Shown here piece after piece: positions 1 through 60,641 of a stretch of DNA of 60,641 bases. Position numbers and translations under genes: made by a program. The stretch spans positions 1 to 60,641 of the forward strand of contig WSXZ01000057.1 in assembly GCA_009773555.1 (NCBI GenBank), in the 5' to 3' direction. The notes below the pieces were generated by a model, which was not told the DNA's origin, did not search any database, and saw only the letters and a list, made by a program, of their open reading frames with translations. Numbering within the stretch: the first letter of the stretch is position 1; every line of letters begins with the position of its first letter. Source of the DNA: Methylocystaceae bacterium (GTDB lineage: Bacteria > Pseudomonadota > Alphaproteobacteria > Rhizobiales > Beijerinckiaceae).

Positions 1-350
1 CGATAGGCGCCGACGATCTTCGGCCTGATCTTGCCGCGCCGTGTCTGCGCCGCGTGATCGATGACGATGAGATGATCGCAATATTTGTCGAACCGGTCGG
101 CGTCGCGGCGGGTGAAGGCCGTGCGCGCATCGGGAATGGCGCCGCCTTCCTTGTAGAAGACGTCGTAACGCAGGCGCTGCGCCTTGCGCACTTCCCTCTT
201 GCCGCGCGCGAGCCGCACTTCCAGCGAGCCCAGACGGCCAAGCGTTTCATTGAGCGTCTTCTTGGCCGCTTTCGGCTTTTTTGCATCCGCTTGCGGAAAA
301 TTGACGAGGGCGAAGATCGTCTGACCGAAATCCGCGTTAACCGTCCACAT
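1..350 (-). CDS. OlsB-like GNAT acyltransferase, 3' end cut by window edge
   Basis: The minus strand reads from an ATG at 350 to the window edge without a stop, giving about 116 N-terminal residues. They include GRLGSLEVRLARGKREVRKA, AQRLRYDVFYKEGG and CDHLIVIDH, then a KIVGAY ending. This pattern fits the L-ornithine N-alpha-acyltransferase (OlsB)/hemolysin-like GNAT family, which adds the first 3-hydroxyacyl chain of ornithine lipid from acyl-ACP. A GGAG lies about 9 bases upstream of the ATG. The residues before GRLG are rich in Lys and Ala and look like a variable leader. The catalytic half lies outside the window, so OlsB is likely rather than certain. The plsC gene at 6969-7751, on the same strand, could be the second acyltransferase but is 6.6 kb away. 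Confidence 0.7.
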   Translation of the reverse strand, partial: MWTVNADFGQTIFALVNFPQADAKKPKAAKKTLNETLGRLGSLEVRLARGKREVRKAQRLRYDVFYKEGGAIPDARTAFTRRDADRFDKYCDHLIVIDHAAQTRRGKIRPKIVGAY

Positions 351-479
351 GTGCGACTCGCTCCGCTGCGATCTCCCCGCTTGAAGATCACGGGGAGGCG
401 AAGCTTTTGTGACGCGAGAATTGCTGCTGTGACGCACCAGTTGCGGTTTACACTTGAACTTCTCGCCCCAGGAGTCCGA

Positions 480-1037
480 ATGTTCACATCTCATCTGACC
501 GTCAGCGCTGCGATCTGCGCTTTTGTTTTCGCAACGGTCGCAGCGCAGGCGGAGCCGCTCCCTTCGCTCGGCTGTTACGCGCGCGCCTATGACAGGGCGC
601 ATCTTTCCGCGCACAAAAACCAGATCGTCGACAAAGCGTGGCTGTCGATCGAGACGCGAAAAGACACGCCGCCCTATCCGTTTTTGGCGACGCTGCAATT
701 TTCGACCAAGGGGCGCGGCAAAGCGATCTTCTCCACCTTCGGCGCCTGTAAGGAGGACCGCGGCGCCCTCTTATGCAACGCGTCGCTTTCCGCCGAGGAA
801 ACCGACCGCTGCAAGTCCAAGAACGACGGCGTGCATCATTGCCGGATCGGCTACAGCGAGTCCGGCTCCTTCCGGATCGCCGCGCAGCCCGACGAGGGCG
901 TGCTCGTGACGGTCGTCGAACGGCTGGAAATGCCGGGGCCCGATGCGGGCGGCCGCGCTAGCTATCTCTATCTCAGCCCGGACAATGCGGAGAATCGAGA
1001 TTTTCTGCTGAAGGCGTCGCCGGGCGCGCGCAAATAG
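480..1037 (+). CDS. Secreted hypothetical protein
   Basis: This 185-residue protein starts at the ATG at 480. A longer in-frame ORF extends upstream but is antisense to the OlsB-like gene, so I reject that extension. Residues 1-25 form a signal peptide with a hydrophobic stretch (AAICAFVFATVAA) and a probable cleavage at AQA-EP. The mature part begins LPSLGCYARAYD and has several Cys residues (GACKEDRGALLC, DRCKS, HHCRIG), which suggests disulfide bonds in the periplasm. I do not recognise the family. It stands alone between the divergent OlsB-like gene and the ImmA-like gene, and its composition matches the GC-rich chromosome. Confidence 0.7.
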   Translation: MFTSHLTVSAAICAFVFATVAAQAEPLPSLGCYARAYDRAHLSAHKNQIVDKAWLSIETRKDTPPYPFLATLQFSTKGRGKAIFSTFGACKEDRGALLCNASLSAEETDRCKSKNDGVHHCRIGYSESGSFRIAAQPDEGVLVTVVERLEMPGPDAGGRASYLYLSPDNAENRDFLLKASPGARK

Positions 1038-1111
1038 CCGCTTCTGTATCCCATCAAAAACGCCCTCTGATGCCCCCTCGGGCTCTCCATTCGCCTTTAT
1101 TCGCCACAAAC

Positions 1112-1140
1112 TTGACTTCAGTTTAGCGTAGCAATATCTA
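1112..1140 (+). promoter_or_regulatory. Candidate sigma70-type promoter of the ImmA-like gene
   Basis: TTGACT at 1112-1117 and TATCTA at 1135-1140 are separated by exactly 17 bases, about 95 bases upstream of the ATG at 1236. A second possible -35 box, TTGACA at 1170-1175, has a poorer -10 partner. The prediction rests on consensus matching only. Confidence 0.4.
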
Positions 1141-1235
1141 GTGGTGTGGCAGGCGCTTTGCACCATATCTTGACATAAATGAGCTCGGTCGTTAGTTTTG
1201 CCCGGAGAATGGGCCATTAAACGGGGGCTGCCTCG

Positions 1236-1997
1236 ATGACCGACGATTTTCTTGTTAAGCGGCGGTCTGACAGCGAGGTCCGCCAAATTGCAAAAAGGGC
1301 GCGAGCCTATCTTGGCTTTGCTAAAGGGGGACGAGTCGACATCGTCGCGTGTTTGCGGAAAGAGACGATTTGGACTGTCAGTGGCGTAAAGCGACTAATG
1401 GTCAAAGTGCTTCCGGATATTGAATTGGGAACCGCAGACGCTCTGACGTCTCATACGGAAGAGTTGATCCTTATTGCCTTCAAGCAGTCGGTATATCGTG
1501 CCGCGGTTCTTGGTGAAGGTCGCGCCAGAAATACTGTCGCGCACGAACTCGGCCACGCAGTGATACATAATCGTTCCATGATGCCACGTCGCGCAGGAGG
1601 GAATGATAAGTATAGATGGATTAGACCATATGAGTCGGCTGAGCATCAAGCAAATGTTTTCGCGGCGGCCCTTTTAATCGATGACGACGGCGCAAAAAGT
1701 CTCGATTCTGCCGAAGAAGTGTCGATTCAGTTCGGAGTAAGTCTTAAGTGCGCAGAAATATACTATAAAGAAATATTGGAGCGGCGCGACCGAGGTAGAG
1801 CTGCAGAGAAGATGCGCAAGCTTGCCTCATCGTTTAGCGCTGAGGTGAAGCACCCCCATGCTCACGACTTAAGGTTCCTGGCCTCTCCTTGTCCTAAATG
1901 TGGAGAGAGGAAGGTGTTCCCAGTAGGATCGAAGTATATGTGCCATCACTGTGATACTGTGTCAGACACCTTTCCGGACGGCGATTATAGCGACTGA
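1236..1997 (+). CDS. ImmA/IrrE-type zinc metallopeptidase with C-terminal zinc ribbon
   Basis: The 253-residue product has the zincin motif HELGH (His103, Glu104, His107) in VAHELGHAVIHN, followed by EHQANVFAAALL, where Glu136 is the likely third ligand. This is the ImmA/IrrE (COG2856) layout. Members usually cleave a phage or stress repressor, often an XRE-type partner. The C-terminus adds a CPKC...CHHC zinc ribbon (Cys219, 222, 236, 239), which is less usual. The GGGGG before ATG 1236 can act as ribosome binding site. No XRE or other DNA-binding partner is adjacent. The gene is visibly richer in A/T than its neighbours, which suggests acquisition. A role in phage defence or repressor cleavage is inference. 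Confidence 0.75.
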   Translation: MTDDFLVKRRSDSEVRQIAKRARAYLGFAKGGRVDIVACLRKETIWTVSGVKRLMVKVLPDIELGTADALTSHTEELILIAFKQSVYRAAVLGEGRARNTVAHELGHAVIHNRSMMPRRAGGNDKYRWIRPYESAEHQANVFAAALLIDDDGAKSLDSAEEVSIQFGVSLKCAEIYYKEILERRDRGRAAEKMRKLASSFSAEVKHPHAHDLRFLASPCPKCGERKVFPVGSKYMCHHCDTVSDTFPDGDYSD

Positions 1998-2370
1998 TCG
2001 AAAGCTAATTGCTCCTTCTAGGAGGGGTGTCCGTCGCGCGCTAGCCGCACGATTGATTTATCCCCGGTATTTACGAATTGTCCACATATTGATATTTCAC
2101 TCATAGTCACCACAATGGGTTGACGTAGCGCCCAGACTCATCCCAAGTTAGGCAGTAGGCGATGACGCTGCCGCGGATAATCTTCGAGTCCTTCTGCTCG
2201 GGTCGCGGGCTCTGTGCGGCGCCCTCTAGTTCAGCGCGTGCATTCGTCCTGGCGGCTCCGAAAGCAACCTGCGTCGGAAAGCGTGGGCTTCGTGTACCAA
2301 TAGCGATTGCGTCGCGGGCCAGCGAATGGCTGCGTGCGGGCGGACGCCTGCGCTTTGAGGGGATGAGACG
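1998..2370 (+). other. Intergenic region upstream of nrdJ
   Basis: There is no convincing gene in these 373 bases. The first 100 bases are AT-rich like the preceding gene, and the rest resembles the chromosome. I looked for a cobalamin riboswitch, as expected for a B12 enzyme elsewhere, and did not see one. The stretch around 2081-2098 (tccacatattgatatttc) weakly recalls half of an NrdR box, too weak to call. Confidence 0.4.
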
Positions 2371-5300
2371 ATGAAAATTGAGCGGCGCTACACCAAGGCG
2401 GGCGAATCCCCCTATGCGAACATTCCGTTCCGCACGACAAAGAGCGAGATCCGCAATCCCGACGGCTCGATTGTCTTTTCCCTCGACAACATCGACGTCC
2501 CCAACCAGTGGAGCCAGGTCGCGGCCGACGTTCTGGCGCAGAAATATTTCCGCAAGGCCGGCGTGCCGGCGCGCTTGAAGCGCGTCGAGGAGAATTCCGT
2601 CCCGTCCTTCCTGTGGCGCTCCGTCGCCGATACGGAAGCGCTCAGCGAACTCCCCAAGGACCAGCGCAACGGCTCCGAAATCTCGGCCAAGCAGGTCTTC
2701 GACCGTCTCGCCGGCGCCTGGACATATTGGGGTTGGAAGGGCGGCTATTTCGACGCCGAGGAAGACGCCCAGGCGTTCAGCGACGAGCTTCGCTACATGC
2801 TCGCCATGCAGATGGCGGCGCCCAATTCGCCGCAATGGTTCAACACCGGCCTGCATTGGGCTTACGGCGTCGACGGGCCGAGCCAGGGGCATTTCTACGT
2901 CGACTACGCCAATGGCAAGATGGTGAAGTCGAAATCGGCCTATGAGCATCCGCAGCCGCACGCCTGCTTCATTCAGTCGATCGCCGACGATCTCGTCAAC
3001 GACGGCGGCATCATGGATCTGTGGGTGCGCGAGGCGCGGCTGTTCAAATACGGCTCCGGCACCGGCACCAATTTCTCCAAGCTGCGGGGCGAGAAGGAGA
3101 AGCTTTCCGGCGGCGGTTCGTCCTCGGGCCTGATGTCCTTCCTCAAGATCGGCGACCGCGCGGCGGGCGCGATCAAATCCGGCGGCACGACGCGGCGCGC
3201 GGCGAAAATGGTCGTCGTCGACATCGATCATCCCGACGTCGAAGCCTTCATCGATTGGAAGGTGAAGGAGGAGGAGAAAGTCGCTTCACTCGTCACCGGC
3301 TCGAAGATCGTCAAGAAGCATCTGAAGGCGATCATGCGCGCCTGCATGAATTGCGAAGGGCCCGGCGACGACTGTTTCAACCCCGAGATCAATCCGGCGC
3401 TGAAGCGCGAGATCAAGCTCGCACGCAAGAACGACGTGCCGGACAATTACATCAAGCGCGTCATTCAGTTCGCCAAGCAGGGCTACAAGGACATTCACTT
3501 CGACACCTATGACACGGACTGGGACAGCGAAGCCTATCTCACCGTCTCGGGTCAGAACTCCAACAACTCCGTGCGCGTCACGGACGCGTTCCTGCAGGCG
3601 GTCGAGAAGGACGACGACTGGTCCCTCATCAAGCGCCTCGACGGCAAGACGGCGAAGACGCTGAAAGCCCGCGATCTGTGGGAGAAGATCGGCTACGCCG
3701 CCTGGGCGTCCGCGGATCCGGGAATCCAGTTCCACACGACGATCAACGACTGGCACACCTGCCCGGCGGGCGGCCCCATTCGCGCGTCCAATCCGTGCTC
3801 GGAATATATGTTCCTCGACGACACGGCGTGTAACCTTGCGTCTCTAAACCTGCTTCAGTTCCGCGATCTCGAGACCAAGCGCATCGACGTCGAGTCTTAC
3901 GAGCACGCCGTGCGGCTGTGGACGGTGGTGCTCGAAATCTCGGTGCTGATGGCGCAGTTTCCCTCAAAGGAAATCGCGCAGCTCTCCTACGACTACCGCA
4001 CGCTGGGCCTCGGCTTCGCCAATGTCGGCGGCCTGTTGATGTCGTCTGGCGTCGCCTATGACAGCGACGCCGGCCGCGCCATCGCCGGCGCGCTGTCGGC
4101 GATCATGACGGGCGTGTGCTACGCGACCTCCGCCGAAATGGCCAAGGAGCGCGGCCCCTTCGCGCGCTTCATGGAGAATCGCGAAGCGATGCTGCGGGTC
4201 ATCCGCAATCATCGCCGCGCCGCGCATGGCGAACGCGTCGGCTATGAGCAGCTCGCGATCGCGCCCGTGCCGCTCGACGTCGCGTCCTGCCCCGATCAGC
4301 TCTTGGTCGAGCGCGCCGGCGCCGCCTGGGACAAGGCGCTCGCGCAAGGCGAACTCTACGGCTATCGCAATGCGCAAGTCACCGTCGTCGCGCCGACCGG
4401 CACCATCGGCCTCGTGATGGATTGCGACACGACCGGCATCGAGCCCGATTTCGCGCTCGTCAAATTCAAGAAGCTCGCCGGCGGCGGCTATCTCAAGATC
4501 GTCAACCGCGCCGTGCCGGAAGGGCTGCGCTCGCTCGGCTATCGAGAGAGCGACATCGCCGAGATCGAGGCCTATGCCGTCGGCCACGCCTCGCTCTCCA
4601 ACGCGCCGGCGATCAACACCACGAGCCTGCGGGCGAAGGGTTTCACGGACGAGAAGATCGCGGCGGTGGAAGGAGCGCTGCGCAGCGCCTTCGACATCAA
4701 ATTCGTCTTCAACAAATGGACGCTCGGGCAGGACTTTCTCACCGGCGTGTTGAAAGTCCCAGCGGCCGCGCTCGACGACAAGAACTTCGATCTGCTGACG
4801 CATCTGGGGTTCTCGCGCGCCGACATCGACGCCGCGAATGTCCATATCTGCGGCGCGATGACTCTGGAAGGCGCGCCGCATTTGAAGCGCGAGCATTATC
4901 CGGTGTTCGACTGCGCCAATCCCTGCGGGCGCACCGGCAAGCGCTATCTCCTGGTCGACTCGCATATCCGCATGATGGCGGCGGCGCAGCCCTTCATCTC
5001 GGGCGCGATCAGCAAGACCATCAATATGCCCAATGACGCGTCGATCGAGGATTGCGAACAGGCCTATCTGCTGTCGTGGCGCCTCGGGCTCAAGGCCAAT
5101 GCGCTCTATCGCGACGGCTCCAAGCTCTCGCAGCCGCTCTCGGCGCAGCTCATCGCCGGCGACGACGACATCGACGCGATGGACGTCGTCGAGGAACTCG
5201 TCACCGCCAACATGCCGGCGCGCGCGGCGGCCATCGCCGAACGCATCGTCGAGCGCGTCGTGCATCAGGTGATCCGCGAGCGCGAGAAGCTGCCGAACCG

Positions 5301-6018
5301 GCGCAAGAGCTACATTCAGAAGGCGACGGTCGGCGGCCACAAGGTCTATCTGCACACGGGGGAATATGAAGACGGGCGCTTAGGCGAAATCTTCATCGAC
5401 ATGCACAAGGAAGGCGCGGCCTTCCGAAGCCTGATGAATAATTTCGCCATCGCGATTTCGCTCGGCCTGCAATATGGCGTGCCGCTCGAGGAATATGTCG
5501 ACGCCTTCACCTTCACCCGCTTCGAGCCGGCGGGTCCGGTGCAGGGCAATGACGCGATCAAATACGCGACCTCGATCCTCGACTATGTGTTCCGCGAGCT
5601 CGCCGTCTCCTATCTCGGCCGCAACGATCTCGCGCATGTCTCGCCCGAAGACGTCGGCCATGACGTGCTCGGCAAGGGCCAGCATGAGGGCAAGGCGCCG
5701 GAGACGAATTCGGTCGTCTCGCGCGGTCTGCTGCGCTCCAAGACCGACAGGCTGATGGTGGTGCAGGGCGGGGCGGTCGCTTTACGCGAGACGCCGGACG
5801 CGGCGCATGAGGCGGACGATCCGACCTCGACGCTCGGCTGGACCGAGCCGACGAAGACGGTAACCGGCGTCGCCGAAAAACGCGCCGAAGCGCGCATGAA
5901 AGGCTATGTCGGCGAACGGCACGTGTCTGAAGTGCGAGACGTGTGGGGCGACGACGGGGTGTTCGTGAGGCGCGGAGGGCTTTGCCCTCCGCGAGCATCA
6001 AAAATTATTGAATCGTAA
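2371..6018 (+). CDS. nrdJ: Class II (B12-dependent) ribonucleoside-diphosphate reductase, C-terminal tail frameshifted
   Basis: The 1215-residue product matches the long adenosylcobalamin-dependent NrdJ of alphaproteobacteria, which reduces ribonucleotides to deoxyribonucleotides without oxygen dependence. The barrel motifs [44 protein letters not shown] and [21 protein letters not shown] are intact. The family normally ends in a Cys-rich tail that re-reduces the active site. Here the reading frame leaves homology after KGYVGE (about 5916). The tail, [17 protein letters not shown], is instead encoded one frame over at 5915-5965, with its stop at 5966-5968. About 12 residues that should join the two parts are absent, so roughly 38 bases appear deleted. 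The ORF as it stands runs 50 bases past the native stop, through a hairpin. Confidence 0.95.
5971..5993 (+). terminator. Terminator-like hairpin just after the native nrdJ stop
   Basis: CGCGGAGGGC, TTT and GCCCTCCGCG form a perfect 10-bp stem with a 3-base loop, starting 2 bases after the native nrdJ stop at 5966-5968. The following bases are A-rich rather than T-rich, so termination strength is uncertain. In the current frame the hairpin is translated as part of the NrdJ extension, which supports the frameshift reading. Confidence 0.5.
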
Positions 6019-6027
6019 GGTGCTTTA

Positions 6028-6660
6028 ATGGACAGCGCGCTTAGCGGCGGGAGCGTCGCGCTCTATCTATTTTTTCTACTACTGCCGGGGCTCCTGGGAT
6101 CATTCATCTATGATTATTTCCTTGAAGGGGAGCCAAGAGAAAATTCAGATAAAATTACAACAGCACTCATTCTGACATTATTAAGCTCAATCATCATGCA
6201 CTATGCGGCCCACACGCCAATCCTACCAAATATAGAGATTACAACGGGAACAAGGGTAGATTCTATCATTAATGCGTTTATCGCAAAAAACTTACTCTAT
6301 ACGTCTGCATTGTCTTCAATGATAGCGTTCGTTTTTGCCATAATAAATAATCATGGTCTCATTTACTCCTTGATGCGACGGCTCGGCCTTTCGATGAAGG
6401 CGCCTGCGAACGATGTTTGGCAAAAGATGCTTTACGCAAACCAAGGTTTTTGGATTGCGATCAGCTTTCGCGACGGTCGTCGCCTGACCGGATGGCCCGA
6501 GATGTTCTCATCCATGGGCAGGCCCCGAGAGATTTTCCTCGCGGAGGCCACGTGGTATGATTTGAACGAAGCCGGAGAAGTGATTACTTCAGATATCGAG
6601 GGGCCGGGCGTCTACTTGTCCAACTTTGACGACGTAGTCGCGATTGAGATTCTTCGGTAA
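6028..6660 (+). CDS. DUF6338-like membrane protein
   Basis: The 210-residue protein has three hydrophobic segments: about residues 10-28, 46-62 and 92-112. A soluble C-terminal domain follows, starting near DVWQKMLYANQGFWIAI and ending GVYLSNFDDVVAIEILR. The arrangement and the beta-strand-rich tail fit the uncharacterised DUF6338 family. The AAGG before ATG 6028 is a fair ribosome binding site. The gene is much richer in A/T than nrdJ or plsC and begins just after the nrdJ terminator, which suggests insertion there. The small gene at 6667 follows by 6 bases and is probably co-transcribed. The function is unknown. Confidence 0.65.
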   Translation: MDSALSGGSVALYLFFLLLPGLLGSFIYDYFLEGEPRENSDKITTALILTLLSSIIMHYAAHTPILPNIEITTGTRVDSIINAFIAKNLLYTSALSSMIAFVFAIINNHGLIYSLMRRLGLSMKAPANDVWQKMLYANQGFWIAISFRDGRRLTGWPEMFSSMGRPREIFLAEATWYDLNEAGEVITSDIEGPGVYLSNFDDVVAIEILR

Positions 6661-6666
6661 GATCGG

Positions 6667-6894
6667 ATGCACCCCATGTCCACGAACTTTAAGAAAAGCG
6701 GCGATGCACGGGCCTCGAGAAGTTCCACTTCCTCGGGGGTCGAGGGTCGCGGGGTACGTCCTCTAACTCCTAAGCCAGTGCCTAGCGGTTTTGACCTTTG
6801 GGTTAGGCGTGATGCTTCGTCCGGTCGCTTCATAGACGTCGGGCGAGAGCGAGCGCCTTTTAAGGGCGTCGCTAAAGAAACTCCAAAAAAATAG
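6667..6894 (+). CDS. Small basic conserved-looking protein downstream of the DUF6338 gene
   Basis: This is a 75-residue basic protein; an internal ATG at 6676 is an alternative start. The C-terminal half reads SGFDLWVRRDASSGRFIDV, then PFKGVAKE, which resembles a short conserved tail seen in small hypothetical proteins. The N-terminal half is Ser/Arg-rich and probably disordered. It lies 6 bases after the DUF6338 gene on the same strand, so the two probably form a unit. No function can be assigned. Confidence 0.5.
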   Translation: MHPMSTNFKKSGDARASRSSTSSGVEGRGVRPLTPKPVPSGFDLWVRRDASSGRFIDVGRERAPFKGVAKETPKK

Positions 6895-6968
6895 GGATTG
6901 CTGCTTCCCGAATACGGTCTTCTCGCAGTCCGCGCACCTCACACGCTCCTAATGACGGTCAGGACTGC

Positions 6969-7751
6969 TTATTGCCGCTGCAACTGGCGCGCATCTCTGT
7001 CAGCCCCATCAACCGAGGCGAGCGACTCGCACACACGCGCGCGCGTCTCCGCCGCGAGCGTCTTGCGATTCTTGCCGGTCGTCTCGATCGCGTCGCCGAA
7101 AGCGATGTGGCAAAGCGTGCGGCCGCGCTTCATCAGGCGCCACAGATGCGGCAGGAAGCTCATGTCGCCATACCAGCCGACATCGATCCTGCGCACGCCA
7201 TCGGCGTAAGAGATCGCGACAGGCGCGAGCGTCGGCGCTTCGCCGCGCGCGGCCATCGCCTCCAGCGGCGCGAAATGCGCCGAGCGAAACGGCAGAACTA
7301 CCGCGCCGTCGCTCGATGTGCCTTCGGGAAAGACGACGAGATCGCCGCCCGCGCGCAATACGTCAGCGAGTGAATCGTTGACGCGCGAAATATCCTGCCT
7401 CGCGCCGCGTTCGACGAAGATCGTGCCTTGCAGCCGCGCGAGCAATCCGAGCACAGGCCAGCTGGCGACTTCGCTCTTCGCCAGGAAGACGAAGGGATAA
7501 AGGCTCGCGAGCGCGATGATGTCGGTCCATGACACATGGTTGGCGACGACAAAGCGCGGCGTCTTCGAGGGCAGGGCGCCGCGCGCGTCGACCTTTATGC
7601 CAATGACGGCGCAGACCGCGCGGCAGAAGCGCGTCTGGATCGCGTGCTGAATCGGCCAGCCGCGCCGGCGCGCCAGCGCCTGTAGCGGAACGAGAAAGAT
7701 GAAAGCGCCCGCCAGCGTGAGGACGAAGGCGAGCGCGCGCAGATAGGCCAT
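6969..7751 (-). CDS. plsC: 1-acyl-sn-glycerol-3-phosphate acyltransferase (PlsC/OlsA family)
   Basis: The 260-residue protein has an N-terminal membrane segment (about residues 5-25) and the LPLAT signature. It carries NHVSWTD (His72...Asp77, the HX4D catalytic pair), FVERG for glycerol-phosphate binding and FPEGTSSDG. It transfers an acyl chain to lysophosphatidic acid, or to lyso-ornithine lipid if it is OlsA, at the inner membrane. The truncated OlsB-like gene at the window start makes an OlsA role possible, but sequence alone cannot separate PlsC from OlsA. It is the last minus-strand gene before the AT-rich pair that ends at 6894. Confidence 0.85.
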   Translation of the reverse strand: MAYLRALAFVLTLAGAFIFLVPLQALARRRGWPIQHAIQTRFCRAVCAVIGIKVDARGALPSKTPRFVVANHVSWTDIIALASLYPFVFLAKSEVASWPVLGLLARLQGTIFVERGARQDISRVNDSLADVLRAGGDLVVFPEGTSSDGAVVLPFRSAHFAPLEAMAARGEAPTLAPVAISYADGVRRIDVGWYGDMSFLPHLWRLMKRGRTLCHIAFGDAIETTGKNRKTLAAETRARVCESLASVDGADRDARQLQRQ

Positions 7752-7799
7752 GGCGCGCAGATGGCGCGCCTGTAAGACAGGCGCATGACAGCGCCTGCG

Positions 7800-8951
7800 C
7801 TACGGCGTCGTCGCGGCGTCCGAGAGGAAAAATCGCACCATCTCGCGCGAGGCCTCGGGACCATGGCGATCGGCGAAGGAGCCGTCTGGATTGCCGCCCG
7901 ACCAGGCGTGGCCGAGCCCCTCGACAGCCCAATGTTCCAGCTGCGGCACGCCGCGCGCGTCCGCGATGACGGTGCGGCTGTAATTGCGGCCGCCTGCCGA
8001 TCCGGTCTCGCGGGTTTCGCGCGCGAGCGCATCGGCAAGATCGAGCCGAGCCCCTGCAATGATCGTTTCGCCGTTGGTCGGATGCACCTTCTGGTCGGCT
8101 TCGCCGTGGAAAACGATTGTCCGCACGTAGTCGTCAGACAGCGACCTGCGCGCCGCGCCGAGTTCGAATTTACCGCCCATCGCCGCGAAGGCGGAGGCGA
8201 CGTCGCTCGCCGAGCCATGCGCGAGACCGGAATGAATGCCCACTGCGGCGTAGAGTTCCGGATAGGTCGCGGCCATGGTCGCGGCCATGGCGCCGCCGGC
8301 CGACAAGCCGGCCACATAGACGCGCGACTCATCGACGCGCCATTCCGCCATGACGGCGCGGGTCAGGCCCGCGATGAGGCTCGGCTCGCCCTTCTCGCGG
8401 GTCTGATCCGCCGGGTTGAACCAGTTCCAGCAGCCCATCTGATTGGCCGTGGTCGACTGCGCCGGATAGGCGACGATGAAACCATGTTCTTCAGCCAGCT
8501 CGTTCATGCGCGAGCCGACGGCGAAGTCGTCGGGGTTCTGCGCGCAGCCGTGAAGCATCACGATCAAAGGCCGTTTGCCGTCTCCAACGCCATTGGGCGC
8601 ATAGACCTTATAGTCGCGCGCGCCGGCCGGGCCGACATGACTGCGCGAGAGATAAGCGGCGCCCGGCGGAACGTCGATTTTGGGGGCTTGTCGCAGCGCG
8701 ACGAGCGGCGCGCCGCTTTGATTGAGGCCTGGAAGACCGGCGTGACGCAGCAACTCCACCGTCTCGCCGAGCGGGCGGCGCAGACGAAACGTTGGGGGAT
8801 GCGGCTCGGCATGTGCGGTCGGCTGCGGCGTTGGCGGCGCGGCGCCGCCAGCCGTCAGCGCGCCCATCAGCACGCGCGTCGCTTCCGCGAGATTTCGCTC
8901 GCGCGTCAATTGCGTCGCCCGGTTGAAGGCGCTCGTCAGGAGGTTTTTCAT
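7800..8951 (-). CDS. PHB depolymerase/LpqC-like esterase (alpha/beta hydrolase)
   Basis: The protein has about 383 residues from the ATG at 8951, which has GAGG upstream. A TTG at 8987 would overlap the upstream regulator and is less likely. Motifs of the short-chain-length poly(3-hydroxyalkanoate) depolymerase/feruloyl-esterase family are present: PLIVMLHGCAQNPDDF for the oxyanion hole, GLSAGGAM with the nucleophile Ser, and EGLGHAWSGG with the catalytic His. The N-terminus (MKNLLTSAFNRATQL) resembles the cytoplasmic forms found in rhizobia and lacks a signal peptide. The substrate is probably PHB or another ester. It follows the RHH regulator on the same strand, 32 bases after that gene's stop, so the two likely share a transcript. 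Confidence 0.8.
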   Translation of the reverse strand: MKNLLTSAFNRATQLTRERNLAEATRVLMGALTAGGAAPPTPQPTAHAEPHPPTFRLRRPLGETVELLRHAGLPGLNQSGAPLVALRQAPKIDVPPGAAYLSRSHVGPAGARDYKVYAPNGVGDGKRPLIVMLHGCAQNPDDFAVGSRMNELAEEHGFIVAYPAQSTTANQMGCWNWFNPADQTREKGEPSLIAGLTRAVMAEWRVDESRVYVAGLSAGGAMAATMAATYPELYAAVGIHSGLAHGSASDVASAFAAMGGKFELGAARRSLSDDYVRTIVFHGEADQKVHPTNGETIIAGARLDLADALARETRETGSAGGRNYSRTVIADARGVPQLEHWAVEGLGHAWSGGNPDGSFADRHGPEASREMVRFFLSDAATTP

Positions 8952-8983
8952 TTTGTCTACGCCTCGCGGGAGAATGGGGGAGG

Positions 8984-9400
8984 TCAACTGATGCGGTCGT
9001 GGAGCGCCGCCTTGACGGATTTGCTCGCTTGCAGCGCGCCGAGCACGGTGATGGATTCGATGGTTTCGCGCGCGAGTTCCGGCGTGACGTCTTCGGCGAT
9101 GGACGCCAGTCCGAGGACATGGATGCGCAGTCTGCGGCCGGCCGCCTTCACGGTCTCGAGATCTTCACGGCTGTAGTGGCGCAAGCCGAGATCAAGCGTG
9201 TTGCGCACAATGGACTGCTTGACCGCGTCCGCATGCGCGCCGAGCTGGTTGCGAATCGCCGTGCGGATGAAGTCGGTGCGGTTGGAATAGAAGCCTTCGC
9301 GCACCAAGAGATCGATATGGCCGAGATCGACATATCCGACATTGATCGTGATTTTCTCGGCCTCCGGCGGCCTTTCTCGTAATTTGTGCAGGTCAGCCAT
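8984..9400 (-). CDS. Ribbon-helix-helix (CopG-like) transcriptional regulator
   Basis: This is a 138-residue protein. Residues 16-53, KITINVGYVDLGHIDLLVREG then FYSNRTDFIRTAIRNQL, fit a ribbon-helix-helix fold: one beta strand and two helices that dimerise and read the DNA major groove. The remaining 85 residues form an alpha-helical domain of unknown role, possibly for oligomerisation or ligand sensing. It precedes the PHB-depolymerase-like gene and probably controls it and itself. The repeated CCATC/GATGG sites at 9402-9439, directly upstream of and overlapping its ribosome binding site, are the likely operator. Confidence 0.8.
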   Translation of the reverse strand: MADLHKLRERPPEAEKITINVGYVDLGHIDLLVREGFYSNRTDFIRTAIRNQLGAHADAVKQSIVRNTLDLGLRHYSREDLETVKAAGRRLRIHVLGLASIAEDVTPELARETIESITVLGALQASKSVKAALHDRIS

Positions 9401-9401
9401 G

Positions 9402-9439
9402 CCATCCTCTTACCATCTGTATGGATGGTATATGGATGG
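9402..9439. promoter_or_regulatory. Four-half-site operator, 11-bp period
   Basis: CCATC occurs at 9402-9406 and 9413-9417, and its complement GATGG at 9424-9428 and 9435-9439, all exactly 11 bases apart. The inner pair lies in a perfect inverted repeat (TACCATC, 6 bases, GATGGTA; 9411-9430). One half-site per helical turn is what cooperating RHH dimers bind. The outermost site overlaps the AGAGG ribosome binding site of the regulator gene, so binding would block its expression. Assignment to this regulator is inference from position. Confidence 0.7.
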
Positions 9440-9528
9440 TGGCGACTTGGAACGCAAGTGGCGCGCACGCCCTTTATGCCATCGTCGACCTGACGACTGC
9501 GCCCGCGCGGTCGTGTTCTTTGCTACTC

Positions 9529-9558
9529 TTGACGCCGCCGCTTCAGGCGCCCTTATGT
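9529..9558 (+). promoter_or_regulatory. Candidate promoter of the mxaD-like gene
   Basis: TTGACG at 9529-9534 and TTATGT at 9553-9558 are 18 bases apart, about 50 bases before the ATG at 9611. The match is modest and rests on consensus only. Confidence 0.3.
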
Positions 9559-9610
9559 GCGCCTGCCCGCTCACACTGGCGGCCAAGATCAGGCTTTCTG
9601 GGAGATCCTA

Positions 9611-10162
9611 ATGACGTTTGTGCTTGCGCGCCGCGCATGTGTCGTTGCGGCCCTGTCGCTTCTTTCCGCCGGGCTGCTCGCCGGTCCCGCCTTCGCGCAT
9701 GGCCCATCGCGCCAGAAGGTCGTCGAAAAAATCGAAATCGACGCCCCGGCCGCGAAGGTTTGGGAGATCGTCGGCAATTTCCAGGATTGGAACTGGCATC
9801 CCGGCATTGCGAAGACCGAAGGGACGGGCGGCAACGCCGTCGACGCGAAGCGCAAGCTGACCCTCAAGAATGGGGGCACAATCGACGAGACGCTGACGAA
9901 ATACGACGCCGACGGCAAGTCGCTGAGCTACAAGATCGACGCCGTCGACGTGAAAGTTCTGCCGGTCAATAACTACGCTGCGACGATCAGCGTGAAGGAA
10001 GAGGGCGGCAAGAGCGTCGTCGAATGGAGGGGCGCGTTTTATCGCGGCTTCATGAACAATGATCCGCCGCCGGAGCTTTCCGACGAGGCGGGGCTGAAGG
10101 CGGTGAGCGATATTTACAAGTCAGGTCTCGCCGCGTTGAAGGCCAAGGCGGAGAGCAAGTAA
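9611..10162 (+). CDS. mxaD: MxaD-family SRPBCC protein (periplasmic)
   Basis: The 183-residue protein starts at ATG 9611 after GGAGA; the ORF upstream of that is not supported. A signal peptide ends at AFA-HGPS. The mature protein reads QKVVEKIEIDAPAAKVWEIV, DWNWHPGIAKTEGTGGNAV, LKNGGTIDETLTKYDA and EWRGAFYRGFMNNDPPPELSDEA. This is the MxaD pattern, a START/SRPBCC fold linked to methanol dehydrogenase clusters, where MxaD helps electron transfer from the dehydrogenase to cytochrome cL. No dehydrogenase genes are in the window, so the role here is inferred from family. A second, more diverged copy follows. Confidence 0.85.
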   Translation: MTFVLARRACVVAALSLLSAGLLAGPAFAHGPSRQKVVEKIEIDAPAAKVWEIVGNFQDWNWHPGIAKTEGTGGNAVDAKRKLTLKNGGTIDETLTKYDADGKSLSYKIDAVDVKVLPVNNYAATISVKEEGGKSVVEWRGAFYRGFMNNDPPPELSDEAGLKAVSDIYKSGLAALKAKAESK

Positions 10163-10200
10163 GCGCCGCTCATGAGAGTGAGGAAAACACACGCGAAAGC

Positions 10201-10257
10201 GGGCTTCCTCGTCCTTCGAGACGCGTGCTGCGCACGCTCCTCAGGATGAGGAAGCCC
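10201..10257. repeat. Interspersed palindromic repeat, family A
   Basis: GGGCTTCCTCGTCCT at 10201-10215 pairs with AGGATGAGGAAGCCC at 10243-10257, around a core with TTCGAGACGCGTGCTGCGCA. The same pattern occurs twice at 28776-28900. It sits between the two mxaD-like genes and contains the probable ATG (10246) of the second one. It is a non-coding dispersed repeat of a type common in this bacterial group. Confidence 0.75.
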
Positions 10258-10830
10258 TTCACCCGATCGCCCTGGGGCGATATCGCCGCAACGCGCCGAC
10301 GCATCCTTGGCGCCGCGGCGGGGCTCGCGGTGTTTCTGCCGATCGCCGCGTTCGCGGCGCATGGCGCGTCGCCGCTGAAAGTCGTCGAAACGACGATCGT
10401 CGATGCGCCGCCCGAAAAAGTCTGGGCGGTCGTCTCCGACTTCGCTCACGCCGACTGGCTGCCGGGCGTCGCCCGCATCGAAGCGTCGGGCGACGATGTG
10501 CCCGATCAGGCGCGGCGCAGGCTGATCATGGCCGACGGCGGCGTCATCGAGGAACTGCTGACCAAGCGCGACGCCGAACGGATGCTGCTTGGCGTGCATC
10601 GCGAAGGCGATGATGTGAAGCGCTTGCCGGCGACGAATTACACCGCGCTGATTACGCTGCGGCCTGCCGAAGGCGGCAAGACGCAGGTCGAATGGAAGGC
10701 GCGCTTCTACCGCGGTTATCCCAACAACGACCCGCCGCCGGAATTGAACGACGACGTCGCCATCGCGGCGGTCACGGCGATGCAGCGCGCCTATCTTGCG
10801 GCGTTGAAGACGAAGGTGGAAGCGAAGTGA
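10246..10830 (+). CDS. Second MxaD-like SRPBCC protein
   Basis: The product has about 194 residues from ATG 10246; a GTG at 10225 is an alternative, and both starts lie inside the family A repeat. The N-terminus has a long basic leader (MRKPFTRSPWGDIAATRRR) before a hydrophobic stretch ending AFA-AHGA, so export is likely. The body parallels the upstream MxaD: LKVVETTIVDAPPEKVWAVV, MADGGVIEELLTKRDA, EWKARFYRGYPNNDPPPELND. The WHP region is changed to DWLPGVARIE. It is a diverged tandem copy, possibly serving a different dehydrogenase. The unusual leader may come from the repeat, which could have replaced the original 5' end. Confidence 0.75.
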   Translation: MRKPFTRSPWGDIAATRRRILGAAAGLAVFLPIAAFAAHGASPLKVVETTIVDAPPEKVWAVVSDFAHADWLPGVARIEASGDDVPDQARRRLIMADGGVIEELLTKRDAERMLLGVHREGDDVKRLPATNYTALITLRPAEGGKTQVEWKARFYRGYPNNDPPPELNDDVAIAAVTAMQRAYLAALKTKVEAK

Positions 10831-10839
10831 GGCTTCAAC

Positions 10840-10956
10840 CCGTCATGCCCGCGCTTGTCGCGGGCATCCACGCCAAGACGATGCGATGCGCCGAAGGAAA
10901 AGCATTCAAGCATTTTGCGCTCGCGTGGATGGCCGGGACAAGCCCGGCCATGACGG
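10840..10956. repeat. Interspersed palindromic repeat, family B
   Basis: Two 34-base arms, 10840-10873 and 10923-10956, are near-perfect inverted copies of each other. They start CCGTCATGCC and end GGCCATGACGG, and each arm holds its own small hairpin (CCGCGCTTGTCGCGG and CCGGGACAAGCCCGG). This matches the dispersed element common in Hyphomicrobiales genomes. It lies 9 bases after the second mxaD-like gene and overlaps the start codon of the beta-propeller gene. Confidence 0.8.
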
Positions 10957-11885
10957 CGAGAGTGTTTCTCTCCATCGTCATTCTCGCCGCGCCCGCCATC
11001 GCCGACGAGGCGTTCGTCACCGCGCAAGGCGCCGACGCGCTCTCGATCGTCGATCTTTCCAAGATGCAGACCGTCGCGACGCTGCCCATCGGCGGCAAAC
11101 CGGCGGGAGTCGCGGTGTCGCGCGACGGCGCGCGCGCCTTCATCACCAGCCCCGAAGGCAAGTTTCTCACCGTCATCGACGCGGCGAGCCGCACGATCGA
11201 GAAGCGCATTCCGGTCGAAGGCGGGCCGCTCGGCGTCGCCGTGAGCCCCGACGGCAAGCGCGTCTATGTCGCCGATCTCTATGGCCGGCGCCTCGTCGAG
11301 ATTGATCTCGCAGGCGGCGCGCAGCGCAGCGTCGGCGTCGGCGCAATGGCGTCGGGCGTCGCGGTGGCGCCGGACGGCAAGACGATCATCGTCGCCGACC
11401 GCGACGACAATGCGTTGTCCCTCATCGACGCGGCGACGTTTTCACGCGTTGCGACCATAGCGGTCGGCAAGCATCCTTTCGGCGTGACGATCGACGCTTC
11501 CGGCGCGCGCGCCTATTCGGCGAATGTCGAATCCGACGACGTCAGCGTCGTCAACCTCGCGTCCCGCAAAGTCGTCGCGACGCTCAAATGCGGCAGCCGG
11601 CCTTACACGGTGGCGCTCGCCAAGGGCCGTGTCTTCGTCGCCAATCAGCATGCCGACAGCGTCAGCGTCTTCGACGCCGAGACCTTGGCGCCGCTTCAAA
11701 CTCTGAAGGTCGGCGAATATCCGGAAGGCTTGGCGGTCAGCGGCGACGGCGCGCGAATCTATGTCGCCAATTGGTTCTCGAACGAGCTTTGGGCGGTCGA
11801 CGCGCAGACGCTGAAAGTTCTGGGAAAAGCGGAGACCGGCGACGGCCCGCGGGCTTTCGGCGCATTCATTCGCGGGACGAAGTGA
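10950..11885 (+). CDS. YVTN-family beta-propeller protein, exported
   Basis: The product has about 311 residues from ATG 10950, which lies in the right arm of repeat B. The ORF upstream of it only translates the repeat. The N-terminus MTARVFLSIVILAAPAIADEA is a short signal peptide. The rest is made of roughly 40-residue blades such as KPAGVAVSRDGARAFIT, GPLGVAVSPDGKRVYVAD and YPEGLAVSGDGARIYVAN, forming a six- or seven-bladed propeller. YVTN propellers near methanol-oxidation genes are often called PQQ-associated, but no direct quinone-binding motif is evident. Its place behind two MxaD-like genes suggests a periplasmic accessory role in methylotrophy. Confidence 0.75.
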   Translation: MTARVFLSIVILAAPAIADEAFVTAQGADALSIVDLSKMQTVATLPIGGKPAGVAVSRDGARAFITSPEGKFLTVIDAASRTIEKRIPVEGGPLGVAVSPDGKRVYVADLYGRRLVEIDLAGGAQRSVGVGAMASGVAVAPDGKTIIVADRDDNALSLIDAATFSRVATIAVGKHPFGVTIDASGARAYSANVESDDVSVVNLASRKVVATLKCGSRPYTVALAKGRVFVANQHADSVSVFDAETLAPLQTLKVGEYPEGLAVSGDGARIYVANWFSNELWAVDAQTLKVLGKAETGDGPRAFGAFIRGTK

Positions 11886-11933
11886 CGCGGCCGTCATACA
11901 GCATCGGCAGGAACAGTTGGGATGTCATTCCCG

Positions 11934-12029
11934 ACGCGCGCAAAGCGCGCGATCGGGAATCCAGAATATTTAAACTTTGCGGGAGTTGCTCTGGATTCCC
12001 GGTCAGGCCTTCGGCCTGCCGGGAATGAC
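11934..12029. repeat. Interspersed palindromic repeat, family C, copy 1
   Basis: GTCATTCCCG at 11934-11943 pairs with CGGGAATGAC at 12020-12029. Inner parts also pair, with GGGAATCCAGA matching TCTGGATTCCC. The element fills the gap between the convergent beta-propeller and FAD-monooxygenase genes. A related copy lies inside the MBOAT gene at 47876-47983. Confidence 0.8.
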
Positions 12030-12042
12030 AAGAGGGATTGCA

Positions 12043-13257
12043 TCACGGCTGCGTTTCAACATGCTCGGGCCGCACGCCGAGACCGATGAGCCGCGCCGGC
12101 AGTCTGCGCAGCAGCGGAATGGCGTTGAGCAGCCGCAGCGCCAGCGGCGCATCGAAGGGTTTTTGCGCCGAGAGCACACTGCGCACGACGCGATTCTGGA
12201 TCGCGAGCTGAAGGGCCTGCGTCACGCGGGTCGGAAACTCCCGCCGGCGCTGCACGGCGGCGAGATCGTCGTCGCTTAGCGTGTTGGCGCGCAGCTTGGC
12301 GGCGAGAAGATTGGCGGTTGCGACAGCGTCCTGGATCGCGAGATTCACCCCGACGCCGCCGACGGGCGACATGGCGTGCGCGGCGTCGCCGATGCACAGC
12401 AATCCGGGGCGGCTCCAAATCTTGAGGCGGTTAACCTGAACGGTCAGCAGGCTCACGTCGCTCCAATCCTTGAGCGTGTCGACGCGATCGGCGAGGAAGG
12501 GCGTTAAGCCGGCGATGGAGTCGCGAAACGTCCCGATGCCTTTTTCGCGCAATTTTTCGGCGTCGCCCTTGGGGATGACGCAGCCGCACTGCCAATAGGC
12601 GCCGCGATCGATCATCGCCAGCATGCGCCCCGGCGCGATTCGGCCGAAGCTTTCGTCGGGATCGCTCTCCTTGCGCGGCAGTTTGAACCACAGCACGTCC
12701 ATCGGCGCGCCGAAGTCCTCGACGGGGAGCTTCGCGTCGGCGCGCATCGGCGAGCTGCGGCCGTCGGCGGCGATGACGAGCTTGGCCTCGATCTCCACGT
12801 CTCCTTCCGGCCCAGTCGCCGAAACGCCGCAGACGCGCTCGCCCTCTAACAAGAGGCGCTCGCCGGCAGTCTTCATCAGAAGGCGGAAGTTGGGCAGCGC
12901 GCGCGCATGCTCAGCAATGAAATCGAGAAAATCCCATTGCGGCATGAAGGCGATGAAATTGCACGCGCCGGGGAGGCTCGAAAAGTCGGCGACCTTATAT
13001 TGACGCTCCCCGATCCAGGCCGAAAGCTCGTAGGTCTTGTGGTGCGGAAGCCGCAGGAATTCATCGAGCAGGCCGAGTTCGTCCATGATGCGCAGCGTCG
13101 ACGGGTGAATCGTGTCGCCGCGAAAATCGCGCAGAAAATCGGCGTGTTTTTCGAGGACGATGACGTCAACGCCGGCGCGCGCGAGCAGAAATCCGGCCAT
13201 CAAGCCGGCAGGGCCGCCGCCGACGACGCAGCACTGGGTCGAAAGTGTCGTGGGCAT
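12043..13257 (-). CDS. FAD-dependent monooxygenase (PHBH/UbiH-like)
   Basis: The product has 404 residues from ATG 13257, preceded by GGAGG; the longer ORF adds an unlikely 31-residue leader. It shows CCVVGGGPAGLMAGFLLARAG, the N-terminal dinucleotide fold that binds FAD. LVIAADGRSSPMR is the DG motif, and LLCIGDAAHAMSPVGGVGVNLA is the GD motif contacting the flavin ribityl chain. These are the three signatures of group A flavoprotein monooxygenases. The substrate cannot be read from the sequence; ubiquinone-type or aromatic hydroxylation are options. It stands between repeat C and the divergent NDUFA12 gene. Confidence 0.85.
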   Translation of the reverse strand: MPTTLSTQCCVVGGGPAGLMAGFLLARAGVDVIVLEKHADFLRDFRGDTIHPSTLRIMDELGLLDEFLRLPHHKTYELSAWIGERQYKVADFSSLPGACNFIAFMPQWDFLDFIAEHARALPNFRLLMKTAGERLLLEGERVCGVSATGPEGDVEIEAKLVIAADGRSSPMRADAKLPVEDFGAPMDVLWFKLPRKESDPDESFGRIAPGRMLAMIDRGAYWQCGCVIPKGDAEKLREKGIGTFRDSIAGLTPFLADRVDTLKDWSDVSLLTVQVNRLKIWSRPGLLCIGDAAHAMSPVGGVGVNLAIQDAVATANLLAAKLRANTLSDDDLAAVQRRREFPTRVTQALQLAIQNRVVRSVLSAQKPFDAPLALRLLNAIPLLRRLPARLIGLGVRPEHVETQP

Positions 13258-13382
13258 GCATCCTCCGTCTGGGGGCGTCGCAAGCGGAAGCGCGAGCGGC
13301 TTCGATTGCGGGGTTGCGGCAAGGCTGGACATTGGCGCCATCAGACGCAATAAGGGGCCACAAAACCGAGGACGCCAGATAC

Positions 13383-13790
13383 ATGTCCTACATCGTTCGC
13401 TTCTTCACCTGGTGGAACCGCGCCACGCTCAGCACCGGCCTGTGGACGCTGCTGTACGGCGAGCGCGTCGGCGAAGATGAATTCGGCAATGTTTATTACC
13501 GTCGGCGCGGCGGCAAGATCGATTCCGCGCTCGGCTTTGAACGGCGCTGGGTGATCTATAACGGCTATTGCGAGGGTTCGGCGACGCCGCCCGGATGGTA
13601 TGGCTGGCTGCACCACACGGTGGACACGCCGCCGACGGACGAGACCTATCGGCCGCGCGGTTGGGAGCTTCCGCATCAGGCCAATTTGACCGGAACGCCG
13701 CAGGCCTATCGGCCGCCGGGCTCTCAGCTGGCGCTGGGCGAGCGGCCGCCTGCCGGCGGCGACTACGCCCCCTGGCGGCCCGAAGGCTGA
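13383..13790 (+). CDS. NADH:ubiquinone oxidoreductase accessory subunit, NDUFA12 family
   Basis: The product has 135 residues from ATG 13383; 46 upstream in-frame residues overlap the divergent gene and are rejected. Typical features are TWWNRATLSTGLWTLLYGERVGEDEFGNVYY, RRWVIYNG, EGSATPPGWYGWLHHTVD and a Pro-rich tail. NDUFA12 (B17.2) is a peripheral subunit of complex I shared by alphaproteobacteria and mitochondria, attached near the matrix/cytoplasmic arm. The downstream DUF2155 gene is its usual neighbour in this group. Confidence 0.9.
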   Translation: MSYIVRFFTWWNRATLSTGLWTLLYGERVGEDEFGNVYYRRRGGKIDSALGFERRWVIYNGYCEGSATPPGWYGWLHHTVDTPPTDETYRPRGWELPHQANLTGTPQAYRPPGSQLALGERPPAGGDYAPWRPEG

Positions 13791-13876
13791 GCGGCGCTCT
13801 CCTTGGAAAGGCCTTTCTTGCCTGCTTTCGTCCCCGGCTTGTTTTTGAGGCGGGCGGAGAATCATGCGGTGATCGG

Positions 13877-14632
13877 ATGAAGTTGCCCTTATCCCTGACG
13901 CCAGCGGCTGTCGGCGCGTGGGCTTTATTTGCGGTAGCCGCGTCAGCCGAGCCGATCCGGCATCCGACCGCGATCTTCGCCGGCCTCGACAAAACCACTG
14001 GACGCATCATCAATTTTGACGTCGCGATCGACGAAACGGTGCAGTTCGGCGCCCTTCAGGTGACGCCGCGCGTGTGCAACACGCGACCGCAGACCGAAAC
14101 GCCGCAGACGACGAGCTTCGTCGAGGTGGACGAACTCATCCTCAAGCCGGAACGCCGGGGCGACCCCAAGCCCGAAACGGTCAAAACCGACGCTAAACAA
14201 GAGGCGAAGCGCATCTTCTCGGGCTGGATGTTCGCCGCAAGTCCCGGTCTCCACGGAGTCGAGCATCCCGTCTATGACGTCTGGCTGGTCGACTGCAAAG
14301 GCGGCAAGGAAACGGTCGCGCCGCCGGCCGAGGCGGCCGCGCCGGCGGCTCCGCCTGCCGAGGCCGAGGCGACGGCCCCGCCCGAGGGGACCAGCGGCAA
14401 GAAGCGCCGCTCGCGCAGAGTCGAGCCGACGGCGCCGCCGCCGATGGAAAATCAGCCGATCGGGCCCGTAGATCAGGCCGCCCCGGCGCCCGTCGAGCCT
14501 GAGGCGGCGCCTGCGCCAGCGGAAGATCCTGCCGCGTCACCGGGCGGACGCAAGAAGAAGAAGCGGCGCGCCGAACAGCCCAGCCCCGCTGCGGCGCCGC
14601 CTCCAGCGAGCAACCCGCTGTTTCCGTTCTAA
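13877..14632 (+). CDS. DUF2155 domain protein, exported, Pro/Ala-rich tail
   Basis: The product has 251 residues from ATG 13877. A signal peptide ends near AASA-EPIRH. Residues 25-140 form the DUF2155 domain: [63 protein letters not shown]. The last 110 residues are low-complexity Pro/Ala with two basic patches (KKRRSRR, RKKKKRR), longer than in many relatives. The function is unknown; it is probably periplasmic. Its stop overlaps that of the convergent aat gene by 4 bases. Confidence 0.85.
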
Positions 14633-15297
14633 ACCTCAACCGCGGCCAGCGCCTGAGCGCCGCTTACGGGCGCGTTCTTCGGCCAGACGTTGAAGTTGGC
14701 CTTCTCTGGGAGCGCCTGTTCAAGCGCGCGATGATATTCCTCGCGCGAAACCTCGATCGCGCCGAGCGAGGCGAGATGCGGCGTAATGAATTGCGTGTCG
14801 AGCAGCTGGAAGCCGCCCGCCCGTAACCGCCCCATCAGGTGGACAAGCGCGACCTTTGAGGCGTCGCGCTCCAGATGGAACATGCTCTCCCCAAAAAAGG
14901 CGCTTCCGAGAGCGACGCCGTAGAGCCCTCCGACGAGACGCCCGTCGAGGCGGCATTCGACCGTATGTGCGAAGCCGATATCGAACAGCTCGCGATAAAG
15001 CCGGTGAATTTCGGCGTTGATCCAGGTCCGCTCACGTCGAAACGCGGGAGCCGCGCAGGCGTCGATCACCGCGTCGAAATCGCGATCGACGACGACCTCG
15101 AAGCGATCGGACCTTACCGTCTTGGCCAGCGAGCGCGACACGATGAAGTCATCGAGGGGAAAGATCGCGCGCCGCTCCGGATCGACCCAGTAAAGCTGAT
15201 CGTCGTCGGCGCTCTCGGCCATTGGGAAAAGCCCGATGGAATAGGCTCGGAGCAGAAGATGCGGGGTGATCGCATAGGGAGCGTTGAGGCGGGACAT
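14629..15297 (-). CDS. aat: Leucyl/phenylalanyl-tRNA--protein transferase
   Basis: The product has 222 residues from ATG 15297; a 37-residue upstream extension is not conserved in the family. It shows [47 protein letters not shown] and [24 protein letters not shown]. The enzyme adds Leu or Phe from aminoacyl-tRNA to proteins with N-terminal Arg/Lys, marking them for ClpS/ClpAP degradation in the cytoplasm. The gene lies between DUF2155 and the accCB genes, as in many Hyphomicrobiales. Confidence 0.95.
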
Positions 15298-15368
15298 ATA
15301 CTCAAGGATAGCGGCGCGAGAACGCCGCGCCACCCTCGGGCGGCGAGTTTCTTGAAAGAAAGTCGAAT

Positions 15369-15689
15369 TTAATTGCGCGTCGAGCAGTTGAGCTTCTTGC
15401 CGCGCCATTCGACCATCGCGTCGTCGCCCTTGTTCCAGAACTCGATATTCTTGGCGACGTAGCGCGCGCCGCTCGCTGCCATGGCCTGTTTCGCCATCAC
15501 GGTCTCGCCTTTAAAGACAAGTTTGGCGCGATCGGCGTTCGCGCCAAGGAAAGTGACGCTCAGAGCGGCGTTGGCGTCGCCCGAACAAGTGAAGACGAAA
15601 GGACCGCGGACGGTGGTTTTTGCGTGGGCGGATGAGAGCGGCGCAGCTGCCGCCAGAACCGATGCGACGATGACCAAGGATCGGTTCAT
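15369..15689 (-). CDS. MliC-like C-type lysozyme inhibitor, exported
   Basis: This is a 106-residue protein with a signal peptide ([23 protein letters not shown]). The mature domain reads [42 protein letters not shown] and [12 protein letters not shown], matching the MliC/PliC fold that blocks host C-type lysozyme; the two Cys (FTC...LNC) would form its disulfide. There is no lipobox Cys at the cleavage site, so a soluble periplasmic form is likely. It lies downstream of accC on the same strand. Confidence 0.75.
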
Positions 15690-15707
15690 CTTATTCCGCC
15701 CTTCGCT

Positions 15708-17066
15708 CTAAAATCCGGGCTCGATGCCGCCCGTCGCCAAAAAATGCTCCAACCAATGAATGTCGTAAATTCCGTTTTGAACGTCGGCGTTGCGCACCAG
15801 CGTGCGGAACAGCGGAAGCGTCGTGTCGATGCCGTCGACGATAAATTCGTCGAGCGCGCGACGCAGTCGCATCAGCGCTTCCGTGCGGTTGCGCCCGTGA
15901 ACGATCAGTTTTCCGATGAGCGAATCGTAGTTGGAGGGGATCGTATAGCCCTGATAGACTGCTGAATCGACGCGAACGCCGACGCCGCCGGGCGGATGGT
16001 AATAAGCGATGCGCCCCGGCGAGGGCCTGAAGCTCGTGGGGTGCTCGGCGTTCACGCGACATTCGATGGCGTGGCCGTAGAACCACATGTCTTGCTGTCG
16101 CAGGGAGAGCGGCGAGCCTGCCGCGACTCGGATCTGTTCGCAGACGAGATCGACGCCGGTGATCGCCTCCGTCACCGGATGCTCGACCTGAATGCGCGTA
16201 TTCATCTCGATGAAATAGAATTCGCCGTTTTCGTAGAGAAACTCGATCGTGCCGGCGCCGGCGTACTGCATGTCTCGCATGGCGCGCGAGCAGATCTCGC
16301 CGATCTCCGAACGCTGCGCGTCGTTGAGCGCGGGCGAGGGGCTCTCTTCCCAGATCTTCTGGTGGCGGCGCTGCAGCGAACAGTCGCGCTCGCCGAGGTG
16401 AACCGCCTGGCCCTTGCCGTCGCCGAAAATCTGAAACTCGATATGGCGCGGCTTTTCGAGAAATTTCTCGAGGTAGACCGTATCATCGCCGAACGCGGCC
16501 TTCGCCTCGGTGCGCGCGGTGGCGATCGCGATGGGGAGGTCATGCGCGTCGCGCGCGACCTTCATGCCGCGGCCGCCGCCGCCGGACGCCGCCTTCACCA
16601 GAACGGGAAAGCCGATCCTTTCGGCGATCTTAAGCGCTTCCTTTTCGCTCAGGATGGGCCCGTCGGAGCCCGGCACGCAGGGAATGCCGAGCTTCCTTGC
16701 CGTCGCCTTGGCTTCGATCTTGTCGCCCATCAGGCGGATGTGCTCGGATTTCGGGCCGATGAAGGTGATGTTGTGCTCTTCGAGAATCTCGGCGAAGCGC
16801 GCGTTCTCCGAAAGGAACCCGTAGCCCGGATGCACCGCGTCCGCGCCGGTGATCTCGCAGGCGGAAAGCAGGGCAGGAATATTGAGATAGGAATCGCGGG
16901 CGGCCGCCGGCCCGATGCAGACGGATTCGTCGGCGAGCTTGACGTGCATGGCGTCGGCGTCGGCGGTCGAATGCACGGCGACCGTTGCGACGCCCAGTTC
17001 TTTGGCCGCGCGCAGGATGCGCAGCGCGATTTCGCCGCGGTTGGCGATAAGGATCTTGTCGAACAT
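15708..17066 (-). CDS. accC: Acetyl-CoA carboxylase biotin carboxylase subunit
   Basis: This 452-residue protein has the usual length. It shows [46 protein letters not shown] for ATP grasp, [17 protein letters not shown] and [14 protein letters not shown] with catalytic residues. It carboxylates the biotin on AccB with bicarbonate and ATP, the first half-reaction of fatty acid synthesis. It follows accB by 13 bases and is surely co-transcribed. The enzyme itself looks intact, unlike its partner. Confidence 0.97.
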
Positions 17067-17079
17067 CTCTTACCGCCGC

Positions 17080-17556
17080 CTACTCGATCACGAGGAGAGG
17101 TTCGCCGCCGGATTTGGTGGCGACGATGTCGTTGAAGGTCTTCATCGCTTCGATCAGCAAGAGCTTGTCGCCGAGCGAAACGCGCGCGCCGATCTCGACG
17201 AAGGGCTTTGCGTCGGGGTTCGGCCGAAGATAGGCGGTGCCAACCATGGGCGACTTCACCGCGTCCAGGTATTCGGGGGGCTCCGTGACAGGAGCCGGGG
17301 ATGTGACCGGCTTTGCCGTTGGCGGCGGCAGGGGCTGGACCGACGGCGCGACGACGCTCGCAATTGCTGCGGCAGGCGTGCGCGCCGCGCGGATACGCAG
17401 ATCGCCCTTCTCCACCTCAAATTCGGTCAAATTGCAGTTTGCGACGAGCTCCGCAATCGTGCGCAGCAGATCCGCGTCGATGACGGGCGCGGGCGCGGAG
17501 ACCGACGCCGGTTTGCGGGAGGAAGCGGTTCGAGGCGGTTGAGCTTTGCGCGCCAT
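17080..17556 (-). CDS. accB: Biotin carboxyl carrier protein, biotinyl domain apparently shortened
   Basis: This 158-residue protein carries the biotin attachment motif EAMKT (Lys139) in a C-terminal domain that begins AVKSPMVGTAYLRPNPDAKPFVEIG. AccB is the carrier that shuttles carboxyl between AccC and AccDA. Family members have about 35 residues after the biotinyl Lys, including an ILVEDGxPVEFG strand pair. Here only 19 remain: TFNDIVATKSGGEPLLVIE. The text jumps from KSG directly to GEPLLVIE, so about 16 residues (48 bases) are missing in frame. This would remove two strands of the biotinyl barrel from a normally essential protein. The N-terminal region and Pro/Ala linker look normal. Confidence 0.9.
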   Translation of the reverse strand: MARKAQPPRTASSRKPASVSAPAPVIDADLLRTIAELVANCNLTEFEVEKGDLRIRAARTPAAAIASVVAPSVQPLPPPTAKPVTSPAPVTEPPEYLDAVKSPMVGTAYLRPNPDAKPFVEIGARVSLGDKLLLIEAMKTFNDIVATKSGGEPLLVIE

Positions 17557-17563
17557 AAGTGTC

Positions 17564-18007
17564 TCAGCTCTTTCTCAGTTCGTTTTCAAAGACAGCGTCG
17601 AGGGCAAGAATGTATGAGAGCGGGCCGAAGCCCGCGATCACGCCGCGCGCCGCGGACGAGATGTAGGAATGGCTCCGAAAGCTTTCGCGTGCGTGCACAT
17701 TGGATAGGTGCACTTCGATGACCACAGCTTCCGCGCCCTTGATCGCATCATAGAGCGCGATCGATGTGTGCGTCAGCGCGCCAGCGTTCAAAATGACAGG
17801 CGCCCCCGCGCTGCCGGCTTCATGGATCCAGTCGACGAGATCGCCTTCGTGGTTGGATTGCCGGAAAACCAGCGACACGCCGCGTTCGGCGCAACGCTTC
17901 TCCAGCGTCGCGCGGATATCGTCGAGCGACGCCGTTCCGTAGATCGCGGGCTCACGCCTGCCGAGAAGATTGAGATTGGGACCGTTAAGCACATGGACGG
18001 CTGACAT
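17564..18007 (-). CDS. aroQ: Type II 3-dehydroquinate dehydratase
   Basis: The 147-residue protein has the whole family pattern: VLNGPNLNLLGRREPAIYG with the catalytic Tyr, FRQSNHEGDLVDWIHEA, ILNAGALTHTSIALYDAI and EVHLSNVHARESFRSHSYIS with the catalytic His. It dehydrates 3-dehydroquinate to 3-dehydroshikimate in the shikimate pathway as a cytoplasmic dodecamer. It stands 8 bases upstream of accB on the same strand, the usual arrangement in alphaproteobacteria. Confidence 0.97.
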   Translation of the reverse strand: MSAVHVLNGPNLNLLGRREPAIYGTASLDDIRATLEKRCAERGVSLVFRQSNHEGDLVDWIHEAGSAGAPVILNAGALTHTSIALYDAIKGAEAVVIEVHLSNVHARESFRSHSYISSAARGVIAGFGPLSYILALDAVFENELRKS

Positions 18008-18099
18008 AGCGCTTCCGAAAACGTTCCCAGAAAAATCTCAAGGGCGGCAGGCCGCCTGTCTTAGCCTCGTTGTCGCCGCAAAGAAAGCCCGTCGCCGCG

Positions 18100-18861
18100 C
18101 TAGCAGACGGACTTGCCGCATTTGCGCATGTTTTCGATCTTGGCTTTCAGTTGCGCGTAGGGCACGCCGCCGACGATCGCCTCTTTGCCGATCACCCAGG
18201 CGGGCGTTCCATCGAACCGCAGCTCATCGGCCAGCGTCGCGACTTCCTTCAGTGCGGCCTTTGTCTCTGCGCTCGACATGTCTTTCTCGAGACGGGGCAT
18301 ATCTGCGCCGACGTCCTTCGCCGCCGCAAGCGCCTGCTGCTTGCCGATGTGGCCGCGAGTCGTGAGCAGCTTGCGATGGAACTCCCAGAACTTCTGGCTG
18401 TCGAGCTGCATGCGCGCAGCGGTCGCGACCTGCGCCGCCTCGACGGAGTCGGGGCCGAGAATGGGGAAGTCTTTGAGCACCACCCGCAACTTGGGGTCCG
18501 CCTCGATCAGTTTGGCGACCGAAGCCATCGACTGCTTGCAGTAGCCGCAGTTGTAGTCGAAGAACTCGACGAGCGTGACGTCGCCGCTCGGATTGCCCAC
18601 GACGGCCTGGTTGGGCGAGTTCACGATTTTATCACCGTGCTGGCCGACGGCCTTTTCGCGTGTGGCGGCCTCGGCGACTTTCTCGCGCTTTCCAAGTTCG
18701 TCAATTGCTTCCCGGACCACTTCCGGGTTCGCAATGAGATAGTCGTGCACGACCTTCTCGATCTCAACCTTCTGCTTGCCTGAAAGCTCCTCGGCGAAGA
18801 GCGGCGTCGCCGCGCCTAGAGCGAGACATGCGCCGGCGGCGAGCGAGATAAAAAAGCCCAT
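18100..18861 (-). CDS. DsbA-family periplasmic thiol-disulfide protein (Com1/BdbD-like)
   Basis: The 253-residue protein has a signal peptide (residues 1-23), a helical N-terminal region (VVHDYLIANPEVVREAIDELGKREK) typical of the DsbA subfamily found beside aroQ, and a thioredoxin fold with CGYC (Cys105/Cys108) in VEFFDYNCGYCKQSM. The cis-Pro loop is FDGTPAWVIG. It likely forms or isomerises disulfides in exported proteins. The gene begins after a GGAG and precedes aroQ-accB-accC on the same strand. Confidence 0.88.
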   Translation of the reverse strand: MGFFISLAAGACLALGAATPLFAEELSGKQKVEIEKVVHDYLIANPEVVREAIDELGKREKVAEAATREKAVGQHGDKIVNSPNQAVVGNPSGDVTLVEFFDYNCGYCKQSMASVAKLIEADPKLRVVLKDFPILGPDSVEAAQVATAARMQLDSQKFWEFHRKLLTTRGHIGKQQALAAAKDVGADMPRLEKDMSSAETKAALKEVATLADELRFDGTPAWVIGKEAIVGGVPYAQLKAKIENMRKCGKSVC

Positions 18862-18978
18862 TGCATTCTCCTTTGCGCGACAGCGCGTTCGTGTCGGGGT
18901 CCCTTCGTCGCGGCGCTTGTAGCACGCGAGGCGGCGGCCGTCCTCTCGACCGAGGATAGAACAATTATCTAGAACAGC

Positions 18979-21561
18979 TCAGCGGGGCAGGGCGGCGGCG
19001 GTCCCCACGCCGTCGTTCACCAGCATCGAACCGACGCCGTAGTTGAACTTCGCTTCGCCCAGGGTGCGCAGCTGGAGCGTGACCATTACCGTCTGGTTGC
19101 GCGCCGGCAGGCCGGTGTAGGACTGCGGCTGATAGATCTGCGAATAATTGATCGACAGCGTCGTGCATTCGTCCTGATAGCCGATGCCGCCGCCGAGCGT
19201 TGCGACCGAGAACAGGGGCGCCGTGCCGGTGAGATTTGAGCCCGTAAGCGTCGTCCCGTAGTAGGTGGTCGTTGGATTGGTGAGCGAGTTATAGAGATAG
19301 CGGCTCATATCGAAGGTGACGGTGCCCATCAGGAAATAGTTTTTGGTGATGTCGTATTTTCCGGTCGCGGAGAGTCCCTGACGACGCACGTCAAAGCCAA
19401 TCGCCGGCTGTGACGCGTAATTCGCGTATTGGAGCTGGAGCGAGATCGGCTCCAGATTCATTGTCGCGAACACGTCGAGCCGGCGCGCGCGCAAGTCGCC
19501 CTTATCGAAGCGGCCCTTGGCGACGAGGCTGAGGACGGACGAAGGCGCAAAGGCGAACCGCCCGACGATGTCCGACGCGCGCGAGTCGAGGCCGGAATCG
19601 AGGCCGACATTCGCCGCGTCAGCCTGCGCATAGGAGTTGGCGCCGGCGATCTGCCGCGACTGGCCGATCATCGCGTTGATGAAGCCGCCATTGGACAGCG
19701 ACAGGGTGGCCTGGCCGCCATAGTTGAGGCGCGTGCCGGTCTCGAACCGGTCGTAGCCGGAGAACTTGCTCCACTCGAACAGCGTTGAATCGTCGAAGAC
19801 GAGGCTTTGCGCGTCGATGTTCACCAGCGATGGAATTGAAGTCTCGTTGGGACGGGCGATGACCTGCGCGATCGGTTCGAAGACGATGTCGCCGATAAAG
19901 CTTCTGGCGAGGATCGGGTAGCGCCATTCGGCGCCGAAGCCCGGGAGCGCCTGGCCGCGGAAGCGGTTGTCGGCGCCGTTGAAGAATTGCCCCTGCGCGG
20001 CATTGGGGATCGCCGACAGACTTTGGTTATAGATCGGGAACAAGCCTTGCCGGTCGTAATCGAGATAGCTTCCGACGAAACGCGCGAACGCGAACGGGGT
20101 CCACACGCCGCCGACCGGATCGATGATTTTACGCTTCCAGGCGCCGCTGATCGTTGCGTGCTGGTAATCGCCGCCGACGCCGCGCAACAGACAGCCGCTC
20201 TGCGCCGGGTCGGGCGCCCGCCCGTAAATCTGGCAAACGTTGTACAGGCTATAGATGCGGTCGAGCGTGCGCGGCTGTATGGACTCGAAGTTCGCGACGT
20301 TGGCGGAAGTGCTCGTCACATTGGCGTCGAGTTCAACCTGTCCGCCGACGCCTGCCGTCGCTGCAGGATCGATGTCGAAGACGCGGTTATAGTCGATCAC
20401 CGGATGGACGACGGGCTGCTGCGCCTGCACGTCATTGGGCGACAGCAGCTGGAAATAGTAGCCGCGCATGTCGAAATAGCTGCGCGGTCCTTGGCCGGTC
20501 AGATAGATCGTCGATGACGCTTCGCGGAAGAAATAGTTCTGCAGGAGATAGTTGTATTGCTGGTAGTCCTGCAGGAAGTAGCGATCGGACAGCGCCGTGA
20601 TGTCCCAGCCAGCGCGCCAACGGTCGTTGAGCCAGAATTCGCCGAAAGACTGGAGGGCGCCGCGCCACTGCTTGTTGCCGGCGCCGAGCGGGGCTTGCGC
20701 GAACGCGCCTGTGTCTCCCACATGGGTGCCCTGACCGCGGATCGTATAGCCGCCATTCTCAAAGCGCTGACGGAATTCGGCCGTGACGAACGGGCCCTGC
20801 CGAGAAAAATAGATCGGCGTTACGGTTAGGTCGTAATCCGGCGCAATCGCCCAGAAGTAAGGCACGCCCACGCCGGCGCCGAGCTGCTGGCGATAGATGA
20901 AAACCGGCGACAGAAAACCGGATTTGCGCTTCACCGACGGATCTGCCGACGACCAGAACGGCACATAAGCCACTGGCACGCCAAGAAGTTCGAAGGACGC
21001 ATCCTCGTAATAGACCATCTTCTCGACGTTGTCGTGGATGATCCGTTTGGCGCGAATCGACCACGTGCGCGGCTTTGCGGGATCGTTTCGACAGGCCTCG
21101 CAGGCGGTGTAGGTGCCCATTTCGAAGGTCGTCGTCTCGCCGGTCCGCTCAGCGCGCGGCGAGGTGAAATGCGTGTTGTTGACGGTGTCGACCTGCAGGC
21201 TCTCGATGAACCCGTTCTTGAAATCGTCCGTGAAGTCGAAACGCTCGGCCCTGGCGATGGAGCCGTCGATCTCGGTCAGCGTGGCGTGGCCTTCGGCGAA
21301 GACGCGCGACGTGTTGCGGTCATAGGTGACGCGGTCGGCTTCGAGCAGCCGGCCCTTGTAATAGATCTGGACGGCCCCGCGCGCCGTGACGGTGTTCTTT
21401 TTCTCGTCATAGACGAGCTCCTTGGCCTCGACGACCATGCGCGCCTCGGCGCCCGCGGCCGGCGGCGCGGCAGCGGCGGAGTGCGTGGCGAAGGCCGCCT
21501 CGACGAGAGCGAGCGCGCCCGCAAGAAGGGATAGGCGCCGGGAGGAGCTGGTGAGCGCCAT
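18979..21561 (-). CDS. lptD: LPS-assembly outer-membrane protein LptD
   Basis: The product has 860 residues from ATG 21561, where the lptG stop TGA and this ATG overlap by one base. After a signal peptide comes the OstA/LptA-like domain (ARMVVEAKELVYDEKKNTVTA, GRLLEADRVTYDRNTSRVFAEGHATLTE). A long beta-barrel follows with YVPFWSSADPSVKRKSGFLSP and many alternating strands. It inserts LPS into the outer leaflet together with LptE. In most alphaproteobacteria surA, pdxA and rsmA follow lptD; here a dsbA-like gene follows instead, so a rearrangement lies near 18.9 kb. Confidence 0.95.
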   Translation of the reverse strand: MALTSSSRRLSLLAGALALVEAAFATHSAAAAPPAAGAEARMVVEAKELVYDEKKNTVTARGAVQIYYKGRLLEADRVTYDRNTSRVFAEGHATLTEIDGSIARAERFDFTDDFKNGFIESLQVDTVNNTHFTSPRAERTGETTTFEMGTYTACEACRNDPAKPRTWSIRAKRIIHDNVEKMVYYEDASFELLGVPVAYVPFWSSADPSVKRKSGFLSPVFIYRQQLGAGVGVPYFWAIAPDYDLTVTPIYFSRQGPFVTAEFRQRFENGGYTIRGQGTHVGDTGAFAQAPLGAGNKQWRGALQSFGEFWLNDRWRAGWDITALSDRYFLQDYQQYNYLLQNYFFREASSTIYLTGQGPRSYFDMRGYYFQLLSPNDVQAQQPVVHPVIDYNRVFDIDPAATAGVGGQVELDANVTSTSANVANFESIQPRTLDRIYSLYNVCQIYGRAPDPAQSGCLLRGVGGDYQHATISGAWKRKIIDPVGGVWTPFAFARFVGSYLDYDRQGLFPIYNQSLSAIPNAAQGQFFNGADNRFRGQALPGFGAEWRYPILARSFIGDIVFEPIAQVIARPNETSIPSLVNIDAQSLVFDDSTLFEWSKFSGYDRFETGTRLNYGGQATLSLSNGGFINAMIGQSRQIAGANSYAQADAANVGLDSGLDSRASDIVGRFAFAPSSVLSLVAKGRFDKGDLRARRLDVFATMNLEPISLQLQYANYASQPAIGFDVRRQGLSATGKYDITKNYFLMGTVTFDMSRYLYNSLTNPTTTYYGTTLTGSNLTGTAPLFSVATLGGGIGYQDECTTLSINYSQIYQPQSYTGLPARNQTVMVTLQLRTLGEAKFNYGVGSMLVNDGVGTAAALPR

Positions 21562-22646
21562 CAGCCGTCCTCCGAATAGAGCAAAATGACCGTGCCCAAC
21601 ATGCTCCCGACAAGCGCAGGCGACCATGCGGCCACTACAGGGCTGACCATGCCTGCGCCGCCGAGATCCGAGAGGACTTTAGTAACGATGTAAAGCACGA
21701 AGCCTGCGGCCACGCCACCCGAAAGGGTTTTTGCGACCCCGCCAAATCGAAAGAATCTTAATGAAAAGGAAGCGGCGACGAGAACCATCGCGACGAGCAG
21801 CAGCGGCCGCGCAAGAAGCGTCTGAAACTGCAGCCGATAGCCGGTCGCGTCGAGACCCGCTTCGGCGGTGCGCGCCGTCATTTCCGGCAGCGACCAGAAC
21901 GGCGTGCCTTGTGGCGGCGTCGTCGCCGCCGCAACCTGCTCGGGCGTCAGGTCGGTGGCGAGCATGTAGGAGCCGACGCTGCGCGCCGGCTCTCCGGGCA
22001 GGCTGACCTGCGCGTTTTCGAGCACCCAGACCCCGGGCTCGAGTCGCGCGTGACGCGCTTCGACCCGCTCCAGGAAACCGCCGCGCGCCGCATAAATGTT
22101 GACGCTGACCTCCGCGAGCTCCGAGCCGCCATTCGAGGAGTTCATGGCGTGCATGATCGCGAGCCCGTCGACGCCATGCTGGCGCAGCCAGACGCCGTGG
22201 TCGATGCGCAAACTGCCGGGCACGCCGAAAAGATCCCACTCCATTTGCTCGGAGCGTTGTTTCATCGACGCCGAGAGCGGGTTGTAAATCGCCACAGACA
22301 CAACCCCGATGAGCAGGGCCGTGAGCGCCGGCGGCGCAATGAACTGCCAAACCGACATGCCGGCGGCGCGAGCGACGATCAATTCAAGCTTCCTGGTGAG
22401 GTCGACGAAGGTCGCCATCGACCCGAAGAGAACGGCGAAAGGCAGGATCATCTCGGCGGCCGCCGGAACCCGCATCGCCGTCATCAGCGCGACGGTCGCC
22501 GCGCCGGCCTGCGGATTGTCGCTGGCGCGCCGCAGCATCTCGACGAAAACCACGACGAACATCAGGCAGAATATCGTAAAAAAGATCGCCAGAATCGTAC
22601 GCATAAACCGCAGCGCAAAATAGCGCGTGATCGTCGCCCCGATCAT
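21561..22646 (-). CDS. lptG: LPS export ABC transporter permease LptG
   Basis: The 361-residue protein has three N-terminal membrane segments (ITRYFALRFMRTILAIFFTIF; LPFAVLFGSMATFVDLTRKLELIVARAAGMSVWQF), a periplasmic beta-jellyroll (about residues 125-260) and three C-terminal segments ending SPALVGSMLGTVILLYSEDG. LptG pairs with LptF and LptB to pull LPS from the inner membrane. A strong GGAGG precedes ATG 22646. The partner lptF normally sits directly upstream, but only 390 non-coding bases separate this gene from divergent pepA. Confidence 0.93.
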   Translation of the reverse strand: MIGATITRYFALRFMRTILAIFFTIFCLMFVVVFVEMLRRASDNPQAGAATVALMTAMRVPAAAEMILPFAVLFGSMATFVDLTRKLELIVARAAGMSVWQFIAPPALTALLIGVVSVAIYNPLSASMKQRSEQMEWDLFGVPGSLRIDHGVWLRQHGVDGLAIMHAMNSSNGGSELAEVSVNIYAARGGFLERVEARHARLEPGVWVLENAQVSLPGEPARSVGSYMLATDLTPEQVAAATTPPQGTPFWSLPEMTARTAEAGLDATGYRLQFQTLLARPLLLVAMVLVAASFSLRFFRFGGVAKTLSGGVAAGFVLYIVTKVLSDLGGAGMVSPVVAAWSPALVGSMLGTVILLYSEDG

Positions 22647-23036
22647 GGCTGCGGCTGTCCTCCTTAGTGTTCTGGCGCGCCGCTCCAGGCCGGAGCAGTT
22701 AAAGCCCTGTTAACGATCGCTAGTCGCTCGCATCTTCGCGCGCAAGCGTTGCGCGGCTCCTCTGAGCCGCCCCGACATATTCAATTCGCGAGCGTTGCTT
22801 TTGCGCCACGCCGGATTTCTGCGTAAAGATCGCGGCGATTCCGCGGCGGGATGCGAATCTGGAATAGTTCAAAATATGACCAGAGCCGCGATTGACCGCC
22901 GCCGCCCGCCGGAAGATATTGCGGGCCGCTCCCGTCAAATTGCGCGCCTGGCGCGCCGCCGGCGCTAACTTTCTCAAAAACCGACGCATTCGCGCCGGAA
23001 CGACTTCCGCTTCGGCGGAGGAGGCAAGAGGCCCTG
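22647..23036. other. Divergent intergenic region lptG/pepA, no lptF
   Basis: These 390 bases hold no credible gene. The only ORF (22720-22989, minus) is Arg/Ala-rich shadow sequence without hydrophobic segments. The usual lptF gene (about 1.1 kb) is not here, even as a recognisable fragment. The promoters of lptG and pepA must lie here, but I see no clear boxes. Confidence 0.5.
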
Positions 23037-24725
23037 ATGCTCGTCAACGCCAAATATGAACTCCAGCCATTCGACGCCGCTGAAGCGCTGCTGCGCCAGC
23101 CCGAGGACGCCGGGCATCCGCGAACGCTCGTGGTTTTCGTGGGCCGCGATCTCGCCATGGGCGAGCGCGCCGCGAGCGTGCTCAAGGATGCGGCCGCGCA
23201 TCTGTCGCGCGCCGCCGCGGCGGCGAAATTCAAGGGCAAATCGGGAACGTCGCTTGAGGTTCTGGCGGCGCCCGGCGCGCCTGCGAGCCGGGTGATTCTG
23301 ATCGGCCTCGGCGCCGCGGAGGAGACCGAGGGCGGCGAAGCCGCCAAGCCCTTCGAGGACTTCTTGGCGCTTGGCGGACAAACCGCGGCAAAAATGGGTC
23401 CGGGGGCGCGGGCGGTCGTGCTGTTCGACCTGCCGGAAGGAATTTCCGCCGCTCACGACTCGGTCGGCCAATTTGCGCTGGGCGGCTGGCTGCGCGCCTA
23501 TAAGTTCGATCATTACAAGACAAAGAAGAAGGACGAGGCGGATCGCGACGGGCCGATGGAGGTCGTCGTCGCCCTGGCCGATCCGGACGGCCAGAGCGCC
23601 GCGATGTCGGATGGCGGCCATTTGGCGGAAGCGGTCATGCTCGCGCGGACTCTCGTCAATGAGCCGGCGAACGTCCTGACTCCGCCGGAATTCGCCCGCC
23701 GCGCGTCGGAGCTGATGAAGCTTGGCGTCGAGGTCGAGGTCCTCGACGAGAAGGCGATGTCCGAACTCGGGATGCGGGCGCTGCTCGGCGTCGCGCAGGG
23801 GTCCGAGGCGGGCGCCCGGCTCGTCGTGCTGCGCTGGAGCGGCGGCGCCGCGGGCGCGGCGCCGCTCGCCTTCGTCGGCAAGGGCGTCGTTTTCGACTCC
23901 GGCGGCATTTCGATCAAGCCCGCCGCCTCGATGGAGGACATGAAAGGCGACATGGCCGGCGCCGCCGCGGTGACCGGGGCCATGTACGCGATCGCCGCCC
24001 GCAAGGCGAAGGCCAATGTCGTCGGCGTGCTCGGCCTCGTCGAGAACATGCCGGACGGCAAGGCGCAGCGGCCGGGCGACATCGTCAAATCCATGTCGGG
24101 CCAGACGATCGAAATCATCAACACCGACGCGGAAGGGCGGCTCGTCCTCGCCGATGCGCTGACATACGTTATAGAGAAGCATCAGCCCGCCGCCGTCATC
24201 GATCTGGCGACGCTCACCGGCGCCATTCTCGTCGCCCTGGGCCAGGAATATTGCGGGCTCTTCACCAATAGCGACGAACTCGCCGAACGCCTGACCAAGT
24301 CGGGGAACCATATCGGCGAGAAGCTGTGGCGCATGCCGATGGGTCCCGCCTATGACAAGCTGATCGACTCGAAGTTCGCCGACATGAAGAACACCGGCGG
24401 CCGGCACGCCGGCTCGATCACCGCCGCGCATTTCATCCAGCGTTTCGTCGGCAAGACGCCCTGGGCGCATCTCGACATCGCGGGCACGGGCATGGGCTCG
24501 CCGATGAGCGACACCAACCAGAGCTGGGGCGCCGGGGGTAGCTGTCCAGGGAAATTGCGCGCTGAGGAGGACGGCGATTGTCGCCGCTCCGGCGGCAGCA
24601 CCGATTTATTGTCATGGCGCTGTTCCGGCCTTTTGCAGTTCAATACCGCGGTCGGAACTCAAGATACCTCCAATAATCACCTCCGCACTTACCTTGTCAC
24701 AAAAAATCGTGTCGAGCATAAATAG
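23037..24725 (+). CDS. pepA: Leucyl aminopeptidase (M17), C-terminus replaced
   Basis: This ORF of 562 codons carries a complete M17 metal site: [31 protein letters not shown] and [16 protein letters not shown], then [16 protein letters not shown]. PepA removes N-terminal residues from peptides and in some bacteria binds DNA. Homology runs to NQSWGAG (about 24536), where the family continues WGVRLLDRLV to a natural end near 500 residues. Here some 62 unrelated residues follow ([16 protein letters not shown]...), running into AT-rich DNA and overlapping a minus-strand gene. holC, the usual next gene, is 1.9 kb away at 26451. An insertion has probably displaced the last dozen residues. The catalytic part looks intact. 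Confidence 0.93.
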
Positions 24726-25600
24726 TATAGGCACATAGCGTGCGCTCTTCACTTTCATCGAGATAAAACTGCTAACAATTTTCTTGTCGATGCTTATGTC
24801 TTGAATCGCCGAACGGGCCTTATTCATCCATACACCCGTTTTATCGAGCTCAAAGACAAAACTGTAATATGGATTCTTGTCGATTGCGAGAGGGCCGGCC
24901 GGAACAGGCTTAAAAAAGCTCGCCCCAACCCCTGAAGATGATGCAGCGAAAGACCGCCCAAGCGATATCGCGAAACCATTATTGAACTCAAATATTTTAA
25001 CACACGTGGCAATGTCATAGTCATAGCTCTCCAAAGAATATTTAACAAAAAAAACATTAGCACTTTTCTGAACGCAATAACACGTTGATATGCCACGACG
25101 ACTTCCAACGTAGATGAGGCGTTTGCCCAACATATAGTAGTGTAGCAGCAACAAGATAGGGTACGACACGGCTACAATCGCTGCTGTAACTGCTAGATCT
25201 GTCACGGCTCCCCCAGAAGCCGCCAGAAATAACCACGGTACAATCATTGTGAGCAGCACGATATTAGGCCATCGAAAAGCATAGAGCCTTGCGTTCGCTC
25301 GAACCGCCCAGAGCGGCTCGATGTCAGCGCTGTCGTCGACCCGCTCGGTCGGTCGCATCTGGTCCGCCAACATGACGTCCGGTTTCTCCGCATCCCACAA
25401 TAGCAATCCACCTCGATGCTTAACCGCTTCGCTTGCGTCGTCAAGCCGAAGTGCGAAGAAACAACGGGCTTATATCCAGCTCACTATAGCTTTACGCTCG
25501 CACCATAGCTTTGCAGCTTAGTATATTGCGCAAATTTAATGGAAATGCTTTGGCGCCGCCCAATCTGATGGTCAGTTCAGTTGGTCCTGGACTGAAAGGA
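24537..25600. other. AT-rich inserted segment between pepA and holC
   Basis: The composition changes sharply from GC-rich to AT-rich near 24640 and back near 25600. The segment starts where PepA homology stops and contains one minus-strand gene. No transposase, integrase, terminal repeats or target duplication are visible. The piece at 24537-24640 is GC-rich but unrelated to pepA and may be a remnant of another gene. I infer insertion because pepA and holC are normally adjacent. Confidence 0.5.
24612..25373 (-). CDS. AT-rich hypothetical membrane protein
   Basis: The product has about 253 residues from ATG 25373; a TTG at 25406 would add 11. There are two hydrophobic segments ([16 protein letters not shown] and [22 protein letters not shown]), then a 170-residue soluble domain with [41 protein letters not shown] and [16 protein letters not shown]. 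The repeated short strands could suggest a PH-like fold behind a membrane hairpin, but I do not recognise the family. Base use is unlike the neighbours, indicating transfer. Its 3' end overlaps the aberrant tail of pepA. Confidence 0.55.
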
Positions 25601-25607
25601 ACGCATC

Positions 25608-26003
25608 ATGATCGAATCTCGATGGAACGCCGATTTCATCGCGACCATCCTCGGCGTCGTGTTCGTGGCGGTCGGCCTGCTGGGGTTCGTCCCCAATCCG
25701 ATCGTCTCTGACGGCGGCTACTTCCACGTGAATGCAGCGCACAACTTCGTGCATCTCATCACCGGAGCGCTTTTGCTGCTCAGCCCCTATTTCGGCGTGC
25801 CGGTCCTCATGATTCGCACGCTGGCCATCGTCTACACGGCGCTCGCCATCCTGGGCTTCATTGCGCCGAACGTCGCTGAACTCGGCGGGCTGATCGCCAT
25901 GAACCATGCCGACCATTGGCTACATGCGGTTCTCGCTGTCGTCCTGCTCGCGATCGGCTTTATGAAGCCCATGGAACATTCGGTCACCACGGCCCATATG
26001 TAA
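25608..26003 (+). CDS. DUF4383-type small membrane protein
   Basis: The 131-residue protein has four hydrophobic segments: FIATILGVVFVAVGLLGFVP, AAHNFVHLITGALLLLSPYF, MIRTLAIVYTALAILGFI and HWLHAVLAVVLLAIGFM. The spaced HN/HH residues (NAAHNFVHL, NHADHWLHAV) are the DUF4383 signature. AAAGGA precedes the ATG. The function is unknown; relatives are often near stress-response genes, and here a BON-domain gene follows. Confidence 0.75.
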   Translation: MIESRWNADFIATILGVVFVAVGLLGFVPNPIVSDGGYFHVNAAHNFVHLITGALLLLSPYFGVPVLMIRTLAIVYTALAILGFIAPNVAELGGLIAMNHADHWLHAVLAVVLLAIGFMKPMEHSVTTAHM

Positions 26004-26017
26004 GCTGCAAAACGCGC

Positions 26018-26046
26018 GCGCCTCAGTCTTCGGGCTGAGGCGCTTT
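26018..26046 (+). terminator. Hairpin between the DUF4383 and BON genes
   Basis: GCGCCTCAG at 26018-26026 pairs with CTGAGGCGC at 26035-26043 around an 8-base loop, followed by TTT. It could terminate the DUF4383 transcript or attenuate the BON gene, whose ATG is 15 bases further on. Confidence 0.45.
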
Positions 26047-26060
26047 GGGCCGAGGCTGCA

Positions 26061-26366
26061 ATGACCGGTATGGACATAGTAGGGCTTCGCGACGCCGTCC
26101 GCGAGGCCCTCGACAAGAGCCCTCTGGCGGACGCCAAGTCGATCTCGGTCGAGATCGCCGAGGGAGAAGTCGTGCTGAAAGGCTCGGTCGCCTCGGCGGC
26201 TGAATGGATGGAAGCCGAATACGCCGCTTCAACAGCCTCTTCGCCCCTCAAAGTCAAAAACGCCCTGACCATCAGCGGGGTTTGGGAGGCGCCGAAAGAC
26301 GACGTCTACCAGGCTGGCCTTGAATCCTTTCCCGCAAGCGATCCGCCCTCCTGGACTCCGGGCTGA
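26061..26366 (+). CDS. BON-domain protein
   Basis: The 101-residue protein begins DIVGLRDAVREALDKSPLADAKSISVEIAEGEVVLKGSVASAAE, an OsmY/BON-type alpha-beta domain thought to bind phospholipid or other ligands. There is no signal peptide, so it is cytoplasmic unless the start is wrong. The C-terminus ends with SFPASDPPSWTPG, a short tail shared by many small proteobacterial proteins of unknown role. It lies downstream of the DUF4383 gene. Confidence 0.75.
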   Translation: MTGMDIVGLRDAVREALDKSPLADAKSISVEIAEGEVVLKGSVASAAEWMEAEYAASTASSPLKVKNALTISGVWEAPKDDVYQAGLESFPASDPPSWTPG

Positions 26367-26450
26367 GGGCGCCCCTAGGACGAGCGGCCAGCCTTAAAGC
26401 TTGCGCGAGCGGAAGAGTTCCGACATAGCCGGGGCCGAAAGGCGCCCGCC

Positions 26451-26930
26451 ATGCCCGAGATCGCCTTCTATCATCTCACCCGCGCCACCGTGGAGCAGAC
26501 GCTGCCGACGCTCCTCGAGCGTTCGCGCGCGCGTGGCTGGCGCGCCATCGTGCAGGCGATGAGCGAAACGCGCCTCCAGCGGCTCGACGCCGATCTCTGG
26601 TCGTACCGTCCGGAGAGCTTTCTCCCGCACGGGACGAAGGCGGACGGCGCGCCACAGGCGCAGCCGATCTATCTCACCTGCGAGACCGACAACCCCAATG
26701 ACGCCGAGGTGCGGTTTTTCATCGAGGGCGCGCGCATCGCCCCGGCGCTCGCCGGCTCTGGCGCGCCGCGCGAACGCGCCGCGCTGGTTTTCGACGGGCG
26801 CGACGACGCCGAACTTGCCGACGCGCGCGCGCAATGGAAAGAACTGCGCGATCTGGGCTATAGCCTCGTCTATCACCAGCAGAGCGAGAGCGGCGGATGG
26901 GAAGAGAAGGCGCGCGAACCGAAAGCGTAG
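26451..26930 (+). CDS. holC: DNA polymerase III chi subunit
   Basis: This 159-residue protein fits HolC: EIAFYHLTRATVEQTLPTLLERSRARGWRAIVQ, LDADLWSYRPESFLPHGTK, QPIYLTCETDNPNDA and a C-terminal AALVFDGRDDAELADARAQW. Chi links the clamp loader, through psi, to single-strand binding protein during replication. In most proteobacteria holC follows pepA directly; the gap here supports an insertion between them. Confidence 0.92.
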   Translation: MPEIAFYHLTRATVEQTLPTLLERSRARGWRAIVQAMSETRLQRLDADLWSYRPESFLPHGTKADGAPQAQPIYLTCETDNPNDAEVRFFIEGARIAPALAGSGAPRERAALVFDGRDDAELADARAQWKELRDLGYSLVYHQQSESGGWEEKAREPKA

Positions 26931-27745
26931 ATCACGCCGCATCTGGGCGGGATCGCCAAGATGCGGATGACGTGATCGATTCCAAAGGCAAAGAGCGCGC
27001 TCCAGACGAAAACCCGACTTCCACTTTTTCGCAGCGCGCTCTGGGCGAAGATTTCGCCGAGCGCCGCGCCAAGGCGCGCGAAAGGCTCGACGCCGTTGAT
27101 CCGCATAAACGCGCAGGAGGGATCGAGGCCGATCCCAAGCGCCGGGAATGGTTCGAGGCGGTCTACGCTCTCGCCGAGGACGATCCGGCGGCCGTGCCCT
27201 GGGCGCATCTTGAGCCGCGCCCGCTGCTTGAAGATTGGCTGGCCGCGCGCTCGCTCGTCGGCCTTCGCGCGCTCGACGTCGGCTGCGGATTGGGCGACAA
27301 CGCCGAAGCGCTGGCGCGCGCGGGCGCGCATGTCGTCGCCTTCGATCTCGTCGCGCGCGCCGTGGAGTGGGCGCGCGAGCGCTTTCCTCAGAGCGAGGTC
27401 GATTATCAAATCGCCGATCTCTTCGATGCGCCATCCGAATGGCGCGGCGCCTTCGATCTCGTGCATGAGCTCTATACGCTGCAGGCGCTTCCCGAGACGC
27501 TTCTGCCCGACGCCGCGCGGGCGCTCGCCGCCTTTGTCGCGCCGGGCGGAACGCTGCTCGTCATTTCGCGGGCGCGCGATGACAATGAGGAGATGGGCGG
27601 CCCGCCCTGGCCGCTCGCGCGGAGGGACATCGAGGCGTTCGCCGTCGACGGTCTTCGGCTCGTTTCATTGGAAGATCTTCCGGCAAGCGGCGGCCTCGCG
27701 CGCCACTGGCGCGCCGAGTTTCGTCGCGGCGAGGCTGGCGGGTGA
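26897..27745 (+). CDS. Class I SAM-dependent methyltransferase
   Basis: The product has up to 282 residues from ATG 26897, which overlaps holC. A GTG at 26972, after the inverted repeat, is a shorter alternative and may be real, because the first 25 residues look unlike protein. The Rossmann motif I is LRALDVGCGLGDNAEALARAGAHVVAFD, with VDYQIADLFDAP and FDLVHELYTLQALPETL. The motif II region with HELYTLQ resembles thiopurine-methyltransferase-like enzymes. The substrate is unknown. Its stop overlaps the next ORF (GTGA at 27742), so it is translationally coupled to the transporter genes. Confidence 0.8.
   Translation: MGREGARTESVDHAASGRDRQDADDVIDSKGKERAPDENPTSTFSQRALGEDFAERRAKARERLDAVDPHKRAGGIEADPKRREWFEAVYALAEDDPAAVPWAHLEPRPLLEDWLAARSLVGLRALDVGCGLGDNAEALARAGAHVVAFDLVARAVEWARERFPQSEVDYQIADLFDAPSEWRGAFDLVHELYTLQALPETLLPDAARALAAFVAPGGTLLVISRARDDNEEMGGPPWPLARRDIEAFAVDGLRLVSLEDLPASGGLARHWRAEFRRGEAGG
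26930..26977. repeat. Interrupted inverted repeat after holC
   Basis: GATCACG plus CCGCATCT (26930-26944) pairs with AGATGCGG (26959-26966) and CGTGATC (26971-26977), with a 4-base bulge in the right arm. The structure starts at the last base of the holC stop codon and may end the pepA-holC transcript. If the methyltransferase starts at ATG 26897, the repeat is inside its coding region. Confidence 0.5.
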
Positions 27746-28741
27746 GCGCGCCGCTGCTGTCGGTTAAAAGCGTCAGCAAAAAGTTCGGCGCGGTCGTTGC
27801 GCTCGAGGACGTGTCGCTCGACGTGGGGGCCGGCGAATTCTTCGCGCTGCTTGGACCGTCGGGCTGCGGCAAAACCACGCTGATGCGCTGTATCGCGGGT
27901 TTCGAGTCGCCCGACGCCGGAACGATCGCACTGAATGGCGACGATCTTTCCGGCGTGCCGCCCTATCGGCGACCGGTGAATATGATGTTCCAGTCCTATG
28001 CGCTGTTTCCGCATCTCAACGTGTTCGAGAACATCGCCTTCGGACTGCGCCGGCAGGGTGGGACGAGAGACGCCGTCGACGCGCGCGTCAACGAATTGCT
28101 CGCGATGACGCAGCTTTCGGCTTTTGGCCCTCGGCGAATCGCCGAGCTGTCAGGCGGACAGAAGCAGCGCGTCGCGCTGGCGCGGGCGCTCGCGCCGCGT
28201 CCGAAAATGCTGCTGCTCGACGAGCCGCTCGGCGCGCTCGATCGCAAGCTGTTTTCTGATCGTCACGCATGACCAGGACGAAGCGCTGGCGCTCGCCGAT
28301 CGCATCGCAGTGATGCGGGCGGGCAGGGTGGAGCAAATCGCCGGGCCGATGGAGATTTACGACCGGCCGGCGACGCGTTTCGTCGCCGGCTTCGTCGGCG
28401 AAACGAATTTCATCGAGGGACGCTTGCACCGCAATGGCGCTGCGGCGCTGATCACTGAGTTTGGACGAATCCCCTGCGAGCCCGGAAATCTTCCGGACGG
28501 CGCGCAGGCGACGCTCAGCGTGCGCCCCGAGCGCATCGGCGTTGCGCGCGACGGCGAGGGGATCGCGGGCGTCGTTGAGAACTTCGTCTTTCGCGGCGAA
28601 ACGACGCTGCTGCGGGTGCGCGTCGCCAGCAACATCGTTCTGCGGGCGGCGGCAAGCCACGGCGAACGCCACGCAATTGGCGACTCCGTGAGGCTCAGCT
28701 TCCCGCCTGGCGCCGGCGCGCTTCTCGCGGAGGAGAGATAG
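27742..28741 (+). pseudogene. Polyamine-type ABC transporter ATPase, frameshifted with internal deletion
   Basis: The first frame (27742-28272) has Walker A GPSGCGKTTLMR, LSGGQKQRVALARAL, Walker B MLLLDEP and LGALDRKL. The family continues with about 19 residues up to FLIVTHDQ. Here KL is followed almost at once by FLIVTHDQDEALALADRIAVM in another frame (from 28253), which runs through a TOBE-like C-terminal domain to 28741. So about 55-60 bases are missing and the frame is broken between the D-loop and the H-loop. Together the two halves make a PotA/PotG-type ATPase that would power the two permeases downstream. As written, the product ends at 28272 and cannot work. Start is GTG 27742. Confidence 0.85.
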
Positions 28742-28775
28742 GGTGAGGTTAACAATGAGTTCGCGGCGCAACGCG

Positions 28776-28900
28776 GATTTCCTCATCCTGAAGAGGCCTC
28801 GGAGAGGCCGTCTCGAAGGACGAGGAAATCCAGTCGCGCGAGAAGCCGCGCCCTCGTCCTTCGAGACGCCTGCTGCGCAGGCTCCTCAGGATGAGGGCGC
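28776..28900. repeat. Two family A palindromic repeats in tandem
   Basis: Unit 1 pairs GATTTCCTCATCCT (28776-28789) with AGGACGAGGAAATC (28817-28830). Unit 2 pairs GCGCCCTCGTCCT (28848-28860) with AGGATGAGGGCGC (28888-28900). Both share the TCCTTCGAGACG-type core with the copy at 10201-10257. They fill the gap between the broken ATPase and the first permease. Confidence 0.75.
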
Positions 28901-28930
28901 CCAATGCGCCGCGCGCAGCGAAGGCGTCGG

Positions 28931-29845
28931 ATGAGCGTGCGCCGCAGACTCTCTTTGGGCGAGCGGCTCGTGATCGCGGCGCCTTATCTGTGGATCGGCG
29001 CCTTCTTCCTTGCGCCGATGGCGCTCATCGCCAAGATTTCCGTTTCGCAGTCGGTGCTGGCGCGCCCGCCCTATCGGCCGATTTTCGAATTTTCCGACAG
29101 TCTCGCCGATATCTGGGCCAAGGCGCAGACCTTTACGTTTGAAGCCTATCGCGCCCTCGTCAGCGACACGCTCTATCTCGAATCCTATCTATCCTCGCTT
29201 ACGATCGCTGCGGTCTCGACGCTGATCACGCTGATCATCGCCTATCCTTTCGCGCTCGCCATGGCGCGCGCGCCCGAGCGCCTGCGTCCACTCCTTATGG
29301 GCCTTGCCGCAGCGCCCTTCTGGACGAGCTTTCTCATCCGCGTCTACGCCTGGATCGCGCTGTTGAAGGATGAAGGGCTGATCAATAATGCGCTGATGGC
29401 GCTGGGGCTCATCACCGCGCCGCTGCAAATGTTCGCGACGACGGGCGCTGTCGTCGTCGGCATCGTCTACTCCTATCTGCCCTTCATGCTGTTGCCGCTT
29501 TATGCGGCGCTGGAGCGCCAGGACCCGAGCCTTCGCGAAGCGGCGGCGGATCTCGGGGCGTCGCCGGCGCAAGCATTCTTGCGCGTGACGCTGCCGCTTT
29601 CGCGTGAAGGCGTCGTTGCCGGCGCGCTTCTCGTCTTCATTCCCGCGGTCGGCGAATTCGTCATTCCGGATCTCCTCGGCGGCTCCGAGACGCTGATGAT
29701 CGGGCGAACTTTGTGGAACGACTTCTTCTCCAATCACGACTGGCCGGCGGCCTCGGCCGCGGCGATCGTGCTCGTCGCTGTGTTGATGATTCCGCTACTG
29801 TTGTGGGAGCGGGCGCGGCTTGCCGATGAGGCCGACGCCGGATGA
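28931..29845 (+). CDS. ABC transporter permease, PotB/PotH type
   Basis: The product has 304 residues from ATG 28931; earlier in-frame codons lie next to the repeat. It has six membrane segments and the inner-membrane EAA loop REAAADLGASPAQAFLRVTLPLSREGV that contacts the ATPase. The segment FWTSFLIRVYAWIALLKDEGLIN is typical of spermidine/putrescine permeases. It pairs with the next gene, overlapping it by ATGA. No substrate-binding protein gene is nearby, and the ATPase upstream is frameshifted. Confidence 0.85.
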   Translation: MSVRRRLSLGERLVIAAPYLWIGAFFLAPMALIAKISVSQSVLARPPYRPIFEFSDSLADIWAKAQTFTFEAYRALVSDTLYLESYLSSLTIAAVSTLITLIIAYPFALAMARAPERLRPLLMGLAAAPFWTSFLIRVYAWIALLKDEGLINNALMALGLITAPLQMFATTGAVVVGIVYSYLPFMLLPLYAALERQDPSLREAAADLGASPAQAFLRVTLPLSREGVVAGALLVFIPAVGEFVIPDLLGGSETLMIGRTLWNDFFSNHDWPAASAAAIVLVAVLMIPLLLWERARLADEADAG

Positions 29846-30675
29846 ACGCGGTCGTTTCCTGGGCGCGTCGCGCGACTCTCTTTGTCGGCTTCATCTTCCT
29901 TTACGCGCCGATCGTCATTCTCGCGGTCATGAGCTTCAACGCGTCGCGTCTCGTTTCCGTGTGGGGCGGATTCTCAACGAAATGGTATGCGGCGCTTCTG
30001 GAGAATGAGCAGCTTCTCCATTCGGCGAAGATCAGCCTCGCCGCCGCGCTGACCTCGGCCACGATCGCGACTTTTCTCGGCCTCCTGGCGGCTATATCGC
30101 TCACGCGTTTCGGCCGCTTTCGCACGCGTTTCCTGTTTTTTGGCGCCGTGCACGCGCCGCTCGTTCTGCCGGAGGTCGTGCTCGGACTCGCGCTGCTGAC
30201 GTGTTTCGTCGCGTTTGGGGTCGGACGAGGCTTCATTACGCTTGTCATCGGTCATGTTACGCTGACAATGTGTTTCACGACGGTCGCTATTCTCGCGGCG
30301 TTGCGTGATAGCGATCCAGCGCTCGAAGAAGCGGCGATGGATCTGGGGGCGACGCCTTTGGGAGCCTTTGTCCGCGTCGCGTTGCCGCAGATCGCGCCGG
30401 CGATCGTCACGGCTTATCTCTTGGCGTTCACGCTTTCTCTCGACGATCTTGTCATCGCCAGTTTTGCGACGGGCCCTGGCGCGACGACGCTGCCGATGCG
30501 AATTTACTCACAAGTGCGTTTGGGCGTTTCGCCGCAGATCAACGCCATTTCGACGCTGCTTCTGGCGCTCGTCGCCGTAGCGCTCGGACTCGCGGCGCTT
30601 GTTTCTTCCAGGCGCGCGCGGCGCGATGGCCAAGTGGTGACAAGCTTGGCGCGCGCGCCAGATAATGCATCATGA
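29842..30675 (+). CDS. ABC transporter permease, PotC/PotI type
   Basis: The 277-residue protein has six membrane segments and the EAA motif EEAAMDLGATPLGAFVRVALPQIAPAI, followed by FTLSLDDLVIASFATGPGATTLPMRIYSQVR, strongly characteristic of PotC/PotI. It would form the translocation pore with the PotB-like protein. ATG overlaps the previous stop (ATGA), and its own stop overlaps the next start. Without a working ATPase it may be idle unless another ATPase substitutes. Confidence 0.87.
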   Translation: MNAVVSWARRATLFVGFIFLYAPIVILAVMSFNASRLVSVWGGFSTKWYAALLENEQLLHSAKISLAAALTSATIATFLGLLAAISLTRFGRFRTRFLFFGAVHAPLVLPEVVLGLALLTCFVAFGVGRGFITLVIGHVTLTMCFTTVAILAALRDSDPALEEAAMDLGATPLGAFVRVALPQIAPAIVTAYLLAFTLSLDDLVIASFATGPGATTLPMRIYSQVRLGVSPQINAISTLLLALVAVALGLAALVSSRRARRDGQVVTSLARAPDNAS

Positions 30676-31220
30676 CAAAAAATTGGTTCGCTTCTCTTCC
30701 GAATTTCATCACCATCGGCCGTCTCGTGCTGACGCCGGCGGCCATCATCTTGATCGTCGAGCGGCAATGGACCGCCGCCTTTCTGCTCTTCGCCGTCGCC
30801 GGCCTGTCCGACGCCCTCGACGGTTGGCTGGCCCGGACCTACCATCTCCAATCTGAACTTGGCGCGATTCTCGATCCCATCGCAGACAAGGCGCTGATCG
30901 TTTCAATGTACGTCACGCTCGCCATTGTCGACGCGCTGCCGGCGTGGCTCACCATCATGGTGGTCTTTCGCGATGTCATGATCACTGGCGCGGTGTCGCT
31001 GTCCTGGCTCATGGGCCGGCCGATGAAGGTGCATCCACACTTTTCTTCCAAGGCGACCACCGCCGCGCAACTGGTGTTCGCGGGCGTGGTTTTGGCCGCT
31101 CAGGCGTACGGCCTTCATATTCCGCTGCTAAATGTGACGCTCATCGCCCTCGTCGCCGCATTGACCGTTGCTTCCGCCTGCGTCTATCTGTGGCTTTGGG
31201 TCCAGCATATGAGGCTGTGA
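30672..31220 (+). CDS. CDP-alcohol phosphatidyltransferase (PgsA-like)
   Basis: The 182-residue membrane enzyme has the complete CDP-alcohol signature: DG-WL-AR, eight residues, G-AIL-D-PIA-D, within SDALDGWLARTYHLQ and GAILDPIADKALI. The SLPNFITIGRLVLTP start is typical of phosphatidylglycerophosphate synthases and relatives. It probably transfers phosphatidyl from CDP-diacylglycerol to an alcohol, with glycerol-3-phosphate the leading candidate. It overlaps the potC-like gene by ATGA, so the transporter genes have been joined to the conserved perM-hda run. Confidence 0.85.
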   Translation: MTKNWFASLPNFITIGRLVLTPAAIILIVERQWTAAFLLFAVAGLSDALDGWLARTYHLQSELGAILDPIADKALIVSMYVTLAIVDALPAWLTIMVVFRDVMITGAVSLSWLMGRPMKVHPHFSSKATTAAQLVFAGVVLAAQAYGLHIPLLNVTLIALVAALTVASACVYLWLWVQHMRL

Positions 31221-31221
31221 C

Positions 31222-32439
31222 ATGTCACAGAGAAAACCGTCGCTCAGCTCGGATACTGCGCAGCCGGCGGTCATTCCGCCGCCGCTCGACGCGGGCGACG
31301 GCGCCGAGATGCGGCAGCTGCAATGGGCGGGGCTGAGCCTCGAAAGGCAGCTTGCGCTCTGGGGCTTGACGCTTCTGGCGCTGGGCCTGTCGCTCTATTT
31401 CCTGAGCCCGGTGCTGGCGCCCTTTGTCGCCGGAACCGCGCTCGGCTATCTGCTCGACCCCGTGGCTGATCGGCTGCAGCGGCTGGGCCTGTCGCGGCTG
31501 GGCGCCGCGGGTCTCCTGCTCGTCGTCTTTCTTCTGGTCGTCGGGACCGCGGCCGTTATTCTGGTGCCGATTCTTTCGCATCAGCTTGCGGGCTTCATCA
31601 CCTCGCTGCCGGGCTATTTGCAGACGCTGCATGGCCTCCTCACGCAATGGAGCGAGCGCTTCACCAGCGATTCCATCAATGGCTGGCTGCAGGAATTCGG
31701 GCTGGGCGGCGCCGCGGCGTCTTTCGATGCGCAAAAATATATAAACGATCTCACGAGCCAGGGCGCGACGTTGCTCGGCGATTTCGTAAAATCGCTGTTG
31801 TGGCGGGGCTATGCGCTGATCAACGTGGTCTCGCTCATCGTCATCACGCCAGTCGTCGCCTTCTATATGCTGGTCGATTGGGATCACATGGTCGCCATCA
31901 TCGACGATCTGATTCCGCCGCGCCATCGCGAGGATGTGCGCTCGCTCGCCCGCGACATCGATCGCGCGCTGGCCGGCTTCGTGCGCGGGCAGTCGCTCGT
32001 CTGCCTGTTCCTTGGCGTCTGGTATGCGGGCGGGCTTTCGGCGATCGGGCTGAATTTCGGTTTTCTCATCGGCGTCATCGCGGGTTTTCTGAGCTTCATC
32101 CCCTATGTCGGCTCCGTCACCGCCTTCGTTCTATCGATCATCGTCGCGATCGTTCAGGGCTGGCCGCACATCAATCTGCCGATCGAGGCGGTGGCGATCG
32201 TCACGACCGGACTGATCATGGACGGCTATGTGCTGTCGCCGCGGCTCGTCGGCGCCTCCGTCGGGCTGCATCCGGTCTGGATCATGTTCGCCTTGCTGGC
32301 CTTCGGCGCGTTGTTCGGCTTTACGGGCCTCATCGTCGCCGTGCCTGTCGCGGCGGCGCTCGGCGCCTTCATGCGCTTTCTTGCAAAGCGCTACCGCGGG
32401 AGCGCGCTTTATAAGCACCCGATCCCCGATCGCGCATGA
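31222..32439 (+). CDS. AI-2E/PerM-family permease
   Basis: The 405-residue protein has eight predicted membrane segments: an N-terminal pair (LALWGLTLLALGLSLYFLSPVLAPFVAG), a long periplasmic segment, and a C-terminal bundle with GVIAGFLSFIPYVGSVTAFVLSI and DGYVLSPRLVGASVGLHPVWIMFALLAFGALFGFTGLIVAVPVAA. The PYVGS and GLHP motifs mark the PerM/AI-2E transporter family; some members export autoinducer or act in Na+/H+ exchange. It lies between the CDP-alcohol transferase and hda, its usual place. Confidence 0.88.
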   Translation: MSQRKPSLSSDTAQPAVIPPPLDAGDGAEMRQLQWAGLSLERQLALWGLTLLALGLSLYFLSPVLAPFVAGTALGYLLDPVADRLQRLGLSRLGAAGLLLVVFLLVVGTAAVILVPILSHQLAGFITSLPGYLQTLHGLLTQWSERFTSDSINGWLQEFGLGGAAASFDAQKYINDLTSQGATLLGDFVKSLLWRGYALINVVSLIVITPVVAFYMLVDWDHMVAIIDDLIPPRHREDVRSLARDIDRALAGFVRGQSLVCLFLGVWYAGGLSAIGLNFGFLIGVIAGFLSFIPYVGSVTAFVLSIIVAIVQGWPHINLPIEAVAIVTTGLIMDGYVLSPRLVGASVGLHPVWIMFALLAFGALFGFTGLIVAVPVAAALGAFMRFLAKRYRGSALYKHPIPDRA

Positions 32440-33131
32440 CAAAAGCCGGCGCGCCGGAGACATGCGAGCCGGGACGTCAGTTGCCGCTCGATCTGCCGAC
32501 GACGCCGCGCTTCGGACGCGACGAGTTTCTGCCTGCCGCGTCGAACCTCGCGGCGCTCGACATGATCGAACGCTGGCCGGATTGGCCGGACCGGGTTCTC
32601 GCGCTGATCGGGCCCGCCGGCGCGGGCAAATCCCACCTCTGCGCCATTTGGGCGGCGCGCGCGGGCGCGCTTGTCGTTACGCCCGACGCCCTGCCGACGC
32701 TGGAAGTTCTGGTCGCGCAGGCGCCGCGCGCCATCGTCATCGACGATGTCGACCGGGCGGCTGACGAAACCGCGCTGTTCCATCTCCTGAATTTCGTGAA
32801 CGAAAGCGGCGCCTTCCTGCTGATGAGCGCGGCCCGCCCGCCGCGAGCGGAGGACACCCGGCTTCCCGACCTGCTGTCGCGTTTGCGCCGCGCCCCGATC
32901 GTCGAAATCGGCGCGCCGGACGAGGCGTTGATGCGCGCGGTTCTGGTGAAGCTCTTCGCGGATCGGCAGCTCCTCGTCGAACCGCCGGCGCTGGCCTTCG
33001 CCGCGCTGAGGCTGGAGCGCTCGCTCGCCGCCGCACGCGCCTTCGTCGCCGCTCTCGACCGCGAGGCTTTGGCGCAGGGGCGGCCTGTCACACGGGCGCT
33101 CGCGGCCAAGGTTATTGAGAAGTTCACTTGA
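32436..33131 (+). CDS. DnaA-related regulatory ATPase (HdaA-like)
   Basis: The 231-residue protein has an N-terminal clamp-binding-like QLPLDLP. The DnaA-type AAA+ core shows VLALIGPAGAGKSHLCAIW (Walker A), AIVIDDVDRA (Walker B) and ETALFHLLNFVNESGAFLLMSAARPP, then DLLSRLRRAPIVEIGAPDEALMRAVLVKLFADRQLLVE. It lacks the DnaA DNA-binding domain. Hda-type proteins, with the sliding clamp, stimulate ATP hydrolysis by DnaA and limit re-initiation. ATG overlaps the PerM stop. Confidence 0.88.
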   Translation: MTKAGAPETCEPGRQLPLDLPTTPRFGRDEFLPAASNLAALDMIERWPDWPDRVLALIGPAGAGKSHLCAIWAARAGALVVTPDALPTLEVLVAQAPRAIVIDDVDRAADETALFHLLNFVNESGAFLLMSAARPPRAEDTRLPDLLSRLRRAPIVEIGAPDEALMRAVLVKLFADRQLLVEPPALAFAALRLERSLAAARAFVAALDREALAQGRPVTRALAAKVIEKFT

Positions 33132-33198
33132 GGGTTTGATCGAATGATTTCGTCGCCGCACAGGCCTGTGGCATGATGGCTGGGAACCGGAAGTGGAA

Positions 33199-35433
33199 AT
33201 GAAGCCGCATATTCAGGATAAACTCGCAGCCCAGCGCACGGGCGCCGATATCGCCGTTATGGATTGCGCCGACGAGATTCTCGTGGAGGATCCCGCCAAG
33301 CTTGCGACCTCTCCACAACGTTTCATCAATCGGGAACTGTCCTGGCTGGAATTTAACCGCCGGGTGTTGGAGGAGGCCTCCAACCGCAGCCACCCATTGC
33401 TCGAGCAGCTGCGTTTCCTATCGATCTCGGCCAATAACCTCGACGAATTCTTCATGGTGCGCGTCGCCGGCCTTCGCGGGCAGGTGCGCTCCGGCGTGAC
33501 GGCGCGCTCGGAAGACGGCCTGACGCCCGCCGAGCAGCTAACGAAGGTCACCGAACGCGTCACGCTGTTGACGAGCGAGCAATTGCGGCGCTGGCGCGAG
33601 CTTCGCGCCGAGATTGAAGACGTCGGCATTATTATCGTCGAGCCCGCGGACGTGTCCAAGGCCGACCGCGAGTGGCTCGAGGAATATTTCCTCAGCCGCG
33701 TGTTTCCGGTGCTGACGCCGCTCGCGGTCGATCCGGCGCATCCGTTTCCATTCATCCCCAATCTCGGCTTCACATTGGCGCTCGAACTCGTGCGCCCCGG
33801 CGATCGCAAGACGCTGCAGGCGCTGGTCCGCCTGCCGCCAAAGATCGAGCGCTTCGTGCGCTTGCCGGCGACGGCGGGCGTCGCCGGCCGCGAGCGCTTC
33901 ATGCTGCTCGAAACGCTGATCGCGATGAACGCGCAGCGGCTGTTTCCGGGTTATTTGCTGCGGGCGCAGGGGCTGTTCCGGGTCATCCGCGACAGCGATC
34001 TCGAAGTCGAGGAAGAAGCCGAAGATCTCGTGCTGCTTTTTGAGACCGCGCTGAAGCGGCGCCGGCGCGGTTCAGTGATCCGGCTCGAAGTGGCGGCGGA
34101 TATGCCCGCGACCTTGCGCGCGCTCGTCGCCGAGGAGCTCGACGTCAACGAGCCGGAGACCTTCGAGATCGACGGCATGTTGGCGCTCAACGATCTCTCC
34201 GAACTCGTCGCGCTCGACCGGCCGGAACTGAAATTCAAGCCCTATAACCCGCGGTTTCCGGAACGGGTGCGCGACAATGGCGGCGACTGTTTCCTCGCGA
34301 TCAAGCAGAAGGATCTCGCGGTCCATCACCCTTACGAATCTTTCGACGTCGTCGTCCAGTTCCTGCAACAGGCGGCGCGCGATCCCAATGTCATCGCCAT
34401 CAAGCAGACGCTCTATCGCACCTCCAACAACAGCCCGATCGTGCGCGCGCTCGTCGAAGCCGCCGAGGCGGGCAAATCCGTCACCGCCCTGGTCGAATTG
34501 AAGGCCCGCTTCGACGAGGAAGCGAATATTCGCTGGGCGCGCGATCTCGAACGCGCCGGCGCGCAAGTCGTCTTCGGCTTCATCGAGCTCAAGACGCACG
34601 CCAAATTGTCGCTCGTCGTGCGCCGGGAAGGCAACGGCCTCGTCACCTACTGCCATGTCGGAACCGGCAATTATCATCCGGTGACGGCGCGCATCTACAC
34701 GGACATTTCGGTGTTCACCGCCGATCCGGTGATCGGACGCGACATCTCGCGCATCTTCAATTACATCACCGGCTATGCGGAGCCCGCCGGGCTTGAGCGC
34801 ATGTCGGTGTCGCCGATTTCGCTCAAGAAGAAGCTTCTCGAACATATCGAGCAGGAAATCGCCTTTGTGAAAGCCGGCAAGCCTGGCGTCATCTGGGCGA
34901 AATGCAACGCGCTTGTCGATCCCGAAATCATCGACGCCCTTTATGCGGCGTCGCAGGCGGGCGTCTCGGTCGAACTCATCGTGCGCGGCATCTGCTGTCT
35001 GCGGCCCGGCGTCCCGGGCCTTTCCGACAACATACGCGTGAAGTCGATCGTCGGCCGCTTTCTGGAACACGCGCGTGTTTACGCCTTCGGCGGCGGCCAT
35101 GTGCTGCCGCATCCGCGCGCGCACGTCTACATCTCTTCCGCGGACCTGATGCAGCGCAATCTCGATCGCCGAGTTGAGGTGATGATGCCGATCGTCAATC
35201 CGACGGTGCATCAGCAGGTGCTCGATCAGATCATGCTCGCCAATCTGATCGACAATGAGCAGAGCTATCGCGTCCTGCCGGACGGCTCGTCGCTGCGCAT
35301 CGTTCCGCCCGAAGGCGAGGAGCGATTCAACGCGCACAAATATTTCATGACCAATCCCTCGCTTTCGGGACGCGGCAAGTCGCTCAAGGACTGGCGGCCG
35401 CGCTCGCTCTTAAAGCGCGGCCAAAATGCTTGA
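33199..35433 (+). CDS. ppk1: Polyphosphate kinase 1
   Basis: The product has about 744 residues from ATG 33199; a GTG at 33193 is possible. It shows [88 protein letters not shown], and the catalytic His region [16 protein letters not shown] then [19 protein letters not shown]. It makes polyphosphate from ATP at the membrane. It overlaps ppx by 8 bases, so synthesis and breakdown are co-expressed. Confidence 0.97.
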
Positions 35434-36952
35434 GGCGGCGGCGCGCGGCGCGACGCAGCGCTCCGACTCCGCGCCAAAGCCTGTCGCGATCGTCGACATT
35501 GGCTCGAATTCGGTGCGTCTCGTCGCCTATCAGGCGCTCGCGCGCGCGCTGACCCCGATCTTCAACGAAAAGGCGATGTGCGGTCTCGGCAAGGGCGTCG
35601 TCACGACAGGCCGACTGCCCGATGAGGGCGTCGACAAGGCGATGAAGGCGCTGCGCCGCTATCGCGCGCTTTGCGAGACGATGGGCGTCGACGACATCGA
35701 GGTGATCGCCACCGCGGCGGTGCGCGGCGCCAAGAACGGCGACGTTTTTCTCGACGCGGCGCGCGACGCCATTCAGCGCGACATTTCGCTGCTTTCGGGC
35801 CGTCGCGAGGCGGAGCTTTCCGCGCTTGGCGTCATTTCGGCGATCCATGAGCCGGACGGCGTCGTGGGCGATCTCGGCGGCGGGTCGCTCGAACTGATCG
35901 ACGTCCACAAGGAAGCGCTCGGCAAGGGGATCACCCTGCCGCTTGGCGGGCTCGCGCTGATGGACGCGTCGCGGCGCTCGATGCGCGAGGCGACGCGCAT
36001 CGCCCGCAAGGCGATCGCCGACGCGAAGCCGCTCGATCATCTTAAGGGCCGCACCTTTTACGCGGTCGGCGGCACCTGGCGATCGCTCGCCAAACTCCAC
36101 ATGCGTCAGCGCAACTATGCGCTCGGCGTCATGCATCATTACCGCATCCAGACAAGCGAAGCCGCCGATTTCGCTGAACTTGTCGAACATATCGACAGTG
36201 AGGCGCTTGAGGACATCGACTTCGTTTCGGCGGCGCGCCGGCCTCTGCTCGCCTATGGCGCGATCGTGCTTGACGAGATCATCCGCCGCGCCAAGCCTCG
36301 CGAGATCGTCATTTCAGCCGCGGGCGTGCGCGAAGGCTTGTTGTATGAGCGCCTATCGCCGGCCGAGCGGCGCGTCGACCCCTTGCTCGCGGCGACCCGC
36401 GAATTGGAAGCGACTTTCGCGCGCGCGCCGGGCTATGGCGACGATCTCATCGACTGGACGGACGCCTATATGGAAAAGAGCGGCATAGACGAAACCGACG
36501 AGGAGCGCCGGCTGCGCCACGCCGCCTGCCTGCTCTCCGACATCGCGTGGCGCGCTCATCCGGAATATCGCGCGCAGCGCGCCATGAACATCGTGACGCA
36601 GGGGCCCTTCGTCGCCATTGATCATCCGGGCCGCGCCTTCCTGTCGCTTGCAATCGTTTTCCGTCACGAAGGGCTCGACGGCGTGGAAGGGCTTTCGGAT
36701 TTGCGCACGCTGCTGACGACGCGACTGTTCGCGCGCGCGCGCATTCTCGGGGCGCTCATGCGGGTCGCCTATTTATTGTCAGCGTCGATGCCCGGCGTTT
36801 TGCCGCGCACGCGCTTGCGTGTCTGCGATCGCGCGGCGACGCTCACTTTGCCTGCCGCTTACGCCGATCTTGCGAGCGAGCGCGTGCTCAATCGTCTGAA
36901 GGCGCTCGGCAAGCTCATGGGCGCCGACGCGCAGATCGAGGTCGCGCCCTGA
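35426..36952 (+). CDS. ppx: Ppx/GppA exopolyphosphatase
   Basis: The 508-residue protein begins with the actin-like ATPase fold: [66 protein letters not shown], and [13 protein letters not shown]. The C-terminal third is an HD-like helical domain. It hydrolyses terminal phosphate of polyphosphate, or pppGpp. Its ATG lies within the 3' end of ppk1, an arrangement common in alphaproteobacteria. Confidence 0.95.
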
Positions 36953-37000
36953 ACGCAAAGCGTTTCACTCTCCAACGAACTTATTTGAAAGGAATTCGAG

Positions 37001-38047
37001 ATGGACAGGCAATTCGCAAAAGGGCTTCTGGCGGCCGCCGGTGCGGTCGCATTGATGAGCGCGAGCGCCGAGGCCTGCACGCGCGTGCTCTATGGGACCA
37101 GCGACAAGGACTATCTTGTGGGCCGGACGATGGACTGGGACGTCGATCCGCGAACAAGCTTGTGGTCGTTCCCGCGCGGCATGGCGCGCGACGGCGGCGT
37201 TGGTCCGGGGTCGATCAAATGGACCGCGAAATATGGTTCGCTCATCGCCGACTTTTACAATGCGGCCACGGCTGAAGGCATGAACGACGCAGGGCTCGCG
37301 GTTAATCTTCTCTATCTGGCCGAGGCGGATTACGGAGACCCGAAGGCCACCAAGAAGCCGCTTCTGTCCGTTGGCGGCTGGGCGCAATACGTCCTCGACA
37401 ATTACGCGAACGTCGCTGATGCGGTGAAGGCGCTGCAAAAGGAGCCCTTCGCGATCGTCGCGCCCGATCTTCCCGGCGGCGTCAAAGCGGCGAGCCATAT
37501 GGCGCTGGCCGATCAATCAGGCGACAGCGCCATACTCGAATATCTCGGCGGCAAGCTCGTCATTCATCACAACCCGAAATACACTGTGATGACCAACTCC
37601 CCGCCCTTCGATCAGCAGCTTGCGCTCAACACCTATTGGGTTGAGATCGGGGGGTCGAAATTCCTTCCCGGCACGCATCGCGCGTCCGATCGCTTCGCCC
37701 GCGCCAGTTGGAATTTAGACGCGACGCCGAAAGTCGACGACAAGCGCGTGGCGATCGCCAGCGTTTTTTCGATCATTCGGAACGTCTCGGTGCCGCTTGG
37801 GATATCAACGCCGCAGGAGCCGAACATCGCCTCGACGCGATGGCGTTCGGTCACCGACATCAAGGATCGGCTCTATTATTTCGAGCCGACGCTGAACCCT
37901 TCGATTTTCTGGGTCGAGCTGACGAAACTGAAGCTCGAACCGGGCGCCAAGCCCGCGAAGCTCGACCTTGCGGGCAGCCCGATTCTGGCGGGCGAAGTTT
38001 CGGACAAATTCGTTCCCGCCGAGCCGTTCAAATTCCTGTCGCACTGA
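37001..38047 (+). CDS. Linear amide C-N hydrolase (choloylglycine-hydrolase/Ntn family), exported
   Basis: The 348-residue protein has a signal peptide ending ASAEA, directly followed by Cys26 in CTRVLYGTSDKDYLVGRTMDWD. After cleavage this Cys would be the N-terminal nucleophile, as in bile-salt and penicillin V hydrolases. Supporting residues include NDAGLAVNLLYL, SILEYLGG-type AILEYLGGKLVIHHN and VMTNSPPFDQQLA. Outside the gut such enzymes act on acyl-homoserine lactones or other amides, so quorum-signal turnover is possible but unproven. It lies between ppx and the minus-strand rnd region, where neighbours are otherwise conserved. Confidence 0.85.
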   Translation: MDRQFAKGLLAAAGAVALMSASAEACTRVLYGTSDKDYLVGRTMDWDVDPRTSLWSFPRGMARDGGVGPGSIKWTAKYGSLIADFYNAATAEGMNDAGLAVNLLYLAEADYGDPKATKKPLLSVGGWAQYVLDNYANVADAVKALQKEPFAIVAPDLPGGVKAASHMALADQSGDSAILEYLGGKLVIHHNPKYTVMTNSPPFDQQLALNTYWVEIGGSKFLPGTHRASDRFARASWNLDATPKVDDKRVAIASVFSIIRNVSVPLGISTPQEPNIASTRWRSVTDIKDRLYYFEPTLNPSIFWVELTKLKLEPGAKPAKLDLAGSPILAGEVSDKFVPAEPFKFLSH

Positions 38048-38072
38048 CGCGCAGGGCATTTCTGGGCTTTTG

Positions 38073-38096
38073 GCGGCGCGCCCTAGGACGCGCCGC
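38073..38096. terminator. Bidirectional terminator-like hairpin
   Basis: GCGGCGCG (38073-38080) pairs with CGCGCCGC (38089-38096) around an 8-base loop, between two convergent genes that end at 38047 and 38106. CTTTT precedes it on the plus strand. It would serve both transcripts, although there is no clear T tract after the stem. Confidence 0.45.
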
Positions 38097-38105
38097 TATC
38101 TGACG

Positions 38106-38492
38106 CTATTCACCCGGAGCGCGCGCGACTCGATTGATCTTGTCCACGCGCATGGTCTGTGCGCCAGCGGCGCAATTAAAGCGCAGGGATGTGCCGACGG
38201 CAGAGTCGAAAAACGCCGCCTTTCCGTCCGTGACGGTGACGACGAGACGCGTCGCCTGGGTCGCCGGCGTCGGATCCTCCTCCAACGCGGAATCGATGAC
38301 CATCATGGTCAGACGGCAGCCGTTCTCGCCGCCCACGAAATAGCTCACGACATGCTTGGGGCCGGCGTCAAAGCTCGCCGCCATAAGCGGCTTCATCGTC
38401 AAGGAAGCATCAGCTGCGGACAGGCCCGAGCTTGCTGCAAGGCACAGCGCTCCGCCGAACGCCGCCGCGACAATTCGATTTCCTGTAGTCAT
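38106..38492 (-). CDS. Secreted hypothetical protein
   Basis: The 128-residue protein has a signal peptide (MTTGNRIVAAAFGGALCLAASSGLSAA). The mature domain includes MKPLMAASFDAGPKHVVSYFVGGENGCRLTMMVID, then TQATRLVVTVTDGKAAFFDS and SLRFNCAAGAQTMRVD. The two Cys (GC...NC) may pair. It is probably periplasmic. I do not recognise the family. The 250 bases upstream are AT-rich and hold no gene. Confidence 0.65.
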   Translation of the reverse strand: MTTGNRIVAAAFGGALCLAASSGLSAADASLTMKPLMAASFDAGPKHVVSYFVGGENGCRLTMMVIDSALEEDPTPATQATRLVVTVTDGKAAFFDSAVGTSLRFNCAAGAQTMRVDKINRVARAPGE

Positions 38493-38741
38493 ATCTTATC
38501 CTTCCGTTTCGGAGCGGGGCCGGCGTAACGCACAACCGTCGCAGCGAACTGCGCCCCACTCGGGATGGAAGGTAGTTACCGCATTGCAGCACGACAACAC
38601 CGCACTGCAATAACTTATCGTAATGTCGCATTAACTGAATGATATTTAATGGTATTTAATGGCGCACAAATATTCGTCAGTCGCTTGCCTGCGCGCAAAA
38701 ATGGCGCAGCGGCATGCTGCGCTGCGGCGCAAGCGTGAGGC

Positions 38742-39875
38742 TTATTCGGCGTTCGCTGGTTCGTCCGCCGCTTGCCAGTCAAAGGTGACGACCCGGCCGT
38801 TTTCCACTGAAAGCGCGAGGCGACCGCTCTTCAACTCCAACGCCTTGTCGCCGAAGATCGCCCGGCGCCAACCCTTCAGCGCCTGAACGTCGGCATGATC
38901 GTCATGTGCGACGGCTTCGAGGTCTTCGACCGTCGCGATCATCTTGGCGGCGACGCCCGTCACCGTCGCGCCGTTTGAGTTGCGTCGGTCGCGTTCGATG
39001 CGGGGCACCGTGGCGGGATCGCGCGCAAGGCCGCGCTCGACAGCGGCGATGATGTCGGTTCCCGCGCGGGAGCGCTCCATGCCCTTTGGAAACGACCGCA
39101 AATTGCCGAGAGCTTCGACAGAGCGCGGCGCGGCTTGAGCAATCTCGAGGAGCACGTCATCCTTCAGGACGCGCGAACGCGGCACGTCGCGCGATTGCGC
39201 TTCGAACTCGCGCCAGGCGGCCAGCTCCATCAGAACGGCGAGATCGCGCGGCTTGCGGGCGCGATGGCGCAGCCGTTCCCAGGCGTTTTCGGGATGCTGC
39301 TCATAGGTCGAGGGCGAGGTAAGCGTCTGCATCTCGTCCACAAGCCAGTCGAGTCGATTGGAGCGTTCGAGCCGCGCCCGCAAGGCGGTGTATATGTCGC
39401 GAAGATGGGTGACGTCGGCGATGGCGTATTCGATCTGGGCGTTTGACAGCGGCCGGCGCGACCAGTCGGTGAATCGCGACGATTTGTCGAGACTGGCGCG
39501 CGTGATCGCCTTCACCAGCTCGAGATAGGACGCTTGTTCGCCGAATCCGCAGACCATGGCCGCGACCTGCGTATCAAAGATCGGCGCAGGGATGAGTCGG
39601 GCGAGGCGCCAGATGATCTCGAGGTCCTGGCGGGCGGCATGAAACACCTTGACGACGTCGGGATTGGCCATGAGGCCAAAAAACGGCGAAAGATCAAGGT
39701 CATCGGCAAGGGCGTCGATCGCCACAGCCTCTTCCGGCGACGCCAGCTGAATCACGCAGACCTGCGGCCAGAACGTGGTTTCGCGCAAAAATTCGGTGTC
39801 GACCGTGACGAAGGGATGCTGAGCGAAACGGTCGCAGACCGCCGTCAGTTCGGGATTGGTGGTAAGAAGACTCAT
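38742..39875 (-). CDS. rnd: Ribonuclease D
   Basis: The product has 377 residues from ATG 39875; the longer ORF adds 96 unlikely residues. DEDD exonuclease motifs are present: [32 protein letters not shown] and [21 protein letters not shown]. The HRDC domain follows ([40 protein letters not shown]). It trims the 3' ends of tRNA precursors. In this group it normally follows ppk-ppx; here it is on the opposite strand with two extra genes in between. Confidence 0.95.
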
Positions 39876-40198
39876 TTGAATTGGTTCTAAACGTTTTTGG
39901 TCCCGGTCTGAAGTCCCAAGGAGCGACTTAGGACGTCTCAGCGGCGTTCGGCCGGATTCGGCCCCGACCAAAATACACGGTTTTGCCGAATTTCGCAGAC
40001 CATCGGAGGCCACGTCCGCACGGGACCGGGCGAAAAGCTGCAACGTGACGACGATGCGGTGCAGCAGGGGGGCGTATAGACGCTCAACTGTCGCAAAAAG
40101 ACGGCCCCGGCCTCTGGAGTTCCAAGATTTCCAAGTTGCGGCCGATGCCTGATGGGGTAGCATGCCGCCGCCACTCTATCCGGGGAGCCACCCAATTC
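39876..40198. other. Intergenic region between rnd and the TPR gene
   Basis: These 323 bases hold no supported gene; the ORFs crossing it are extensions of flanking genes in both directions. The divergent promoters must be here, but no clear boxes stand out. No tRNA-like T-loop or cloverleaf is visible. Confidence 0.4.
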
Positions 40199-41149
40199 AT
40201 GCATGAGCGTCTCACTCTCGCAGCGCGCGCGGCCGCGCGGGCGCGGTGTCCGGCGGCTGTCATCGCCGCTTCACTTCTCGCCCTCAGCGCGCCCGCCATG
40301 GCTGCGCATAAGGGCGGCGTCAGCCCCGCGTGGAGCCAGTGCCGCGCGCCTGATCCAGACGCGCGCATCGCAGGCTGCACGCAAGTCATTCAGGAGATCG
40401 ACAAGGAGACCCCGCACAACAAGGTGGCGGCCTATGTCAATCGCGCCGGCGCTTATCAGGCGAAGGGCGACTATGCGCACGCGCTGGAGGACTTCGGCAA
40501 AGCGCTGGAGTTCGAACCCAAATCATCGGTGATTCTGGCCGCACGCGGCGCCGCGCATCATGCGAAGGGCGACCTCGACGCCGCGCTCGCCGACTATGAT
40601 CAGGCCATCGCCGCCGACAAAAAGAACGCCGCCGCGCTTCTGGCGCGCGCCTATGTTTGGCGCGCGAAAGGCGATGTCGACAAGGCTCTCGCCGATCTCA
40701 GGGATGCGGCGAAAGCTGACCCAAAAGCGACGGCGCCGGACGTCGCGGCGGGCGCTCTCTATCACGGGAAAGGCGATCATGAGCGCGCCATCGCCGCATT
40801 TTCCGAGGCGGCGAAGCGCGATCCTAAACTGGCCGCGGCGCGCAATGGACGGGGCGCCTGCCACTACGCCAAGGGCGAATTCGATAAGGCGATCGCCGAC
40901 TTCGACGCGGCGCTGAAAATCGACGCCAGCTACGTCGGCGCGCTTGTCAACCGCGCCAACGCCTGGCGGGCCAAGAAGGACTTCCCCCGCGCCAAGGCCG
41001 ATTACGACGCCGCGCTGGCGGCGAAGCCTGATCTCGCCGCGGCGAAGAAGGGATCGGAGGACATGGCCAGGCTCATCGCCAAAAAGGGTTCGAGCGCGGC
41101 GACGCCGGCCGATTCCGCCCCTGCCGAAGCCGAACACGACCACAACTGA
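40199..41149 (+). CDS. Exported tetratricopeptide repeat protein
   Basis: The product has 316 residues from ATG 40199, after GGGGAG; a 21-residue upstream extension lacks support. A signal peptide is followed by a short Cys-bearing segment (SPAWSQCRAPDPDARIAGCTQVI), then about seven TPR units such as AAYVNRAGAYQAKGDYAHALEDFGKALEFEP and AARNGRGACHYAKGEFDKAIADFDAALKID. It ends in an acidic/His tail. TPR arrays scaffold protein complexes; the partner is unknown. The SQC...GC start with 'IAGCTQVI' is typical of Sel1/TPR proteins of rhizobia. Confidence 0.85.
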   Translation: MHERLTLAARAAARARCPAAVIAASLLALSAPAMAAHKGGVSPAWSQCRAPDPDARIAGCTQVIQEIDKETPHNKVAAYVNRAGAYQAKGDYAHALEDFGKALEFEPKSSVILAARGAAHHAKGDLDAALADYDQAIAADKKNAAALLARAYVWRAKGDVDKALADLRDAAKADPKATAPDVAAGALYHGKGDHERAIAAFSEAAKRDPKLAAARNGRGACHYAKGEFDKAIADFDAALKIDASYVGALVNRANAWRAKKDFPRAKADYDAALAAKPDLAAAKKGSEDMARLIAKKGSSAATPADSAPAEAEHDHN

Positions 41150-41172
41150 AGCCCTGGCGGCGAAAAGGCGCG

Positions 41173-41691
41173 TTACAGCGTCTTGGCCGCCGCCAGAACC
41201 TCCTCGGCGTGGCCGGGAACCTTCACCTTGCGCCAGATCCTGGCGATGCGGCCGTCGGGACCGATGAGCATTGTCGTGCGCTCGACGCCCAGATATTTGC
41301 GGCCATACATGCTTTTCTCGACCCAGACGCCATAGGCGCTGAGCGTGTCCTTTCCCTCATCTGACGCGAGGGGCAGCGACAATTCATATTTCGCGCGGAA
41401 TTTGTCGTGGTTCTTGATCGGGTCCGGCGACATGCCGACGACCACGGCCTTGGCCTTCGCGAAACTCTCGCGTAATGCGTTGAACTCTATAGCTTCTTTC
41501 GTGCAGCCCGACGTGTCGTCCTTAGGGTAGAAATAGAGCACGACTTTTTTGCCCTTCAGGGCGGCGAGCGAGATTTTCTCCCCGCCAGCCCCTGGAAGGT
41601 CGAAGGCAGGCGCCAAATCTCCCTCCTTTAAGCCTTCCTTCTTCGCCCCCTCCTTGAGTGTAGCTTCGGCCTTGCTGGCGGTCGTGCTCAT
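41173..41691 (-). CDS. bcp: Bcp/PrxQ-type peroxiredoxin
   Basis: The product has 172 residues from ATG 41691, after GGAAGG. The core is GDLAPAFDLPGAGGEKISLAALKGKKVVLYFYPKDDTSGCTKEAIEFN, where Cys63 is the peroxidatic residue. It reduces hydroperoxides at the expense of thioredoxin or another thiol. E. coli Bcp has its resolving Cys five residues later; here that position (Ile68) is not Cys, so this is a 1-Cys type needing an external thiol. A charged N-terminal extension of about 24 residues is unusual but also occurs in rhizobial forms. Confidence 0.92.
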   Translation of the reverse strand: MSTTASKAEATLKEGAKKEGLKEGDLAPAFDLPGAGGEKISLAALKGKKVVLYFYPKDDTSGCTKEAIEFNALRESFAKAKAVVVGMSPDPIKNHDKFRAKYELSLPLASDEGKDTLSAYGVWVEKSMYGRKYLGVERTTMLIGPDGRIARIWRKVKVPGHAEEVLAAAKTL

Positions 41692-41814
41692 GGCGCCTTC
41701 CTTTCGTCGCATCTGCAGCTAAAATCAGTGCGTAGAATGCAGACTGCGCGCCAGCCGGCAAGACCGGCTTAACCGCCCGCGTCCGCGCTGCGATCGAGCC
41801 GAGAGCGAGGCCAA

Positions 41815-44800
41815 TTGACCGACAGGACGGGGCGCAAGCCTAGCGGCGGCGATATCGTCGTCGACAGGGCGCGGCGCGCGATTCAGCGGGCCTGTCGCGC
41901 GGCGTGGCGAACGCCATTTTTTTGGGCGCCGCCCCGCGGACTTCCCCGCCTGATCATGCTCAGCGGGCTTGCCGCAACGCTTCTGTGCGCGCTGACGTTC
42001 GGCGGCTTCTTCCTGCTGCTTTCGCAGGGCTCCATCACCTTTGCCTGGCTCGCGCCGCGCATCGTCGAATCGCTCGACGAACTCGCAGGCGGCCGCTACG
42101 AATTTTCGCTGGGCGCCGCCGCGATCGGCAACGGCGATCATGGTCCGACGCTGTCCGTCGACAATTTCATCGTTAAGAAAGAGGGTCGTCCGATCGTGGC
42201 GGCGCCGCGCGCGGAACTGTCGCTCGACCTTCGCTCCCTGTTGATCGGCCGCATAAAGCTGCGCCGCCTCGAGGTTCTTGACCTGGATTTGCGCCTGTCG
42301 GTCAATCCAGACGGCGCCGTCGTGATTTCAGCCGGCGCGCAACCTGTTCCAGCGCCAGCGCCCGCGATTGCGCCCGGCGCGCCGGCGAACGGCGCCGGGT
42401 CGGAGCGCGTGACTCTGCTGCGCGACGCGGCGGGGGCCCTGCGCGGGCTCATGGACTTCGCCACGAGCCCGAACAGTCCAATCGCCGCGCTCGATCGTCT
42501 CGCCGTGTCGCATGGCCGGCTCACGATCGACGACCGGACGATCGATCGCGCCATCCGCTATGAAGACGTGACGCTCAGCCTCGACAAGGGCGACAGCGGC
42601 ATGCGCTTCTCCGCGGCGGCCAACGGCCCCTCGGGGCGTTGGACGGCCGTCGCCGTCGCAAAGGGCGCGCCGGGAGGAAGGCGCGATTTCCACGCGCAGT
42701 TTCGCAATTTTTCAATCGACGAGATTTCGCTTGCCGGGGGCTTCCGCACAACCCGCTTCGACACCGACGCGCCGCTCTCCTTTGACCTGAGATTCGCGCT
42801 CGGTCCGGGCGACGAAGTTCTCGAAGCATCGGGCCAAATGGAGATCGGCCGGGGCTATTTCCGCTTCGACGAGCCGGATCACGAGCCGGTGATGATCGAA
42901 AAGATCGCCGGCGTTGCGGTTTGGGACAGGGCCGCGCGCAAGGTCGCAGTCGCACCGCTCGTGTTCAAGGCCGGCGGTTTCGACATGACCATCGTCGGCG
43001 AGGCGCGCCCACCTGACGGGGCGAGGACCATCGCCGATGCGGCGAGCCTGGATGGGCCATGGACGATCGCGTTGCGGCTCAAAGCGCCAACCGTGGTCGC
43101 GCCTGAGCGCGCGGGAGAGAAAAATGTCCGCATTGATAACGGACTGCTCAACGCGCGCCTGTTTCGCGACGAGCGTCAGATGGTCTTCGACAAATTCGCC
43201 TTTGCCGGTCCCGATGCGCGCGTCGACCTCAACGGCGCATTGAGTTGGCGCGACGACATCCGCGTCATACTCAAGATGGGAATCGAGGAGACGCAGATAC
43301 GCGCGCTCGCGCGTCTATGGCCGACCCATGTCGCGCCGTCCGTGCGCACCTGGTTCGTCGATCATGTGCCGGTCGGCGTCCTGAAGCGCGCCCAATATGC
43401 CGCCGACTTCGACGGCGCGGCGTTGAACGCGATGCGTTACGAGCAGGCGCCGCCGGATCGCTCGCTGTTCGCCGAGGGCGACATCGTCGATGCGACAGTG
43501 TCCGACATCTTGCCGGGCATGGCGCCGCTCACCGGCATCAACGGGCGACTGCGGATCACCGGACAGACGGCGTCTTTCGACGCGACCTCAGGCGCCATGG
43601 AGACTGGGCCGGGTCGCCGCCTTGCGCTGTCGTCCGGCCGCTTCCTCGTCGCCGACAGCGCGCTGCGCCCGACGCCCGCGATGGTCGAGGTTGCTGTGGG
43701 CGGCGACGTCGAAGCCGTCTCTGACCTGCTTTCATTGCCGGCGATCGCCGACCACGCGTCTGTCCCCGTCGAAGCAGGCGCGCTGAAAGGAACCCTCGAA
43801 GGTCGGCTGCGCGTCGATTTCGAGACAGGGGCGACCGCGCGCGACGCGGCTACAACTTTCGCCATCGACGCGACGACGTCGAACCTTGTGATCGAGAAGC
43901 TGATCGGCAGGGAGAAGCTCGAGAGCGGCGCGTTGCACATCGTCGCTGATCCAGCCGGACTGCGCGTGAACGGAACCGGCAAAATCTATGGCGCGCCAGC
44001 GACCCTAGACGTGCGCCGCGGCTTTGGCGACAAAGGCCCCGCGCAGGCGCAGGTCGCATTCACTTTTGACGATGCGGCGCGCCAGCGCGCCGGCTACGCC
44101 ATCGCCGGCGTCAGCGGCCCGATTCTGGCGACGATACGCACGCCCCTCCCGGTCGAGAACGTCGACACGCAGATCGATCTCGATCTTACCCGGACGAATT
44201 TCGATAACCCGCTGCCGGGTCTGGTAAAACCGGCGGGAAAGCCGGCAAAGTCTTCGTTCACGCTGACGCGCCACGGCGAGGCGATGTCGCTCGAACAATT
44301 CGTGTTCGACGCGGGACCGACGCAGGCGCAGGGCGTCATCGAGTTCGGACGCGAAGGCGCATTCCGCGCCGCCCGTCTCTCGCAGGCGCGGCTCTCGCCC
44401 GGCGACGACATGCGCGTCGACGTGCAGCGTAGCGGCGAACTGGTGAAGATCGTCGCGCGCGGCGCGAATTTCGACGCCCGTCCGATCATGCAGGGATTGC
44501 TGCGCGCCGATCGCGGCAAGGGCAGCGTCGACGACCTCGATCTCGACTTCAAGTCGCCGATCGTCACCGGCTACGGCAAGCAAATTCTCGCAAACGTCGA
44601 ACTGAAATTGGAGCGTCGCGGCGGCAAGCCCCGCGCGGTGGCGCTTAAAGGCTTTTTCGGCCGCGAGCAGCTCACGGTCGGCATGGGGCGCGGTCAGGAT
44701 AACCAGTCGCAACTCGAAATTGCGACAAACGACGGCGGCTCGCTGCTCTCCTTCTTTGACATCTATCGGAAGATGGACAGCGGCGCGCTGACCGCGACCG

Positions 44801-45321
44801 TGCAGATTAATCAAAACCGCGCCGATGGCGCTTTGCGCATTCGCGACTTCTTCGTGCGCGGCGAACCGACCGTTCGCCAGCTGATGGCGCAAAGCGGAAC
44901 GGCGCGCCCGGACGATCGCGGCAATTACCGCTTCGACCCCGATCTCGTTCGCGTCGGCAGATTGGAGAGCGACTTCAGCTGGTCGGGCGGACAGCTTACC
45001 GTGCGCGAGGGCGTGCTGTCGGGTCCCGAAATCGGCCTCACCTTCGACGGCTACATTGATTTCCCGCGCGAGCGGCTGGACCTCGTCGGCTCCTACGTTC
45101 CCGCCTATGCGCTGAACAATCTGTTGTCGAATATTCCGGTGGTCGGCGTCGTGCTCGCCGGCGGCCAGCATGAAGGCGTCTTTGCGCTGAGCTATCGCCT
45201 CTATGGCGCGCTCCCATCGCCTTCGATCAGCGTCAATCCGCTCTCGGCGATCGCGCCCGGCTTGATGCGCAAGATCATGGGCGTCATCGACGGCACCGCG
45301 CGAATGCCGCAGCAGCGGTAG
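41815..45321 (+). CDS. Large YhdP/AsmA-like envelope protein (DUF3971)
   Basis: This 1168-residue protein starts at TTG 41815 with GCGAGG upstream. One membrane segment (about residues 44-68, LPRLIMLSGLAATLLCALTF) anchors a long periplasmic beta-rich body. AsmA-like units recur, for example LDLRSLLIGRIKLRRLEVLDLDLRLSVN near the start and VVGVVLAGGQHEGVFALSYRLYG near the end. The family (YhdP, TamB, AsmA) forms bridge-like grooves that carry phospholipid between inner and outer membranes. No close partner gene is nearby. The TTG start may be wrong by a few codons. Confidence 0.87.
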   Translation: MTDRTGRKPSGGDIVVDRARRAIQRACRAAWRTPFFWAPPRGLPRLIMLSGLAATLLCALTFGGFFLLLSQGSITFAWLAPRIVESLDELAGGRYEFSLGAAAIGNGDHGPTLSVDNFIVKKEGRPIVAAPRAELSLDLRSLLIGRIKLRRLEVLDLDLRLSVNPDGAVVISAGAQPVPAPAPAIAPGAPANGAGSERVTLLRDAAGALRGLMDFATSPNSPIAALDRLAVSHGRLTIDDRTIDRAIRYEDVTLSLDKGDSGMRFSAAANGPSGRWTAVAVAKGAPGGRRDFHAQFRNFSIDEISLAGGFRTTRFDTDAPLSFDLRFALGPGDEVLEASGQMEIGRGYFRFDEPDHEPVMIEKIAGVAVWDRAARKVAVAPLVFKAGGFDMTIVGEARPPDGARTIADAASLDGPWTIALRLKAPTVVAPERAGEKNVRIDNGLLNARLFRDERQMVFDKFAFAGPDARVDLNGALSWRDDIRVILKMGIEETQIRALARLWPTHVAPSVRTWFVDHVPVGVLKRAQYAADFDGAALNAMRYEQAPPDRSLFAEGDIVDATVSDILPGMAPLTGINGRLRITGQTASFDATSGAMETGPGRRLALSSGRFLVADSALRPTPAMVEVAVGGDVEAVSDLLSLPAIADHASVPVEAGALKGTLEGRLRVDFETGATARDAATTFAIDATTSNLVIEKLIGREKLESGALHIVADPAGLRVNGTGKIYGAPATLDVRRGFGDKGPAQAQVAFTFDDAARQRAGYAIAGVSGPILATIRTPLPVENVDTQIDLDLTRTNFDNPLPGLVKPAGKPAKSSFTLTRHGEAMSLEQFVFDAGPTQAQGVIEFGREGAFRAARLSQARLSPGDDMRVDVQRSGELVKIVARGANFDARPIMQGLLRADRGKGSVDDLDLDFKSPIVTGYGKQILANVELKLERRGGKPRAVALKGFFGREQLTVGMGRGQDNQSQLEIATNDGGSLLSFFDIYRKMDSGALTATVQINQNRADGALRIRDFFVRGEPTVRQLMAQSGTARPDDRGNYRFDPDLVRVGRLESDFSWSGGQLTVREGVLSGPEIGLTFDGYIDFPRERLDLVGSYVPAYALNNLLSNIPVVGVVLAGGQHEGVFALSYRLYGALPSPSISVNPLSAIAPGLMRKIMGVIDGTARMPQQR

Positions 45322-45330
45322 TCTTCGAGC

Positions 45331-46599
45331 TTACGCGCGCTCGAGCAGCACATGCTTCTTCTTGCCGAGCGAGAGTTTGACGACGCCTTCGCCTTCAAAC
45401 TCGCGCGCGCCGATGATTCCGCGCTCGTCCGTCACCGGCGCATCATTGACGCGCAGCCCGCCGCCCTTGATCTGGCGTCGCGCTTCGCCGGTCGACGCGA
45501 CGAGACCGGCTTTGACGAAGGCCGTCAGCACGCCGAGGCCGGCGGCGATTTCCTCAGCCGAAACGGCGACCTTGGGGAGCGACAGCGCAAGCGCGCCTTC
45601 TTCGAACGTCGTGCGCGCGGTCGCCGCGGCCTCATCCGCCGCCACGCGGCCGTGGATGAGCGCCGTCGCCTCCGTCGCGAGAGTCTTCTTGGCTTCGTTG
45701 ATCTCGGCGCCTTGCAGCGCCGAGAGGCGCGCGATCTCTTCCATCGGCAGGAAGGTGAAGAGTTTTAGGAAGCGGGCGACGTCGGCGTCTTCCGTATTGC
45801 GCCAATACTGCCAATAGTCATAGGGCGACAGCATATCGGCGTTGAGCCAGATGGCGCCGGCGGCGGTCTTGCCCATCTTGGCGCCCGACGCCGTCGTCAG
45901 CAGCGGCGAGGTGAGCGCATAGAGTTGCGGGCAGCCCATGCGTCGTCCGAGATCGAGACCCGTGACGATATTGCCCCACTGGTCCGAGCCGCCCATCTGC
46001 AGCAGCGCGCCGTAGCGCCTGTTGATCTCGACGAAGTCGTACGCCTGCAGGCACATGTAGTTGAACTCGATGAAGGAGAGTTCATGCTCGCGCTCGAGCC
46101 GCAGCTTCACCGAATCCATCGTCAGCATGCGGTTGACGGAGAAGTGGCGGCCGACGTCGCGCAGGAAGTCGATGTAGTTTAAGCCCGCCAGCCAATCGGC
46201 GTTGTCGAGCATCAGCGCGTCGCTGGCGCCGTCGCCGAATGTGAGAAAGCGTTCGAAGACGGTCCGGATCGACGCCTTGTTGGCGTCGATCTGTTCGACG
46301 GTCAAAAGCTTGCGGCTCTCGTCCTTGCCGGAGGGATCGCCGACCCGCGTCGTGCCGCCGCCCATCAGCGGCAACGGCTTGCCGCCGGCGCGCTGCAGCC
46401 AGGCGAGCATCATGATCGGCAGCAGCGAACCCACGTGCAGCGAGGGCGCCGTGCAGTCAAAGCCGATATAGGCGGAGAGCGTCCCGGACCGCGCCTTCTC
46501 GTCGAGGCCCTCGAAATCGGAGCATTGATGAACGAAGCCGCGCTCGATCAGCGCGCGCAGGAAGTCGGATTTTGGGGTGAAATCGCTCGGGGAAGTCAT
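45331..46599 (-). CDS. tyrS: Tyrosyl-tRNA synthetase
   Basis: The product has 422 residues from ATG 46599; seven extra codons upstream are less likely. It shows the class I HIGH-like [38 protein letters not shown], and the KMSKS-type [16 protein letters not shown]-terminal S4 RNA-binding domain ([24 protein letters not shown]) is complete. It charges tRNA-Tyr. It is convergent with the YhdP-like gene, with 9 bases between the two stops. Confidence 0.97.
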
Positions 46600-46675
46600 G
46601 AGGCCGGGTGATAGGCGCAACGCGGCGCCCGCGCAAGCGAGCCCGGCTTGAGAGTTCTGGTTGAAATTAATGGCC

Positions 46676-46692
46676 CCTTACGATATGTAAGG
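46676..46692. promoter_or_regulatory. Operator-like palindrome upstream of the TA pair
   Basis: CCTTAC (46676-46681) and GTAAGG (46687-46692) form a perfect 6-bp inverted repeat with a 5-base centre, 30 bases before the antitoxin ATG. AbrB-type antitoxins bind such palindromes to repress their own operon. The assignment is by position. Confidence 0.55.
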
Positions 46693-46721
46693 AGTTCTAA
46701 CGAGAAGGAGCTTGGCCCCCA

Positions 46722-46961
46722 ATGTCGAAGGCGACCCTAACCAGCAAGGGTCAAATCACTCTGCCCGCCGAAGTACGCCGAGCCTTGCGGGTAGATACTG
46801 GCGACAGTCTGGTTTTCGAACAGACAAGCGGCGACGCCTTTCTCGTTCGCGCCGCCTCTGGAGACATACGACGCCTTAAAGGCGTTGTTCCGGCGCCCGC
46901 GACGCCAGTCACGCTCGAGGCAATGGAAGCGGCGATCCGAAGCCGGGCCAGCGAAAAGTGA
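46722..46961 (+). CDS. AbrB/MazE-type antitoxin
   Basis: The 79-residue protein starts SKATLTSKGQITLPAEVRRALRVDTGDSLVFEQ, a complete SpoVT/AbrB swapped-hairpin DNA-binding domain. The C-terminal part (GDIRRLKGVVPAPATPVTLEAMEAAIRSR) would wrap the toxin. GAAGGAGC precedes the ATG. It overlaps the toxin ORF by GTGA, the usual coupling in type II toxin-antitoxin operons. Confidence 0.88.
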   Translation: MSKATLTSKGQITLPAEVRRALRVDTGDSLVFEQTSGDAFLVRAASGDIRRLKGVVPAPATPVTLEAMEAAIRSRASEK

Positions 46962-47350
46962 TAGCGCTCGATACAAACGTGCTCGTGCGCTACCTCGCCC
47001 AGGACGACCGCGAGCAAGCCAAAGCCGCGACGCGATTTATCGAAGAGGCGCTAACGGCCGGCGATCCAGGGTTCATTTCGGCGATCGTTCTTTGCGAGAT
47101 CATTTGGGTGCTCGAAAGCCGCTATGATCTGAAAAGGACGGACGTTGTTTCGATCATCAAAGCGCTTCTCGATACGCGGCAGATTGTCATCGGCGAGGCA
47201 AACGCCGTGCGTGCGGCGCTGAATCATTCCAGCGTCGATCTTGTCGACGCGATCATTCACGAGGTGGGCAGGTCGCGACAGTGTCAAATGACGGTGACGT
47301 TCGACCGCAAATTCGCCCGACTCGCCGGCGTCGAGTTGCTCGGCCGGTGA
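46958..47350 (+). CDS. vapC: VapC-like PIN-domain toxin
   Basis: The 130-residue PIN ribonuclease starts at GTG 46958 inside the antitoxin stop. It shows IALDTNVLVRYLAQDD (Asp5), CEIIWVLESRYDL with the conserved Glu, VDLVDAIIHEVGRSRQC and TFDRKFARLAGVELL, which supply the acidic Mg2+ site. VapC toxins cut tRNA or rRNA to stop translation until the antitoxin is restored. The set appears intact, so it is probably functional. Confidence 0.9.
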   Translation: MIALDTNVLVRYLAQDDREQAKAATRFIEEALTAGDPGFISAIVLCEIIWVLESRYDLKRTDVVSIIKALLDTRQIVIGEANAVRAALNHSSVDLVDAIIHEVGRSRQCQMTVTFDRKFARLAGVELLGR

Positions 47351-47380
47351 GCGGTCCGCGGCCCTAATGATGGGCGCGAT

Positions 47381-47507
47381 CCGCCCCCTCTCCCGCGAAG
47401 CGGGGGAGGGTTGGGAGGGGTCGGTGTTTCTTGCTTGTCGGCGAGCGCTTCTTGCCCCCTTCCGGCGCTTCGCGCCACCTTCCCCCGCTAAAGCGGGAGA
47501 AGGGAGA
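47381..47507. repeat. Intergenic palindromic repeat, family D
   Basis: Two hairpins lie here. One pairs CCCCTCTCCCGC with GCGGGGGAGGG (about 47385-47410), and the other pairs CCTTCCCCCGC with GCGGGAGAAGG (about 47478-47503). Between them is a third palindrome, GGCGCTTCGCGCC. This 'CCCTCTCCCGC...GGGGGAGGG' element is a common dispersed repeat in related genomes. It occupies the gap between vapC and the MBOAT gene; the rest of that 300-base gap holds no gene. Confidence 0.65.
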
Positions 47508-47653
47508 GGCGCCGCCGCGCCTACCGACAGGAATTAAAGAATTCATAGAGACCGTCCCCGTGGCGGGCCGCTTTCTTGCCCCGCTGCGGGGCTTTTGGTA
47601 GAAGCCGCAGGCCTTCGCGCTCGCGCCAGCGCGCTGAGTAACGCAGGACAATC

Positions 47654-49183
47654 ATGCTTTTCTACGAGCCGCTGTTCCTGTTTCTGTTCGGCCCGGCGGT
47701 TTACCTCCTGTATCTCTTCTTTGGAGAAGTCCGCGCGCGGCGGGCCGTCATCCTCTTTGCGGCAAGCGTCGTCTTTTACGCCTGGAGCGAGCCGGTCTTC
47801 ATCCTCCTTGTCTTCGCGTCGGTCGGGCTCGACCTTTACGTGGGGCAGAAGATCGCCGCTCTTTCTGTCGGCGGCGTCATTCCCGACGCTTCGCATAAGC
47901 GAAGCGTCCGGGAATCCAGACTTGCGAGCGAGGCTGTGATTGCTCTGGATTCCCCGTCAGGCCTGCGGCCTGCCGGGAATGACATGCGCAAGCTCTGGCT
48001 CGCGCTCGGCGTCGTCGCCAATCTCGCGATCCTCGTCTATTACAAATATACGGGTTTTCTCGCGCTCAATGTCGACGCGCTGCTGAAGGCGTTGACGCTG
48101 CCGGGAATCAACATCCCGCAGATCGCGCTGCCGATCGGCGTCAGCTTCATCGTCTTTGAAAAGATCACCTATCTCGTCGACGTCTATCGCGGCGTCACGG
48201 CGCCGGCGCGTAGTTCGCTGCTTTACGGGCTTTACGTCTTTTTCTTTCCCAAGCTCCTCGCCGGCCCGATCATCAAATATCACGACATCGCGCGCCAGTT
48301 CGAGGCGATGCCGCACGCCGACGTCGACGACTTTATCGTGGGCTTTTCCCGCTTCATGCTCGGCGTCGTGAAGAAGCTGCTCTTCGCCGATACGCTTGCG
48401 AGCGGCGCGGATCTGATCTTCGCGCATGACGTTAGCTCCCTTGGCTTTGCGGAGGCCTGGGCGGGCGTGCTGTTCTTCACCTTCCAGATCTATTTCGATT
48501 TCTCGGGCTATTCCGACATGGCGATTGGGCTCGCGCGCATGTTCGGCTTTCGCCTGCTTGAAAATTTCAACATGCCCTATGTCGCGACGAGCATCACCGA
48601 TTTCTGGCGGCGCTGGCATATTTCTCTCACCAGCTGGATTCGCGAATATTTATATTTCCCGCTCGGCGGCAATCGGCGCGGCGAAGCGCGCACCTACCTC
48701 AATCTGTGGATCTGCTTCTTCGCTTCGGGGATTTGGCACGGCGCGGCTTGGACCTATATCGCTTGGGGCGCCTATAACGGCGTGTTCCTCGTGCTCGACC
48801 GGCTCTTTCTGGTCAATCGCCTGCAGCGCTTGCCGGACTGGCTCTCCAACATCATCGCGATGGTCATCGTGATCGTCGGCTGGACATTCTTTCGCGCGAC
48901 CTCTTTGTCGCAAGCCGGCGCGCTGCTGGCGTTGATGGCGACTCCCTGGGCGCACGCCAGCGCGCCGATCGCCATTCCCGAGGAATATATTGTCGTGGCT
49001 CTGGTCGCAGGAGCGATTTGCGTCGCGCAGCGCCTGTCGCTTTACGTCAAGGACTTCAATTGGGGAAGCGCGGCGCAGCGCTACGCATTGGCGTCGAACA
49101 GCGCGCTTTCCATGCTCTTCCTTGCGGCGTTGGCGAAGGGACTTGCCGATCCCTTCAAGCCGTTCATCTACTTCCGGTTTTGA
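47654..49183 (+). CDS. MBOAT O-acyltransferase (AlgI/PatA-like) with in-frame repeat insertion
   Basis: The 509-residue membrane protein shows the MBOAT core: LPIGVSFIVFEKITYLVDVYRG, FFPKLLAGPIIKYHDIARQF, YFDFSGYSDMAIGLARMFGFRLLENFNMPYVATSITDFWRRWHISLTSWIREYLYFPLGGNRRG and ASGIWHGAAWTYIAWGAYNG with the catalytic His. AlgI-type proteins pass acetyl groups across the membrane to an AlgJ/X-type partner that acetylates an exopolysaccharide; the next gene fits that role. Residues 75-110 (VIPDASHKRSVRES...PAGND) are not family sequence but the translation of repeat C. The insertion is exactly 36 codons and falls in a loop between membrane segments. Confidence 0.9.
   Translation: MLFYEPLFLFLFGPAVYLLYLFFGEVRARRAVILFAASVVFYAWSEPVFILLVFASVGLDLYVGQKIAALSVGGVIPDASHKRSVRESRLASEAVIALDSPSGLRPAGNDMRKLWLALGVVANLAILVYYKYTGFLALNVDALLKALTLPGINIPQIALPIGVSFIVFEKITYLVDVYRGVTAPARSSLLYGLYVFFFPKLLAGPIIKYHDIARQFEAMPHADVDDFIVGFSRFMLGVVKKLLFADTLASGADLIFAHDVSSLGFAEAWAGVLFFTFQIYFDFSGYSDMAIGLARMFGFRLLENFNMPYVATSITDFWRRWHISLTSWIREYLYFPLGGNRRGEARTYLNLWICFFASGIWHGAAWTYIAWGAYNGVFLVLDRLFLVNRLQRLPDWLSNIIAMVIVIVGWTFFRATSLSQAGALLALMATPWAHASAPIAIPEEYIVVALVAGAICVAQRLSLYVKDFNWGSAAQRYALASNSALSMLFLAALAKGLADPFKPFIYFRF
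47876..47983. repeat. Family C palindromic repeat, copy 2, inside the MBOAT gene
   Basis: GTCATTCCCG at 47876-47885 pairs with CGGGAATGAC at 47974-47983, with GGGAATCCAGA and TCTGGATTCCC inside. It matches the copy at 11934-12029 in both arms. Its 108 bases are a multiple of three and contain no stop in the gene's frame. Confidence 0.85.
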
Positions 49184-49207
49184 ATCGGATGAGCGATTTT
49201 AGCCGAA

Positions 49208-50494
49208 ATGGATAAGCGCATCGAGAAACATGAGGCGGAATTTGGAGCGCCGTTGCAGTCGCGCGTTCGGGCTCAGGGCGTCATCGCCTTTTTGAAGTCG
49301 CTGACGCTTGCGCGTCTGCCGATTTTCGGTTGCGCGGGCTTCATCGCATTTTTGTTCCTCGCCAATCTGTGGAATTTCGCCGTCGAAGGCGATTGGCCGA
49401 AGCTGCGCATCCGCAGCGCCTGGCCGCTTTACGGCGTCGCGAAGCCAAAGCCCGCGTCCTGGACGTTCGACGCCTTCCTGTCAGGAGAAACGCAAAAGGC
49501 GGTCTCCATCAATCTCGGCCGAATGTCGCCGGTGTTTCCGATCTCCGTGCGCGCGAAAAATCAGCTGGTCTATTCGCTGTTCGGCGGCTCGGCCGCGCCC
49601 GGAGTCGTGATCGGCCGCAATGGCCAACTCTATGAGCAGTTCTACATCGACGAATTTTGCGCACGCGACGGCGCCTTCGATTCCGCGCGGCTCGGCGCGT
49701 GGTCTTCGACGCTGCGCGACATTCAGGAGATGGCGCAAGGCCGCGGCAAGAGCTTCGTCTATCTCATCTCGCCCTCGAAGGCGGCGCGCTACCCGGAAGA
49801 TCTGCCAAAGTCCGCGCCTTGCGCCCTGCGCGCGACGGCGATGCCGGAGAAGCTTGCGCCTTACCGTGCGACGCTCGATGAAGCTCACATGCGCTATGTG
49901 GACGGCCCGGCGCTCATCGCGGCCGAGAAACTTAAGCAACCGATACCGCTTTTTCCGCGTGGCGGCACGCATTGGAACAGCGTCGGCGGCGCGCTCGCCA
50001 TGCGTGAAGCGACACGCGCGCTGCCCGCTTCTCCTATCGGCGTGCTGGCTTTTTCGTCTGCGCCGGCGCCAGAAGCCCTAGGCACCGACCGCGACCTGCT
50101 GGATCTCCTCAATCTCTTATCGCCGGACGCGCATTACCCCACGGCGGCGATCGGCCGGGCAGGGGAGAAGGGCGATTGCGCACGCCCGCCGCGGTTGCTC
50201 GCGCTGGGCGGCAGCTTCCTGCATGAAGTTCTGGCGGCGGCGACCCTCGCGCCCTGTCCGCCTCAAATCGATTATTGGTTCTATATGCGGACCGAGGACA
50301 ACGCTGTCGAACTTGGCCATTACCGACGCGCGCCGGGCGACGCCTCGAACGGCGAACGGCTGCCGGCCACGACAGAGGAACTCGATGAGAACCTCGCGGG
50401 CGCCGATGTCATCCTGCTCGAAGAAAATGAATCGAGCATCGCCACGACGAAGCAGGTTGGGCATCTCGCCGAGGCGCTGCGCCGCGTACCCTAA
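49208..50494 (+). CDS. AlgX/AlgJ-like SGNH polysaccharide O-acetyltransferase
   Basis: The 428-residue protein has one membrane anchor (residues 37-53, LPIFGCAGFIAFLFLAN) and a periplasmic SGNH-like domain. FVYLISPSKAARYPEDLP and the catalytic-His motif FPRGGTHWNSVGGALAMREA match the AlgJ/AlgX 'DHHW' family, and LLALGGSFLHEVLAAA holds the probable nucleophile Ser. It would take acetyl groups from the MBOAT protein upstream and place them on a cell-surface polysaccharide. No polymer synthesis genes are in the window. It lies 24 bases after the MBOAT gene. Confidence 0.82.
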   Translation: MDKRIEKHEAEFGAPLQSRVRAQGVIAFLKSLTLARLPIFGCAGFIAFLFLANLWNFAVEGDWPKLRIRSAWPLYGVAKPKPASWTFDAFLSGETQKAVSINLGRMSPVFPISVRAKNQLVYSLFGGSAAPGVVIGRNGQLYEQFYIDEFCARDGAFDSARLGAWSSTLRDIQEMAQGRGKSFVYLISPSKAARYPEDLPKSAPCALRATAMPEKLAPYRATLDEAHMRYVDGPALIAAEKLKQPIPLFPRGGTHWNSVGGALAMREATRALPASPIGVLAFSSAPAPEALGTDRDLLDLLNLLSPDAHYPTAAIGRAGEKGDCARPPRLLALGGSFLHEVLAAATLAPCPPQIDYWFYMRTEDNAVELGHYRRAPGDASNGERLPATTEELDENLAGADVILLEENESSIATTKQVGHLAEALRRVP

Positions 50495-50503
50495 TCGCGC
50501 GGC

Positions 50504-51341
50504 TCACGCCGCCTGCGAGGGATCGTCCCAATAGCCCTCGGAACGGGCGATCCTCGCGTATTCAGCATGCACCAGCGCAGGGGTGTAGAGCCGCTCCAGT
50601 CGGCGCACGACGAAATGGCCGCGCGCGAGGCTCTGGAAGTGTTCGGTGAACGCGACATTGATCGCCGCGCCGCTGATCGCGCCGATGATCGGGACAGCCT
50701 GCGCCGCGGTCTTTTGCGACACGACCATGCCGAAGCGCGCGGCAACCGCGCCGATCAGACGCGCCAAAGCGGGCGCCGCGTCGCTGGAGATCTGACGGAC
50801 AGTCATAAAACGGGCGGCGTCGGACACGGATTTCGCGAGAAGCGCGCGGAGCGCGAGATAGCCGCCTTCCAGAATATTGTCCCCGGCGGAAGGGCCGCCC
50901 AGCGCAAAAACTTCGAGGCAGGCGAGGGCGGCGCCCGGGTGGCGCAGGTCCTCTCCCTCGGCCTGCGCAATTTCCGCGATCGAGCGCAGGATGATCGTCG
51001 TCGACACCGGCAATTCGATCGGCAGGCTCGCGAGGCCCACGGCGCCGCCGACGCCTCCCGACAGGGCCGCGAGACGACGGTGAATGCGTATGGTGTCCTT
51101 CGCCGGCTGCGCGTCGAGGCTCGCCAAGGCTATCTTCATCGCCGCGGCGAGCGCCTTTTGCGTCGCCGAGGCGACCGTCGCCTGCAGTCGCCAATCCGGC
51201 AAGCCGCGTCGCAAAACTCTGTCTTTCCAGCGCCGCGACGGCGGCGCGTAGCGCTTCGACGTCGGACTGGGAAAGGCCCTGGTCCACGAGAACGGGAAGC
51301 GGATAGGAGTTCGCCACGGGATCCTCGGTTCTTGAGATCAT
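50504..51341 (-). pseudogene. EcsC-family protein, frameshifted with a short deletion
   Basis: The N-terminal frame starts at ATG 51341 and reads LVDQGLSQSDVEALRAAVAALERQSFATRLAGLA. It then leaves family sequence near 51185. The C-terminal frame picks up at LQATVASATQKALAAAMKIALASL and runs through GGVGGAVGLASLPIELPVSTTIILRSIAEIAQAEGEDL to the stop at 50504. Between the two the family has about 20 further residues, so some tens of bases are missing and the frame is broken. EcsC proteins are membrane-associated and their role is poorly known. The intact C-terminal ORF could be made from an internal start but would lack the N-terminal helix. Confidence 0.75.
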
Positions 51342-51547
51342 CTTTAGAAATCGGACTCTTCCGCGTCCTTTGCAAGCGCGGCAAGGTGTGGCGAAGCAGC
51401 AGGCGGCGCAACGCTCGTGCGCCCGCGCAGGCTAAATCGCTGTCTGGAGCGGCGCTGTTGCATTTTGGCGCTTGTCCTGTACTGCAAGGCGTGCATTTGC
51501 GGCTTCCGCTCAGGCGGGGATGCCGCAGATCAAAAAAGGAGAACTAA

Positions 51548-52057
51548 ATGCGGAAATTTGGATTGGGTCGCGCGCTGAGCGGCGTTTTCGCTCTGGCCCT
51601 GCTGGCGCCGGCGAGCGCCTTCGCGGGCGACCGCATCGGCTCCTTGCAGTGCCGGCTGCTCGGCAATGGCATCAGCGTTTTGGTCGAAAATCAGCAGATC
51701 GATTGTATTTATCGCGATGACGCCGAAGGCGGTGTTCCTGCTCATTATGTCGGCGCGCTCACCAAGGTCGGCGCCAATGTGACGATCAACGGTCCTGGCG
51801 AGCTCGCATGGGGCGTCGTCTCCGCCACGAGTCACATCGGACCGGGCGCGCTCGCGGGCGCCTATTATGGCCCTGGCTTCTCAGCCAAAGTTTTGGTTGG
51901 CGGCGGCGGCGCGGCGCTCGTCGGCGGATCCAACTCCGGCGTCGGTTGGACGGCTGGCGTCGAGCGCTTGACGCTCGCTTACGTCCCGCCGCCGGCGCCC
52001 ATGCTGCGCCGCCATCACCTCCACCATCATCACCATTATCACCACCATCACGGCTAA
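51548..52057 (+). CDS. DUF992-type secreted protein with His-rich tail
   Basis: The 169-residue protein starts after a very good AAAAAAGGAGA site. A signal peptide ends at AFA-GDRIG. The domain reads GSLQCRLLGNGISVLVENQQIDCIYR, HYVGALTKVGANVTINGPGELAWGVVSATSHIGPGALAGAYYG and GGAALVGGSNSGVGW, matching DUF992. The last 14 residues are mostly His (HHLHHHHHYHHHHG) and could bind Ni, Zn or Cu. The function is unknown; it is probably periplasmic or outer-membrane associated. Confidence 0.8.
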   Translation: MRKFGLGRALSGVFALALLAPASAFAGDRIGSLQCRLLGNGISVLVENQQIDCIYRDDAEGGVPAHYVGALTKVGANVTINGPGELAWGVVSATSHIGPGALAGAYYGPGFSAKVLVGGGGAALVGGSNSGVGWTAGVERLTLAYVPPPAPMLRRHHLHHHHHYHHHHG

Positions 52058-52078
52058 GCCTTCGGCGTAAACCTCGCC

Positions 52079-52816
52079 TTAGGCAGGCGCGGAGAAGCTC
52101 AGCAGCCGGTCGGTAGGGAAATCATAAAGCCTCGCGCTCTCGCGCCATTCCGGCGCCAGCGGCGCGAGGCATTTTTTTGCGAATTCTTCTGGCGTTTTGA
52201 GCGTCATCGGATCTTCGCCCGGCATCGCCTGAGCGCGCATGCGGGTGCGCAGCGGACCCGGATTGGCGAGCATGACGGTGACGCCGTCGCCAGCGCTTTC
52301 AGACGCATAGGTGCGGGCCATCGCCTCGAGGGCCGCCTTCGAGACCGCATAAGGGCCCCAGAACGGCTTCATTGTCTCGCGATGCGCCGCCCCTGAGGTG
52401 ATGAAGAGGACGCGTCCGGCGCCTGACGCGCGCAGGAGCGGATCAAGTGAGCGGACGAGCCGCCAGTTTGCGGTGACGTTGACCGCCATAACGCGGCTCC
52501 AGTCCTTCGGATCGACGTGGGCGAGCGGCGACAGAGGTCCCAGAATCCCCGCGTTGCCAACGAAGACGTCGAGCTTGCCCCAGCGTTCGAACAGCGCCGC
52601 CCCGAGACGGTCGAGCGCGTCGAAGTCGGCAAGATCGCAGGGAACGAGCGTCGCTTGCCCGCCCTGCGCGCGGATTTCATCGTCGAGTTCTTCGAGCGCG
52701 CCCTGCGTGCGCGCCAGAGCCACGACATGCGCGCCGTCGCGGGCGAGTTCGAGCGCCAGGGCGCGTCCAATGCCGCGCGAGGCGCCGGTGACAAGTGCGA
52801 TGCGGTCGGGCTTCAC
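52079..52816 (-). CDS. SDR-family oxidoreductase
   Basis: The 245-residue protein starts at GTG 52816 and shows the classical short-chain dehydrogenase pattern: ALVTGASRGIGRALALELARDGAHVVALAR (TGxxxGIG cofactor site), LDVFVGNAGILG (NAG), a catalytic Ser in LFITSGAAH, and YAVSKAAL (YxxxK). It likely uses NADP; the substrate is unknown. The start overlaps the Uma2 stop by GTGA. SDR genes of this type sit next to purF in many Hyphomicrobiales. Confidence 0.9.
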   Translation of the reverse strand: MKPDRIALVTGASRGIGRALALELARDGAHVVALARTQGALEELDDEIRAQGGQATLVPCDLADFDALDRLGAALFERWGKLDVFVGNAGILGPLSPLAHVDPKDWSRVMAVNVTANWRLVRSLDPLLRASGAGRVLFITSGAAHRETMKPFWGPYAVSKAALEAMARTYASESAGDGVTVMLANPGPLRTRMRAQAMPGEDPMTLKTPEEFAKKCLAPLAPEWRESARLYDFPTDRLLSFSAPA

Positions 52817-53373
52817 GCAGGGATCTCTGGAATTATCTCGTCAACAGCGACGTCCAGGCCTGGAGGATCGAGCGTCATGCGGCCTTCCTTGACGATACCG
52901 ACGACGATCTGATCGGCTTGCCGGCGATAGTGCAAGATCAGCCGTCGGCTAAGATCTACGACGAGATAATGCATGACGCTCGCGAGCCGAAAATAATCGC
53001 TGAGCTTTGAATTCTTGTCGAAGCTCCGAGAAGAGGGCGAGATGACTTCGACGATGACGATGGGCGTAGGCGCCAGGAGAGAATCGGCGGGCACAGGATC
53101 GCCGCAATTGACCAGTGCGTCGGGTTCGTAAACGGTATGATCGTCGATCTTTACGCCGAGCCCGTCGACAAATGCTTCGCACGGCGCCCCTACGCGCGCG
53201 ATTGCATCGGCCAGCGCGCGCCAAATTCGGGCCTTAGCGGCGACATGCTCCGCGCGTTCCGGCGCCATAGCGAAGGTTTCGCCGCGAAACAGCTCATAGC
53301 GGCCCTTCTCCTGAGATTGGGCCCAGGCGAGAAATTCCGTTGCGTCGATGCGTCTCTGGGCCGTTGCGCTCAT
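52813..53373 (-). CDS. Uma2-family putative endonuclease (DUF820)
   Basis: The 186-residue protein begins TEFLAWAQSQEKGRYELFRGETFAMAPE and has the restriction-like core YEPDALVNCGD...PTPIVIVEVISPSSRSFDKNSKLSDYFRLASVMHYLVVDLSRRLILHY. The spaced Asp, Glu and Lys fit the PD-(D/E)XK fold. Its role is unproven; the family is abundant in cyanobacteria and scattered elsewhere, and may derive from mobile DNA. It is inserted between purF and the SDR gene, which are often adjacent, and is translationally coupled to the latter. Confidence 0.85.
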   Translation of the reverse strand: MSATAQRRIDATEFLAWAQSQEKGRYELFRGETFAMAPERAEHVAAKARIWRALADAIARVGAPCEAFVDGLGVKIDDHTVYEPDALVNCGDPVPADSLLAPTPIVIVEVISPSSRSFDKNSKLSDYFRLASVMHYLVVDLSRRLILHYRRQADQIVVGIVKEGRMTLDPPGLDVAVDEIIPEIPA

Positions 53374-53412
53374 GGCCTCTCATAGCACGCGGATCTCGCG
53401 TCGGCCCGCCTC

Positions 53413-54909
53413 TCAGCTCGCCTCCGCCAGCAGCGACAGTTGCGCGCGGTTTTCGCCGACGAGGTCGGTCAGCGACGTCGGATAATCCCCGGTGAAGCAG
53501 TGGTCGGTGAACTGCGGCCGGATGGGATCTCGGCGTTCGTAGCCCATGGCGCGGTAGATGCCGTCGACCGACAGGAAGCCAAGCGAGTCGCAGCCGATAT
53601 ACTCGCGCATTTCATCGAGCGTATGCGTCGCGGCGAGCAGATTCTCCTTCTGCGGCGTATCGATGCCGTAGTAGTCCGGATTGGTGATCGGCGGCGATGA
53701 AATCAGGAAATGCACTTCCGTCGCGCCGGCGTCGCGCATCATCTGCACGATTTTCACCGAGGTCGTGCCGCGCACCACGGAATCGTCGATAAGGATCACG
53801 CGCTTGCCGGCGACGACACAGCGATTGGCGCTGTGTTTCATGCGCACGCCGAAATCGCGGGCGATCTGCGTGGGCTCGATGAAGGTGCGTCCGACATAGT
53901 GATTGCGGATAATGCCGAGTTCGAACGGCACGCCTGATTGCTGCGAATAGCCGAGCGCGGCCGGAACCCCGGAGTCCGGCACCGGCACCACGACGTCCGC
54001 CTCGATCAGGCGCTCGCGCGCCAGCTCGGCGCCCATCGCCTTGCGCACCTCATAGACCGGACGGCCATGGACGATGGAATCGGGACGGGCGAAATAGATA
54101 TATTCGAAGATGCAGGGGCGCATCGGCTGCGGCGGAAACGGCCGCAAGCTCTGAATGCCGTCCTCGGAGATAATGACGATCTCGCCATTCATCACGTCGC
54201 GCACGAAGCGCGCGCCGATGATGTCGAGCGCGCAAGTCTCCGACGCGAGAATATATTTTCCGTTGAATTCGCCGATGACGAGCGGCCGGATGCCGAGCGG
54301 ATCGCGCGCGCCGATCAGCTTCTTGTTGGTGAGCGCGACAAGCGAATAGGCGCCTTCGATCGAGCGAAGCGCTTCGATGAAACGGTCGATGAGCAGCGGC
54401 CTGCGGCTGCGCGCCACGAGATGAAGGATGACCTCGGTGTCCGAAGTCGACTGGAAAATCGCGCCTTCGCGAATCAGTTCGCGGCGCAGCGTCTGGGCAT
54501 TGGTGAGGTTGCCGTTGTGGGCGACCGCGAAGCCGCCCGTGTTCAACTCCGCGAACAGCGGCTGCACGTTGCGCAGCATGGTTTCGCCGGTGGTGGCGTA
54601 GCGCACATGCCCGATCGCCGCGGCGCCGGGCAGGCGCTTGATGGTGTTTTCTTGAGAGAAGTGATCGCCGACCAGTCCCAGTCGGCGCTCGCCATGAAAG
54701 CGGCCGCCGTCAAAGCTGACGATGCCGGCCGCCTCTTGGCCTCGATGCTGCAGGGCGTGCAAGCCCAAGGCGGCGATCGCTGCGGCGTCCGGCAGATCGA
54801 AGACGCCGAAAACGCCGCAGTATTCGCGAAGCCTGTCGCCGTCGAGATCGTCTGTCGCGTTAATCTCGCGCGATGAGGATCGCTGAAGATCCTCGGCGGC
54901 CTCGGTCAT
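53413..54909 (-). CDS. purF: Amidophosphoribosyltransferase
   Basis: The 498-residue protein has a 30-residue propeptide, then Cys31 in REYCGVFGVFD, the N-terminal nucleophile of the glutaminase domain (GLHALQHRGQEAAGIVSFDG). The phosphoribosyltransferase motif is VILIDDSVVRGTTS. It commits PRPP to purine synthesis by making phosphoribosylamine. Four Cys for an Fe-S cluster, as in the Bacillus-type enzyme, appear partly present. cvpA precedes it by 100 bases on the same strand, as in most bacteria. Confidence 0.97.
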   Translation of the reverse strand: MTEAAEDLQRSSSREINATDDLDGDRLREYCGVFGVFDLPDAAAIAALGLHALQHRGQEAAGIVSFDGGRFHGERRLGLVGDHFSQENTIKRLPGAAAIGHVRYATTGETMLRNVQPLFAELNTGGFAVAHNGNLTNAQTLRRELIREGAIFQSTSDTEVILHLVARSRRPLLIDRFIEALRSIEGAYSLVALTNKKLIGARDPLGIRPLVIGEFNGKYILASETCALDIIGARFVRDVMNGEIVIISEDGIQSLRPFPPQPMRPCIFEYIYFARPDSIVHGRPVYEVRKAMGAELARERLIEADVVVPVPDSGVPAALGYSQQSGVPFELGIIRNHYVGRTFIEPTQIARDFGVRMKHSANRCVVAGKRVILIDDSVVRGTTSVKIVQMMRDAGATEVHFLISSPPITNPDYYGIDTPQKENLLAATHTLDEMREYIGCDSLGFLSVDGIYRAMGYERRDPIRPQFTDHCFTGDYPTSLTDLVGENRAQLSLLAEAS

Positions 54910-55008
54910 GCTTCGTCCCCCGTGACGCGCCGCCGCTCAGCATTCCCAAACGACCGGGCGTCGTATTCCCGTCATATGTGCCAGCGGCGGGGCCCATCCG
55001 CAAGACCA

Positions 55009-55644
55009 TCATTCAGGCTTATCGCCCGACGCCGGCGCCGCCTCAGCCGGCGCCTCGGAGCTTGCGTCGGTCGGCGCAGGCTGAATCTTGTCCGGCTCGA
55101 CGTCGGCCGGCGGCTCCTCATTCGTCGGAGCGCCCTTCTTCGCCTTGATCTTGGCGACGAGGCTATCGATGTCGTCGGGCAGCATTTCGCGCAGCTTCTC
55201 GCCGCCAGCCGTGAGGAAGGGCTTGGCGCGTGCGTCCTTGACCCATTCCGGCTGATTGGTTTCGGGCACGAGCCAGCTGTAAAAGACGAAGGCGACCACG
55301 GCGAGGAGGGCGCCGCGAACGGCGCCGAACAGGAAGCCGAGCGTGCGATCGAGCGCGCCGACCTTCGAATCGAGGATGACGTCCGAGAGCTTCACCGTGA
55401 CGAGAGAAACAGCGATCAAAGCGACGAAGAACACCGAGGCCACGGAAGCTGCGAGAGCGATCTCGTCCTTGCTGACGTATGGTTTGATGTAGGGCAGGGC
55501 GAGCGGATAAAAGAAATACGCCGCAGCCGCGGCCGCAACCCAGGACAGGATTGCAAGGACTTCACGGGTGAAGCCGCGCAAAAGAGCGAGCATCCCCGAA
55601 ATCAGAACGACGGTAATCACAGCCAAATCAAGATATGATGGCAT
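55009..55644 (-). CDS. cvpA: CvpA-family membrane protein
   Basis: The 211-residue protein has four hydrophobic segments (YLDLAVITVVLISGMLALLRGF, EVLAILSWVAAAAAAYFFYPLALPYI, ALAASVASVFFVALIAVSLVTV, GFLFGAVRGALLAVVAFVFYSWLV), the CvpA fold. GALDRTLGFLFGAVRG is the conserved loop. A Pro/Ala/Asp-rich tail follows. In E. coli the homologue affects colicin V production and envelope robustness; the exact activity is unknown. It is cotranscribed with purF. Confidence 0.88.
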   Translation of the reverse strand: MPSYLDLAVITVVLISGMLALLRGFTREVLAILSWVAAAAAAYFFYPLALPYIKPYVSKDEIALAASVASVFFVALIAVSLVTVKLSDVILDSKVGALDRTLGFLFGAVRGALLAVVAFVFYSWLVPETNQPEWVKDARAKPFLTAGGEKLREMLPDDIDSLVAKIKAKKGAPTNEEPPADVEPDKIQPAPTDASSEAPAEAAPASGDKPE

Positions 55645-55859
55645 CGCTAGCCCCTTGCTTGTTCGCCCCGAGCTCTGAACGCTTCTGAATGGGCTGTTGG
55701 CCGACTTCCGGGCGGCATCCGCACGACCCTCTCCAGAACCTGTGTCAACTTTGCGCCGCCGCGGGTAGGCAAGCGTCGGTCCGGCAGGCGTCTCGCTTTC
55801 GCACTGGCAGCCTTCTAACGCATCTTGAGGCTAGCCGGAAACACTAATGCGCGACCTCG

Positions 55860-57260
55860 TTAGCCGCGCGCGATCGTTCTTTCGCGCGTCGATATGCGGG
55901 CGATCGCGGCGACGAGGCCGCCGACGTCCGCGCAGGGACGGATCGTGACGCCGGAGCCGCGCCCGTCATCGGAAATCTGTTGGGATTGCGGGACGACGGC
56001 GTGATGGAAACCGAGTTTGCCCGACTCGCGCAGTCGCATGCCGGCGTGAATGACGGGCCGCACGGCGCCGGAGAGCCCGATTTCGCCGAAAAAGCACATG
56101 TCGGGCGGCAGGACGGCGCCGGTAAGCGACGAGACGAGCGCAGCGGCCGCGGCGAGATCGGCGGCCGGCTCGTGGGCTCGAAATCCCCCCGCGACATTCA
56201 GATAGACGTCGTGCATGCCAAGCTTCAGCCCGCCATGCGCTTCGAGCACGGCCAGGATCATGGACAGCCGATTCTGGTCGAACCCGACCACGGCGCGTCG
56301 CGGCGTGCCCAGCGATGTCGGCGCGACGAGCGCCTGGATTTCGATCAGTAGCGGACGCTGCCCCTCCATGCCGGCGACGACCGCGGCGCCCGGCGCGCCA
56401 GAGTCGCGGCCAGCGAGAAAAAGCGCCGACGGATTGGCGACTTCGGCGAGCCCGAGGCTAGTCATCTCGAAGACGCCAATCTCGCCTGTCGCGCCAAAAC
56501 GATTCTTGGAGGCGCGCAGCATGCGGAAATGATGCGCGCCGTCGCCCTCGAAGGACAGGACGGCGTCGACCATGTGTTCGACGACGCGCGGACCTGCGAC
56601 CTGCCCGTCCTTGGTGACATGGCCCACGAGAACGATCGTCGAACCCGTCGTCTTGGCGTGGCGCAGGAGCGCCTGGGCGCTCGCGCGCACCTGCGTCACC
56701 GTTCCAGGCGCCGACTCCGCCATGTTGGTGTGCATCGTCTGTATCGAATCGATGACGATCAACGCCGGGCGGGCGCCTGTCGCGCAGGTGGCGAGAATGT
56801 CCTCGACCTGAGTTGCGGCGGCCAACTCCACCGGCGCATCGGCGAGATTGAGCCTGGTCGCGCGCAGGCGCACCTGGGCGACGGCCTCCTCGCCCGAAAT
56901 ATAGACGACGCGCGCGCCGCGGCGCGCCAAAGTCGCGCAGGCCTGGATGAGCAGAGTGGATTTGCCAATGCCAGGCTCGCCGCCGAGCAGCAGCACTGAG
57001 CCCGGCACGAAGCCGCCGCCGGTGACACGGTCGAATTCGTCGATTCCTGTCGCAATTCTTGGCGCCGCCCGGCCTTCGCCAGCCAGCCCCTCGAGTTCGA
57101 AGACGCGGCCGCGCGCGGCGCGGCGGGAAACGGCGGGCGCGCCGGCCTCCGACTCTTCAACGAGGCTGTTCCACTCGCCGCAGGAGTCACAGCGACCTTG
57201 CCACCGCGACGCGACGGCGCCGCAGTTTTGACAGACGTAGACCGCGCGGCTTTTGGCCAT
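55860..57260 (-). CDS. radA: DNA repair protein RadA
   Basis: The product has 466 residues from ATG 57260; the longer ORF's 110-residue extension lacks support. It has the zinc finger CQNCGAVASRWQGRCDSCGEW (Cys10, 13, 24, 27), Walker A GGEPGIGKSTLL, Walker B ALIVIDSIQT and the RadA-specific KNRFG. A Lon-like C-terminal domain ends in the expected place (AADLAAAAALVSSLTG). RadA is a RecA-like helicase that extends D-loops during recombination. It lies upstream of cvpA on the same strand. Confidence 0.96.
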   Translation of the reverse strand: MAKSRAVYVCQNCGAVASRWQGRCDSCGEWNSLVEESEAGAPAVSRRAARGRVFELEGLAGEGRAAPRIATGIDEFDRVTGGGFVPGSVLLLGGEPGIGKSTLLIQACATLARRGARVVYISGEEAVAQVRLRATRLNLADAPVELAAATQVEDILATCATGARPALIVIDSIQTMHTNMAESAPGTVTQVRASAQALLRHAKTTGSTIVLVGHVTKDGQVAGPRVVEHMVDAVLSFEGDGAHHFRMLRASKNRFGATGEIGVFEMTSLGLAEVANPSALFLAGRDSGAPGAAVVAGMEGQRPLLIEIQALVAPTSLGTPRRAVVGFDQNRLSMILAVLEAHGGLKLGMHDVYLNVAGGFRAHEPAADLAAAAALVSSLTGAVLPPDMCFFGEIGLSGAVRPVIHAGMRLRESGKLGFHHAVVPQSQQISDDGRGSGVTIRPCADVGGLVAAIARISTRERTIARG

Positions 57261-57324
57261 GTATGCTTGGCGCATGACGCGCCGACGCTTGTCAAGCGGG
57301 TAAGCGCGCCCGCCGGCGCGAGCG

Positions 57325-57678
57325 TCACTCGTCGCCGTTGATTCTCGCACGCATGATGTTGGATGGCTTGAAGGAGACGACCAGCCGCGCCGAAATCTTG
57401 GCGCCTGCGCCAGTCTTCGGATTGCGTCCCAGCCGCTCCTTCTTTGAGCGCACAACAAAGGCGCCAAAGGACGAGAGCTTGACGTCTTCGCGCGCGACGA
57501 TGCGCTCGAAGATCTCTTCCAGCACCATTTCGACGTATTTCGCGGACTCCGCCCGCGGGACTCCGACTTTCCGATGGATTGCGTCTGCAAGGTCCGAACG
57601 GGTTACGGTGCCCCGGCTCGCCATGCGCTCTTCTATCGCTTCGCCGATGGGCTTAGCGGTCGCGTCCCCCTTGGCCAT
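57325..57678 (-). CDS. ihfA: Integration host factor alpha subunit
   Basis: This 117-residue protein has TVTRSDLADAIHRKVGVPRAESAKYVEMVLEEIFERIV, KLSSFGAFVVRSKKERLGRNPKTG with the DNA-bending Arg-Asn-Pro, and RLVVSFKPSNIMRARING. IHF bends DNA at specific sites for recombination, replication and transcription, together with IhfB. The N-terminus is about 18 residues longer than E. coli IhfA. It lies downstream of fabH as in other alphaproteobacteria, though 246 AT-leaning bases separate them. Confidence 0.92.
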   Translation of the reverse strand: MAKGDATAKPIGEAIEERMASRGTVTRSDLADAIHRKVGVPRAESAKYVEMVLEEIFERIVAREDVKLSSFGAFVVRSKKERLGRNPKTGAGAKISARLVVSFKPSNIMRARINGDE

Positions 57679-57924
57679 TTTTTGCCCTACAATTCATTAA
57701 AAACGACGGTCGTGGGCTGTCCGGAGCGCGCCGGGGGGACGACGGGGCGCGATCAGGGGCGGCGCGTTAGCGCTCCGAAACCCGCCCACAGCGGGAATTC
57801 GCCACCGGCTATTGTCGGAATTTTTCAGAATTGAATGAGGAAATCAAGCGCAGGTTGTAACCGCGCGTGCAATATTTCTTACCAATATTTGCTTACATTG
57901 AAATAGTTGTTGTATTACGCCAGC

Positions 57925-58914
57925 TTACCAGCGTATCAGCGCCGATCCCCAGGTAAAGCCGCCCCCGACAGCTTCAAGCATGACGAGATCGCCCTGTTTA
58001 ATTCGTCCGTCCGCCGCGGCGACGGCCAAAGCCAGGGGCACCGACGCGGCGGAGGTGTTGCCGTGCAAATGCACGGTGGCGATGATCTTTTCCGGCGCAA
58101 TCCCAAGCTTTTGCGCCGACATGTCGATGATTCGGCGATTCGCCTGATGCGGCACGAACCAATCGAGATCCTCGGGGGTCAGTCCCGTCGCGGCGAAAGC
58201 GTCCTTGACGACGTCGGTGACTTGGCCAACCGCGAAGCGGAACACCTCTTTCCCCTCCATACGCAGATGGCCGACGGTTTGAGTCGCGGAAGGGCCGCCG
58301 TCGACATGGAGTTTCGCGCGATGGCGTCCGTCGGAGCGCAGGTGAGTCGTCAACACGCCGCGCTCGTCTGATCCGCCCTGCGACGGTCGCGCCTCGAGCA
58401 CCATCGCGCCGGCGCCGTCGCCAAACAGCACGCAGGTCGTTCGGTCGGTCCAATCGATGATCCTGGAGAAGGTCTCGGCGCCGATCACAAGCGCGCGCTT
58501 GTGCGAACCCGAGCGCAGAAATTTCTCCGCGGTCGCGACGGCGAAAACGAATCCCGAGCAGACCGCCTGCAGATCAAACGCGACGCCATGCGTAATGCCG
58601 AGAGCCGCTTGAATCTGCGTCGCTGTTGACGGGAAGGTCCAGTCGGGAGTCGACGTCGCCACGACGATCAGGTCGATGTCTTTCGCGGCAATGCCGGCGT
58701 TGGCGAGCGCATCGCGCGCGGCCATTTCCCCGAGCATCGACGTCGTCTCGCCTTCCGCGGCGATATGGCGCTCCTTGATTCCAGTCCGCTGCACAATCCA
58801 CTCGTCGCTCGTATCGACGAGCTTGGACAGTTCGGCGTTGCTGAGCGTCTTCGCCGGCAAATAGGCGCCCACGCCGAGAACGACGGAACGCAGTTGAGGC
58901 ATGCTTGTCGTCAC
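57925..58914 (-). CDS. fabH: 3-oxoacyl-ACP synthase III
   Basis: The 329-residue protein starts at GTG 58914, overlapping the plsX stop, with GGAAG in place; ATG 58902 is an alternative. Catalytic residues are seen: Cys119 in LQAVCSGF, His in VPHQANRRI and Asn in [15 protein letters not shown]. It condenses acetyl-CoA with malonyl-ACP to start fatty-acid synthesis. The plsX-fabH-ihfA order is conserved in the group. Confidence 0.96.
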
Positions 58915-59987
58915 TGAGCGGCTTCCCGGGGAGGACTGGTTGAATCGGCGCCGTCCTGCCCCTCGAGGCGGTGCGCCAGCGCGACAGTGTCGCGAATACG
59001 ATTGAGAAGGTCGCTGCCGGCCATCTCGTGGCCGATCTCGACAGCCCGCGCGAAGCCGACCGAATCGGCGCTGCCGTGGCTCTTGATGACGATTCCTTCG
59101 AGCCCGAGGAACACCCCGCCATTTGTCGCCCGCGTGTCCACCTTCGCCCGGAGATCACGGAAGGCGCCGCGCGCCAGAAGATAGCCGAGCTTGGCGAGCA
59201 GCGAGCCGCTCATCGCCTCTTTGAGATAGGCGGAGACCTGCGCCGCGGTTCCCTCGGCGGTTTTAAGGGCGATGTTTCCGGTAAAGCCCTCGGTGACCAC
59301 AACATCGACGACGCCTTTGCCGATGCCGTCGCCCTCCATGAAGCCCCGATAATCGAAGCCCGGCAGGTTGAGGTCGCGCAGCAGGGTCGATGCGGCCTTA
59401 ACTTCCTCTATGCCTTTGATTTCTTCGGTGCCGACGTTGAGCAGGCCGACGGTGGGGCGCTCAAGTCCCAGGATGACCCGCGCCATCGCCGCGCCCATGA
59501 TCGCAAGATCGACGAGGTGGCTGGCGTTGGCGCCCATCGAGGCGCCCACGTCGAGCACGACGGACTGGCCCCTTAGCGTCGGCCAAAGGCAGGCGAGCGC
59601 GGGACGATCGACGCGCGCCATCGTATGCAGGCAGATTTTCGCCATGGCCATGAGCGCGCCGGTGTTGCCGGCTGAAACCGCGACATCGGCGTCGCCTTTC
59701 TTGACCGCTTCGATCGCGAGCCACATCGACGAGACCCGCCGCCCGTAGCGCAGCGCCTGGCTCGGTTTGTCGTCCATGCGGATCGACACCGAAGAGTGGC
59801 GCACGTCGGCGCACTCGGCGAGGCGCGGATGCCGCTGAAGCTGCGCGCGGATGGCCGGCTCGTCGCCGATCAATAGAAAGCGGCTCTCGGGACGTCGTTC
59901 GAGCGCGTTGGCGGCGCCCGCGATGGTCACCTTCGGACCAAAATCGCCGCCCATCGCGTCGAGCGCGATCCGAATAGTTTGCGGCAT
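58911..59987 (-). CDS. plsX: Phosphate acyltransferase PlsX
   Basis: The product has 358 residues from ATG 59987; the 51-residue upstream extension is not family sequence. It begins [20 protein letters not shown] and has [48 protein letters not shown] and [18 protein letters not shown]. PlsX makes acyl-phosphate from acyl-ACP for phosphatidic-acid synthesis, linking it functionally to plsC. It lies between the YceD-like gene and fabH. Confidence 0.96.
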
Positions 59988-60136
59988 TTGACCCGTTTCT
60001 CCCGACTGCGCGCCTGGATCCGCCTTAATTCTTGGCCGGCCTTTGTGACGCGTCCGAGAAGCGCGTTCGCGCTCCCGCCCTTGCGGGCGACTTGCCATTT
60101 GCTGGCCATAGGCGCAAGTGCCTATTCTGTCTCGCC

Positions 60137-60641
60137 TCAAGCCTCGCGGCGCGGTTTGAGCCGTCCCAGGGTGGCGAAAGGCGAGACTGCCTGAGTTCCG
60201 TCCCCAGGTTGCGGTTCGACAAAATTTGCCCCTGGCTTGCGCGGATAGGGATCAAGCGCCAGCGTGAAGAACTCGGAAACGACGGCGCCGAGATCGACAA
60301 TTCCGCCGATCAATGGATCAGGCGGATCCTCGTCCAACGTGATTTCAGTCATCTCTTCGTGTCGCCTTCGGCTGCGCGGCGACTCGTCCCGCGGCGGCGC
60401 AAAGCGCATCTGGATGGGTTCGACAAGCTCCGAGTCGAACTCCTCGAGCGTCGTGACGCAGGTTTGCCGAATGCGCGCGCGCAACTCTCCTTCGATCTCC
60501 AATCCGCCTCCGCGCCGTTGCCGCGCGCGCAGCTCTGCTTGAAGCGAATGGACAGCGGGCAGCGCATTGTGCTGCGCCAGTGCGGCGCACTCGGCCGGCG
60601 TCGCCCGGATGTCGACGTCGAGACCTTCGGACGGCACTTCA
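60137..60641 (-). CDS. YceD/DUF177-family protein, 5' end cut by window edge
   Basis: About 167 residues are visible; the frame stays open to the edge ([23 protein letters not shown]), so the start lies outside the window. [30 protein letters not shown] and [39 protein letters not shown] match DUF177. In other bacteria YceD sits before rpmF or plsX; its proposed role is in 23S rRNA biogenesis. In alphaproteobacteria it typically precedes plsX, as here. Confidence 0.87.

Follow-up and report, generated by a model that had tools for sequence, protein, structure and literature searches.

Does the organism behind this sequence make a ribonucleotide reductase without its cysteine-rich tail, or was the tail broken while the genome sequence was being made? 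The question arises at nrdJ on the window, by which we mean the whole stretch of DNA analyzed here (contig C53, 60,641 bp), part of an assembly of 3,999,444 bp in 144 contigs that is 99% complete with 0.88% contamination. The nrdJ open reading frame runs from 2371 to 6018 and encodes 1215 amino acids. Its body (2371-5914, plus strand) is intact and conserved, and the family frame holds up to the residues KGYVGE. The product scores 2226.4 bits against the NCBIfam model NF005736 (cut-off 1737), with protein residues 1-1183 matched, and it carries the Pfam domains Ribonuc_red_2_N (PF08471), Ribonuc_red_lgC (PF02867) and TSCPD (PF12637); family score, barrel and N-terminal class II domain thus all place it among the class II, B12-dependent NrdJ enzymes. 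When the body is compared with that of the relative G018, the differences at codon positions 1, 2 and 3 number 4, 4 and 87, respectively, which points to strong conservation.

Directly behind the body, the alignment to four relatives (G018, G005, G016 and G006) reveals a junction (5913-5916, plus strand) at which exactly 38 bp of the relatives' DNA are missing, the gap being placed at 5913/5914 with 3 bp of shared sequence against G018. The first-pass annotation had proposed a deletion of about 38 bp and the absence of about 12 residues, and both are borne out, the lost residues being present in relatives as ACPECANFTLVR. It had also placed the remaining tail end one frame over, and on re-reading the coordinates are right: the end of the Cys-rich tail, encoding four of the six tail cysteines, and the original stop lie in the +1 frame at 5915-5968 on the plus strand, starting with AAC GGC ACG and ending with TCG TGA. 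The displaced 17-residue peptide recurs unchanged at 14 of the 29 same-genus loci and its DNA differs from the best matches (three loci) at one base in 54, so that this is not a chance match. The frame as written runs on through 33 out-of-frame residues with a single cysteine (5917-6018, plus strand), which correspond to none of the nrdJ tails read in relatives. These residues gave weak matches in five genomes (query residues about 1170-1203, 66-74% identity), all located at the 3' end of the relatives' nrdJ genes or immediately downstream, and the simplest explanation for such matches is tail DNA held in common and translated in the wrong frame. A stem of 10 bp with a 3-base loop (5971-5993, plus strand) starts two bases beyond the former stop, as had been described earlier; the label of terminator is not supported, given that no T run follows the stem and that it was not among the hits of the terminator scan. 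The DNA downstream of nrdJ (window 5969-7000) differs between most of the relatives compared and looks like a variable spot, and a DUF6338 reading frame is located at 6028-6660 in a low-GC stretch behind the gene.

Among the tails read, the arrangement is confined to this one sequence. We searched 36 same-genus genomes and read the tails at 29 loci (L002-L030). A full six-cysteine tail ending in GCS and a stop was found at 28 of these, with the cysteine array C-x2-C ... C-x2-C-x2-C ... C-S, and at the 29th (L015) the tail is intact through CGATT and followed by another reading frame. Among 80 named loci (L031-L110), at least two of which appear to be duplicates of same-genus loci (L031 of L006 and L032 of L027), the tail was seen in 79, the remaining one (L056) ending at the end of its contig. 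The nearest named relative among the 80 is Methylocystis silviterrae FS (L031, 98% in the best protein segment), in a search that may omit very near records, and the sequence thus probably comes from a methanotroph of the genus Methylocystis. Neither the junction of the window nor its out-of-frame tail occurs in any tail read at these 29 same-genus and 80 named loci, and the comparison with relatives that the first-pass annotation had called for therefore leaves its observation standing. At L015 (G029:C132), which belongs to a 64%-complete draft, the nrdJ frame continues past CGATT into DTCMRQRTIWTVK, giving an open frame of 1424 aa. This extension resembles, by eye, an IrrE/M78-like reading frame at window positions 1236-1997 (LRKETIWTVSG), and the locus may represent either an nrdJ fusion or a join made during assembly.

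Searches of the genome found no ribonucleotide reductase apart from NrdJ: they returned no class I small subunit (PF00268), no class III enzyme (PF13597) and no large-subunit barrel (PF02867) besides nrdJ itself. A replacement for the tail was not found either: the PF12637 search of the genome gave no free-standing TSCPD domain, an exact degenerate pattern gave no second copy of the tail in the assembly, and a DNA search of the assembly with the 126-bp intact tail returned the two flanks of the window gap only. The whole-protein search of the genome likewise matched only the window gene, and with the PF12637, whole-protein and intact-tail searches in agreement a split enzyme of the NrdJa+b kind is not supported.

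Under these circumstances, a real and very recent 38-bp deletion in the nrdJ of this strain would have left an enzyme with a foreign 33-residue tail and no electron transfer via C-terminal cysteines, so that either a small reductant would act directly at the active site or the strain would be impaired. The nearest experimental guide is the NrdJ of Stackebrandtia nassauensis, for which the accessible part of the report describes a protein lacking the Cys-rich domain that is still active with DTT, as such a reading would require, but completely inactive with TCEP (Loderer et al., 2017; PMC5704485). According to the same text, all six tail cysteines are needed for TCEP-driven turnover and none of six Cys-to-Ala variants shows activity with TCEP, and a real loss of the tail should therefore be severe, all the more so in a genome with no other ribonucleotide reductase found. 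We consider such a real deletion in nrdJ unlikely, and the remainder of the genome provides further evidence in this regard.

The loss in nrdJ is one of a class of like deletions in this genome. From a genome sample of 1,000,644 bases in 57 pieces (four all-N pieces having been dropped), 292,733 bp could be aligned to stretches of G018 and/or G005, relatives whose syntenic DNA is mostly 91-97% identical to the window. The aligned DNA contains 21 deletions in the range of 24-53 bp, spread over nine contigs at about one per 14 kb, with sizes of 24, 25, 28, 28, 29, 31, 34, 34, 35, 36, 37, 38, 39, 39, 41, 45, 45, 46, 47, 52 and 53 bp. Both comparisons show thirteen of them; seven appear only with G018 as the reference and one only with G005, the direction of these last eight resting on a single relative. 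The window alone accounts for six, net losses of 38-53 bp that are all seen with G018 as well as with G005. Besides that in nrdJ, these comprise a 45-bp in-frame deletion near the end of the biotinyl region of accB, encoding the biotin carboxyl carrier protein (17107-17108, minus strand, seen against G016 as well), a frame-breaking net loss of 53 bp in the gene of an ABC transporter ATP-binding protein (28250-28255, plus strand), a 39-bp deletion in rnd, encoding ribonuclease D (38961-38962, minus strand), and, in two genes without a name, a frame-breaking 41-bp deletion (51187-51192, minus strand) and a 39-bp deletion (51934-51935, plus strand).

These deletions take no account of reading frames. 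Six of the 21 are multiples of three, about the chance level, as against 81 of 96 control indels of 3-9 bp, 12 of the 22 that measure 10-19 bp and 6 of the 9 in the 20-60 bp range, the difference from this last group having a p-value of 0.10. The small indels (3-9 bp) of this genome are multiples of three in 21 of 33 cases against G018 and in 17 of 18 against G005. Nineteen of the 21 deletions fall within reading frames whose substitutions favor third codon positions; of the other two, the first eliminates a start codon and the second is located in a reading frame with weak support. The 20 clean junctions among the 21 share 0-4 bp (mean 0.9 versus 0.75 for random, p = 0.21) and are accordingly blunt, which makes repeat collapse in a k-mer-graph assembler unlikely. 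Dropout at hairpins or at extremes of GC was also considered, and no association with either was detected in the 14 sites tested (mean folding percentile 0.55; GC 0.60 versus 0.63).

A comparison of the two relatives with each other (G005 against G018, 414,614 bp) served as control, and in the 20-60 bp range it gave 5 deletions as against 4 insertions. In this genome, measured against G018 alone with a stricter flank filter, the same size range comprises 19 deletions over 289,134 bp, together with 3 insertions. Deletions are thus in excess (p = 1.7e-4), and the asymmetry of 19:3 (p = 8.6e-4) is absent from the control (5:4, p = 1.0). The few insertions of 20-60 bp in this genome (3 against G018, 2 against G005) resemble gains of repeat units, and given the control rates a few of the 21 deletions may be real.

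For a second control, seven further relatives were compared with G018 in the neighborhood of nrdJ, with 12-19 kb of alignment per relative and about 117 kb in total. In the 20-60 bp range this yielded 3 deletions as against 6 insertions, all from four of the seven (G004, G014, G021 and G023), and 3 of each when G005 was the reference. Total gaps per kb here resemble those of this genome, and it is the direction that differs (3:6 versus 19:3, p = 0.007). With some relatives being more distant and one 30-bp insertion common to three of them, this control is less clean than the first, and its message for an artefact is mixed; G016 and G006, at about 95% identity, show no gaps of 20-60 bp in 35 kb. 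Both controls demonstrate that changes of this size do arise between relatives (5 + 4 in 415 kb; 3 + 6 in 117 kb), as a real deletion in nrdJ would need, but such a deletion leaves unexplained the twenty other like-sized losses that damage other genes in the sampled part of the genome. Outside the size class there is no excess: gaps of 58 bp or more between HSPs amount to 7 deletions and 2 insertions in the 179.5 kb of this genome aligned to G018, compared with 14 and 10 in the 415-kb control, and gaps of 1-2 bp are about as frequent as in the control (88 in 117 kb versus 279 in 409 kb). Any fault behind the deletions would therefore be oddly size-specific.

The damaged genes include accB, thiC, ribB, cbiB, tsaB and rnd, all named on the intact copies of relatives, which score above curated cut-offs. 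TsaB, the biotin carboxyl carrier protein (BCCP) and ribonucleotide reductase are essential in most bacteria. In tsaB, a 29-bp loss has split the gene into two frames (C27:4412-5012), one fragment at 4412-4693 that matches model positions 1-92 of 212 with 92.8 bits and another at 4707-5012 with 33 bits, and the search for an intact second copy gave as its sole other match a sequence on C22 below the cut-off. The accB product has lost 15 codons and scores 86.9 bits against the BCCP model, for which the cut-off is 115.2; no intact second accB was found, the other two matches being short and weak. These second-copy searches covered nrdJ, tsaB and accB. Even in-frame losses take out core motifs, as a 24-bp deletion lies inside AIIPANVNH of thiC and another in-frame deletion at VVDPIDG of a cysQ-like gene, both of which are conserved active-site motifs. 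By contrast with these genes, rpoB and rpoC are intact with no deletion, although at this rate only about 0.6 would be expected in their 8 kb.

Taken together, these sequence comparisons indicate that the 38-bp gap in nrdJ is very probably an artefact of the making of this genome sequence and that the real NrdJ is an ordinary one. This reading is based on deletions that are excessive, blind to reading frame and present in nrdJ, tsaB and accB, for none of which an intact copy was found, and it is further supported by the displaced 54-bp tail, which still encodes the family peptide, and by a junction absent from the tail read of every relative. A systematic fault would have removed pieces of 24-53 bp with blunt junctions roughly once per 14 kb, regardless of genes and reading frames, and one of these would have fallen in the tail codons of nrdJ, while the organism itself most likely has an NrdJ with the usual six-cysteine tail. 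The bases would have been lost outside the cell, during processing of the library, the reads or the assembly, and either chimeric reads or mistaken joins across short gaps in coverage would be compatible with this. An excess of like breaks, blind to frame and to the importance of genes, is what a pseudogene caused by assembly would be expected to show, and it is seen in this assembly, with the second control mixed on this point. Against an artefact stand the intact rpoB and rpoC, that mixed control, the narrow size range and the 8 of 21 deletions that depend on one relative. The earlier proposal that the protein may be inactive or may need another reductant is hence not the best explanation, as like losses occur about every 14 kb and in genes expected to be essential too, so that the first-pass annotation is confirmed in its observation and supported in part in its interpretation.

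It is very unlikely that the deletions are real as a whole, which would imply a methanotroph whose only ribonucleotide reductase lacks the cysteine tail and is reduced by another route, in a genome shaped by size-specific blunt deletion. A real burst of blunt 24-53 bp deletions throughout the strain, through a mutator or some other deletion process, would match the narrow size class, the random frames and the lack of end repeats, yet a cell with nrdJ, tsaB and accB all damaged and no intact copy found should not grow, and we give this a very slim chance. Programmed +1 frameshifting at the junction, through which the ribosome would regain the old tail still intact with its own stop and restore the last 17 residues, can practically be dismissed, as the first-pass annotation had anticipated: twelve residues and two of the six cysteines would still be absent where the tested enzyme needs all six (PMC5704485, accessible part), GGC GAA CGG CAC shows no slippery run, and relatives carry their tails in frame (in full at 28 of 29 same-genus loci and partly at the remaining one, and at 79 of 80 named loci) with this arrangement in none of the tails read.

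If the gap is indeed an artefact, frame breaks and in-frame losses of 24-53 bp, as well as missing motifs, should be discounted in this genome until the reads have been checked. Extrapolation from 21 deletions in 293 kb suggests roughly 290 such sites in 4.0 Mb, and the completeness of 99 and contamination of 0.88 give no sign of such losses. If it is not, an essential enzyme would function despite lacking a part that is considered necessary. The finding, in itself ordinary, is a warning with regard to other broken genes reported from this genome. Among the literature matches listed, those on assembly errors were general work with no description of a 24-53 bp pattern, and those on Methylocystis, ribonucleotide reductase or nrdJ included none naming Methylocystis.

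Among known systems, the relatives of the window gene resemble the NrdJd of S. nassauensis, which has six conserved C-terminal cysteines, whereas the window frame as written, on account of the 38-bp gap, does not include any of these (Loderer et al., 2017; PMC5704485, as far as its accessible text goes). The split NrdJa+b class II enzyme described there is similar to the window frame in that its catalytic chain has no Cys-rich domain of its own, but it obtains this domain from a separate nrdJb gene, for which the window genome offers neither a free-standing TSCPD domain nor a tail copy. A further parallel would be the spurious pseudogenes that assembler, platform and coverage create in general (Cooley and Wright, 2024; PMC11017572). 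In its accessible part, that study concerns frameshifts and internal stops in general and assessed no metagenome-assembled genomes, unlike the 24-53 bp deletions seen here, and the likeness would lie in otherwise conserved genes being interrupted in ways that say nothing about the organism itself.
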